DNA of 37,921 nucleotides from Pseudomonadota bacterium (GTDB lineage Bacteria; Pseudomonadota; Gammaproteobacteria; Burkholderiales; Burkholderiaceae_C), in contig JAFEEB010000007.1 of the NCBI GenBank assembly GCA_018241325.1, positions 1 through 37,921 on the forward strand, written 5' to 3'. The notes below the pieces were generated by a model. That model was not told where the DNA came from. It saw only the letters and a program-made list of their open reading frames with translations, and searched no databases. Positions 1 through 37,921 of this stretch are shown here, piece by piece. Each line of letters begins with the position of its first letter. Within the stretch, counting starts at the first letter, position 1. The position numbers and the translations under genes were made by a program.

Positions 1-1
1 T

Positions 2-1288
2 CATCAACATTCGCGAGAAGAGCCGGTCGATGACCTCAAGCATCGCTGCTTGGTATTCCCAAGCAACGTGGACAAGAAGTCATACGAAACCGAGGCGCCG
101 GTGCTGCTATGCAATTACACCGACGTCTACTACAGCGATGTCATAGCGATGGGGATGGAGTTCATGTCCGCCACGGCCTCGCCTCAGCAGATTGAGACTT
201 TCACCTTGCGCGCCGGTGACACCATCATTACCAAAGACTCCGAAACGGCCGACGACATCGGAATATCTGCCTTCGTCCCGAATGACTTGCCTGGCGTGGT
301 GTGTGGATACCACCTGACCATGATCAGGCCAGGTGAAGGTGTGTCCGGGTCTTTCGTCAAACGGTTGTTCGATGCCAAGCCAACCAAGGCTCATCTCGAA
401 GTCTCGGCCAACGGGCTGACGCGAGTCGGCCTTGGTCAATACGCGATAGACAACCTCACTTTCGCATGGCCGCCTCGCGAAGAACAAACCGCTATCGCCA
501 CCTTCCTCGACCGCGAAACCGCCAAGATCGACGCGCTGGTAGCCGAGCAGCAAGAGCTGATCGCCCTGCTGCAGGAAAAGCGCCAGGCCGTCATTTCGCA
601 CGCCGTGACCAAAGGGCTCAATCCGTCGGTGCCGATGAAAGATTCGGGCGTGGAGTGGCTGGGAGAGGTGCCGGCGCATTGGGCGATCAGTCTGCTCAAA
701 CGAGCGTTCTCGTCTGTGGATTACGGAATCTCGGAATCCCTCGATAGTGACGGCAACATAGCGATTCTCCGAATGGGAAACATCGTTGACGGGCACTTGG
801 ACCTATCCGACTTGAAGTATGTCAACGCAGTTGATCCTGCGTTGCTGCTGCGGGCTGGCGACCTGCTATACAACAGAACCAACAGTGTTGATCTGGTTGG
901 CAAGGTCGGCTTGGTAACGGCTGAAGTTGGAGAGGCAACCTCTTTTGCCTCTTACTTGGTAAGGCTGCGAGTTCGTAGCGGCGCGTGCGCGAAATACTTC
1001 GCTCAGTTGCTCAACCACCCAGGCTTTCTGGGGCTTGTCAGATCAAGTGCGTTCGTTGCAATAGGGCAGTGCAACCTCAACCCAAATCGGTATGGCGAGT
1101 TCATTGTCCCGATACCGCCCGCTGCTGAACAGGACGCCATCGCGAACTTTCTCGAAAGTCGTGTCTACGAGTTCGATAGATTGGTTATCGAGGCGAAGGC
1201 GGCGGTCAACCTGCTACGTGAACGCCGCACCGCCCTGATCTCCGCCGCCGTCACCGGCCAGATCGACGTGCGCGGGCTGTCGGCATGA
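2..1288 (+). CDS. hsdS: Type I restriction-modification specificity subunit HsdS (5'-truncated by window edge)
   Basis: This is the DNA-recognition subunit of a type I restriction-modification complex; it binds HsdM and HsdR and sets the target sequence. The frame is open to the window edge, so the true start lies upstream; the first in-frame start-like codon is TTG at 50, but coding-quality sequence (ending LKHRCLVFPSN) continues before it. Two target-recognition halves are visible. The first ends in the conserved PPREEQTAIATFLDRE helix, followed by the central linker with SGVEWLGEVPAHW, which opens the second half. The second ends in PPAAEQDAIANFLESR and a long helix to VTGQIDVRG. The repeated 'P-EQ--IA-FL' helices are the signature of the HsdS coiled-coil spacers. 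About 30-40 N-terminal residues appear to be missing. hsdR follows after 74 bp; hsdM is expected just upstream. Confidence 0.95.
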   Translation, partial: HQHSREEPVDDLKHRCLVFPSNVDKKSYETEAPVLLCNYTDVYYSDVIAMGMEFMSATASPQQIETFTLRAGDTIITKDSETADDIGISAFVPNDLPGVVCGYHLTMIRPGEGVSGSFVKRLFDAKPTKAHLEVSANGLTRVGLGQYAIDNLTFAWPPREEQTAIATFLDRETAKIDALVAEQQELIALLQEKRQAVISHAVTKGLNPSVPMKDSGVEWLGEVPAHWAISLLKRAFSSVDYGISESLDSDGNIAILRMGNIVDGHLDLSDLKYVNAVDPALLLRAGDLLYNRTNSVDLVGKVGLVTAEVGEATSFASYLVRLRVRSGACAKYFAQLLNHPGFLGLVRSSAFVAIGQCNLNPNRYGEFIVPIPPAAEQDAIANFLESRVYEFDRLVIEAKAAVNLLRERRTALISAAVTGQIDVRGLSA

Positions 1289-1295
1289 AAACTCC

Positions 1296-1350
1296 CGTTT
1301 CAATAGCTGCTCGCGCTTGCTGCACAAGCGCCAGAGCCCGATTTGGCTCA
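1296..1350 (+). repeat. Dispersed Comamonadaceae-type intergenic element, copy A
   Basis: Lies in the hsdS-hsdR gap. It holds ATAGCTGC, then an inverted repeat GCGCTTG-ctgca-CAAGCGC (1313-1331), then AGAGCCCGATTTGGCT. Related sequences occur at 27753-27808 (reverse orientation) and 32166-32232. I recognise the pattern as a short intergenic element common in Comamonadaceae; the copy relationship is visible by eye in this window. Confidence 0.7.
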
Positions 1351-1362
1351 TAGACCACCGCC

Positions 1363-4300
1363 ATGTCCGTGCACACCGAAATCCACCTCGAACGCGACAT
1401 CTGCGAGCACCTGGCGGCCCACGGATGGCTGTATGCCGAACCCGGCACCGATGGCGACGCCCGCAGCTACGAAACCCCGCGCGCCCTGTATCCGGCCGAC
1501 GTGCTGGCCTGGCTGCAGGCCACGCAGCCGCAGGCCTGGGCGAGCTTGCAGAAGAACCACGGAAGCGCCCTTGAAGCCATCGTGCTCGACCGCCTGCGCA
1601 AGGCGCTCGACACGCAAGGCACGCTAGATGTGCTGCGCCACGGCTTTGACCTGCTGGGCCTGCGCGCGCCCCTGCGCATGGCGCAGTTCAAGCCCGCCCT
1701 GGGCATGAACGCCGAGCTGCAGGCGCGCTACGCCGCCAACCGCCTGCGCGTGCTGCGCCAGGTGCGAACCAACCACGACGACATCATCGACCTGGTGCTG
1801 CTGCTCAACGGCATCCCAGTCGCCACGGCCGAGCTCAAGACCGACTTCACCCAGGACGTGAACCGGGCCATCGACCAGTACCGCTTTGAGCGCATGCCCA
1901 AGCCCAAGGGCAAGTCCAACACCGAGCCGCTGCTGGACTTTCCGCGTGGCGCGCTGGTGCACTTTGCCGTCAGCAACCGCGACGTGCACATGGCCACGCG
2001 GCTGCTGGGGCCGGCCACCCAGTTCCTGCCCTTCAACCTGGGCGATGCCGGCGGCGCCGGCAACCCGCCGTATGCGGCCGGCCACCGCACCCACTACCTG
2101 TGGGAGCAGGTGTGGCAGCGCGACTCGTGGCTGGAGATCATCGAGCGCTACCTGGTCACGCTGCGCGACGACAAGAAGAAGACCAAGGCCATCGTCTTCC
2201 CGCGCTACCACCAGCTCGACGCCACGCGCCGTCTGGTGCAGTCGGTGCGCGCCGATGGCGCGGGCGGCAAATACCTGATCCAGCACTCGGCCGGCTCGGG
2301 CAAGACCAACTCCATCGCCTGGACAGCGCATTTCCTGTCGGACCTGCACGACACAGCCAACAACAAGCTGTTCTCCAGCGTGCTGGTGGTGAGCGACCGC
2401 AACGTGCTGGACGCCCAGTTGCAGGATGCCATCTTCGACTTTCAGCGCGTCACCGGCGTGGTGCAGACCATCACCGGCAACGACGCCAGCAAGAGCCAGC
2501 AACTGGCCGAAGCCCTGTCGGGCGGCAAGAAGATCATCGTTTGCACCATCCAGACCTTTCCGTTTGCGCTGGCCAAGGTGCAGGAGCTGGCCGCCACCCA
2601 GGGCAAGCGCTTTGCCGTAATTGCCGACGAGGCGCATTCCAGCCAGGCGGGCGAAGCGGCGGCCAAACTGAAAGAGCTGCTGAGCGCCGAGGAGCTGAAG
2701 GAGCTGCAGGACGGCGGCGAAGTCAGCAACGAGGACATCCTGGCGGCGCAGATGAGCGCCCGCGCCGGGGCGGATACCGGCATCACCTATATCGCCTTCA
2801 CCGCCACGCCCAAGGCCAAGACGCTGGAGCTGTTCGGCCGTCGCCCGCAACCCGATCAGCCGGCCGGCCCGGGCAACCTGCCGCAGGCCTTTCACGTCTA
2901 TTCCATGCGTCAGGCCATCGAGGAGGGCTTCATCCTCGATGTGCTGAAGAACTACACGCCCTACAAGCTGGCCTTTCAGCTGACCCACGAGGGCCGGGAC
3001 TGGACGGATGCCGAAGTCGAGCAAAGCGCCGCCGTCAAAGGCCTGATGCGCTGGGTGCGCCTGCACCCGTACAACATCGCCCAGAAGGTGGCGATCGTCG
3101 TCGAGCACTTCATCGACAACGTGCAGCCCCTGCTGGGTGGCCACGCCAAGGCCATGGTGGTGACGGCCAGCCGGCTGGAGGCGGTGCGCTTCAAGCGCGC
3201 CATTGACCAGTACATCCAGGAGCACCGCTACGCCATTGGCACGCTGGCAGCCTTCTCGGGCGAGGTGCTGGACGAACAGAGCGGCGAACCCGTCACCGAG
3301 CGCTCGGCCAGCCTGAACCCAGGCCTGGCCGGCAAGGACCTGCGCAAGGCCTTTGACACCAAGGCGTTCCAGATTCTGCTGGTGGCCAACAAATTCCAGA
3401 CCGGGTTTGACCAGCCCCTGCTGTGCGGCATGTACGTGGACAAGCGCCTGGCCGGCATCCAGGCGGTGCAGACCCTGAGCCGCCTGAACCGGGCCTACAA
3501 CGGCGCGCATGGGCTGAAGGACACCACCTATGTGCTGGACTTCGTCAACGAGCCGGACGAGGTGCTGGCGGCCTTTCAGACCTATTACGAAACGGCCGAA
3601 CTGGCCGGCGTGACCGACCCGCACCTGATCCTGGAGCTGAAGGCCAAGCTGGATGCCAGCGGCCACTACGACGAGTTCGAGGTCGAGCGGGTGGTGAACG
3701 CCGAGCTGAACCCCAAGGCCACCCAGGCCATGCTGGTGGCGGCCATCGAGCCGGTGGCGGACCGGTTGCTGAAGCAGTATCAGGCGGCCAAGGCCAAGTT
3801 CGACGGCGCCAAACCCGACGGCCCCGAGCACCAGGCGGCCAAGGATGCGCTGGACGCCTTGCTGCTCTTCAAACGCGACCTGGGTACCTATGTGCGGGTG
3901 TATGCCTTCCTCGGCCAGCTGTTCGACTACGGCAACACCGCCATTGAAAAGCGCGCCATCTTCTTCAAGCGCCTGCTGCCGCTGCTGGACTTTGGGCGTG
4001 AGCGCGAGGGGATCGACCTGAGCAAAGTCGTGCTGACGCACCACAAGCTGAAAGATCAGGGGCAGCGCGCGCTGGTGTTGAACGACACCCAGGGCGAGTA
4101 CAAGCTGCAACCCCTGACCGAGCCGGGATCAGGCCAGGTGCAGGACAAGGAAAAGCTGCGGCTGTCGGAAATCCTGGCCAAGGTGAACGACCTGTTCGAG
4201 GGCGAGCTGACCGACGATGACAAGCTGGTCTATGTCAACCACGTCATCCGCGGCAAGCTGATGGAGTCCGAGGTGTTGGCCGAGCAGGCGAAGAACAACA

Positions 4301-4503
4301 CCAAGGCGCAGTTCGCGGCTTCACCCAACTTCGATGCCGAGCTGATGAACGCCATCATCGAGGCGTTCGAGGCGCATCAGATCATGAGCCGGCAGGCGCT
4401 GGATTCGGAGCAGGTGCGGGCCGGACTGAGGGGGATTTTGCTGGGGCCGGCGGGGTTGTACGAGGGGTTGCGGGGAGCGGTGGCCGAGCAGGGGGACGAG
4501 TGA
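1363..4503 (+). CDS. hsdR: Type I restriction endonuclease subunit R (HsdR)
   Basis: This 1046-aa protein is the translocating and cleaving subunit of the type I restriction enzyme. The N-terminal nuclease core shows D143, then E157-L-K159 in the pattern expected of PD-(D/E)xK HSDR_N domains. The motor follows: Walker A SAGSGKT (309-315), DEAH box (422-425) and motif III-like FTATPKAKT. The later segment containing FQTGFDQPLL and LSRLNRAY matches the second RecA domain of HsdR proteins. A helical C-terminal region would contact HsdM/HsdS. Length is normal for the family. The ATG at 1363 begins the recognisable N-terminus (MSVHTEIHLE); no strong Shine-Dalgarno is seen. It is probably co-transcribed with hsdS across a 74-bp gap containing a repeat element. 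Confidence 0.96.
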   Translation: MSVHTEIHLERDICEHLAAHGWLYAEPGTDGDARSYETPRALYPADVLAWLQATQPQAWASLQKNHGSALEAIVLDRLRKALDTQGTLDVLRHGFDLLGLRAPLRMAQFKPALGMNAELQARYAANRLRVLRQVRTNHDDIIDLVLLLNGIPVATAELKTDFTQDVNRAIDQYRFERMPKPKGKSNTEPLLDFPRGALVHFAVSNRDVHMATRLLGPATQFLPFNLGDAGGAGNPPYAAGHRTHYLWEQVWQRDSWLEIIERYLVTLRDDKKKTKAIVFPRYHQLDATRRLVQSVRADGAGGKYLIQHSAGSGKTNSIAWTAHFLSDLHDTANNKLFSSVLVVSDRNVLDAQLQDAIFDFQRVTGVVQTITGNDASKSQQLAEALSGGKKIIVCTIQTFPFALAKVQELAATQGKRFAVIADEAHSSQAGEAAAKLKELLSAEELKELQDGGEVSNEDILAAQMSARAGADTGITYIAFTATPKAKTLELFGRRPQPDQPAGPGNLPQAFHVYSMRQAIEEGFILDVLKNYTPYKLAFQLTHEGRDWTDAEVEQSAAVKGLMRWVRLHPYNIAQKVAIVVEHFIDNVQPLLGGHAKAMVVTASRLEAVRFKRAIDQYIQEHRYAIGTLAAFSGEVLDEQSGEPVTERSASLNPGLAGKDLRKAFDTKAFQILLVANKFQTGFDQPLLCGMYVDKRLAGIQAVQTLSRLNRAYNGAHGLKDTTYVLDFVNEPDEVLAAFQTYYETAELAGVTDPHLILELKAKLDASGHYDEFEVERVVNAELNPKATQAMLVAAIEPVADRLLKQYQAAKAKFDGAKPDGPEHQAAKDALDALLLFKRDLGTYVRVYAFLGQLFDYGNTAIEKRAIFFKRLLPLLDFGREREGIDLSKVVLTHHKLKDQGQRALVLNDTQGEYKLQPLTEPGSGQVQDKEKLRLSEILAKVNDLFEGELTDDDKLVYVNHVIRGKLMESEVLAEQAKNNTKAQFAASPNFDAELMNAIIEAFEAHQIMSRQALDSEQVRAGLRGILLGPAGLYEGLRGAVAEQGDE

Positions 4504-4610
4504 TCGGGAGGATGGGCGGTAGGGCGGTCGTTGCAGATCTTGAGGCTGCCAAAGGCTGAGCCGCGCCTGCTAGCATGCTGCACCGCAACAAAGCTGGCGC
4601 CATTGAGATC

Positions 4611-5615
4611 ATGGACCTCGACGACCCTTACCACGAACTTGGCCTGGCACCGGGCTCCAGCGATGCCGAGGTCAAGGTTGCGTGGCGCCGCTTGTCCGCA
4701 CGCTGGCACCCGGATCGCAACAACAGCCCGCATGCCCTGCGCAAGATTCAGCGTATCAATCGGGCACTGGAAATGATCCGCGACGCCCGGGACGAAACGG
4801 AGGCTGAAACCGAGGATCCCGCCTCCGATGCGGAAAAACCCACCGTCGAGCACACCATCAGCCTCACGCTCGAGGAGGTGGTGACCGGTTGCGTCAGGGA
4901 AGTTCGGGGCGAGGTGGCCGAAGACTGCGCCGAGTGCAGAGGCAGTGGCCTGCAACTGCATGCTACCCAGTGCAGCGAATGCCGTGGCGCCGGCCACATC
5001 CGGCAGCATCTCTGGTTCGCCTGGGTCTCATCCACGGTCGAATGCACAGCCTGCCAGGGGCAGGGGAAGACGCACCAAAGCTGTACTGCCTGCGCGGCGA
5101 GCGGTAAGGCACCGGCGAGCAAGTACCGCTGCCGGGTGCCGGTCGCACCTGGCGCGCGCGCTGGTGACCTGCTCGATGTCACAGCCCGGGTGCAAGGCAG
5201 TCAACGCCAGCACAAGCTGGCTCTGCGCGTGCGCGTGGAGCTGCAGCCGCACGAGTTTTTCACGGCTGAAGCCGATGGGACCTTAAAGTGCGAACTGCCC
5301 GTCGATGGTTTTGCATGGATGGCCAATCGCTGGATCGAAATTCCAACCCCCTGCGGGCTGCAACAGATGAAGCTACAGCGAGGCCATCTGAACTATCGCA
5401 TCAAAAACGCCGGCCTTCCGTGGACGAGCGAGGCAGAGGCTGGCGACTGCATCGTCACCGTCGTCCCGATCTTTCCGCAAGAGTTCAGCCAGGAGCAGGA
5501 GGCAGCGATTGATCGGCTGGTGGCCAGTAACTCCGGGAAGGCCGGCACGTCGGCCGGCGATCGCATGGCGGCATGGGCCCGGTTGGTGGACAACTGGCAG
5601 GATCGGCGCGTGTGA
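4611..5615 (+). CDS. DnaJ-like J-domain protein with CxxCxGxG zinc-finger motifs
   Basis: This is a probable Hsp40-type co-chaperone that would stimulate an Hsp70 ATPase. An N-terminal J domain contains the essential HPD (residues 33-35 from this start) followed by basic and helical residues. After a short acidic linker comes a cysteine-rich region with four CxxC repeats: CAECRGSG, CSECRGAG, CTACQGQG and CTACAASG. The last lacks the first conserved glycine. A C-terminal beta-rich domain resembles the DnaJ peptide-binding domain. The G/F-rich linker of canonical DnaJ is replaced by an acidic stretch, and at about 334 aa it is slightly shorter than DnaJ. I chose ATG 4611, where the J domain begins (MDLDDPYHELG); ATG 4575 adds 12 residues. 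Neither has a strong ribosome site. It sits between hsdR and the AAA+/protease cassette, so it is not the housekeeping dnaK-dnaJ locus. Confidence 0.85.
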   Translation: MDLDDPYHELGLAPGSSDAEVKVAWRRLSARWHPDRNNSPHALRKIQRINRALEMIRDARDETEAETEDPASDAEKPTVEHTISLTLEEVVTGCVREVRGEVAEDCAECRGSGLQLHATQCSECRGAGHIRQHLWFAWVSSTVECTACQGQGKTHQSCTACAASGKAPASKYRCRVPVAPGARAGDLLDVTARVQGSQRQHKLALRVRVELQPHEFFTAEADGTLKCELPVDGFAWMANRWIEIPTPCGLQQMKLQRGHLNYRIKNAGLPWTSEAEAGDCIVTVVPIFPQEFSQEQEAAIDRLVASNSGKAGTSAGDRMAAWARLVDNWQDRRV

Positions 5616-5812
5616 GATCTCCGATGATCATCAGCATGGTGGACTGATGGTGGCTCGCTTTGGCCGAGACCATCTGTACGGAGGTGTCGTTGGCCGCATA
5701 GTTTTGATCGACTCGTTCAGGCTGATTGCGGCAGTCACTGGAGTCGTCTTGATCGACCGCTCTCCATTGAAGCGGACATTCAGGGCTGATAAATCAGATC
5801 AAGAATTTCAGC

Positions 5813-5842
5813 TTGCGATTCAATAGCACCTGGTGCTATAAA
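5813..5842 (+). promoter_or_regulatory. Candidate promoter with palindromic operator in the spacer
   Basis: TTGCGA (5813-5818) and TATAAA (5837-5842) are separated by 18 bp and resemble sigma-70 -35 and -10 elements (4/6 and 5/6 matches). A perfect palindrome ATAGCACC-T-GGTGCTAT (5823-5839) fills the spacer and touches the -10. This is the position expected for autorepression by the XRE protein encoded 43 bp downstream. The rest of 5616-5884 shows nothing else I can support. Confidence 0.6.
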
Positions 5843-5884
5843 CTGACGACAATGCTTGACGGTTTGCATATGGGGTGAATTGCG

Positions 5885-6199
5885 ATGCGAAAAGCAAGAT
5901 CTCCCTTCATCGAAGCCGTTCGCGCTACGGCCAACGGTCGAGGCAAGGCAGGTGTACTCGATCAAGTCACTCTGCGCGAATTGGACCCGCTTTGGGTGCC
6001 GCCGGTCGAGCCATTGCAACCTGATGAAATCAAGCGCATCCGCGAAGGAGCGCACGTCAGTCAGGCCGTATTTGCACGCCTTCTCAACACCAGCCTGTCG
6101 ACCGTTCAAAAATGGGAGATTGGCCAGAAGAGGCCCGCGGGCACAGCGCTCAAGTTGCTGCATATGGTTCAGAAGCGTGGCCTGGAAGTCGTCGCGTGA
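5885..6199 (+). CDS. XRE-family helix-turn-helix regulator, HigA/NadS antitoxin-like
   Basis: This 104-aa DNA-binding protein has a helix-turn-helix at about residues 57-80 (VSQAVFARLLNTSLSTVQKW), closely resembling HigA-2/NadS-type antitoxin regulators, including the downstream 'G-KRP-G-ALKLL' segment. The N-terminal 45 residues carry a short basic region and the L-R-LDPLWVPP stretch. In the family such proteins usually pair with a RelE/HigB toxin encoded just upstream, but no toxin ORF is seen in 5616-5884. It lies 120 bp before a AAA+ ATPase gene on the same strand. Combined with the palindrome in its promoter, it is probably the autoregulated repressor of the cassette that follows. An orphan antitoxin unrelated to the downstream genes is the alternative. 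Confidence 0.85.
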   Translation: MRKARSPFIEAVRATANGRGKAGVLDQVTLRELDPLWVPPVEPLQPDEIKRIREGAHVSQAVFARLLNTSLSTVQKWEIGQKRPAGTALKLLHMVQKRGLEVVA

Positions 6200-6319
6200 C
6201 TGCGGCGTGCTGCAAAACCCGGTCAGGATGAAAACGTACAAATCCAGCGGTAGTCATGGAATCCAGCCTGGCGGCGTTTCAACACGTCTCCGACGGTTCG
6301 CAAGAAAGGGAGATATGGC

Positions 6320-7327
6320 ATGAATGCCGATATTCTGAAGAGAGTGGTACGAGCCATCGCCGACGGTTCACAAACAGACCTGGACCGGCTGGCCGGCATG
6401 ATCGTTGAAGCCGAACGCAAGACCGGGCATGTCCGGCTTGCCGAACAGCTCGATGCGATCCTCAGGCAGCCCAAGGCCAAGCGGCTCGCTGCGCCGCCGC
6501 TAGCGACTGTCGTCGATCGCACACTCAAAGAGCTTCCTCTGAGCCGGCGCCATGGCGAGACGCTGGCGACTCTCATACCGCACGATCAGCTGGAGCATCA
6601 CATGGTGCTGCCTGAAGAAGTAGAGCAGCGTTTCGCCCGCATCGAAGCGGAATATGCGGCCCGTGATCGGCTGCGTACTTTCGGACTCAAGCCACGCAAG
6701 ACTGTGTTGCTTTACGGCCCGCCGGGCTGCGGCAAGTCGTTGGGTGCCAAGCGACTCGCCTGGAATACCGGCCTGCCGCTGATGAAGGTGCGCTTCGACG
6801 TGCTTATCTCCTCGTTCTTTGGGGAGTCGGCCCAGAACCTGCGATCCATCTTCAGTAGCGCCAGGGAGAAGCCGTGTGTGCTGCTGCTCGACGAATGCGA
6901 CTTCATTGCACGATCACGCACTGCCTCTAAGGACATCGGCGAAGTGTCCCGCATCGTCAACTCGCTGCTGCAGCTCATGGAAGAGTACGACGCGCCTGGC
7001 CTGCTAGTTGCGACCACGAATCTCGAGTCCGCGTTGGACCCTGCGCTGTTCAGGCGCTTCGACGATGTCTTCTCCATCCCCCTGCCCGGCAAGACCGAAA
7101 TTGAGAAGCTGCTGAAGATGACGCTGTCCAGCGTTCGGATGGACCGAACCATCGCCTGGGAGCCATTGGTCGCCAAGCTGGAAGGCTCGTCGGCCGCGAT
7201 GGTCGTGAAGGCGGCGCAGGACGCCGCAAAAGCCGCTGTGCTGGCCGGCCGCCAGTCCTTGTCGCAAGACAAACTACTGAGGGCCGTCGAGGAGCTGCAG
7301 CGCCACGATACGGCACAAAGGGCGTAA
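6320..7327 (+). CDS. AAA+ ATPase of a protease-associated putative defence cassette
   Basis: This 335-aa protein is a classical AAA+ ATPase with one module. About 110 N-terminal residues are helical and end near a segment rich in hydrophobic and acidic residues (HHMVLPEEVEQRFARI). Walker A is GPPGCGKS (133-140), Walker B is LLLDECD (188-194), sensor 1 is ATTN (231-234) and the arginine-finger-like pair is R245-R246 in LFRRFDD. The core resembles FtsH/proteasomal-type ATPases, but there is no fused protease. Instead a subtilase gene begins 3 bp after the stop codon, which strongly suggests the two act together, with the ATPase possibly gating, remodelling or delivering substrate. ATG 6320 has an AAAGGGA ribosome site at 6305-6311. 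AAA+ plus S8 protease pairs are known in prokaryotic genomes and I recall RefSeq labels IteA/IteS for anti-phage pairs of this kind; I could not check that these are the same family. Confidence 0.9.
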   Translation: MNADILKRVVRAIADGSQTDLDRLAGMIVEAERKTGHVRLAEQLDAILRQPKAKRLAAPPLATVVDRTLKELPLSRRHGETLATLIPHDQLEHHMVLPEEVEQRFARIEAEYAARDRLRTFGLKPRKTVLLYGPPGCGKSLGAKRLAWNTGLPLMKVRFDVLISSFFGESAQNLRSIFSSAREKPCVLLLDECDFIARSRTASKDIGEVSRIVNSLLQLMEEYDAPGLLVATTNLESALDPALFRRFDDVFSIPLPGKTEIEKLLKMTLSSVRMDRTIAWEPLVAKLEGSSAAMVVKAAQDAAKAAVLAGRQSLSQDKLLRAVEELQRHDTAQRA

Positions 7328-7330
7328 TCC

Positions 7331-10030
7331 ATGCCGGGAGTGCACAACTTTGAACACCTTCCACTGCTCCTACGCTACCAAGGCAAGGCGCGCCTGCGCG
7401 GAGGTGGCGATCCGTCGCCGCAAACGCTAGCCAACAAAGGTGCGCAACGACAGGCGCACAGCGTCGCCCTGGACGCCGCAGCCCAATCGCTCAGTGCGAA
7501 CTGGCAGGCCCGCAAGGCGCAGCGCCAAGCGGCGGGCCAGACCTTGCCGGACATCCCAGCGGGCATTCCAATCCTGCTTCAGATTGACACCGGCCTCGAC
7601 CTCGACGCGCTGCGCGCCAAGTTCCAATTCGAGATCGTGGCGGAGCAGGAAGACGGTTACGTGATCGTGGCGTCTGAAGACATTCAGCTGACGGCGTTCC
7701 GCAACATCGCCCAGGGGTTTGCTGTCACCGTGCGTGGCTCGGCAACCATCGCCGAGGTCCACACGCTGTTCGACGACCCCAATCAGACTGACCGGCTTGG
7801 CCGCATCCTTTCCGACCAGCTGATGGCCTCGTGGGGCAACATCGCAGAAGACCAGCCCTACATCGTCGACATTGGCATCGCCTGCGCAGGTACGCAGGAG
7901 ATTCCGCCACGCCCGGTGCGCGGCAAGCGCGCGACCGACGCCGAGTGGGCGGCCAAAGAGTACGAGTGGTCGGAGCGGCGGGCCAGTGCCTACAACGAGT
8001 GGGACGACATAAAGATCGAACGTGAGACTTCCATCCTGAAGTTCACTGAGTTCTATCGAGCCGAAATCCTGCATATGAGGGACAGCGCCGATTTCGATGC
8101 GGGTGTGCTACCGGACAGTTTCACGGTGCGGCTGAAAATCTCGGGCAAGGGCCTGAAGGACTTCGTCCTCAACTATCCCTACATCTTCGAGGTCGTCGAA
8201 CCGGAAGATATCGCGCTGCCCCAGAACCAGAGTCAACAAGGCGCGCAAGCGACGCCCGCCGTCGCGCCAGTCGCACCCAATGCCGACGCACCCGCCGTCT
8301 GCGTCATCGACAGCGGCATCCAAGAGTCGCACGTCCTGTTGCAGCCAAGTATCGACCAGGCCACGTCCCGTTGCTTCCTGCCGGGCCAAGCCGCAACGGC
8401 CGTCGCCGATGAAGTCGCGCCGGGCGGCCACGGCACGCGCGTCGCTGGCGCCGTGCTGTATGGCGAGGACGTGCCGGCTGTCGGCGCACCGCAGTTGCCG
8501 TTCTGGATTCAGAACGCCCGCGTGCTCGACGCCCAGAACGCTATGCCGGTCGAATTGTTCCCGCCCGAAGCGCTCCGCAAGGCCGTCGAACGCTTCAACG
8601 ACGGCCCGCGCCAGACCCGCATCTTCAATCACTCGATCAACGCGCGCAGCTACTGCCGCACGCGCTATATGTCGTCCTGGGCGGCCGAGATCGACCAGTT
8701 GTGCAACGAGCGGGATGTGCTCATCGTGCAAAGCGCCGGCAACCTGGCGCTGCAAGGCACGCTCCCATTTCTTGGCATCGCCGACCACCTAACTTCTGGC
8801 CGGGACTATCCCGCCTATCTCGCAGAAAACGCGGCCCGCATCGCCAACCCGGGCCAGAGCCTGCAGGCCCTGACCGTCGGCTCGATCGCCTACGCCGCCG
8901 CCGAGCAGGGCGCGTGGCGCACCTTCGCCACCCAGCCTGCAAGCCCCTCGGCGTTCTCCCGGACGGGCCCTGGCATCTGGAACGTAATCAAGCCGGAAGT
9001 CGTGGAGTACGGCGGCGACGCCGCGCGCACGAACAACGTGCCGCCAGACATCCAGTTTGGCGGCGTCATTCCCGCCGCTTGCCCCAACCTGGTCCGCTCG
9101 ACATTGCATGGCCCCGGGCCGGCAGCTGATCGTGACACCGCCGGCACGTCCTATGCAACGCCCAAGGTCGCGCGCATTGCCGCCCAGGTGCAACGTGTCT
9201 TGCCTGCCGAGCCGGCGCTCCTATATCGCGCCCTCGTCGTGCAATCGGCGCAGTGGCCCGCCTGGGCGGAAGAAATGCTGGCGCGCTTGCGCAATCCGCC
9301 GCCTAACATGACGCTTGCGGAAAGACAGGCTCTGTTCGCCGCGGCGTCCAACGCCTTCCGCTGCCTGGGCTTCGGCATTCCCGACGAAGCGCGGGCCACC
9401 ACGAACACGGACTATCGAACGACGCTGATCACGAGCGGCGACACCGAAATCCATGCCAGCGAGTGCCATGTCTACCAGGTGCCGATCCCGGCCGAGCTGC
9501 ACCAGCAGGCTGACGAGTTCGATATCCGCATCGACGTGACCCTGTCCTACGTCGCCCAGCCGCGGCGCACGCGCCGCAACCTACGCCGCTATCTCTCGAC
9601 CTGGGTCGATTGGAAGGCCAGCAAGCTGGGCGAGGGGCTGCATGACTTCCGCGTGCGCGCCATGAAAGACGCCGCGAGCGGAGAGGCGCCGCTGCCCGGC
9701 TCCACGCTGCCCTGGGTACTCCATGAAAAACCCCAAGATGGCCTGATCCGGGACTTCAAGCGCAACAGCGGAACGGTGCAGAAGGATTGGGCTGTCGTTC
9801 GCTCGAATAGTCTGCCCGACCACTTCTGCATCGCCGTGGTGGGACATCAGGGTTGGAGCCACGACCCGGACTCAACGGCGCGCTATGTGCTCGCCGTGAC
9901 CTTTGAAATTTTGGGCGTCGAAATCACAATCTACGAACCGCTGCGCGCAGCGATCGCTGAACTTCAAGCCCAGACCGAAGCCGACATCGAGGATAGTGAG
10001 GTTGAAGTGGAAGTCGAAACGAACGAATGA
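7331..10030 (+). CDS. Cytoplasmic S8 (subtilisin-like) serine protease
   Basis: This 899-aa protease has a complete subtilisin triad: D327 in VCVIDSG, H367 in GGHGTRVAG and S607 in DTAGTSYATPKVA, with a probable oxyanion-hole asparagine at N433 (IFNHSI). About 320 residues precede the catalytic domain, beginning NFEHLPLLLRYQG and followed by a glycine-rich GGGDP turn; this resembles large Y4bN-type S8 proteins. About 250 residues follow it, ending in an acidic tail (DIEDSEVEVEVETNE). No signal peptide or membrane segment is visible, so it should act in the cytoplasm, unlike most subtilases. The gene is probably translationally coupled to the AAA+ ATPase (3-bp gap) and is followed after 33 bp by the helicase. 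The substrate cannot be told from sequence. Confidence 0.93.
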   Translation: MPGVHNFEHLPLLLRYQGKARLRGGGDPSPQTLANKGAQRQAHSVALDAAAQSLSANWQARKAQRQAAGQTLPDIPAGIPILLQIDTGLDLDALRAKFQFEIVAEQEDGYVIVASEDIQLTAFRNIAQGFAVTVRGSATIAEVHTLFDDPNQTDRLGRILSDQLMASWGNIAEDQPYIVDIGIACAGTQEIPPRPVRGKRATDAEWAAKEYEWSERRASAYNEWDDIKIERETSILKFTEFYRAEILHMRDSADFDAGVLPDSFTVRLKISGKGLKDFVLNYPYIFEVVEPEDIALPQNQSQQGAQATPAVAPVAPNADAPAVCVIDSGIQESHVLLQPSIDQATSRCFLPGQAATAVADEVAPGGHGTRVAGAVLYGEDVPAVGAPQLPFWIQNARVLDAQNAMPVELFPPEALRKAVERFNDGPRQTRIFNHSINARSYCRTRYMSSWAAEIDQLCNERDVLIVQSAGNLALQGTLPFLGIADHLTSGRDYPAYLAENAARIANPGQSLQALTVGSIAYAAAEQGAWRTFATQPASPSAFSRTGPGIWNVIKPEVVEYGGDAARTNNVPPDIQFGGVIPAACPNLVRSTLHGPGPAADRDTAGTSYATPKVARIAAQVQRVLPAEPALLYRALVVQSAQWPAWAEEMLARLRNPPPNMTLAERQALFAAASNAFRCLGFGIPDEARATTNTDYRTTLITSGDTEIHASECHVYQVPIPAELHQQADEFDIRIDVTLSYVAQPRRTRRNLRRYLSTWVDWKASKLGEGLHDFRVRAMKDAASGEAPLPGSTLPWVLHEKPQDGLIRDFKRNSGTVQKDWAVVRSNSLPDHFCIAVVGHQGWSHDPDSTARYVLAVTFEILGVEITIYEPLRAAIAELQAQTEADIEDSEVEVEVETNE

Positions 10031-10063
10031 TGCGCGGATACAGGACCAAAATGGGAGGCAGAA

Positions 10064-12583
10064 GTGGTTGACTTCAAGAAGCGACTGGCCGGCAAGAAGG
10101 CTGAACGCCCGACCGATCCGATCAAGCTGTATGACACCCTGGACCGCGCACACGACAAGGGGCCGCTACGTCCCGCCCAGGCCGCGGTGCTGAGAGAATG
10201 GCTTGCAAGCCATCGCGATCAGCAAGACGTGATCGTCAAGCTGCACACGGGTCAAGGGAAGACGCTGATCGGCTTGCTGATGTTGCAGTCCCAGCTTAAC
10301 AGCGCCAAAGGTCCGGCTGTGTACTTATGTCCGGACAACTTCCTGATCGAGCAGACGATCGAGCAGGCCAAGCAATTCGGCATCGCCACCTGCCAGTCCG
10401 ATCCCGAGCTGCCGGATGACTTCTTAAACAGCGACAAGATTCTGGTCACGTCGGTTCAAAAGCTATTCAATGGCATCACCAAGTTCGGGCTGCATCACAA
10501 GTCCGTCGCTGTGGGCACCGTCCTCATGGACGACGCCCACGCTTGCGCCGACACCATTCGCGAGGCCTGCCGGATTCGCATCCCGAAGGACGAACCCGCC
10601 TACGACGCCATCAGGACGCTGTTCGCTGGTGACCTGGAACAACAAGGCGTCGGCACGTTTGCGGACATCAGCAATGGCAAGCGCGACACGCTGCTCCCGG
10701 TGCCCTATTGGGCTTGGATCGAACGCACCGCCGACGTCGCCAACATCCTCGCTGCCCACACGGAGCGCAAGTCGGTCAAGTTCGCCTGGCCACTGCTCAA
10801 GGACATCTTGGAATTCTGTCTGTGCGTCGTGTCCGGCGTGGCCGTCGAGATCGAACCCCGGATACCGCCGCTGACGGCCTTCGGCAGCTATGCCAGTGCA
10901 GCTCACCGCATCTTTATGTCGGCCACGGTGACCGACGACGCATTCCTGATCAAAGGACTGCAGCTCAAGCCGGAAACAATTCTCCACCCCCTGACATACG
11001 CCAAGGAAAGCTGGTCGGGCGAAAAGATGGTCCTGCTGCCCTCGTTGATTCATGAGGAGCTTGACCGCGAGCGGATCGTGAAGGGCTACGCCGCGCCCAA
11101 GCCCAAACGCCGGCATGGCGTGGTCGCGCTGGCGACAGCATTCGCCAGGGTGAAAGACTGGGAGTCGTATGGCGCCACTGTCACGAACAAGGACTCCGTC
11201 AGCGAGGTCATCGAGAGCCTGCGCGATGGCGAATACGAAAAGGCTGTTGTCCTGGTCAATCGCTACGACGGGATCGATCTGCCCGACGACACTTGCCGCA
11301 TTCTGGTCTTCGACGGCAAGCCGTATTCAGAAAGCCTGGTCGATCTCTATGAAGAAGCTTGTCGGCCTGACAGTGTGGCCACGCTGATGCGTACGGTGCG
11401 TACGGTTGAACAGGGCATGGGCCGCAGCGTGCGTGGTGAAAAGGATTATTCGGTCGTTGTCATCATTGGCGCCGACTTGACGCGGCTCGTTCGGGATAAG
11501 GCATCGCGGAACTTTCTTTCGCCACAGATGTCCAGGCAAATTGAGATCGGCCTGGAGATCGCCGAGATGGCGAAGCAGGACATCGATGGCGGCGACACTC
11601 CGACCGCTGCCTTCAATGCACTGGTGCACCAATGTCTCCAGCGCGATGAAGACTGGAAAGCCTTTTACATCGAGCAAATGGAGAAGGTCAAGCCATCCGG
11701 CGCCAACGAGACGGTTCTGCGCATGTACGCGACCGAGCTGTCGGCTGAACAGACCTATCTAGACGGCGACTACGTCAGCGCGGCCGACATGCTGCAGAAG
11801 ATTCTCGACAAGAATCAGGTCGACAAGCAGGACCAAGGCTGGTATCTGCAGGAAATCGCGCGCTACCAGTACCGAGGCAACCGGATCGAATCCCGGCGCC
11901 TGCAGCTCGCCGCACACCAGGCCAACCGCCTGCTGCTAAAGCCGCCTGAAGGCGTCACAGTCGCGAAGCTAACGGTTGTGAGCCAAGGCCGGATCGAACG
12001 CATCGCTTCCTGGGTTGGTAAGTTCGACAACTATGAGCAGTTGGACATTGCCGTGTCGGAAATCCTTGGCCGATTGGCGTTCGGCGTCAAGGCGGACAAG
12101 TTCGAGCAGGCACTTGATGAAATCAGTAGGGCCATCGGCTTTGCAGGCGAGCGGCCGGACAAGGAGTGGAAGGAGGGGCCCGACAACCTTTGGGCCCTGG
12201 ATGACTCGCAATACATCCTCTGGGAGTGCAAGGACGAGGTCGAGATCACCCGCTCGGAGATCAACAAGCGCGAGGCGGAACAGATGAATCGATCCAGCGC
12301 CTGGTTCACCAAGCACTACCCCGGCATGCAGGTGAAACGCATCATCATCCACCCTGCCCGCGCCGTCGCCAGTGCGGCATCGTTCACCCACGATGTCGAG
12401 GCGATGCGCGCGCAGGAGCTGAGGCAATTCGTCAAACGGCTGCGCGACTTTTTCAAGAGCTTCGAGTCGCTGAATTTCCGCGATCTTTCAGTCACGCACA
12501 TCCAGAAGCTCGTCAACCAGCATGGTCTCGATGTGCAGACGTTACTGACACAGTCGACAAAGAAGTTGAGGAACCTCAATTAG
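10064..12583 (+). CDS. XPD/DinG-like SF2 helicase with C-terminal PD-(D/E)xK-like nuclease domain
   Basis: This is an 839-aa protein. The helicase motifs are Walker A HTGQGKT (61-67), motif II DDAH (156-159), motif III SAT (286-288), motif V-like YDGIDLPDD and motif [10 protein letters not shown] (450-457). The arrangement is like XPD/DinG, but the four-cysteine Fe-S cluster is absent. Residues about 480-690 are helical and include a TPR-like stretch ([13 protein letters not shown]). The C-terminus has D707 in GPDNLW, E721-C-K723 in LWECKDE and Q740 in AEQMNRS, matching the D...ExK...Q pattern of restriction-like nucleases. Start is GTG 10064, supported by GGGAGG five bases upstream (10053-10058). 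It is in the same operon as the protease and ATPase. Functional partnership is inferred from position only. Confidence 0.88.
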
Positions 12584-12727
12584 GCGCCTCCCTGCGAGAG
12601 TCTCCCGCCGAAGAATGCGGCCTCCGAACGGCCCTTGAAGGCCGATACCCGCCGGTCGCCACGCTCGCGTGACCGGCCCCTTTCGCTGCACAGCAACCGT
12701 ACAGGTGCTGCGCGTGCCGTCATGACG

Positions 12728-13061
12728 CTAGGCCACCGTGTCGAAAACTTTAGCAGCGGAAAGTTTGAGCAGCGCCAGGGCCTCAGTCACGGTACCGGCC
12801 AGCCATTGATCCACGTCGCCCGCTTCGATTGGAATTTCGCTGCGCTTGCCCTGCTGGTCGAGCGGCAGCTTCGGATCGGGTTTGCGGCTCATCAGCGGGT
12901 GGTTGCCGGCGTTGGTGGTCAGCATGGTGTAGCTTTCGTGCACCCCACCGGTGGCCACGTGGGAACACGACCTCTCCGCCAGCGGCCGGCCCTTGGTCGC
13001 GCCCGACGTGACATAGGCGCTCGATCGCGCGTTCCTCAGGGGTTTCGCAGCGGTTGCACAT
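12728..13061 (-). pseudogene. SRAP/YedK-like SOS-associated peptidase remnant, internally deleted
   Basis: The N-terminus MCNRCETPEERAIER begins at 13061 and keeps the catalytic Cys2 of SRAP proteins, continuing to a GEVVFPRG segment. The C-terminal part is in another frame: ESYTMLTTNAGNHPLMSR, KRSEIPI and DVDQWLAGT are characteristic of the end of SRAP, ending at 12728. Only about 110 of the usual roughly 220-240 residues remain, and the middle, which holds other active-site residues, is missing. A deletion with a frameshift near 12955 explains this. Intact SRAP protects abasic sites in single-stranded DNA by forming a thiazolidine link. This copy cannot be functional. It lies between the defence cassette and the transport operon. 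The flanking 12584-12727 holds nothing I recognise. Confidence 0.85.
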
Positions 13062-13115
13062 GGGCGGCAGCAACGAGCCATCCGCCATCCATCTTTGCAC
13101 CATCCCAAACACGAC

Positions 13116-13979
13116 TCAAAGTTGCTTTGTGGTGGGATCGAGCTCCTTGCGCAGTGCTTCCCCTAAACTGTTGAAAGCCAGCGCTGTGAGCAAAATTGCG
13201 ATGCCCGGTGCATACATCTGTTCAGGCGCGAGCTCCATGCTTTGATAGGCCCGTGCCAACATGGCGCCCCAGCTCGGGTCTGGCGGCTGGATCCCCAGGC
13301 CCAGAAAACTCAGACTGGCTTCGGCCAGCAGCGCGGCGGCCAGCAGGATAGTGATCTGCACCAACACGGTCTGAATCGCATTGGGCAAGACGTGGCGCCA
13401 CAAGATATGACCGGTGGACGCACCGAAGCAACGCGCCGCGTCAACATACAACTGCTGGCGTACGACCAGCGTGCGCGCTCTCGCCAGGCGCGCCAACTGG
13501 GGCGCAAAGACGATACCCACGGCAATCATCGCGTTGGTCAGGCCAATGCCCAGCGCACCGGTCACGGCAATAGCCAGCACGATCGCCGGGAAGGACAGCA
13601 AGGTATCGATCAAGCGGCCGACACCTTCATCAACCCAGCCGCCCATGAACCCGGCCAACACGCCGATGGGAACGCCCAGCACCACAGCAATACCAACCGC
13701 CAGAAAGCTCGCATAGATCGCCACGCGCGTTCCGTAAATTAGACGGCTGAGAATGTCGCGGCCCAAGTCGTCGGTGCCGAGCCAATGGATCACCGACGGT
13801 GGGGCCAAGGTATTGGCAAGATTCTGTTCGGATGGAACGTGGGGGCTGATCCATGGGGCGAGCACGGCCACCAACACCAGCAACACCAGAAAGGCCAGAC
13901 TGACGGCCGCACGACGGTCGCGCCGTAGCCAGTCAAAGACGGCCTTCAGGCCGCGAAGGGAGGAATCTGCTGCCGCCAT
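13116..13979 (-). CDS. ABC transporter permease, DppC/OppC type
   Basis: This is a 287-aa inner-membrane permease of the peptide/opine/nickel importer family. Hydrophobic segments begin with AVSLAFLVLLVLVAVLAPWI near the N-terminus and recur through the protein, consistent with six helices. The WLGTDDLGRDILSRLIYG motif is typical of DppC N-terminal domains. The cytoplasmic EAA-type loop that contacts the ATPase is in the DAARCFGAS...HILWRHVLPN segment. ATG 13979 was chosen (MAAADSSLRG) because the upstream permease stops at 13981, leaving one base between the two genes; an upstream in-frame extension to 14027 would overlap that gene by 47 bp. It is the last gene of the minus-strand operon. 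Confidence 0.93.
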   Translation of the reverse strand: MAAADSSLRGLKAVFDWLRRDRRAAVSLAFLVLLVLVAVLAPWISPHVPSEQNLANTLAPPSVIHWLGTDDLGRDILSRLIYGTRVAIYASFLAVGIAVVLGVPIGVLAGFMGGWVDEGVGRLIDTLLSFPAIVLAIAVTGALGIGLTNAMIAVGIVFAPQLARLARARTLVVRQQLYVDAARCFGASTGHILWRHVLPNAIQTVLVQITILLAAALLAEASLSFLGLGIQPPDPSWGAMLARAYQSMELAPEQMYAPGIAILLTALAFNSLGEALRKELDPTTKQL

Positions 13980-13980
13980 G

Positions 13981-14940
13981 TCAACGCACCCTCGGATCGA
14001 TCCAGCCGTAAAGCATGTCGGCGCCAAGGTTGATCAGCAGCACGATCAGCACCATGACCAGAATCACGCCCTGCACCACGGGAAAATCACGCTGCAGCGC
14101 GGCATTGATGATGAGACTGCCCATGCCGGAAATGGCAAACACCGCTTCAATCACCACGGTGGCCGCCAGCATGCGGTTGGTCAACAGCGTAATCACCGTC
14201 AAGAGGTCAATGCCCACATTTCGGAGACCATGCTTCCACAGAATCGCTGCGGGCGAAAGGCCCTTGGCGCGCAGCGTGCGCACCTGCTGCGAAGACAGCA
14301 GTTCGATCAACGTGCCACGCAATTGGCGTGAAATTTCCGCGACGCCGGCGGCGGCCAAAGCCAAGGCGGGCAGCAACGCGTGATGAAGGGCATCCCATGG
14401 GTTCTGCAAGAAGGGGACGGAGCCCGTGACCGGAAACCAGTTGTATGCCATTGCCAAGGTGGCAATCAACAACATGGCGAGCCAGAAATTGGGGATAGCA
14501 ATCCCCAGCGACCCAAGGGTCATCACAGCACTGTCAACCCAACTGCCGCGACGACTGGCTGCCAAAACGCCCAGCGGTGCCCCGATGGCCACCGAGAGCA
14601 CCGTTGCCAAAATGACGATCAGCAAGGTCGGCGGCAAGCAGCGCTCGATGGACACCAGGACCGGTTCGCTTGTGAGTAGTGAACGCGACAAATCGCCGTG
14701 CAGTACCTTCCACAACCAATCGAGGTACTGGACAAAAAAGGATTTGTCCAGTCCGTACAGTTGACGAATCTCGGCAATTCGCTGATCGGACGCGTTGTCA
14801 CCCGCCAGCGTGACTGCGATATCGCCCGGCACAAGCTTGAGCAGACCAAACGCCAAGAACGTGGCCAGCAGGATCACGGGTAAGGCTTGCGCGAGGCGCC
14901 GACCAAACAAGCCGAACGCACTGGCCATCGGAGTTGCCAT
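13981..14940 (-). CDS. ABC transporter permease, DppB/OppB type
   Basis: This is a 319-aa permease partner of the DppC-like protein. The N-terminus has the DppB-type first helix (ALPVILLATFLAFGLLKLVPG) followed by a periplasmic domain containing LYGLDKSFFVQYLDWL and GDLSRSLLTSEPV. Later helices and the EAA loop (RTLRAKGLSPAAILWKHGLRN) follow, and the protein ends in the usual YGWIDPRVR. Length is normal. It begins 16 bp after the stop of the binding-protein gene and ends one base before the next permease, so the three are co-transcribed. Confidence 0.93.
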   Translation of the reverse strand: MATPMASAFGLFGRRLAQALPVILLATFLAFGLLKLVPGDIAVTLAGDNASDQRIAEIRQLYGLDKSFFVQYLDWLWKVLHGDLSRSLLTSEPVLVSIERCLPPTLLIVILATVLSVAIGAPLGVLAASRRGSWVDSAVMTLGSLGIAIPNFWLAMLLIATLAMAYNWFPVTGSVPFLQNPWDALHHALLPALALAAAGVAEISRQLRGTLIELLSSQQVRTLRAKGLSPAAILWKHGLRNVGIDLLTVITLLTNRMLAATVVIEAVFAISGMGSLIINAALQRDFPVVQGVILVMVLIVLLINLGADMLYGWIDPRVR

Positions 14941-14956
14941 GGTGCCCTGTTGCCGT

Positions 14957-16531
14957 TCAGGCTGCTGAAATATCGATGAACTTAGGCTTGCCCAACAGAT
15001 CAGGCTTGTATCCCTTGATCAAGGGTCCTTGCGCGTCCACCTCGAACTGAAAAGCAAGTGGGACGCAGTAGGCCCCTTCCATGATCAGCCTTTGCAGTTT
15101 GCTGAAAACCACACGCCGCTCGTCCGTTGTTTGCTTTGCCCGGCTCTCTCCCAACAATGCGTCGATCTCCGGCGTGGTGTCCGCGCGGCCAGCGTTGTAG
15201 TACGCGTCCTTGGCATACATCAAGGCGTACGTCATGCTGGGATCGGGACGCCCAGTCCAAGCGGAGAGCGCAGCGTCGAATTTTTTCTCGTTGCCAAAAA
15301 ACTGCCCTGAGACCTCGGCAACGGTGCCCACCGTGAACTTGCAGCGGATACCGACCTTCCCCAATTGCTCCATGATGATTTCGTTGCGGCGCAAGCTGTC
15401 TTGGTCGTTCCAACCGCACACAGTGATCTCGACGTTGCTGCCTAACCCGGACTCTCCCACCAGCTTGCGCGCGCGCTCCGGATCGTGCGGGTAAAGCCCT
15501 GCCACGTTTTTGTCATAGGCCCAGTGAGCTGAAGGCAGTTGCATGCCCGCGGCTTCTCCCAGGCCACCCATGCCTGCAGCGATGAACGCCTTGCGGTCGA
15601 TGGCAAAGTTCATCGCTTGGCGGATTTTCGGGTTCGACAGCGGCCCGCGCGACCAGTTGAGATAGATCTGGTAGAGGTAAAGAGTCGGTGCGGTAATCAA
15701 CTTCAGATTCTTCGCGCGCTCGATCAAAGGTTTGTAGCGAGCAGACAAGCTGTAAGCAAAATCGTTTTGACCTGCGGTCACAGTACGCAGTGCCGTGGCT
15801 TGGTCGGCGATGATCGAAAACTCGATGCCATCCATGTGTGGCAAGCCCTTGCGCCAGTACGTTTCGTTGCGCGTCACCACTATTTTTTGGTTGTCAGCCC
15901 AGCTTACGAATTTCCAGGGGCCAGCACCTACCGGCTTGCGATCGAGCTCATTGCCCAAGGCCTGCACCGCCTTGGGCGAAACCATCATGCCGGCACGATC
16001 GGACAGGACAGCGGGAATGGTGACGTCCGGCTGCTTGAGTTTGACCGTGACTTGGAGCGGCCCAGTCACCTCGACCGATTCGACCGCGCCCAAATCGGCC
16101 TTCACGTTGGAACGAGCGTCCTCTCGATTTCGATCCAAATTGAACTTCACGGCGGCGGCGTCGCAGGTCGTCCCGTCGTGAAAGCTGATGCCTGGCTTGA
16201 TGCTCAAAATCAGAGTCTTCGGGTCGCTGAAACGGTATTCAGCCATGCCAGGGCGGGTGCGCAAAGTATCGTAATCCCATTCCACCAGCGTGTCGTAGAT
16301 TGTCCACAGGAACGAATGGTCAGCGCCCGAGCCACCAGTTGCTGGGTCGAGGCTGGATGGGTTGGACCAGGCGGCGACACGCAACACTCCGCCACGTTTG
16401 GCTGCGCCTTGCGCCCAAGCCGGTGCGGTGGACAGCGAGCCCAAGGCAAGGCCACCGAGCCAAGCCATCAACTGGCGCCGCGGCAGCAAAGGCATCACGA
16501 CATCGAAGGAAGATTTTTCAAATGGGTTCAC
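14957..16531 (-). CDS. ABC transporter periplasmic substrate-binding protein, SBP_bac_5 family
   Basis: This 524-aa protein belongs to the DppA/OppA-like family. A signal sequence carries a twin-arginine-like start (PRRQLMAWLGGLALGS) and a likely AWA-Q cleavage, suggesting Tat or Sec export to the periplasm. Mature-domain hallmarks include NPSSLDPATGGSGADHSF, IYDTLVEWD and IKPGISFHDGTTCDAAAVKFNLDR, where the ligand-binding fold of this family begins. Start is GTG 16531, which has GAGGAG six bases upstream; ATG 16495 also keeps the signal peptide, while further upstream sequence would run toward the ATPase gene. The ligand cannot be told from sequence; family members bind peptides, opines, nickel, glutathione and other organic compounds. 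The adjacent CoA ligase and carboxylase point to an organic acid. Confidence 0.93.
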   Translation of the reverse strand: MNPFEKSSFDVVMPLLPRRQLMAWLGGLALGSLSTAPAWAQGAAKRGGVLRVAAWSNPSSLDPATGGSGADHSFLWTIYDTLVEWDYDTLRTRPGMAEYRFSDPKTLILSIKPGISFHDGTTCDAAAVKFNLDRNREDARSNVKADLGAVESVEVTGPLQVTVKLKQPDVTIPAVLSDRAGMMVSPKAVQALGNELDRKPVGAGPWKFVSWADNQKIVVTRNETYWRKGLPHMDGIEFSIIADQATALRTVTAGQNDFAYSLSARYKPLIERAKNLKLITAPTLYLYQIYLNWSRGPLSNPKIRQAMNFAIDRKAFIAAGMGGLGEAAGMQLPSAHWAYDKNVAGLYPHDPERARKLVGESGLGSNVEITVCGWNDQDSLRRNEIIMEQLGKVGIRCKFTVGTVAEVSGQFFGNEKKFDAALSAWTGRPDPSMTYALMYAKDAYYNAGRADTTPEIDALLGESRAKQTTDERRVVFSKLQRLIMEGAYCVPLAFQFEVDAQGPLIKGYKPDLLGKPKFIDISAA

Positions 16532-16574
16532 GATTGACTCCTCTATCTTGGTTGGGGGATAACTGAAAGTGTGG

Positions 16575-17567
16575 CTAGCGATCAAGGGTTCGTGCCAGAG
16601 GGTGATGACATGCCACCCAGTGCCCGGGCAGGTGCTCTTCCCAAACGGGACGAACCGCCGCGCAGATCTCGGTCGCAAAAGCGCAGCGCGTGCGAAAGGC
16701 ACAGCCTGAGGGCGGATCGACCGGGCTGGGAATCTCGCCCTTGAGCTCGATGGGCTCTTGGCGCCGCATGGACGGCGGCATGGGAATGGGTTCAGCCGAC
16801 AACAGAGCCTGGGTGTAGGGATGCAGGGGATGCTCCGCCAGTGCATCGGCTGGGCCCAACTCCATCAGGCACCCCAGATACATGACGGCGATACGGTCGC
16901 TGATATGGGACACCACCGATAAGTCGTGTGTGATAAACACATAGGCCAGTCCGAACTCGCGTTGCAAATCGGCAAAGAGGTTCAACACTTCGCCGCGGAT
17001 CGACACGTCCAGTGCTGCCACCACCTCGTCGCAAACAATCAGACGTGGCCTGAGCGTGAGCGTGCGTGCGATGATGACGCGCTGCTTTTGTCCACCGGAA
17101 AGCTGGTGAGGGTAGCGTTGCGCAAATTCCGCCGGCAAGCCGACGCGCGCCATCGCCTGCAATGCTGAGGTGCGGTTCATTGCGCGATCCCGATGGCCGG
17201 CGACCTCCAGGGGCTCCATCACCGAATCGATGATGCGCATGCGCGGGTTGAGCGCCGCATTCGGATCTTGGAACATGATCTGAAAATCACGCCGGTGTTT
17301 GCGCAAGGCGGCTTTGCCGAGCGTCGCTGGATCAACTCCCCCCAGCAACAAGCGGCCACGCGTAGGAGCGATAAGCGATACCAGGGCACGCCCCAAGGTG
17401 GTCTTGCCCGAACCCGATTCGCCGATCACGCCGAAAGTTTCGCCGGCATAGACGTCAAAGCTCACGCCGTTGACGGCCTTAACGGTGCGGTTGCGCTGCC
17501 GAGTCGGGAATTCCACGGCCAAGTCGCTGACCTGCAAAACGACGGTGGATGGTGCGATCTCAGCCAT
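16575..17567 (-). CDS. ABC transporter ATP-binding protein, DppF/OppF type
   Basis: This 330-aa ATPase powers the importer at the inner face of the membrane. Walker A is GESGSGKT, the ABC signature is LSGGQKQR, Walker B runs LIVCDE, and the H-loop is in FITHDLSVV. The usual 'DEPVSALD' is here DEVVAALD, with Val in place of Pro, an uncommon but probably tolerated change. The C-terminal oligopeptide-type extension has a cysteine-rich stretch (SGCAFRTRCAFATEIC) as is common in this subfamily. Its start overlaps the end of the other ATPase by 8 bp, showing translational coupling. Confidence 0.94.
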   Translation of the reverse strand: MAEIAPSTVVLQVSDLAVEFPTRQRNRTVKAVNGVSFDVYAGETFGVIGESGSGKTTLGRALVSLIAPTRGRLLLGGVDPATLGKAALRKHRRDFQIMFQDPNAALNPRMRIIDSVMEPLEVAGHRDRAMNRTSALQAMARVGLPAEFAQRYPHQLSGGQKQRVIIARTLTLRPRLIVCDEVVAALDVSIRGEVLNLFADLQREFGLAYVFITHDLSVVSHISDRIAVMYLGCLMELGPADALAEHPLHPYTQALLSAEPIPMPPSMRRQEPIELKGEIPSPVDPPSGCAFRTRCAFATEICAAVRPVWEEHLPGHWVACHHPLARTLDR

Positions 17568-18588
17568 GCACTATGACTCCAGGGAGTTCCAATTCGGACG
17601 CGCGGACGCACCGCACACGGTGTTGACTGAAAGCACCGATGAATTGAAGACTTTGCGCGGCGTGGCAGGCCTCGGCAGCATGTGCGCAACGAGGTCTGAA
17701 GCGGCAACCTTCGGGCATGGCCCCAGGCGTGGGCACCCGCCCCGGGATGAACGCCAACGGTGCGCCGCGTGCGCTGAAGTGCAATAACGAACGCAGCAAA
17801 CCTGAGGTGTAAGGGTGACGCGGCGCCAGCAAGACGTCTTCGACCGGCGCATCTTCGACAACCTCGCCAGCGTACATGGTGACCATGCGAGTGCAGGTCT
17901 CGGCCACCACCCCCAGGTCATGCGTGATAAGCAGCAATGCGGTACCGGTACGCTCGCTGAGCTCGCGCAGCAAACGTAGAATTTGGGATTGAACCGTTAC
18001 ATCCAGAGCTGTAGTGGGCTCGTCGGCGATCAGCAGCTTGGGCTCACAGATCAGCGCCATGGCGATCATCACTCGCTGGCGCATGCCGCCTGAGAGTTGG
18101 TGCGGATATTCGTGATAGCGTTGCTGCGGCAGTGGAATACCGACTCGATCCAGCATCTGCAGCGCCCGCTCGCGAGCCTCGTTGGCAAGGGATGGATAGT
18201 GCACCCGGTATGCCTCGGCGATCTGCTCTCCGACGGTAAAGACCGGGTCTAGCGCAGTCATTGGCTCCTGAAAAATCATCGCGACATCCCGCCCACGCAC
18301 TGCGCGCATCTGGCGCTCGGAAAGCAACATGAGGTCGGTGCCCTGCAGTAGCACCTGCCCGCTCACGCGTGCGACGTCAGTAGGCAGTAGGCGCATCAGC
18401 GACAGGCCGGTGACCGACTTGCCACAACCGCTCTCTCCGACCAAGCCAATGCGCTCGCCAGGCATGACTGAAAAAGACACATCGCGCGTGATCGACATCA
18501 GGCCTTGGCGTGTCTGGAACGCCACTTGCAAATGGCTGACGTCAAGTACGGGACTAGTCGGCGGAGCATTCATGTCGACCAAACTCAT
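17560..18588 (-). CDS. ABC transporter ATP-binding protein, DppD/OppD type
   Basis: This is the 342-aa second ATPase of the importer. Walker A is GESGCGKS, Q-loop [12 protein letters not shown], signature LSGGMRQR, Walker [13 protein letters not shown] and H-loop LITHDLGVV. The C-terminus has the family's cysteine-containing segment ([15 protein letters not shown]). ATG 18588 ([10 protein letters not shown]) is preferred over the longer frame to 18648 because GGAG lies six bases upstream and because it creates an ATGA overlap with the stop of the TetR gene. It overlaps the next ATPase gene by 8 bp. Confidence 0.94.
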
Positions 18589-19277
18589 CGAGAACTCCTG
18601 TGCTGATCCCGTGAGTGGAACGGCTCTACCCGGGCGCTCGTCACGCACTCGCTGTCGACCCCGAGCAAGCGTAGGTAAATCGAATTCAATTGCTCGACAA
18701 GTTCAGCGAAACCATGCGGATCCGCAGGAGCCAGGCGTCCAAATCGGGCAAAAATCCCCATGATGGCCTCGGCCACAACGTCGGCAGAGGCGGCTGGATG
18801 GGCCTGCCCTTGTGCACGCAATCGCTTGATGTAACGTGCTACGCGGCGAATTGGACGTTGCTCAATTTCCGCCCACAACCGCGCGATCTCTGGATCGGCT
18901 ATCGCTTGGTGCTGAATTACCGTCAGCAGTTCATGGTATCGGGCGTAGGCTGCCAGGACCGCCGCGCTGGCAGAGCGACCCAGGGCCACAGGATCCGACT
19001 CATCCACGCCAGGAATTTCGTGCACGCCTATGAACGCGTTGCGAACCTGTGCGACGACCTCAGCAAACACCTCGTCTTTCGATGCGAAGTAGAGATAAAA
19101 GGCCGGACGCGAAACGTTCGCCGCCTGGGTGATGTCAGCCACTGTCGTACGCGCATAGCCGCGCTGGGCAAAAACGAGCGCCGCTGCCTCGATCAACTGC
19201 TTGCGCGTCTCATGCCCCAGTTCTGCACGAGCTTCCCTCGCAGCGGCCCAAGAAGGAAGCGTTGAGCTTTCTGTCAT
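18585..19277 (-). CDS. TetR/AcrR family transcriptional regulator
   Basis: This is a 230-aa regulator. The N-terminal helix-turn-helix of TetR proteins is clear at about residues 25-70: ETRKQLIEAAALVFAQRGY, then TTVADITQAANVSRPAFYLYF and SKDEVF. The remaining 160 residues would form the dimerising, ligand-binding domain; the ligand is probably an acyl-CoA or the imported acid, by analogy with TetR regulators of fatty-acid genes. It is embedded in the operon, overlapping the CoA-ligase gene by 4 bp on one side and the DppD-like gene by 4 bp on the other. A palindrome upstream of the first gene of the operon (24314-24333) is the likely binding site. Confidence 0.94.
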   Translation of the reverse strand: MTESSTLPSWAAAREARAELGHETRKQLIEAAALVFAQRGYARTTVADITQAANVSRPAFYLYFASKDEVFAEVVAQVRNAFIGVHEIPGVDESDPVALGRSASAAVLAAYARYHELLTVIQHQAIADPEIARLWAEIEQRPIRRVARYIKRLRAQGQAHPAASADVVAEAIMGIFARFGRLAPADPHGFAELVEQLNSIYLRLLGVDSECVTSARVEPFHSRDQHRSSR

Positions 19278-21022
19278 GATGGATCGACACCGTGATCGAT
19301 TTCTGCCAACAGGCTGGCTCGCAGTTTGTACTTCTCCACCTTGTTTGTGGGTGTGCGTGGAATTTCTTGCACAACCCGAAAGTAGGTTGGGCGCATGTAC
19401 TTCGGCATGGTTGAGCGTGAGAATTCGTGAAGTTCTTCCGCGGTGAGCACGGCGCCGTCCATGGGAACGACAAATGCGGCGATTGAATCCTCATCGCCTT
19501 CCGAACTGGGGACAGAAAAGACGGCAGTCATCTGGATATTCGCGTGCTGGTTGAGCAGATCCTCGACCTGAAACGAGGACAGGTTTTCCCCGCGCACCCG
19601 TATCCGATCGCCAAGGCGGTCGACGAAATCAAACATCCCATCGGCCTGCAGCACCGCTGCATCGCCGGTGTGAAACCACAGGTTGCGCCATGCCGATACG
19701 GTGGCCTGGGGCTTGCCGAGGTACTCCGTCAGGATCAAGCCCGGCAGCTTCGGTCGAATGGCAAGTTGGCCAGGTTGGCCGACCTTGCAAGGCCGGTCGT
19801 GTTCATCAAGCACCATGACCTCGACGAACGGAATAGACGTACCCATGATTCCCTTGCGGTTGACGTCCTTACCCGACAGGACTGGCGTGCCTGCCGCGCG
19901 AACACGATCCAGGATTTGGCTACGCGGCAACCCGCGGTAAAACGCCGCCGGAGTGCCCTCGCCTTCGGACACCTCCTCGATGAAGATCCCCAGCGGCGCG
20001 CCAGACTCGGTCTGACCAAACCCTGCGGTGACGACGTCGATCCCGAAGCGGCTCGCAACCGCATGGTGATGCAGCGGCAACGGCTGCATGTGCACCTTGT
20101 TGAGCGTGTTGGCGCGATCGTTCGGACTTTCCGGCGCCTTCATCAGCCATGGAACCATCACGTCGAGCAAGATCGCTGTCGTGGCACCTCGCGCGGCAAT
20201 TCGGGACCAGAACGCAGAGGGAGAAAACCGGTCCCACACCGCCACTTCGCAGCCGACCCATGCCGCCCGCGCGACGTTGGCGATTGCACCACCAACGTGA
20301 TACATCGGAAGGTCGTTGTAGATCACGTCCTCCGGTGACAGCGGGCAACGCAAGTTATACGTATAAGACGCCATCCAGCGATAGGGCTGCAACACACCCT
20401 TGGCAGGGCCTGTTGTGCCCGAGGTGTAAACGATGTTGGCGGGATCGTCAAAGGCAACGGTGACGTTCGGACGTTCAGCAGTTGCAGTCAGGCTGTCCCA
20501 CGAAAGCACGGGAAAGCGTGAGTCGATGGAATCAGGCTCTGCGACGTGGTCATGCCGACCTTCGGGTGGCCGATACAGAACGACCGTCGGCACATATTGG
20601 AGATCCTTCGCAACCGAATTGACGGCCGGCAACAGACCTGGATCGGTAATCAGCAGACGCGGCGCCGTGTCGTCAATCTGATAGATCAGCAGCCTTCCCT
20701 TGAAACTGAAGTTCACTGGCGCGTAAACGGCGCCAGCCTTCCACACCGCGAACATGATCAAAGCCGATGCCAGCGGGTTGGTGGAGAACACGCTCACCTT
20801 GTCACCCTTCACAACACCCTGCGCGGCAAGGTTGCCGGCAATTGCGTCCGTGGCGCGTCCAAACTCGCCATAGGTCAGGGTGACGTCGTCCTCGCCGTAG
20901 TGAAAGAAAACCTTGTTCGGCGTCGTCGTTGCCCAATGATCGAGACGTTCGGTGATCAATTCGCCGTCAGCCGCGAGCAAACTGGTTAGCGATTCGAATT
21001 CCTGCAGCAGTTGAGCAGTCAT
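19274..21022 (-). CDS. AMP-dependent acyl-CoA synthetase/ligase, CaiC-like
   Basis: This 582-aa ANL-superfamily enzyme activates a carboxylic acid with ATP to acyl-AMP and then to acyl-CoA. The P-loop-like motif is VYTSGTTGPAKGV, motif A5 is GFGQTESG, motif A7 is LWFHTGDAAV, the hinge is DRLGDRIRVRGENLS, and the catalytic lysine is in PTNKVEKYKLR. The region around YNDLPMYHVGGAI and HMQPLPLHH resembles crotonobetaine/carnitine-CoA ligase (CaiC), but substrate choice cannot be inferred safely. ATG 21022 has GGAAAG close upstream. The gene starts 14 bp after the carboxylase stop and overlaps the TetR gene by 4 bp, so its product likely makes the CoA ester used by the carboxylase. Confidence 0.93.
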   Translation of the reverse strand: MTAQLLQEFESLTSLLAADGELITERLDHWATTTPNKVFFHYGEDDVTLTYGEFGRATDAIAGNLAAQGVVKGDKVSVFSTNPLASALIMFAVWKAGAVYAPVNFSFKGRLLIYQIDDTAPRLLITDPGLLPAVNSVAKDLQYVPTVVLYRPPEGRHDHVAEPDSIDSRFPVLSWDSLTATAERPNVTVAFDDPANIVYTSGTTGPAKGVLQPYRWMASYTYNLRCPLSPEDVIYNDLPMYHVGGAIANVARAAWVGCEVAVWDRFSPSAFWSRIAARGATTAILLDVMVPWLMKAPESPNDRANTLNKVHMQPLPLHHHAVASRFGIDVVTAGFGQTESGAPLGIFIEEVSEGEGTPAAFYRGLPRSQILDRVRAAGTPVLSGKDVNRKGIMGTSIPFVEVMVLDEHDRPCKVGQPGQLAIRPKLPGLILTEYLGKPQATVSAWRNLWFHTGDAAVLQADGMFDFVDRLGDRIRVRGENLSSFQVEDLLNQHANIQMTAVFSVPSSEGDEDSIAAFVVPMDGAVLTAEELHEFSRSTMPKYMRPTYFRVVQEIPRTPTNKVEKYKLRASLLAEIDHGVDPS

Positions 21023-21036
21023 GATCTTTCCTTGTT

Positions 21037-24000
21037 TCAGGGGCGGGTGCCGAACGACGGCCTCCCAATTTGCTCCGGCAAAAGCCGATAGGCGTCACGT
21101 ACCCAGTCGCACAACAAAGGGCGGCTTTCGCGCGGATCAATGATGTCCTGCACGCCGAAGTGCTCGGCCGTACGAAATGGGGACGTCACCGCATCCATCA
21201 GGGCCGCCAGTCGGGCCAATTCAGCTTCGGGATCACTAGACGCAGCGATCTGAGCTCGGAAGGCGGCCTCGATGCCGCCCTTGGACGGTAGTGAACCCCA
21301 GTCGCCAGACGGCCACGCCCAGCTTCTGCTGGCGCGGTGGCGATTGATGATGCCGGCACCACCCACACCGTAGACTCGCCGAATGATCACCTCAGCCTGC
21401 GGAACCCGTGCCTGATAGACGGCAGCAATGGCGCGGGCGCCGTGCCGGATCGTGGCAGCGCGTTCTGCAGCCAATCCGATCGTCATGCCACCCTGATCCG
21501 TCAGGCTGACGATCGGCAGGTGGAAGGTCTCGCACAAGTCGACGAGTCGCGTGACCGCAAGCGCTCCTTCGACTGACATCGTGATCCCTTGCGCCGGATC
21601 GGTCGCGAGCACGCCGACCGGATGACCGGCCAAGCGAGCTAGCGCAGTGATGGTGCCACCGCCGTAGTCGGCATACGTGAACACTGATCCTTGGTCAAAA
21701 ATTGCGGCAAGAATCTGCTGGAGATCGTAGGAGTGACGCGAGTTGCGGGGTACTGCGGAAAGCAAGCTGTGCTCGCGCCGCTCGCTCGGGTCATCGGTGG
21801 CAATCACCGGTGCAAGCTCAAACACGCTACTCGGCAGATAGGATAAAAAGCGGCGAATGGTGTCGAAGGCGGCCTGTTCACTTGCAACAATCCGCTCAAT
21901 GGAGCCGTTGCTCGCGTGTATCGAGACACCTCCTAGCTCTTCCTTGGTCAGACGCTCGCCTGTTCCGCCAAGCACCACCGGTGGTCCGGCCGTGAACAAC
22001 TGACCGATACCCTCAACCATCACCGACAAGTGCGACATCACCATCCGCGCCGCCCCAAGGCCAACAGCCGGACCAAGCGCAGCGGAAACCACGGGAACGA
22101 GGGAAAGGTTATCAACCACGGCGTCCCAGCCAGGGTTCACGGGGATGTATGTGAAGCCAGCGTCGCTGGCCATCTTGACCGAACCGCCACCGCTGGCTCC
22201 GTCGAGCAAGCGCACCATGGGCAGGCGCATTTCTTGCGCATAGCGTTCGGCAAAAATCTGCTTGGCATGGATGGCCGCATCACCCGACCCGGCGCGGAGG
22301 GTGAAGTCATCGACGCCGAGAACGACCTTGCGACCATCCAGACGCGCCGTCCCGGCCACGAAATTCGCTGCCGTGAAGTCCGCCTGACCACTGGGATCAT
22401 CGTAGGCTGCGAATCCGGCCAGGGCTCCGATTTCGGAGAACGATCCCGCGTCGGCCAGTGCGGTGATGCGGGCGCGCGCATCGAGCTTGCCCTCTCTGTG
22501 CTGGCGCGCCACTTTTTCCGGGCCACCCATTGCCATTGCACAGGTCCGGCGCCGCTCGATCTCGGCTACCTCGGGCGCCCAGCCCCGCTCTGAAGATTGC
22601 GGCTGCGCCGCGTTGGTAACGGGCGCAATGCCGTCCACCAAGCTTCCGTAGACCAACACCTCACCTGCCGCCACAACGTCGCCCACTTGCACCGCGACCC
22701 CCTGCACGCGTAGGCCATTGGTCACTTGGACGAAGTGCTCGATCTTCATGGCCTCGATGACGGCGACCGTGGCACCTGGCCCCACCACGCTGCCAGACTC
22801 GACATCGACCCTCAACACCACACCCGGGCACGGAGCAAGCACGGGTTCGGCGCCAGCGGGAAGCTTGGCCGCCGCGTTGCCCTGCTCCTCGCTGCTCGCC
22901 TCGTCTGCAAATACCTGCGGCCGGCGATGGCCGCGCAGCGAAGCAAGGTGCTGCGCTATGAAGCCGGTATCCCAGGGATCACTGACAAAGACCGACGAAG
23001 ATACGATCGCGTGCAGCAAATCGAGGTTGGTGGCGACACCGTCGATGGCGCACTCCTCCAACGCCGCACCCATGCGCACCGTCGCCTGCTTCAGATTGGC
23101 ACCATGCACAATGACCTTCGCCAGCAGCGAGTCGTAGCGCGGACTCGTGCGATAACCACGATAGCCGTAGGTATCCACCCGGACGCCCGGCCCGGCCGGC
23201 ATATCAAACCGACGCAGCGTGCCCGCACTGGGAACCGGTGAGCCGTTGGCGTCAAGCGTTTCGGCGTTGACGCGCACCTGGATGGCGATGCCACGCGACG
23301 CAACGGGTGCCTGCAAACCGAGATCATCCAGCCTGGCACCATCCGCCACGCGCAACTGAGCCACAACCAAGTCTATCCCCGTGACCTGCTCGGTCACCGT
23401 GTGTTCTACCTGCACGCGCGGGTTGGCCTCCATGAACCAAAACTCATCGCCGCTTACCAGAAACTCAAAGGTACCCAAGCCCGCGTAGTTGACCCCTCGC
23501 GCCAGATGCTGCGCCGCCGCAATGATGCGAGCACGCAACGCGTCGCGCAGCCAGGGACTCGGGGCCACCTCCACCAATTTCTGGTGCCGGCGCTGAATGC
23601 TGCAGTCGCGCTCGCCGAAGTCCAGCACGGCACCAGCGCCGTCGCCCAGGATCTGCACCTCGATGTGGCGCGGTTGCAGAAGCAATTTTTCGACATAGAC
23701 TGCACTTTCCCCGAACGCCTTGCCAGCCTCGGAGGAGGCTTGCTCATAAGCCTCGGTCAGAAATTTCGGATCCGTGACCTCGCGCATGCCGCGACCACCA
23801 CCTCCCGCAACGGCCTTGATCATCACCGCTCCGTGGGTTGCCGCGAAGGCCCGCACCTCGTCGAGACTCGTTGCCCCGGTCGTTCCCGGGAGCACTGGGA
23901 CCTTGCTGCTCAGGGCGTAGTCCCGGGCCCGCGCCTTGTCTCCGAAGAGGTCAAGCACCTCCGGAGTCGGACCAACGAACCTAACCCCAACTTCAGCGCA

Positions 24001-24276
24001 ACGACGTGCCAAAGCTGCGTTTTCGCTGAGAAAGCCGTAGCCGGGATGGAGGGCGAAACAGCCGGTCTTCAAGGCTGCTCCAACAACCGCGTCAATGTCT
24101 AGATAGGCCGCAGTGCCCGCACCAGGGATTTCCACCGCCTCGTCGGCTGCGCGGACATGCAGCGCTTGCGCATCGTCTGCTGGATGAATAGCGACAGCCC
24201 TCCAACCCAACTCGTGCGCGGCACGAATGATCCGTATGGCTATCTCACCACGATTGGCAACAAGAATGGTTTTCAT
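21037..24276 (-). CDS. Single-chain biotin-dependent acyl-CoA carboxylase (BC-BCCP-CT fusion)
   Basis: This is an enzyme of about 1079 aa that carboxylates an acyl-CoA using bicarbonate and ATP. Residues 1-450 are a biotin carboxylase: MKTILVANRGEIAIRIIRAA at the start, HPGYGFLSENA, an ATP-grasp GGGGRGM loop and NPRVQVEHTVTEQ. A biotin carboxyl carrier domain follows, with the biotinyl lysine at about K511 in EAMKIEH. From about 570 onward is a two-part carboxyltransferase with conserved RLLDGASGGGSV and SLTDQGGMTIG segments. Fusing all parts into one chain recalls the single-chain long-chain acyl-CoA carboxylases rather than the usual two-subunit ACC/PCC/MCC enzymes. ATG 24276 begins the family N-terminus; GTG 24282 adds two residues. 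It is the first gene of the operon. Confidence 0.94.
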   Translation of the reverse strand: MKTILVANRGEIAIRIIRAAHELGWRAVAIHPADDAQALHVRAADEAVEIPGAGTAAYLDIDAVVGAALKTGCFALHPGYGFLSENAALARRCAEVGVRFVGPTPEVLDLFGDKARARDYALSSKVPVLPGTTGATSLDEVRAFAATHGAVMIKAVAGGGGRGMREVTDPKFLTEAYEQASSEAGKAFGESAVYVEKLLLQPRHIEVQILGDGAGAVLDFGERDCSIQRRHQKLVEVAPSPWLRDALRARIIAAAQHLARGVNYAGLGTFEFLVSGDEFWFMEANPRVQVEHTVTEQVTGIDLVVAQLRVADGARLDDLGLQAPVASRGIAIQVRVNAETLDANGSPVPSAGTLRRFDMPAGPGVRVDTYGYRGYRTSPRYDSLLAKVIVHGANLKQATVRMGAALEECAIDGVATNLDLLHAIVSSSVFVSDPWDTGFIAQHLASLRGHRRPQVFADEASSEEQGNAAAKLPAGAEPVLAPCPGVVLRVDVESGSVVGPGATVAVIEAMKIEHFVQVTNGLRVQGVAVQVGDVVAAGEVLVYGSLVDGIAPVTNAAQPQSSERGWAPEVAEIERRRTCAMAMGGPEKVARQHREGKLDARARITALADAGSFSEIGALAGFAAYDDPSGQADFTAANFVAGTARLDGRKVVLGVDDFTLRAGSGDAAIHAKQIFAERYAQEMRLPMVRLLDGASGGGSVKMASDAGFTYIPVNPGWDAVVDNLSLVPVVSAALGPAVGLGAARMVMSHLSVMVEGIGQLFTAGPPVVLGGTGERLTKEELGGVSIHASNGSIERIVASEQAAFDTIRRFLSYLPSSVFELAPVIATDDPSERREHSLLSAVPRNSRHSYDLQQILAAIFDQGSVFTYADYGGGTITALARLAGHPVGVLATDPAQGITMSVEGALAVTRLVDLCETFHLPIVSLTDQGGMTIGLAAERAATIRHGARAIAAVYQARVPQAEVIIRRVYGVGGAGIINRHRASRSWAWPSGDWGSLPSKGGIEAAFRAQIAASSDPEAELARLAALMDAVTSPFRTAEHFGVQDIIDPRESRPLLCDWVRDAYRLLPEQIGRPSFGTRP

Positions 24277-24313
24277 CAGCACCCACTTCCACGATCACTA
24301 GAGCGCACTTTAA

Positions 24314-24333
24314 TGACACTGACGTCAATGTCA
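24314..24333 (-). promoter_or_regulatory. Candidate TetR operator upstream of the carboxylase operon
   Basis: TGACACTGACGTCAATGTCA is a 20-bp palindrome with one mismatched pair. It lies 38 bp before the carboxylase start and includes a TTGACG that could be a -35 element on the minus strand, though no good -10 is seen. Size and symmetry fit TetR-family operators. The rest of 24334-24548 has no gene I can support; it contains only a 14-bp palindrome at about 24508-24521. Confidence 0.6.
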
Positions 24334-24548
24334 CATAAGCGTTTTCCCTAGACTGCGCGGAGTTGGCGCTCATCGAACGATTTTCAGAGGTGTGCTGCAG
24401 GCTGGGGCGGCACGTGCACTTGTTCGAACAGCATCGCCAAGCTGACCGAAGAGCGCCGCACACAAACAGACATGGGCGTCACGCCAAAGCCATCCAATCA
24501 GGCTCAATTCAATTGAATTTTTTATGGTAGGAAAGATGGTGTAAAAAG

Positions 24549-24571
24549 AAAAAAAACGACCCGAAGGCCGC
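24549..24571 (-). terminator. Rho-independent terminator after tRNA-Ser
   Basis: Read on the minus strand, a GCGGCC-TTCG-GGTCGT hairpin (two G-T pairs, UUCG tetraloop) is followed by eight T residues. It lies 17 bases after the encoded CCA of tRNA-Ser. Confidence 0.8.
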
Positions 24572-24587
24572 TTAAATTCTTATTTAT

Positions 24588-24675
24588 TGGCGGAAGGGGT
24601 GGGATTCGAACCCACGGACGCTTGCGCGTCGCCGGTTTTCAAGACCGGTGCAATCGACCACTCTGCCACCCTTCC
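24588..24675 (-). tRNA. tRNA-Ser(UGA)
   Basis: This is an 88-nt class II tRNA with acceptor stem GGAAGGG/CCCTTCC, discriminator G and encoded CCA. The anticodon loop is CTTGAAA, giving anticodon UGA, and the anticodon stem CCGGT/ACCGG is intact. A long variable arm (GCGACGCGCAAGCGTC) and a GGTTCGAATCC T-arm confirm serine identity. Confidence 0.97.
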
Positions 24676-24726
24676 GGAAATGGGCGAAGCCCTGAATTCT
24701 ATCGGCTGCGCGCCCGGCGCCGGCCC

Positions 24727-24756
24727 AAAAAAAACCCGCTGCGGGCGCAGCGGGTT
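24727..24756 (-). terminator. Rho-independent terminator after rpmG
   Basis: On the minus strand a perfect 10-bp stem AACCCGCTGC/GCAGCGGGTT with a 4-nt loop is followed by a T tract (24727-24734). It lies 24 bp after the rpmG stop, ending the rpmB-rpmG transcript. Confidence 0.88.
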
Positions 24757-24779
24757 GCCGTCGGGTCAGGCGCCGAAGA

Positions 24780-24950
24780 TCACTTCAGCTTGATTTCCTT
24801 GTACTCGACGTGCTTGCGCGCCTTGGGGTCGAACTTCATGATCGACATCTTCTCGGGCATGGTCTTCTTGTTTTTGCTGGTGGTGTAGAAGTGACCGGTG
24901 CCGGCCGTGGACTCCAGCTTGATTTTTTCGCGTCCGCCTTTGGTGGCCAT
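24780..24950 (-). CDS. rpmG: 50S ribosomal protein L33
   Basis: This 56-aa protein begins [14 protein letters not shown] and ends [14 protein letters not shown], with the [13 protein letters not shown] segment typical of bacterial L33. It has no cysteines, so it is the zinc-independent (C-) form. It follows rpmB after 20 bp, the usual rpmB-rpmG order, and a strong terminator lies downstream. It is shorter than some ORF-length cut-offs, but the reading is unambiguous. Confidence 0.98.
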
Positions 24951-24970
24951 GATTTACGCTCCTTCGGGGT

Positions 24971-25204
24971 TCAGGCCTGGCCGCGTGCACGCATGTCGGC
25001 GAGCACGGCGTCGATGCCGTTTTTGTCGATCAGTCGCAGCGCGGCGCTGGACACGCGCAGGCGCACCCAGCGGTTCTCGCTCTCGACCCAGAAGCGCCGG
25101 TACTGCAAGTTGGGCAGGAACCGACGCTTGGTTTTGTTGTTGGCGTGGGAAACGTTGTTTCCGACCATGGGCTTCTTGCCCGTGACTTCGCACACACGTG
25201 CCAT
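24971..25204 (-). CDS. rpmB: 50S ribosomal protein L28
   Basis: This 77-aa protein begins [20 protein letters not shown] and contains the conserved [13 protein letters not shown] and [11 protein letters not shown] segments; length is normal. It is a component of the large ribosomal subunit. It is the first gene of the rpmB-rpmG pair. A TATAAT hexamer on the minus strand at 25360-25365, just after tRNA-Arg, could serve as the -10 of its promoter, but no convincing -35 is visible, so read-through from the tRNAs is also possible. Confidence 0.98.
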
Positions 25205-25373
25205 GTCATCGCTCTCCAGTCAATCCGGCCTCGACTTGATGCCGCTTGCATCCATGTGCAAAAGCGGCTCGCCTCGGCCTCACCTCGCCATGAAAGGGGT
25301 GGCGGTGGCCCCGCTGCCTTGCGTTGCCCATCGGGGTGGCGCAAAACGAAAAGCCTTGCATTATAGCGTGAAC

Positions 25374-25450
25374 TGGTCTGCCCGGAGGGACTCGAACCCC
25401 CGACCTGCTGCTTAGAAGGCAGCTGCTCTATCCAGTTGAGCTACGGGCAG
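25374..25450 (-). tRNA. tRNA-Arg(UCU)
   Basis: This is a 77-nt tRNA with acceptor stem CTGCCCG/CGGGCAG, discriminator A and encoded CCA. The D arm is GCTCAACTGGATAGAGC, the anticodon loop is CTTCTAA giving UCU, and the T arm is GGGGGTTCGAGTCCCTC. It lies 47 bp after tRNA-Pro on the same strand. Confidence 0.97.
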
Positions 25451-25497
25451 TCAAGACAAGCAAGGCCCGGCGGATGCGGGCCTTGGCGACAAAACGG

Positions 25498-25574
25498 TGG
25501 TCGGAACGGCGGGATTCGAACTCGCGACCCTCTGCTCCCAAAGCAGATGCGCTACCAGGCTGCGCTACGTTCCG
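25498..25574 (-). tRNA. tRNA-Pro(UGG)
   Basis: This is a 77-nt tRNA with acceptor CGGAACG/CGTTCCG, discriminator A and encoded CCA. The GCGCAGCCTGGTAGCGC D arm and anticodon loop TTTGGGA give UGG (Pro). The T arm GCGAGTTCGAATCCCGC is intact. Confidence 0.97.
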
Positions 25575-25585
25575 ACAAGGGGCGC

Positions 25586-25591
25586 ATTCTA
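25586..25591 (-). promoter_or_regulatory. Candidate -10 element for the tRNA-Pro/tRNA-Arg transcript
   Basis: TAGAAT on the minus strand ends 11 bases before the mature 5' end of tRNA-Pro, a spacing that fits a tRNA promoter with a short leader. No good -35 hexamer is seen at 17 bp. Confidence 0.4.
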
Positions 25592-25609
25592 CCGCGTCGC
25601 CTGCGCCAT

Positions 25610-26305
25610 TCAGTGGCGCTGGTACTGCGTGGCGCCAAACAGGACTTGCTTTTCGGCCGCCGTGCGCACGGGCTTGCGATGCCCGGCCAGCACCCGCACG
25701 CCGCGCTGCACCGCGGGCCGCTGGGCGATGCGGTCGAACCAGCCCTTGAGGGCGGGGTAGTCGGCCCAATCGACGCCCTGGTTTTGCCATGAGCGCAGCC
25801 AGGGGAAGATGGCGATGTCGGCGATGCTGTAGTCGCCGCCGGCGATGTAGGCGCCCGTGCGTTCGATCTGCCGATCCATCACGCCGTACAGGCGCCGGGC
25901 TTCGTTGGTGTAGCGCGTAACGGCATAGTCGATCTTCTCGGGCGCGTAGATGCGAAAGTGATGCGCCTGGCCGAGCATGGGGCCGACGCCGCCCATCTGG
26001 AACATGAGCCACTGCAAGACCTCGTACTTGCCGCGCGTGTCCGCCGGCAAGAATTTTCCGGTCTTGCCGGCCAGGTACAGCAAGATGGCGCCGGACTCGA
26101 ACACGGACATGGGCTGGCCGTCGGGCCCCTCGGTATCGACCAGGGCCGGAATCTTGTTGTTGGGGCTGATGGCCAGGAACGCGGGCTTGAACTGGTCGCC
26201 CTTGCCGATGTCGATCGGGTGCGCGCGATACGGCAGGCCGCACTCCTCCAGCATGATGTGCACCTTGTGGCCGTTGGGCGTGGGCCAGGAATAGACGTCG
26301 ATCAT
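25610..26305 (-). CDS. Glutathione S-transferase family protein, Nu-class-like (YfcG/YghU type)
   Basis: This 231-aa cytosolic GST has an N-terminal thioredoxin-like domain beginning MIDVYSWPTPNGHKVHIMLEE. The TPNG-K motif is that of Nu-class enzymes such as YfcG and YghU, which act on disulfides or peroxides of glutathione. The cis-proline loop is NNKIPALVD and the glutathione-binding FESGAILLYLA follows. The helical C-terminal domain contains YSIADIAIFPWL. ATG 26305 is chosen because GGAG lies seven bases upstream and the family N-terminus starts here; the longer frame to 26647 runs through a repeat and into the neighbouring gene. Confidence 0.93.
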   Translation of the reverse strand: MIDVYSWPTPNGHKVHIMLEECGLPYRAHPIDIGKGDQFKPAFLAISPNNKIPALVDTEGPDGQPMSVFESGAILLYLAGKTGKFLPADTRGKYEVLQWLMFQMGGVGPMLGQAHHFRIYAPEKIDYAVTRYTNEARRLYGVMDRQIERTGAYIAGGDYSIADIAIFPWLRSWQNQGVDWADYPALKGWFDRIAQRPAVQRGVRVLAGHRKPVRTAAEKQVLFGATQYQRH

Positions 26306-26340
26306 CAATGAACTCCGGCAGCGGATGGACGGCTGATTTT

Positions 26341-26460
26341 GCGCCCTCTCCCGCTGGGAGCGGGTTGGGGTAAGGGCGAGCGGCGCATCCAACCACGGGT
26401 CGGGCGAGGCGCCCCGGCCCCTCACCCCAGCCCTCTCCCCAGAGGGGCGAGGGAGCAGGA
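26341..26460. repeat. Two inverted copies of a REP-like intergenic element
   Basis: 26341-26377 and about 26419-26460 are related in inverted orientation: the first has CCCTCTCCC-GCTGGGAGCGGG-TTGGGGT, and the reverse complement of the second has CCCTCGCCCCTCTGGGGAGAGGG-CTGGGGT. Each also has its own internal hairpin. Such elements are frequent between genes in Gram-negative bacteria. They separate the GST from the acyl-CoA dehydrogenase and could act as an mRNA hairpin. Confidence 0.65.
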
Positions 26461-26480
26461 CCGGGGCGCTGATGCCCCGC

Positions 26481-27740
<1,260 letters not shown>

Positions 27741-27752
27741 GACTGACTCCTT

Positions 27753-27808
27753 TTAAGATAAATCGGGCTCCAGCCCATGTAAATCAAGCGCTGGCTGCTA
27801 TGCTTTTT
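27753..27808 (-). repeat. Dispersed Comamonadaceae-type intergenic element, copy B
   Basis: Read on the minus strand it contains ATAGCAGCCAGCGCTTGAT, then GGGCTGGAGCCCGATTTAT, matching copies A (1296-1350) and C (32166-32232) in order and spacing. It fills the gap between the phosphotransferase and acyl-CoA dehydrogenase genes and supplies the stop codon of the phosphotransferase (27798-27800). Confidence 0.7.
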
Positions 27809-28883
27809 GAGCGAAGCGCCAGGCCAGCTCGGCCATCGGTCGGGCGCGCGCGCCGTTGGCCCGGGCCTGCTCGCTGCTGGCGGTGCCGGCCTCCACGCGC
27901 TTGGCGATGCCCTGCAAGATGGCGGCGATGCGGAACATGTTGTAGGCCAGGTAAAAGCTCCAGTCCGGCGCCAGCGCCTCGGGCGTGGTGAAACCGGTGC
28001 GCTCGCAATAGCGGCGGATGTAGTCCTGCTCGCTGGGGATGCCCAGCGCGGCCAGGTCGAGCCCGCCAATGCCGCGGAACTGGCTGGCGTCGATGTGCCA
28101 GGACATGCAGTGGTAGCTGAAGTCGGCCAGCGGATGGCCCAGGGTGGACAGCTCCCAGTCCAGCACCGCCAGCACGCGTGGCTCGGTGGGGTGGAACATC
28201 AGGTTGTCCAGGCGAAAGTCGCCGTGCACGATGCTGGTGAGGTCGGTGCGCGCGCTGGCGGGCATGTGCGCCGGCAGCCAGTCGATCAGGCGGTCCATCT
28301 CGGGGATGGGCTGGGTGACGGAGGCCAGGTACTGCTTGCTCCAGCGACCGATCTGGCGCTCGAAATAATTGCCCGGCTTGCCGTAATGCTCCAGGCCCTG
28401 GGCCTTGACATCGACCGTGTGCAGCGCGGCGATGACGCGGTTCATCTCGTCGTAAATCGCGCCGCGCTCGGCCGTGCCCATGCCCGGCAGCGATTGATCC
28501 CACAGCACGCGGCCTTCGACGAACTCCATGATGTAGAAGGCGCGGCCGATGACGCCCTCGTCCTCGCACAGCGCGTACATGTGCGCCACCGGCACGGCGG
28601 TGCCGGCCAGGCCCTTCATCACCGCAAACTCGCGCTCGACGGCATGGGCCGAGGGCAGCAGCTTGGCGACCGGGCCCGGCTTGGCGCGCATCACGTAGGT
28701 GCGCCCGGGCGTGACGAGCTTGTAGGTGGGGTTGGACTGGCCGCCCTTGAACATCTCCACCGAAAGCGGACCGGCGAAGCCGGCGACGTGCTGCGCCATC
28801 CAGGCGGCGAGCGCACCGATGTCGAACACGTGGGCGCCGGAAACGGGGCGGGTGCCGATGAATGATTCGCTGGAATTGCTCAT
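27798..28883 (-). CDS. APH-like phosphotransferase family protein
   Basis: This 361-aa protein has the aminoglycoside phosphotransferase/choline kinase fold. The glycine-containing nucleotide loop is FKGGQSNPTYKL, the catalytic loop is HGDFRLDN (H220, D222), and the metal-binding DWE follows in LDWELSTLGHPLAD. In this subfamily the protein lies beside or fused to an acyl-CoA dehydrogenase; known members phosphorylate 4-hydroxyacyl-CoA (LvaA in levulinate catabolism, ACAD10/11). An antibiotic-resistance role is unlikely. ATG 28883 (MSNSSESFIG) is preferred; a further in-frame extension to 28967 would run through the palindromic element. The last residues and the stop codon come from repeat copy B, so the original C-terminus may have been altered. 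Confidence 0.9.
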   Translation of the reverse strand: MSNSSESFIGTRPVSGAHVFDIGALAAWMAQHVAGFAGPLSVEMFKGGQSNPTYKLVTPGRTYVMRAKPGPVAKLLPSAHAVEREFAVMKGLAGTAVPVAHMYALCEDEGVIGRAFYIMEFVEGRVLWDQSLPGMGTAERGAIYDEMNRVIAALHTVDVKAQGLEHYGKPGNYFERQIGRWSKQYLASVTQPIPEMDRLIDWLPAHMPASARTDLTSIVHGDFRLDNLMFHPTEPRVLAVLDWELSTLGHPLADFSYHCMSWHIDASQFRGIGGLDLAALGIPSEQDYIRRYCERTGFTTPEALAPDWSFYLAYNMFRIAAILQGIAKRVEAGTASSEQARANGARARPMAELAWRFAQKA

Positions 28884-28890
28884 GCCGTGA

Positions 28891-29059
28891 CCTAGTACTG
28901 CGACCCGAAAGTATCGAAACATGAAATCGCGCCTTCGCACGCATGGCGGCGTTGCAAATCCTCGCAATAGCTTCGGCTATTGCTGCGGTTTGCGCCTTGC
29001 CCGGCGCGCGAATTCATCGATTTCATCTTGTTCCTCTACTTCCGGGTCGCAGTACTAGG
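28891..29059. mobile_element. 169-bp MITE-like palindromic element
   Basis: The termini are a 17-bp perfect inverted repeat: CCTAGTACTGCGACCCG (28891-28907) against CGGGTCGCAGTACTAGG (29043-29059). The arms continue imperfectly through AAGTA and TGAAATCG. The centre is itself an imperfect hairpin around GCAATAGC-ttcg-GCTATTGC. It encodes no protein I can support. It lies between the phosphotransferase and Crp-like genes. The size and structure are those of a miniature inverted-repeat element; no clear target-site duplication was seen. Confidence 0.65.
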
Positions 29060-29774
29060 GTTCGCCCTCACCGATACGCAGCAGCGCCTCGCGCTCGCAC
29101 ACCACGAGGCCCGTGGACTCGACGCGGATGACGCCCTCGCGCTCCAGCGTCTTGAGCTCCTGGTTGACGCGCTGGCGCGAGGCGCCCAGCAGTTGCGCCA
29201 GCTCCTCCTGCGCCAGCTGAAGCGCGATGCGCTGCTCGTCGTCCACCGGCGTGTTGGGCACGCCATAGCTGCGCGCCAGGTGCAGCAGCTGCTTGGCCAG
29301 GCGCGCGCGCAGCGGCAGGGTGTTGAGGTCTTCCACCTGGCCGAACAGCAGGCGAATGCGCCGCGCCTGCAGGCGCATCAAGGCCTCGTACAGCTCGGTG
29401 TGCTGAAGCAGTATTTTTTGAAAGTCGCTGCGCGTGACACACAGGATGGTGGTGGCTCCGTGCGCATAGGTGTCGTGCGTGCGCCGGTCGCCGTCGAACA
29501 TGGCCACGTCGCCGAACCACACGCCCGGCTCCACGTAGGTCAGGGTGACCTGCTTGCCCGTGAGGGTGGTGGAGCTCACGCGCACGGCCCCCTTGGCGCA
29601 CGCCACCCACAGGTCGGGCGTGTCGCCGCGCGCGCTGATCAGCGCGCCGTCGGGGTAGCGTTTGACAAAGGCGCATCGAAGGATGTCGTGCTTGAGCGAT
29701 GGGGAAAGGGAGGAGAACCAGCGACCACTGTTGATCGCCGTGCGTTCCTCCATGGTAAGGATGGGCTCGTCCAT
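29055..29774 (-). CDS. Crp/Fnr family transcriptional regulator
   Basis: This 239-aa regulator has an N-terminal cyclic-nucleotide-binding-like beta-roll (YPDGALISARGD, then VEPGVWFGDVAMFDGDRRTHDTYAHG), a dimerisation helix (LQARRIRLLFGQVEDL) and a C-terminal winged helix-turn-helix (LAQEELAQLLGASRQRVNQELKTLE). The roll does not have the RxT/S pattern of cAMP-binding Crp, and there are no Fnr-type cysteines at the N-terminus, so the signal is unknown. ATG 29774 (MDEPILTMEE) is preferred; TTG 29798 would add eight residues. The stop codon TAG lies inside the terminal arm of the 169-bp palindromic element, so the natural C-terminus may have been a little different. Confidence 0.92.
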   Translation of the reverse strand: MDEPILTMEERTAINSGRWFSSLSPSLKHDILRCAFVKRYPDGALISARGDTPDLWVACAKGAVRVSSTTLTGKQVTLTYVEPGVWFGDVAMFDGDRRTHDTYAHGATTILCVTRSDFQKILLQHTELYEALMRLQARRIRLLFGQVEDLNTLPLRARLAKQLLHLARSYGVPNTPVDDEQRIALQLAQEELAQLLGASRQRVNQELKTLEREGVIRVESTGLVVCEREALLRIGEGEP

Positions 29775-29845
29775 GGCCTGTCGTTTGAGTGACTGCAAAT
29801 GCCTCCATTGTCACGCGGGAGACCGGCGCGGATGCCGAGCGCGGG

Positions 29846-30625
29846 CTATTCGTAGCGTGGCGTGTGCTTGCCCAGAAAGGCCGCGATGCCGATGCCGGCG
29901 TTGGCGTGGTGCAGGCTGCGCACGAAGTGATCGCGCTCGGCCGCCAGGTGCTCGTGCAGATTGTGGCTGCCGGCGTCCTGCACCAGCTCCTTGATGCTGG
30001 CCAGCGCGTTGGGCGCGCGGGCGCCCAGCTGGGCGGCCCAGGTCAGCGCGGCATCCAGCGCCTCGCCCGCCTCCGTCACGCGGCCGACCACGCCCAGCTG
30101 CTGCAGGCGCTCGGCACCGATGCGCTCGCCGCCCAGCAGCAACTCGCCGGCCAGCTGACGCGGCAGCGCACGCGCCAGTTGCCAGCTGCCGCCGCCATCG
30201 GGCGACAGCGCCACGTTGCTGTAGGCCATGACGAAGATGGCGTTGCGTGCGGCCACGATCAGGTCGCAGGCCAGCGCCAGCGAAAAGCCGGCGCCGGCGG
30301 CGGCGCCCTCGACCGCGGCGATCACCGGCTTGGGACAGGTGGCGATGGCCTCGATCCAGTTGTGCAGGCCCTCGATGGACTGGGCCTGCACCTCGGGCGG
30401 CTTTTGCCGGTTGGCTTGCAGGCGCTGCAAGTTGCCGCCGGCGCAAAAGGTGCTGCCCTCGCCGGTGATGACCACCGCGCGCACCTCGGCGTTGCTCTCG
30501 GCGGCGTTCAGCGCTTCGACGCCGGCGGCGTACAGCTCGGGGCCCAGGGCGTTGCGGTGCTCGGGGTTGCTGATGGTCAGCACCAGGGTGCTGCCGTCCA
30601 TGGTGCTGAGCAGTTCGGCGGTCAT
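29846..30625 (-). CDS. Enoyl-CoA hydratase/isomerase family protein (oxepin-CoA hydrolase alternative type-like)
   Basis: This is a 259-aa crotonase-fold enzyme. The oxyanion-hole segments are FCAGGNLQRL and EGAAAGAGFSLALACDL. The two catalytic glutamates of classical enoyl-CoA hydratase are not conserved: the first position is Ser in AGFSLALACD and the second is Asp in LSPDGGGSWQLAR. The PDGG pattern is that of PaaG-like isomerases and of proteins annotated as alternative-type oxepin-CoA hydrolase in Burkholderiales, so hydration of ordinary enoyl-CoA is doubtful. ATG 30625 forms an ATGA overlap with the stop of the 3-hydroxyacyl-CoA dehydrogenase gene, so the two are translated together, which suggests phenylacetate-type or beta-oxidation chemistry. 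Confidence 0.9.
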   Translation of the reverse strand: MTAELLSTMDGSTLVLTISNPEHRNALGPELYAAGVEALNAAESNAEVRAVVITGEGSTFCAGGNLQRLQANRQKPPEVQAQSIEGLHNWIEAIATCPKPVIAAVEGAAAGAGFSLALACDLIVAARNAIFVMAYSNVALSPDGGGSWQLARALPRQLAGELLLGGERIGAERLQQLGVVGRVTEAGEALDAALTWAAQLGARAPNALASIKELVQDAGSHNLHEHLAAERDHFVRSLHHANAGIGIAAFLGKHTPRYE

Positions 30626-32145
30626 GGTTCTTCGTGAAGCAGGCTCAGGCCGATGGCGCCGCGCCGGCGCAGCCAGGGGCTGGGGCGGTAGCGCGGGTCG
30701 CCATAGACGGTTTGCAGGTTGAACAGCACCTCCAGCACGTTGGCGGGGCCCAGGCGGTCGCCCATGGCCAGCGGGCCCAGCGGGTAGCCCAGGCCGAGGG
30801 TGACGGCGGTTTCCAGGTCTTGCGGCGTGCACACGCGCTGCTGGCACATGTCGGCGGCGATGTTGACGATGGTGGCCACCACCCGCTGGGTGACGAAGCC
30901 GCCCGAGTCGCGGATCACGCTGACGGCCTTGCCGTCGCGCGCGAACAGGGCGTGGACCGCGTCACGCATGTCGCTGCGCGTGGCCGGGTTGGTGGCCAGC
31001 ACGCGGCGCTTGGTGGCCGCGTCGTCCACCAGCATGTCGATGCCCACGGTGCGCGCCGGGTCCAGGCGCTCGACCACGGCCACGGTGGTCACGTCAAAGC
31101 CCAGCGGGGCCACCAGGGTCAGGGCCTGGGGCGAAGGGGATTGACCCGTCTCGATCTTCGCACCCAGATCCTTCAGCAGTTGCAGCAACGCCGCGCGCCG
31201 CGAGGCGCGGGTGGAGACCCACACCGGCGGCATCTCGGCCACAGCCGGCACCGGCGGCTCGGGCGCCATTTGCGCCTTGCCGTCCACGTAGGCATAAAAG
31301 CCGTCGCCGCTTTTCTTGCCCACCACGCCGCCGGCCAGACGCTGCGCGGTGATGACGCTGGGGCGATAGCGCGGCTCGTCGTAGTACTGGCGGTAGATAG
31401 ACTCCATCACGGGGTGCGAGACATCGAGCGCCGTGAGGTCGAACAGCTCGAACGGCCCCAGGCGAAAACCCATCTGGTCTTTCAGGATGCGGTCGATGGT
31501 GGCGAAGTCGGCCACGCCCTCGCCCACGATGCGCAGCGCCTCGGTGCCATAGCCGCGCCCGGCGTGGTTGACGATGAAACCCGGTGTGTCGCCCGCCTGC
31601 ACCGGCGTGTGGCCCATCTGGCGCGCCAGGGCGGCCAGGCGCTGGCACACGCTGGGGTCGGTTTTGAGGCCCGCGATGCACTCGACCACCTTCATCAGCG
31701 GCACGGGGTTGAAGAAGTGATAGCCCGCGAACTGCTGCGGGCGCTTGAGCCCCGCCGCGATGGCCGTGACCGACAGCGAGGAAGTGTTGGTGGCCAGCAC
31801 GGCCGTGGGCTGGACGATGGCCTCCAACTCGGCAAACAGCTTTTGCTTGACGTCCAGCCGCTCGACGATCGCCTCGATCACCAGGTCGCAGTCGGCCAGG
31901 TCGGCCAACTGGGCGGCGGGCTTGAGCCGCGCCTTGCAGGCGGCCACGGCGTCGGCGCTCAGCTTGCCTTTTTCAAGCAGCTTGTCCCACTGCGCGCCCA
32001 GCGCGGCCTGGGCCTTCGCCACGGCGTCGGGCTGGGTGTCGAACAGGCGCACGACGGCGCCCGCCTGCGCCGCGATCTGCGCGATGCCGCGGCCCATGGC
32101 GCCGGTGCCGACCAGGCCGACCGTGGTGAATTCGGGAGTGCTCAT
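30622..32145 (-). CDS. paaH: 3-hydroxyacyl-CoA dehydrogenase, PaaH-type
   Basis: This is a 507-aa NAD-dependent enzyme oxidising 3-hydroxyacyl-CoA to 3-oxoacyl-CoA. The Rossmann motif is VGLVGTGAMGRGIAQIAAQAG, the NAD-binding NTSSLSVTAIA follows, and the catalytic histidine is in GYHFFNPVPLMKVVE. Two C-terminal 3HCDH domains are visible (TPGFIVNHAGRGYGTEAL and a second RDSGGFVTQRVVATIVN), the layout of PaaH/PaaC and related long forms. It overlaps the enoyl-CoA hydratase/isomerase gene by 4 bp. The gene symbol is a likely rather than certain assignment, since no other paa genes are in the window. Confidence 0.92.
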   Translation of the reverse strand: MSTPEFTTVGLVGTGAMGRGIAQIAAQAGAVVRLFDTQPDAVAKAQAALGAQWDKLLEKGKLSADAVAACKARLKPAAQLADLADCDLVIEAIVERLDVKQKLFAELEAIVQPTAVLATNTSSLSVTAIAAGLKRPQQFAGYHFFNPVPLMKVVECIAGLKTDPSVCQRLAALARQMGHTPVQAGDTPGFIVNHAGRGYGTEALRIVGEGVADFATIDRILKDQMGFRLGPFELFDLTALDVSHPVMESIYRQYYDEPRYRPSVITAQRLAGGVVGKKSGDGFYAYVDGKAQMAPEPPVPAVAEMPPVWVSTRASRRAALLQLLKDLGAKIETGQSPSPQALTLVAPLGFDVTTVAVVERLDPARTVGIDMLVDDAATKRRVLATNPATRSDMRDAVHALFARDGKAVSVIRDSGGFVTQRVVATIVNIAADMCQQRVCTPQDLETAVTLGLGYPLGPLAMGDRLGPANVLEVLFNLQTVYGDPRYRPSPWLRRRGAIGLSLLHEEP

Positions 32146-32165
32146 GGTGCTTGATGGGTGGGTTT

Positions 32166-32232
32166 GAAAACTATTGAAATGATAGCTTTCGGCGCTTGAT
32201 GGAAAAGCGCATTCAGCCTATTTTGCTTTGAA
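32166..32232 (+). repeat. Dispersed Comamonadaceae-type intergenic element, copy C
   Basis: ATAGCTTTC, then the inverted repeat GCGCTT-gatggaa-AAGCGC and a CCTATTTTGCTTTG tail, match copies A and B. It lies just upstream of the 3-hydroxyacyl-CoA dehydrogenase gene. Confidence 0.75.
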
Positions 32233-32366
32233 TTCGGGCGTCAGCATGGCGATTGTCGATGGGGCTGCGCGTCACCCGCAGGCCACGAAGCTCAAAGAGT
32301 CGCAAGGCCGCGAAGCAGGCCAAGCCAGCGGACGCCGTGGAGCGGGCTTGGCCCAGCCACAGGCGT

Positions 32367-32412
32367 CGTCCCCCTGGAGGGGGAAGGCGCCGAAGGCGAC
32401 GCAGGGGGTGTG
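32367..32412. repeat. GC-rich hairpin repeat (CCCCCTGGAGGGGG type)
   Basis: CCCCCTGGAGGGGG is followed by AAGGCGCCGAAGGCGACG and CAGGGGG. This hairpin pattern is one I associate with Burkholderiales intergenic DNA; no second copy is seen in this window. The surrounding 32233-32419 contains no gene I can support. Confidence 0.45.
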
Positions 32413-32419
32413 CGTCATG

Positions 32420-33427
32420 CTATCTCCTGACCTGCAAAGCCCCGGGGTTGACGATGTTGGTGGGCGTGCCGCGCAGGTAGTTGACGATGTTGTCGAACGC
32501 CGCGCCGAAGTACTGCTCGTAGCTGTCTTGCTCGACGTAGCCGATGTGCGGCGTGCAGATGCAGTTCTCCAGCCGCAGCAGGGCGTGGCCTTGCAGGATG
32601 GGCTCGGACTCGAACACGTCCACCGCGGCCATGCCGGGGCGGCCCCGGTTGAGGGCGCTGACCAGCGCGTCGGACTCGATCAGTTCGGCGCGCGAGGTGT
32701 TGACCAGCAAGGCCGTGGGCTTCATGCGCGTCAGGTCGTCCAGCTTGACGATGCCGTGCGTGGCATCGACCAGGCGCAGGTGCAGGGACAGCACGTCGGC
32801 CAGCGCAAAAAACTCGGCGCGCGTGGGCGCGGCGTGGTGGCCATCGGCACGGGCGCGGGCCAGCGACTCGGGCGAGCCCCACACCATCACGTTCATGCCG
32901 AAGCTGCGCCCGTAGTGCGCCACCAGCTGGCCGATGCGGCCATAGCCCCAGATGCCCAGCGTGCGCCCGCGCAGCACGGTGCCCAGGCCGAAGTTGGGCG
33001 GCATGGAGGCGGACTTGAGACCCGATTGCTGCCACGCGCCGTGCTTGAGGTTGCCGATGTACTGCGGCAAGCGCCGCGCCGCGGCCATGATCAGCGCCCA
33101 GGTCAGCTCGGCCGGGGCCACGGGCGAGCCGCCGCCTTCGGCCACCACGATGCCGCGCTCGGTGCAGGCGGCCAGATCGATATGGCTGCCCACGCGGCCG
33201 GTCTGCGAGATCATGCGCAGCTTGGGCAGCTTTTCGACCAGCGCCCGCGTGACGTGCGTGCGCTCGCGGATCAGCACCAGCACCTCGACGTCGCGCAGGC
33301 GCACCGCCAACTGGCCCAGGCCCTTGACGGTGTTGGTGTAGACCTTGGCCGGATAGGGCTCAAGCTTGGCCGCGCAGGCGAGCTTGCGCACCGCGTCCTG
33401 GTAGTCATCGAGTATGACGATGTTCAT
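32420..33427 (-). CDS. D-2-hydroxyacid dehydrogenase family protein
   Basis: This 335-aa NAD(P)-dependent enzyme interconverts a 2-hydroxyacid and a 2-oxoacid. The Rossmann motif is GIWGYGRIGQLVAHYGR. Catalytic residues are the Arg in NTSRAELI, the Glu in VFESEPI and the His in CTPHIGYVEQ, matching the D-isomer-specific family. The N-terminal half of the split catalytic domain begins MNIVILDDYQDAVRKL, a start seen in many Burkholderiales homologues, and supports ATG 33427; the frame stays open to 33982 but the extension has no recognisable sequence. No strong ribosome site is visible. The substrate is unknown. Repeats separate it from the upstream fatty-acid genes. Confidence 0.92.
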   Translation of the reverse strand: MNIVILDDYQDAVRKLACAAKLEPYPAKVYTNTVKGLGQLAVRLRDVEVLVLIRERTHVTRALVEKLPKLRMISQTGRVGSHIDLAACTERGIVVAEGGGSPVAPAELTWALIMAAARRLPQYIGNLKHGAWQQSGLKSASMPPNFGLGTVLRGRTLGIWGYGRIGQLVAHYGRSFGMNVMVWGSPESLARARADGHHAAPTRAEFFALADVLSLHLRLVDATHGIVKLDDLTRMKPTALLVNTSRAELIESDALVSALNRGRPGMAAVDVFESEPILQGHALLRLENCICTPHIGYVEQDSYEQYFGAAFDNIVNYLRGTPTNIVNPGALQVRR

Positions 33428-33516
33428 CCGTGCATTGTGCCGCGTGGCGGGCGCCGTGGATGAACACCCGGTCTGCGGCGCCCGCGCGGTGGGCCACGCG
33501 TCACCGGCCAGCGCGA

Positions 33517-33885
33517 TCAAGCGCGGCGCGACAAGGTGCTGTGCCGCGCCTCCTCGGCGGCAGCGAGGCGACCGAGCTCGGCGCACACATCGGTCAGGCG
33601 CCCGCAAATGCGCAGGTGGCGCACCGGGCCGCGGGCGTTGGCGGCTTCGGCAAAGCGGGTGACGCGCACCGCGCCGGATGCCGGGGCCTGCGGCACGGCC
33701 CCGTTCGGCTGAAGCTGCAAGGACGCGGGGCTGCGCGAGCTGGCACGGGCTTGCGCGGCCTGCGCCCAGGAGCCGAACCCGGCCGCGCCGACCGCCGGCG
33801 CGGCGCGGCGACGGTGGCTGGGCACCCGGTAGTCGGACAGGTGCAGGACGGTGGCGGACGGGTGGGGGTTGTTCAGGGGTCCCAT
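33517..33885 (-). CDS. Hypothetical protein, 122 aa
   Basis: I do not recognise a domain. The product is basic and rich in Ala and Arg, with a possible short motif ATVLHLSDYRVPSHRRR near the N-terminus and a C-terminal helix-like stretch (VCAELGRLAAAEEARHSTLSRRA) that could bind a partner. ATG 33885 is well supported by AAGAAAGG six bases upstream; the longer frame to 34038 lacks this. It lies about 180 bp downstream of lexA on the same strand. The gap 33886-34068 holds no other gene and may carry its promoter. Coding status rests mainly on the ribosome site and its own frame in high-GC DNA. Confidence 0.65.
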   Translation of the reverse strand: MGPLNNPHPSATVLHLSDYRVPSHRRRAAPAVGAAGFGSWAQAAQARASSRSPASLQLQPNGAVPQAPASGAVRVTRFAEAANARGPVRHLRICGRLTDVCAELGRLAAAEEARHSTLSRRA

Positions 33886-34068
33886 GTAAAACCTTTCTTG
33901 AATGCGGAGGTTGGACACAGGCGAGATTGCGACGAAGCGGGAAGACCCAGATGGCCAACCCGTTCGCAGGCCGCGCTGCCACAGGGTGTGGGTGGGGGCC
34001 GCGGCATGGCCGCGCCCGGTCACCAGCACGCCCGCCACCTGGGCAGCGCGGGACGATGGATGCCGGCG

Positions 34069-34734
34069 CTACATCAGCATGCTGTTGCGAATGAGGCCGA
34101 CGGCCAGGCCCTCGATCTCGAAAGGCTCGCCGGGGCGCACCACGATGGTGGGGTAGTCGGGGTTCTCGGCGTGCAGCTCGATCTGGCCCTGGTGGCGGTG
34201 AAAGCGCTTGACCGTGACGTCATCGCCCAGGCGCGCCACCACGATCTGGCCGTTGCGCGCGTCGCGCGTGGACTGCACGGCCAGCAGGTCGCCGTCCATG
34301 ATGCCGGCGTCCCGCATGGACATGCCGCGCACGCGCAGCAGGTAGTCCGGGCGCTGGGCAAACAAGGTGGGCTCCAGGTGATAGGTCTGATCGACGTGCT
34401 CCTGCGCCAGGATGGGCGAGCCGGCGGCGACGCGCCCGATGAGGGGCAGCGCCAGCTGGGCCATGCCGGGCAGGGACAGGCTGACGCCGTCGCCGCGCAG
34501 CGCGCTGCGTGCGGCGCCCTTCAGGCGGATGCCGCGCGAGGTGCCGCTGACCAGCTCGATCACGCCCTTGCGCGCCAGGGCCTGCAGGTGCTCCTCGGCG
34601 GCGTTGGCGGACTTGAAGCCCAGCTCGGCAGCGATTTCGGCGCGCGTGGGCGGCGCCCCGGTGCGCGCGATGGCGCGCTGCACCAGTTGCAGGATTTGCT
34701 GCTGCCGCGGCGTGAGTCGGGGGGTGTCGCTCAT
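34069..34734 (-). CDS. lexA: LexA repressor
   Basis: This 221-aa SOS repressor cleaves itself when RecA filaments form. The N-terminal winged helix starts [16 protein letters not shown] with [28 protein letters not shown]. The self-cleavage site is Ala104-Gly105 (VAAGSPI). The catalytic dyad is Ser139 in GMSMRD and Lys176 in VTVKRF. Length is slightly above the E. coli protein. Two LexA-box-like sites lie just upstream (34754-34788), so it should be autoregulated. It is divergent from nothing here: phoR ends about 155 bp upstream on the same strand. Confidence 0.97.
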
Positions 34735-34753
34735 GGTGGGCCTCGCAAGAAAA

Positions 34754-34788
34754 CTGTATTGTTATCCAGTAACTGTATTTTTAATCAG
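34754..34788 (-). promoter_or_regulatory. Two tandem LexA-box-like operators
   Basis: CTGT-N8-CCAG at 34754-34769 and CTGT-N8-TCAG at 34773-34788 each differ by one base from the CTGT-N8-ACAG SOS consensus. Their starts are 19 bp apart, and they lie 20-54 bp before the lexA start, fitting autorepression. Confidence 0.7.
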
Positions 34789-34890
34789 TTTTCAAGCCGA
34801 GGCAAGAGGCGGCCGAGAAAAATTTGCGGAAAACCCACGTGTGGGCACTGGCGCGCCTGGCCGCTCGCGCGCCACGCGCCGGGCGCGGGG

Positions 34891-36234
34891 TCAGCGATCG
34901 GGCTCTGGCGGGCGCAGGCGGCTGGCCGGAAACAGCGCCGAAAACACCGATCCGCGCCCCGGCGCGCTCTCGATCTCGAGCTGCGCGCCGTGGCGCAGCA
35001 GCACATGCTTGACGATGGCCAGGCCCAGGCCCGTGCCGCCGGTGTCGCGCGAGCGGCTGCGATCGATGCGGTAGAAGCGCTCGGTCAGGCGCGGCAGGTG
35101 CTCGGGCGCGATGCCGGGGCCGTTGTCGCGCACGGAAAAGCGGGCACTGCCATCGGGCAGAGGCGCCCACTGCACCGTGATGGTGCCGCCGGCGGGGGTG
35201 TAGCGCACGGCGTTGCTCACCAGGTTGGACAGCGCGCTGTGCAGCTCGGGGGCGCGGCCGGCGATCTGGCCGGCGGCGCGCTGCGCGGCCTCATCGGGAA
35301 AATGCAGCCGCTGCGGCGCGGCCCCTGCGGGCAGCACCAGGTGCGAGAGCGCCTGCGCCTCGCGCTCGCAGCGCTGCAGCAGTTGCTGCACGGGCGTCCA
35401 CTCGTCCAGGCCGGGCGCGGGGCTGCCCTCCAGGCGCGACAGGGTCAGCAAGTCCTGCACCAGATGCTGCATGCGCTCGGCCTGCTGCGCCATCAGGGCC
35501 AGATAGCGCGCGCGCTCGGGCTCGTCGAGCGGCAGGGTCTGCAAGGTCTCGACAAAGCCGGCGAGCACGGTCAGCGGCGTGCGGATTTCATGCGAGACGT
35601 TGGCCACGAAGTCGCGCCGCATGGCCTCGGCCTGCTCCAGTTGGGTGACGTCGCGCGAAAGCATGAGCCGGCGCCCGTCGCCATAGGGATACAGCTGCAC
35701 CGACAGCCGCACGGGGTGCTTGGGCGTGCTCTCGCGCCCGGCCAGCAACACGTCGTGCGTGTAATCGCGCGCCGCCAGGTAGGCACTGAAGGCCGGATCG
35801 CGCAGCAGGTTGCTCACCGACTGCATCCGGTCGCGCTGCACGTCCAGGCCGAAATGCTGCGCCGCCTGTTGGTTGCACCACTCGATGTGTCCTTCGCCGT
35901 CCATCAGCAGCACCCCGTTGGGCGTGGCCTGCAAGGCGGCGAGGATCGCTTGCAGGCGCGCTTCGCTGGCGGCCACCAGCTGCTGCTGCTGGCGCAGCAG
36001 GCGCCGGGCGCGGTCCGCCGCCTCGCCCCACATGCCCCGCATCGACGGGGCGCTTGCCAAGTCGCCCTGACGCAGCCAGGCCAGCACGCGCCCGCCGCGC
36101 CACAAGTCCCACGCAAACCACAGCCAGGCGGCCGTGCCCGCGCCCGCCAGCGCGCCCCAGAAGCCCGCCTGCCAGCCGCCCAGCGCCGCGCCCGCCAGCT
36201 GGCACAGCAAGAAAAACAGCAGGCGCAGGGCCAC
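34891..36234 (-). CDS. phoR: Phosphate regulon sensor histidine kinase PhoR
   Basis: This is a 447-aa inner-membrane sensor kinase. Two N-terminal hydrophobic segments (LLFFLLCQLAGAAL and FWGALAGAGTAAWLWFAW) are followed by a PAS-like domain (ILAALQATPNGVLLMDGEG). The phosphoacceptor is His215 in VSHEIRTPL. The ATP-binding domain has N-box NLVSNAVRYT, DNGPGI and GGTGLGLAIV. It begins 6 bp after the phoB stop and has no large periplasmic sensor domain, as is normal for PhoR, which senses through PstSCAB-PhoU. Confidence 0.95.
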   Translation of the reverse strand: MALRLLFFLLCQLAGAALGGWQAGFWGALAGAGTAAWLWFAWDLWRGGRVLAWLRQGDLASAPSMRGMWGEAADRARRLLRQQQQLVAASEARLQAILAALQATPNGVLLMDGEGHIEWCNQQAAQHFGLDVQRDRMQSVSNLLRDPAFSAYLAARDYTHDVLLAGRESTPKHPVRLSVQLYPYGDGRRLMLSRDVTQLEQAEAMRRDFVANVSHEIRTPLTVLAGFVETLQTLPLDEPERARYLALMAQQAERMQHLVQDLLTLSRLEGSPAPGLDEWTPVQQLLQRCEREAQALSHLVLPAGAAPQRLHFPDEAAQRAAGQIAGRAPELHSALSNLVSNAVRYTPAGGTITVQWAPLPDGSARFSVRDNGPGIAPEHLPRLTERFYRIDRSRSRDTGGTGLGLAIVKHVLLRHGAQLEIESAPGRGSVFSALFPASRLRPPEPDR

Positions 36235-36240
36235 GGTCGA

Positions 36241-36945
36241 CTACGCGCTGGGCCCGTGCGCCGCGGCGGTGATGCGGTAGCCGGCGCCGCGCACGGTCTC
36301 CAGCAGCACGGCGGCTTCGCCCAGCGCCTCGCGCAGGCGCTTGATGTGCACGTCCACGGTGCGCTCCTCGATGAAGACATGGTCACCCCAGACCTTGTCC
36401 AGCAGCTGCGCGCGGCTGTGCACGCGTTCGGCGTGGCGCATCAGGTGGTGCAGCAGCTTGAACTCGGTCGGCCCCAGCTTCAGGGGCTGGCCTCGCCAGC
36501 TCACGCGATAGGTGTCGGGATCGAGGTGCAGGTCGGCCACGGTCACGCTCTCGCCGCTGTGCTCGGGCGCGCGCCGGCGCAGTACGGCGCGGATGCGCGC
36601 CAGCAGCTCCTGCGTCGAAAACGGCTTGGTGATGTAGTCATCGGCGCCGGCGTCCAGCCCCGCCACCTTCTCGGGCTCGTCGCCGCGCGCGGTCAGCATG
36701 AGGATGGGAATCGACTTGGTGCGCGGATCGGCGCGCCACTTGCGCGCCAGTTGCAGGCCGCTCTGGCCGGGCAGCATCCAGTCGAGCAGCACCACGTCGG
36801 GCAACACGGCGCCCAGCTCGCGCTGCGCCGCCTCGCCGTCCTCGGCCCAGATGGGCGTAAAGCCGTTGTGCCGCAGGTTGACGGCCACCAGCTCGGCGAT
36901 GGCGGCTTCGTCCTCGACGATGAGAACACGGGGAAAGCTCTTCAT
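36241..36945 (-). CDS. phoB: Phosphate regulon response regulator PhoB
   Basis: This 234-aa OmpR-family regulator has a receiver domain with E11, D12 and phosphoacceptor Asp55 (VVLLDWMLPG), Thr in MLTARG and Lys in ITKPFS. The C-terminal winged helix contains VSWRGQPLKLGPTEFKLL and VFIEERTVDVHIKRLREAL, matching PhoB DNA-binding residues. The start codon overlaps the phoU stop by 4 bp. It would bind Pho boxes in phosphate-starvation promoters; none was identified in the window. Confidence 0.97.
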   Translation of the reverse strand: MKSFPRVLIVEDEAAIAELVAVNLRHNGFTPIWAEDGEAAQRELGAVLPDVVLLDWMLPGQSGLQLARKWRADPRTKSIPILMLTARGDEPEKVAGLDAGADDYITKPFSTQELLARIRAVLRRRAPEHSGESVTVADLHLDPDTYRVSWRGQPLKLGPTEFKLLHHLMRHAERVHSRAQLLDKVWGDHVFIEERTVDVHIKRLREALGEAAVLLETVRGAGYRITAAAHGPSA

Positions 36946-37643
36946 TGAACGACGGATTCGATGTCTTCCAGTGCCGTGTGGCGCACGTCCTTGCCTTCGA
37001 CCAGATAGATGATGAGCTCGGCCACGTTTTTCGAATGATCGCCGATGCGCTCGATCGCCTTGGCCAGAAACAGCAGGTCCAGGCTGGGGGAGATGGTGCG
37101 CGCATCTTCCATCATGTAGGTGACGAGCTTGCGCACGAAACCGTCGAATTCGCGGTCGATCAGATCGTCTTCCTTCAGGATGGCCAGCGCAGCCCGCGTG
37201 TCCAGGCGCGCAAACGCATCCAGCGCCTTGCGCAGCAGGCCCGAGGCCAGGTCGGCGGCCACGCGCAGGTCGCTGCTGGGCAGCGAGCGCGCCGCGCCGC
37301 TCTCGATGATGGAGCGCACCATGCGCGCCATGCGGGTGGCCTCGTCACCCATGCGCTCGAGGTTGGCCGTGGCCTTGGAAAACGCCATCACCAGGCGCAA
37401 ATCGCGCGCCGTGGGCTGGCGCCGGGCAATGATGGTGATCAGTTCGTGGTCGATCTCGACTTCCATCTGGTTGACGCGGTTCTCGATGAACTGCACCCGC
37501 TCGGCGGCCTCGGTGCTGAACTCGGAGAGCGCCATGATGGCCTGATGGATCTGCGATTCGACCAGGCCGCCCAGCTCCATGACGCGGGCCGAAACCTGGT
37601 TGAGTTCGCTGTCGAACTGGGATGAAAGATGTTTGTCTGCCAT
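36942..37643 (-). CDS. phoU: Phosphate transport system regulator PhoU
   Basis: This 233-aa all-helical protein transmits the phosphate status of the Pst transporter to PhoR. It shows two repeated three-helix bundles, each with the metal-binding E-x-x-x-D pattern: NLERMGDEATRMARM in the first and AIERIGDHSKNVAELI in the second. It lies 11 bp after pstB and overlaps phoB by 4 bp, the typical gene order. Confidence 0.97.
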   Translation of the reverse strand: MADKHLSSQFDSELNQVSARVMELGGLVESQIHQAIMALSEFSTEAAERVQFIENRVNQMEVEIDHELITIIARRQPTARDLRLVMAFSKATANLERMGDEATRMARMVRSIIESGAARSLPSSDLRVAADLASGLLRKALDAFARLDTRAALAILKEDDLIDREFDGFVRKLVTYMMEDARTISPSLDLLFLAKAIERIGDHSKNVAELIIYLVEGKDVRHTALEDIESVVQ

Positions 37644-37654
37644 GGTGCGTATCC

Positions 37655-37921
37655 TCAGCCGAAGCGGCCCGTGATGTAGTCTTCCGTCTCCTTGCGCTGC
37701 GGCTTGAAGAACATCTGCTCGGTGGCGCCGAACTCCACCAGGTCACCCAGGTACATGTAGGCCGTGAAGTCGCTGCAGCGCGCGGCCTGCTGCATGTTGT
37801 GCGTGACGATCACCACGGTGTATTCGCTCTTGAGCTCGGCGATCAGCTCCTCGATCTTGGCGGTGGAAATCGGGTCCAGCGCCGAGCAGGGCTCGTCCAG
37901 CAGCAGCACCTCGGGCTTGAT
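37655..37921 (-). CDS. pstB: Phosphate ABC transporter ATP-binding protein PstB (5' end beyond window)
   Basis: These are the last 88 residues of PstB. The frame is open to the window edge. Visible are the Walker [13 protein letters not shown], the H-loop in [15 protein letters not shown] and the conserved ending [15 protein letters not shown]. It would power phosphate import with PstSCA, which are expected upstream. The match to PstB C-termini is close and the neighbours are phoU and phoB. Confidence 0.97.

Follow-up and report, generated by a model that had tools for sequence, protein, structure and literature searches.

The joined anti-phage locus raises the question of whether four genes packed on one strand, encoding an XRE-type regulator, an AAA+ ATPase, a subtilisin-like (S8) protease and a helicase fused to a nuclease, form a single defence machine or are separate systems that have come to lie together. 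The stretch of DNA analysed (the window) covers bases 1 to 37,921 of contig C77, which is 62,490 bases long and belongs to a 3.8-Mb draft genome. The locus combines a known ATPase-protease system, in divergent form, with a representative of a known nuclease system; the evidence does not support the new three-gene system that had been proposed. It is very likely that the stretch consists of two separate known anti-phage systems joined end to end, most likely as one transcription unit; their close packing thus seems to reflect a common location and not a new machine.

Layout and components of the cassette

All four cassette genes lie on the + strand (Table 1), with gaps of 3 bp between ietA and ietS and 33 bp between ietS and hna; GGGAGG precedes the GTG start of hna at 10064. 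The open reading frames confirm this arrangement as originally predicted, and profile matches bear out the type I restriction neighbours, with a DnaJ-like gene in between that the prediction did not mention. The assignment to a defence locus also holds, as PADLOC families are matched. The cassette is shared with a locus in Noviherbaspirillum (L006) at 85% DNA identity over 6.8 kb by blastn; at the blastn setting used no match was found outside the extent given in Table 1, and the flanks differ. Of 36 pairwise comparisons among relatives of the four genes, 33 gave a finite dN/dS; these values lie between 0.036 and 0.137 (with many dS above 1, individual figures are approximate), which argues that the four are genuine genes. 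Synonymous divergence between the window and L006 is broadly similar across the cassette (xre 0.59, ietA 0.52, ietS 0.74, hna 0.52); as the cassette is intact in two places with different flanks, at least two lineages appear to have maintained the linkage for some time.

Table 1. Positions of the cassette and its neighbours in the window, with the basis of each assignment.
Feature	Position	Strand	Basis or remark
hsdS (type I R-M)	50-1288	+	PADLOC/Pfam-type profile matches
hsdR (type I R-M)	1363-4503	+	PADLOC/Pfam-type profile matches
DnaJ-like gene	4575-5615	+	between hsdR and the XRE gene
Four-gene cassette, extent common to window and L006	5768-12608	+	blastn
Putative promoter/operator with palindrome TAGCACCTGGTGCTA	5813-5842 (palindrome 5824-5838)	+	conservation in four loci
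XRE/HTH_3 regulator, 104 aa	5885-6199	+	antitoxin-like; MqsA/NadS-type matches below cut-offs
IetA-type AAA+ ATPase, 335 aa	6320-7327	+	PADLOC IetA, NCBIfam IteA, residue alignment
IetS-type S8 protease, 899 aa	7331-10030	+	PADLOC IetS, Peptidase_S8, profile-profile match
Hna, SF2 helicase + C-terminal PD-(D/E)XK nuclease, 839 aa	10064-12583	+	PADLOC PDC-S28, PDB 10UJ

By sequence comparison the ATPase and the protease are a divergent IetA/IetS pair. The PADLOC profiles give 250 bits for IetA and 187 bits for IetS (bits alone, not set against PADLOC cut-offs), while the NCBIfam models give 216 bits for IteA (NF042959, cut-off 510) and 120 bits for IteS (NF042956, cut-off 900); scores below these equivalog cut-offs mark the pair as a divergent relative and not as IteA/IteS equivalogs. 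The original prediction was right that AAA+-S8 pairs had been catalogued; the names it gave, IteA/IteS, are those of NCBIfam, and PADLOC uses IetA/IetS. IetAS reportedly goes back to Gao et al. 2020. As in the known system, an AAA+ ATPase adjoins an S8 protease and the catalytic residues are present; in contrast, the canonical pairs that the class search yielded (L027−L037) are ~27−35% identical to the window IetA and IetS in the parts aligned by tblastn, and the window pair is preceded by an XRE gene.

IetA carries the features required of a hexameric AAA+ unfoldase, namely Walker A and B motifs, arginine fingers and an aromatic residue at the pore-loop position. In the alignment K139 (Walker A), D191/E192 (Walker B) and R245/R246 are invariant in 10 sequences, and position 166 is aromatic (F or Y; F166 in the window), which we take to be the substrate-gripping pore loop position of Cdc48-type unfoldases; the best PDB sequence relatives of IetA are Cdc48/p97-type chains. 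IetS matches Peptidase_S8 at 103 bits and its S8 catalytic triad is complete; D327, H367, N471 and S607 are invariant in 10 aligned homologues. When the window-type IetS profile was compared by hhalign with six canonical IetS proteins from the class search, the match ran over positions 7−855 (E 2.6e-65); the kinship with IetS therefore spans nearly the whole protein, beyond the S8 domain. Inspection revealed no evident signal peptide, and for the N-terminal region 1−290 a Pfam search of the 10 members gave no hit at E ≤ 1. The IetS profile gave six weak matches in the PDB, to subtilisin-like proteases over short stretches. Structure predictions were too weak for use, with a mean pLDDT of 45 for IetS (10 sequences) and 62 for IetA; Foldseek with the weak IetS model returned no match at E ≤ 0.001, from which nothing is concluded.

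The helicase-nuclease is, on full-length sequence similarity, Hna, an already published and structurally solved defence protein. The hna product scores 1040 bits against PADLOC PDC-S28, an unnamed candidate family, and in phmmer PDB 10UJ matches residues 1−838 of 839 at 1239 bits, so that the fusion of a helicase with a PD-(D/E)XK nuclease was correctly foreseen; the data section of PMC13381803 gives 10UJ as the Hna monomer. The S. meliloti pSymA Hna ORF located by tblastn is 845 aa, the length stated for Hna in the relevant part of PMC13381803, and matches 10UJ end to end (1931 bits). The window protein is 63% identical to it. Nuclease residues P706, D707, E721 and K723 of the window correspond to P712, D713, E727 and K729 of S. 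meliloti, with E721 and K723 invariant in 8 aligned sequences; the catalytic residues originally named for all three enzymes (D327/H367/S607 of IetS, Walker A/B of IetA and the Hna nuclease residues) are thus conserved. Regulatory residues D31, P34, R36 and Q39 are also kept. The window protein has the same SF2 plus PD-(D/E)XK layout as Hna (S. meliloti SMa2245; PDB 10UJ/9YKJ; PADLOC PDC-S28), but has H30 where the published dimer interface has T30, and its gene sits 33 bp behind ietS. The ORF after hna in the S. meliloti locus (L057) had no Pfam match.

According to PMC13381803, S. meliloti Hna is a 3'-5' ssDNA exonuclease that inhibits itself as an ATP-bound dimer until a phage SSB releases it, with abortive infection as the outcome. 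The passages of PMC12445080 on the locus SMa2245 report action by the single protein and sensitivity to gene dose; a second hna copy in nolR-minus S. meliloti lowered phage 5A plaques >1000-fold. Homology and residue conservation suggest that this mechanism may be carried over to the window protein, which would remain an ATP-bound self-inhibited dimer until phage SSB released it to degrade ssDNA 3'-5', leading to abortive infection.

Ahead of xre lies TTGCGA - 18 nt - TATAAA, and the palindrome overlaps the -10 TATAAA. The pattern TAGCAC-NNN-GTG(C/A)TATAA is kept with small changes in the window, L006, L053 and L058, where the flanking bases have diverged. At ≤1 mismatch, the window's own draft genome holds no second site for this 17-base operator pattern (its own reverse strand aside), and a search for the operator in L062, L064−L068 and L015 did not find it. 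The palindrome of the original prediction therefore stands, being kept in three relatives; the promoter proposed with it was not called by a simple sigma-70 scan, and the case for a promoter ahead of xre thus rests on conservation of the operator.

XRE copies 81−85% identical to that of the window precede ietA in L006, L053 and L058. Among eight IMG/VR loci a close XRE occurs in L053 only, L062 showing a partial 37% match; other HTH genes lie ahead of ietA in L063, L064 and L068, and in L065 and L067 the genes tested in this position gave no Pfam match. As the distant window-type ietAS loci are without the operator and have another HTH gene or no recognised one, the XRE gene belongs to one branch and not to the whole group. 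The XRE protein is 52% identical to an HTH_3 protein in L015 whose gene overlaps a RelE toxin gene, a likeness to RelE-type toxin-antitoxin pairs; unlike in these, neither a toxin partner beside the XRE gene nor a toxin remnant upstream was found in the window, and the protein is probably an operon repressor. It is best read, from these comparisons, as a former antitoxin that is now the putative autorepressor of the operon, with the palindrome probably its autorepression site.

Occurrence of ietAS and hna together and apart

In the loci surveyed, IetA, IetS and the helicase do not recur together independently; the trio was seen in one clade only. A survey of one genome per species (84,980 species), by a scan that finds close relatives only, yielded 18 relatives of Hna; local tblastn placed ietA and ietS beside one of these 18, in Noviherbaspirillum suwonense (L006). 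For five loci (L008, L009, L011, L020 and L022) the upstream sequence is too short for a verdict, and the 13 that hold >2.4 kb upstream comprise one intact trio, two with scars of ietS and 10 with neither. On plasmids, where the regions of 13 of the best-scoring hits were examined (nine out of 250 records for Hna, four out of 465 for IetS), tblastn found ietA or ietS in none of the nine Hna loci, each with 5 kb upstream.

Searches within narrower taxonomic groups point the same way. PDC-S28 is matched in 4 and IetS in 21 of 369 genomes of the class, and the window's own genome alone has both; two of the four PDC-S28 matches (L025, L026) are distant, at 25−26% identity, and may not be Hna proper, and each IetS place has at most about 1.5 kb of flanking sequence. 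Across 398 genomes of the phylum, PDC-S28 is matched in six (E ≤ 1e-100) and window-type IetS in the window's own genome only (E ≤ 1e-60). In a phage collection Hna matches one record and IetS five, no IetS place covering >80% of the query; the viral contigs scanned with Hna gave no match. Seen from the other side, 11 window-type IetS loci are informative downstream (excluding L063 and L067, whose sequence stops within ietS or some 0.6 kb past it): hna is intact in one (L006), truncated in another (L053) and missing from the other nine.

Some copies of hna keep other company. Among the 12 Hna loci with at least one neighbour scanned, four lie beside other known defence genes: hna is downstream of Gabija-like genes in L007, Septu genes in L014 and type I R-M genes in L010, and adjoins a type IIG-like gene in L015. 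The L021 locus adjoins another PADLOC candidate family, and no convincing match to a defence gene came from the neighbours scanned in L005, L012, L013, L016, L018 and L019. In L005, L010, L007 and other loci hna is intact and under constraint although ietAS is missing, a distribution that fits action by a single gene. The original prediction of a linked trio is therefore contradicted insofar as the genes are mostly apart; that they lie outside defence islands is not borne out, given the four loci beside known defence genes and L021. Its suggestion that the three-gene version may be new also falls, as the helicase is the published Hna.

Probable joining and loss within one clade

In a 19-row tree of Hna, a single clade (support 98/100) unites the window with L006, L005 and L010. 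L005 and L010 are sisters within it (100/97), and the order of branching among the window, L006 and this pair is without support; numbers of events in the clade are therefore minima. Both sisters have an intact hna and no ietAS, and a remnant of the end of ietS lies ahead of hna. When the last 25 bases of ietS before the spacer were compared in register with the hna start, using the window, L006 and L053 as references, 16−18 of the 25 agreed in L005 and 18−20 in L010, against 3−10 in the 14 other Hna loci tested. Best local alignment scores were 58 for L005, against at most 29 in 300 shuffles (block shuffles of two bases), and 35 for L010 against at most 28; these higher values come from comparison with L006 and L053. 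With the end of ietS in the window itself, L005 does no better than its best shuffle (29 vs 29) and L010 is just above (25 vs 24). The local scores of the 14 other loci never rose above those of their own shuffles. The blastn match to the window enters ietS (10011) for L005 only; that of L010 starts at 10052, so its scar rests on the local alignment and the in-register counts.

The ietS-like tail before hna in L005 and L010 was also considered as an original part of hna and was rejected, as the same tail ends the IetS protein in L058 and L062, both of which are without hna. The converse loss is seen in L053, where ietAS is kept; the part homologous to hna extends no further than position 10317 of the window although the contig runs on for 2.4 kb, so most of hna is gone there. 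The dN/dS of hna is 0.083 with ietAS (window−L006) and 0.081 without it (L005−L010).

The clade and the scars together indicate that ietAS and hna were joined before the clade split, most simply once, and that ietAS was deleted on the line to L005 and L010; the joining probably happened once, in the ancestor of this small clade. At least one later loss of ietAS, which left a scar of ietS, and at least one of hna followed. These natural deletions, with equal constraint on hna in either setting, argue for two independent modules.

Proposed function of the joined operon

The preferred reading, two known systems joined end to end, may be put as follows. In the ancestor of the clade hna would have been placed 33 bp behind ietS, and joining probably brought it, judging from the junction, under the promoter of the XRE-ietAS operon, which the XRE protein would repress. 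IetA would feed or activate IetS, giving ATP-driven proteolysis inside the cell once infection is sensed. IetAS and Hna would act separately, neither part requiring the other. A search of mainly open-access literature found no paper describing ietAS and hna as one system, and, judged by the titles of open papers on ietAS and defense, no study of the IetAS mechanism.

The junction between ietS and hna bears on how far the two modules are coupled. Its 33 bp contain neither a promoter-like nor a + strand terminator-like match, and the lone + strand promoter-like match nearby, which is weak, lies inside ietS (9903−9930), where 1.4 are expected by chance. The gap without an evident promoter implies co-transcription of ietS and hna, which could have a functional role. 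One possible but less likely reading is that the shared XRE operon itself matters: with no physical cooperation between the products, Hna, being dose-dependent, would be co-induced with IetAS. The operator overlapping the -10 in four loci, the gap without a promoter and the fall in phage 5A plaques with an extra hna copy in nolR-minus S. meliloti, as given in the cited part of PMC12445080, are in its favour; however, L005 and L010 keep an intact hna with neither xre nor ietAS detected upstream. That the genes merely happen to adjoin in a defence island and are transcribed separately is unlikely: hna has its own ribosome-binding site and sits downstream of several different defence operons, but the structure of the gap speaks for a common transcript.

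It is quite improbable that the cassette of this clade is a composite in which XRE co-induces a protease and a self-inhibited nuclease that synergise. IetAS proteolysis could, for example, shift the threshold at which phage SSB releases Hna; if so, break-up of the cassette in some lineages would be a loss of synergy and not of function. According to PMC13427033, others saw ietAS synergise with Zorya II but detected no synergy with Kiwa; in principle, then, systems resident in the same cell can synergise. The integrated system of the original prediction, in which Hna senses or processes phage DNA and so switches on IetA-IetS proteolysis, or else the protease frees Hna, is the least probable reading: the same-strand spacing is tight, the cassette is common to the window and L006 as a block and all four genes are broadly alike in divergence, but S. 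meliloti Hna acts alone according to the relevant passages of PMC12445080 and PMC13381803, ietAS was not seen in 17 of the 18 species-survey Hna loci (five of the 18 with short upstream sequence) or in any of the nine plasmid loci, most of the ietAS loci seen are without hna, some loci of the clade have lost ietAS with no loss of constraint on hna, and L053 has a truncated hna.

With two joined modules as the preferred reading, the lead of a new system is closed, since the supposed new third gene is a published defence protein. The locus provides a natural test of module independence, as joining was followed by loss of either half, readable from the scar of ietS before hna, and argues that defence genes can be tightly packed without forming a single machine. 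The divergent IetAS clade, some members of which have an antitoxin-like regulator and a conserved operator, would be a start for asking how IetAS is controlled.

Composition of the window's defence cluster

The type I restriction-modification system of the window may be interrupted by the contig edge, because no hsdM is found ahead of hsdS in the window and the N6_Mtase matches of the same genome are located on other contigs; hsdS (within the region 1-1288) begins almost at the contig's first base. The defence cluster also includes a chaperone gene, which is DnaJ-like; another DnaJ zinc-finger match, on contig C61 of the same genome, scores better. The genome encodes a second, distant IetA/IetS-like pair, which displays ~38% and 25% identity to the window's IetA and IetS, respectively, over the aligned parts.

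Coordinates of features in the window and at related loci
Feature	Location	Coordinates	Position and strand
DnaJ-like gene with zinc-finger domain	Window	4575-5615	Between hsdR and XRE gene
Second IetA/IetS-like pair	L050 (contig C28 of the window's genome, G000)	41626-46338	
RelE toxin, XRE antitoxin-like gene, Fic/DUF4172 protein, AAA_11/AAA_12 protein	L015	14364-18490	All one strand
3179-codon open frame	L016, Delftia acidovorans	56-9595	~400 bp upstream of hna
TcmP gene	L091, Rhizobium rhizogenes	7651-8427	After Hna homologue

Hna homologues and their neighbours

The Hna proteins of loci L008, L009 and L020 are identical to each other and are carried on short, low-coverage contigs binned as a proteobacterium, Acidiphilium and an acidobacterium; this identity is probably due to binning contamination, and less likely to transfer. 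The four-gene group of L015 lies ~2 kb downstream of hna, and its XRE antitoxin-like gene is a relative of the window's XRE regulator. The large open frame that precedes hna in D. acidovorans has no match in PADLOC. TcmP is a possible companion of rhizobial Hna; beyond the R. rhizogenes locus, a published study lists S. meliloti SMa2243, named TcmP, next to hna (SMa2245) among NolR-raised genes (PMC12445080).
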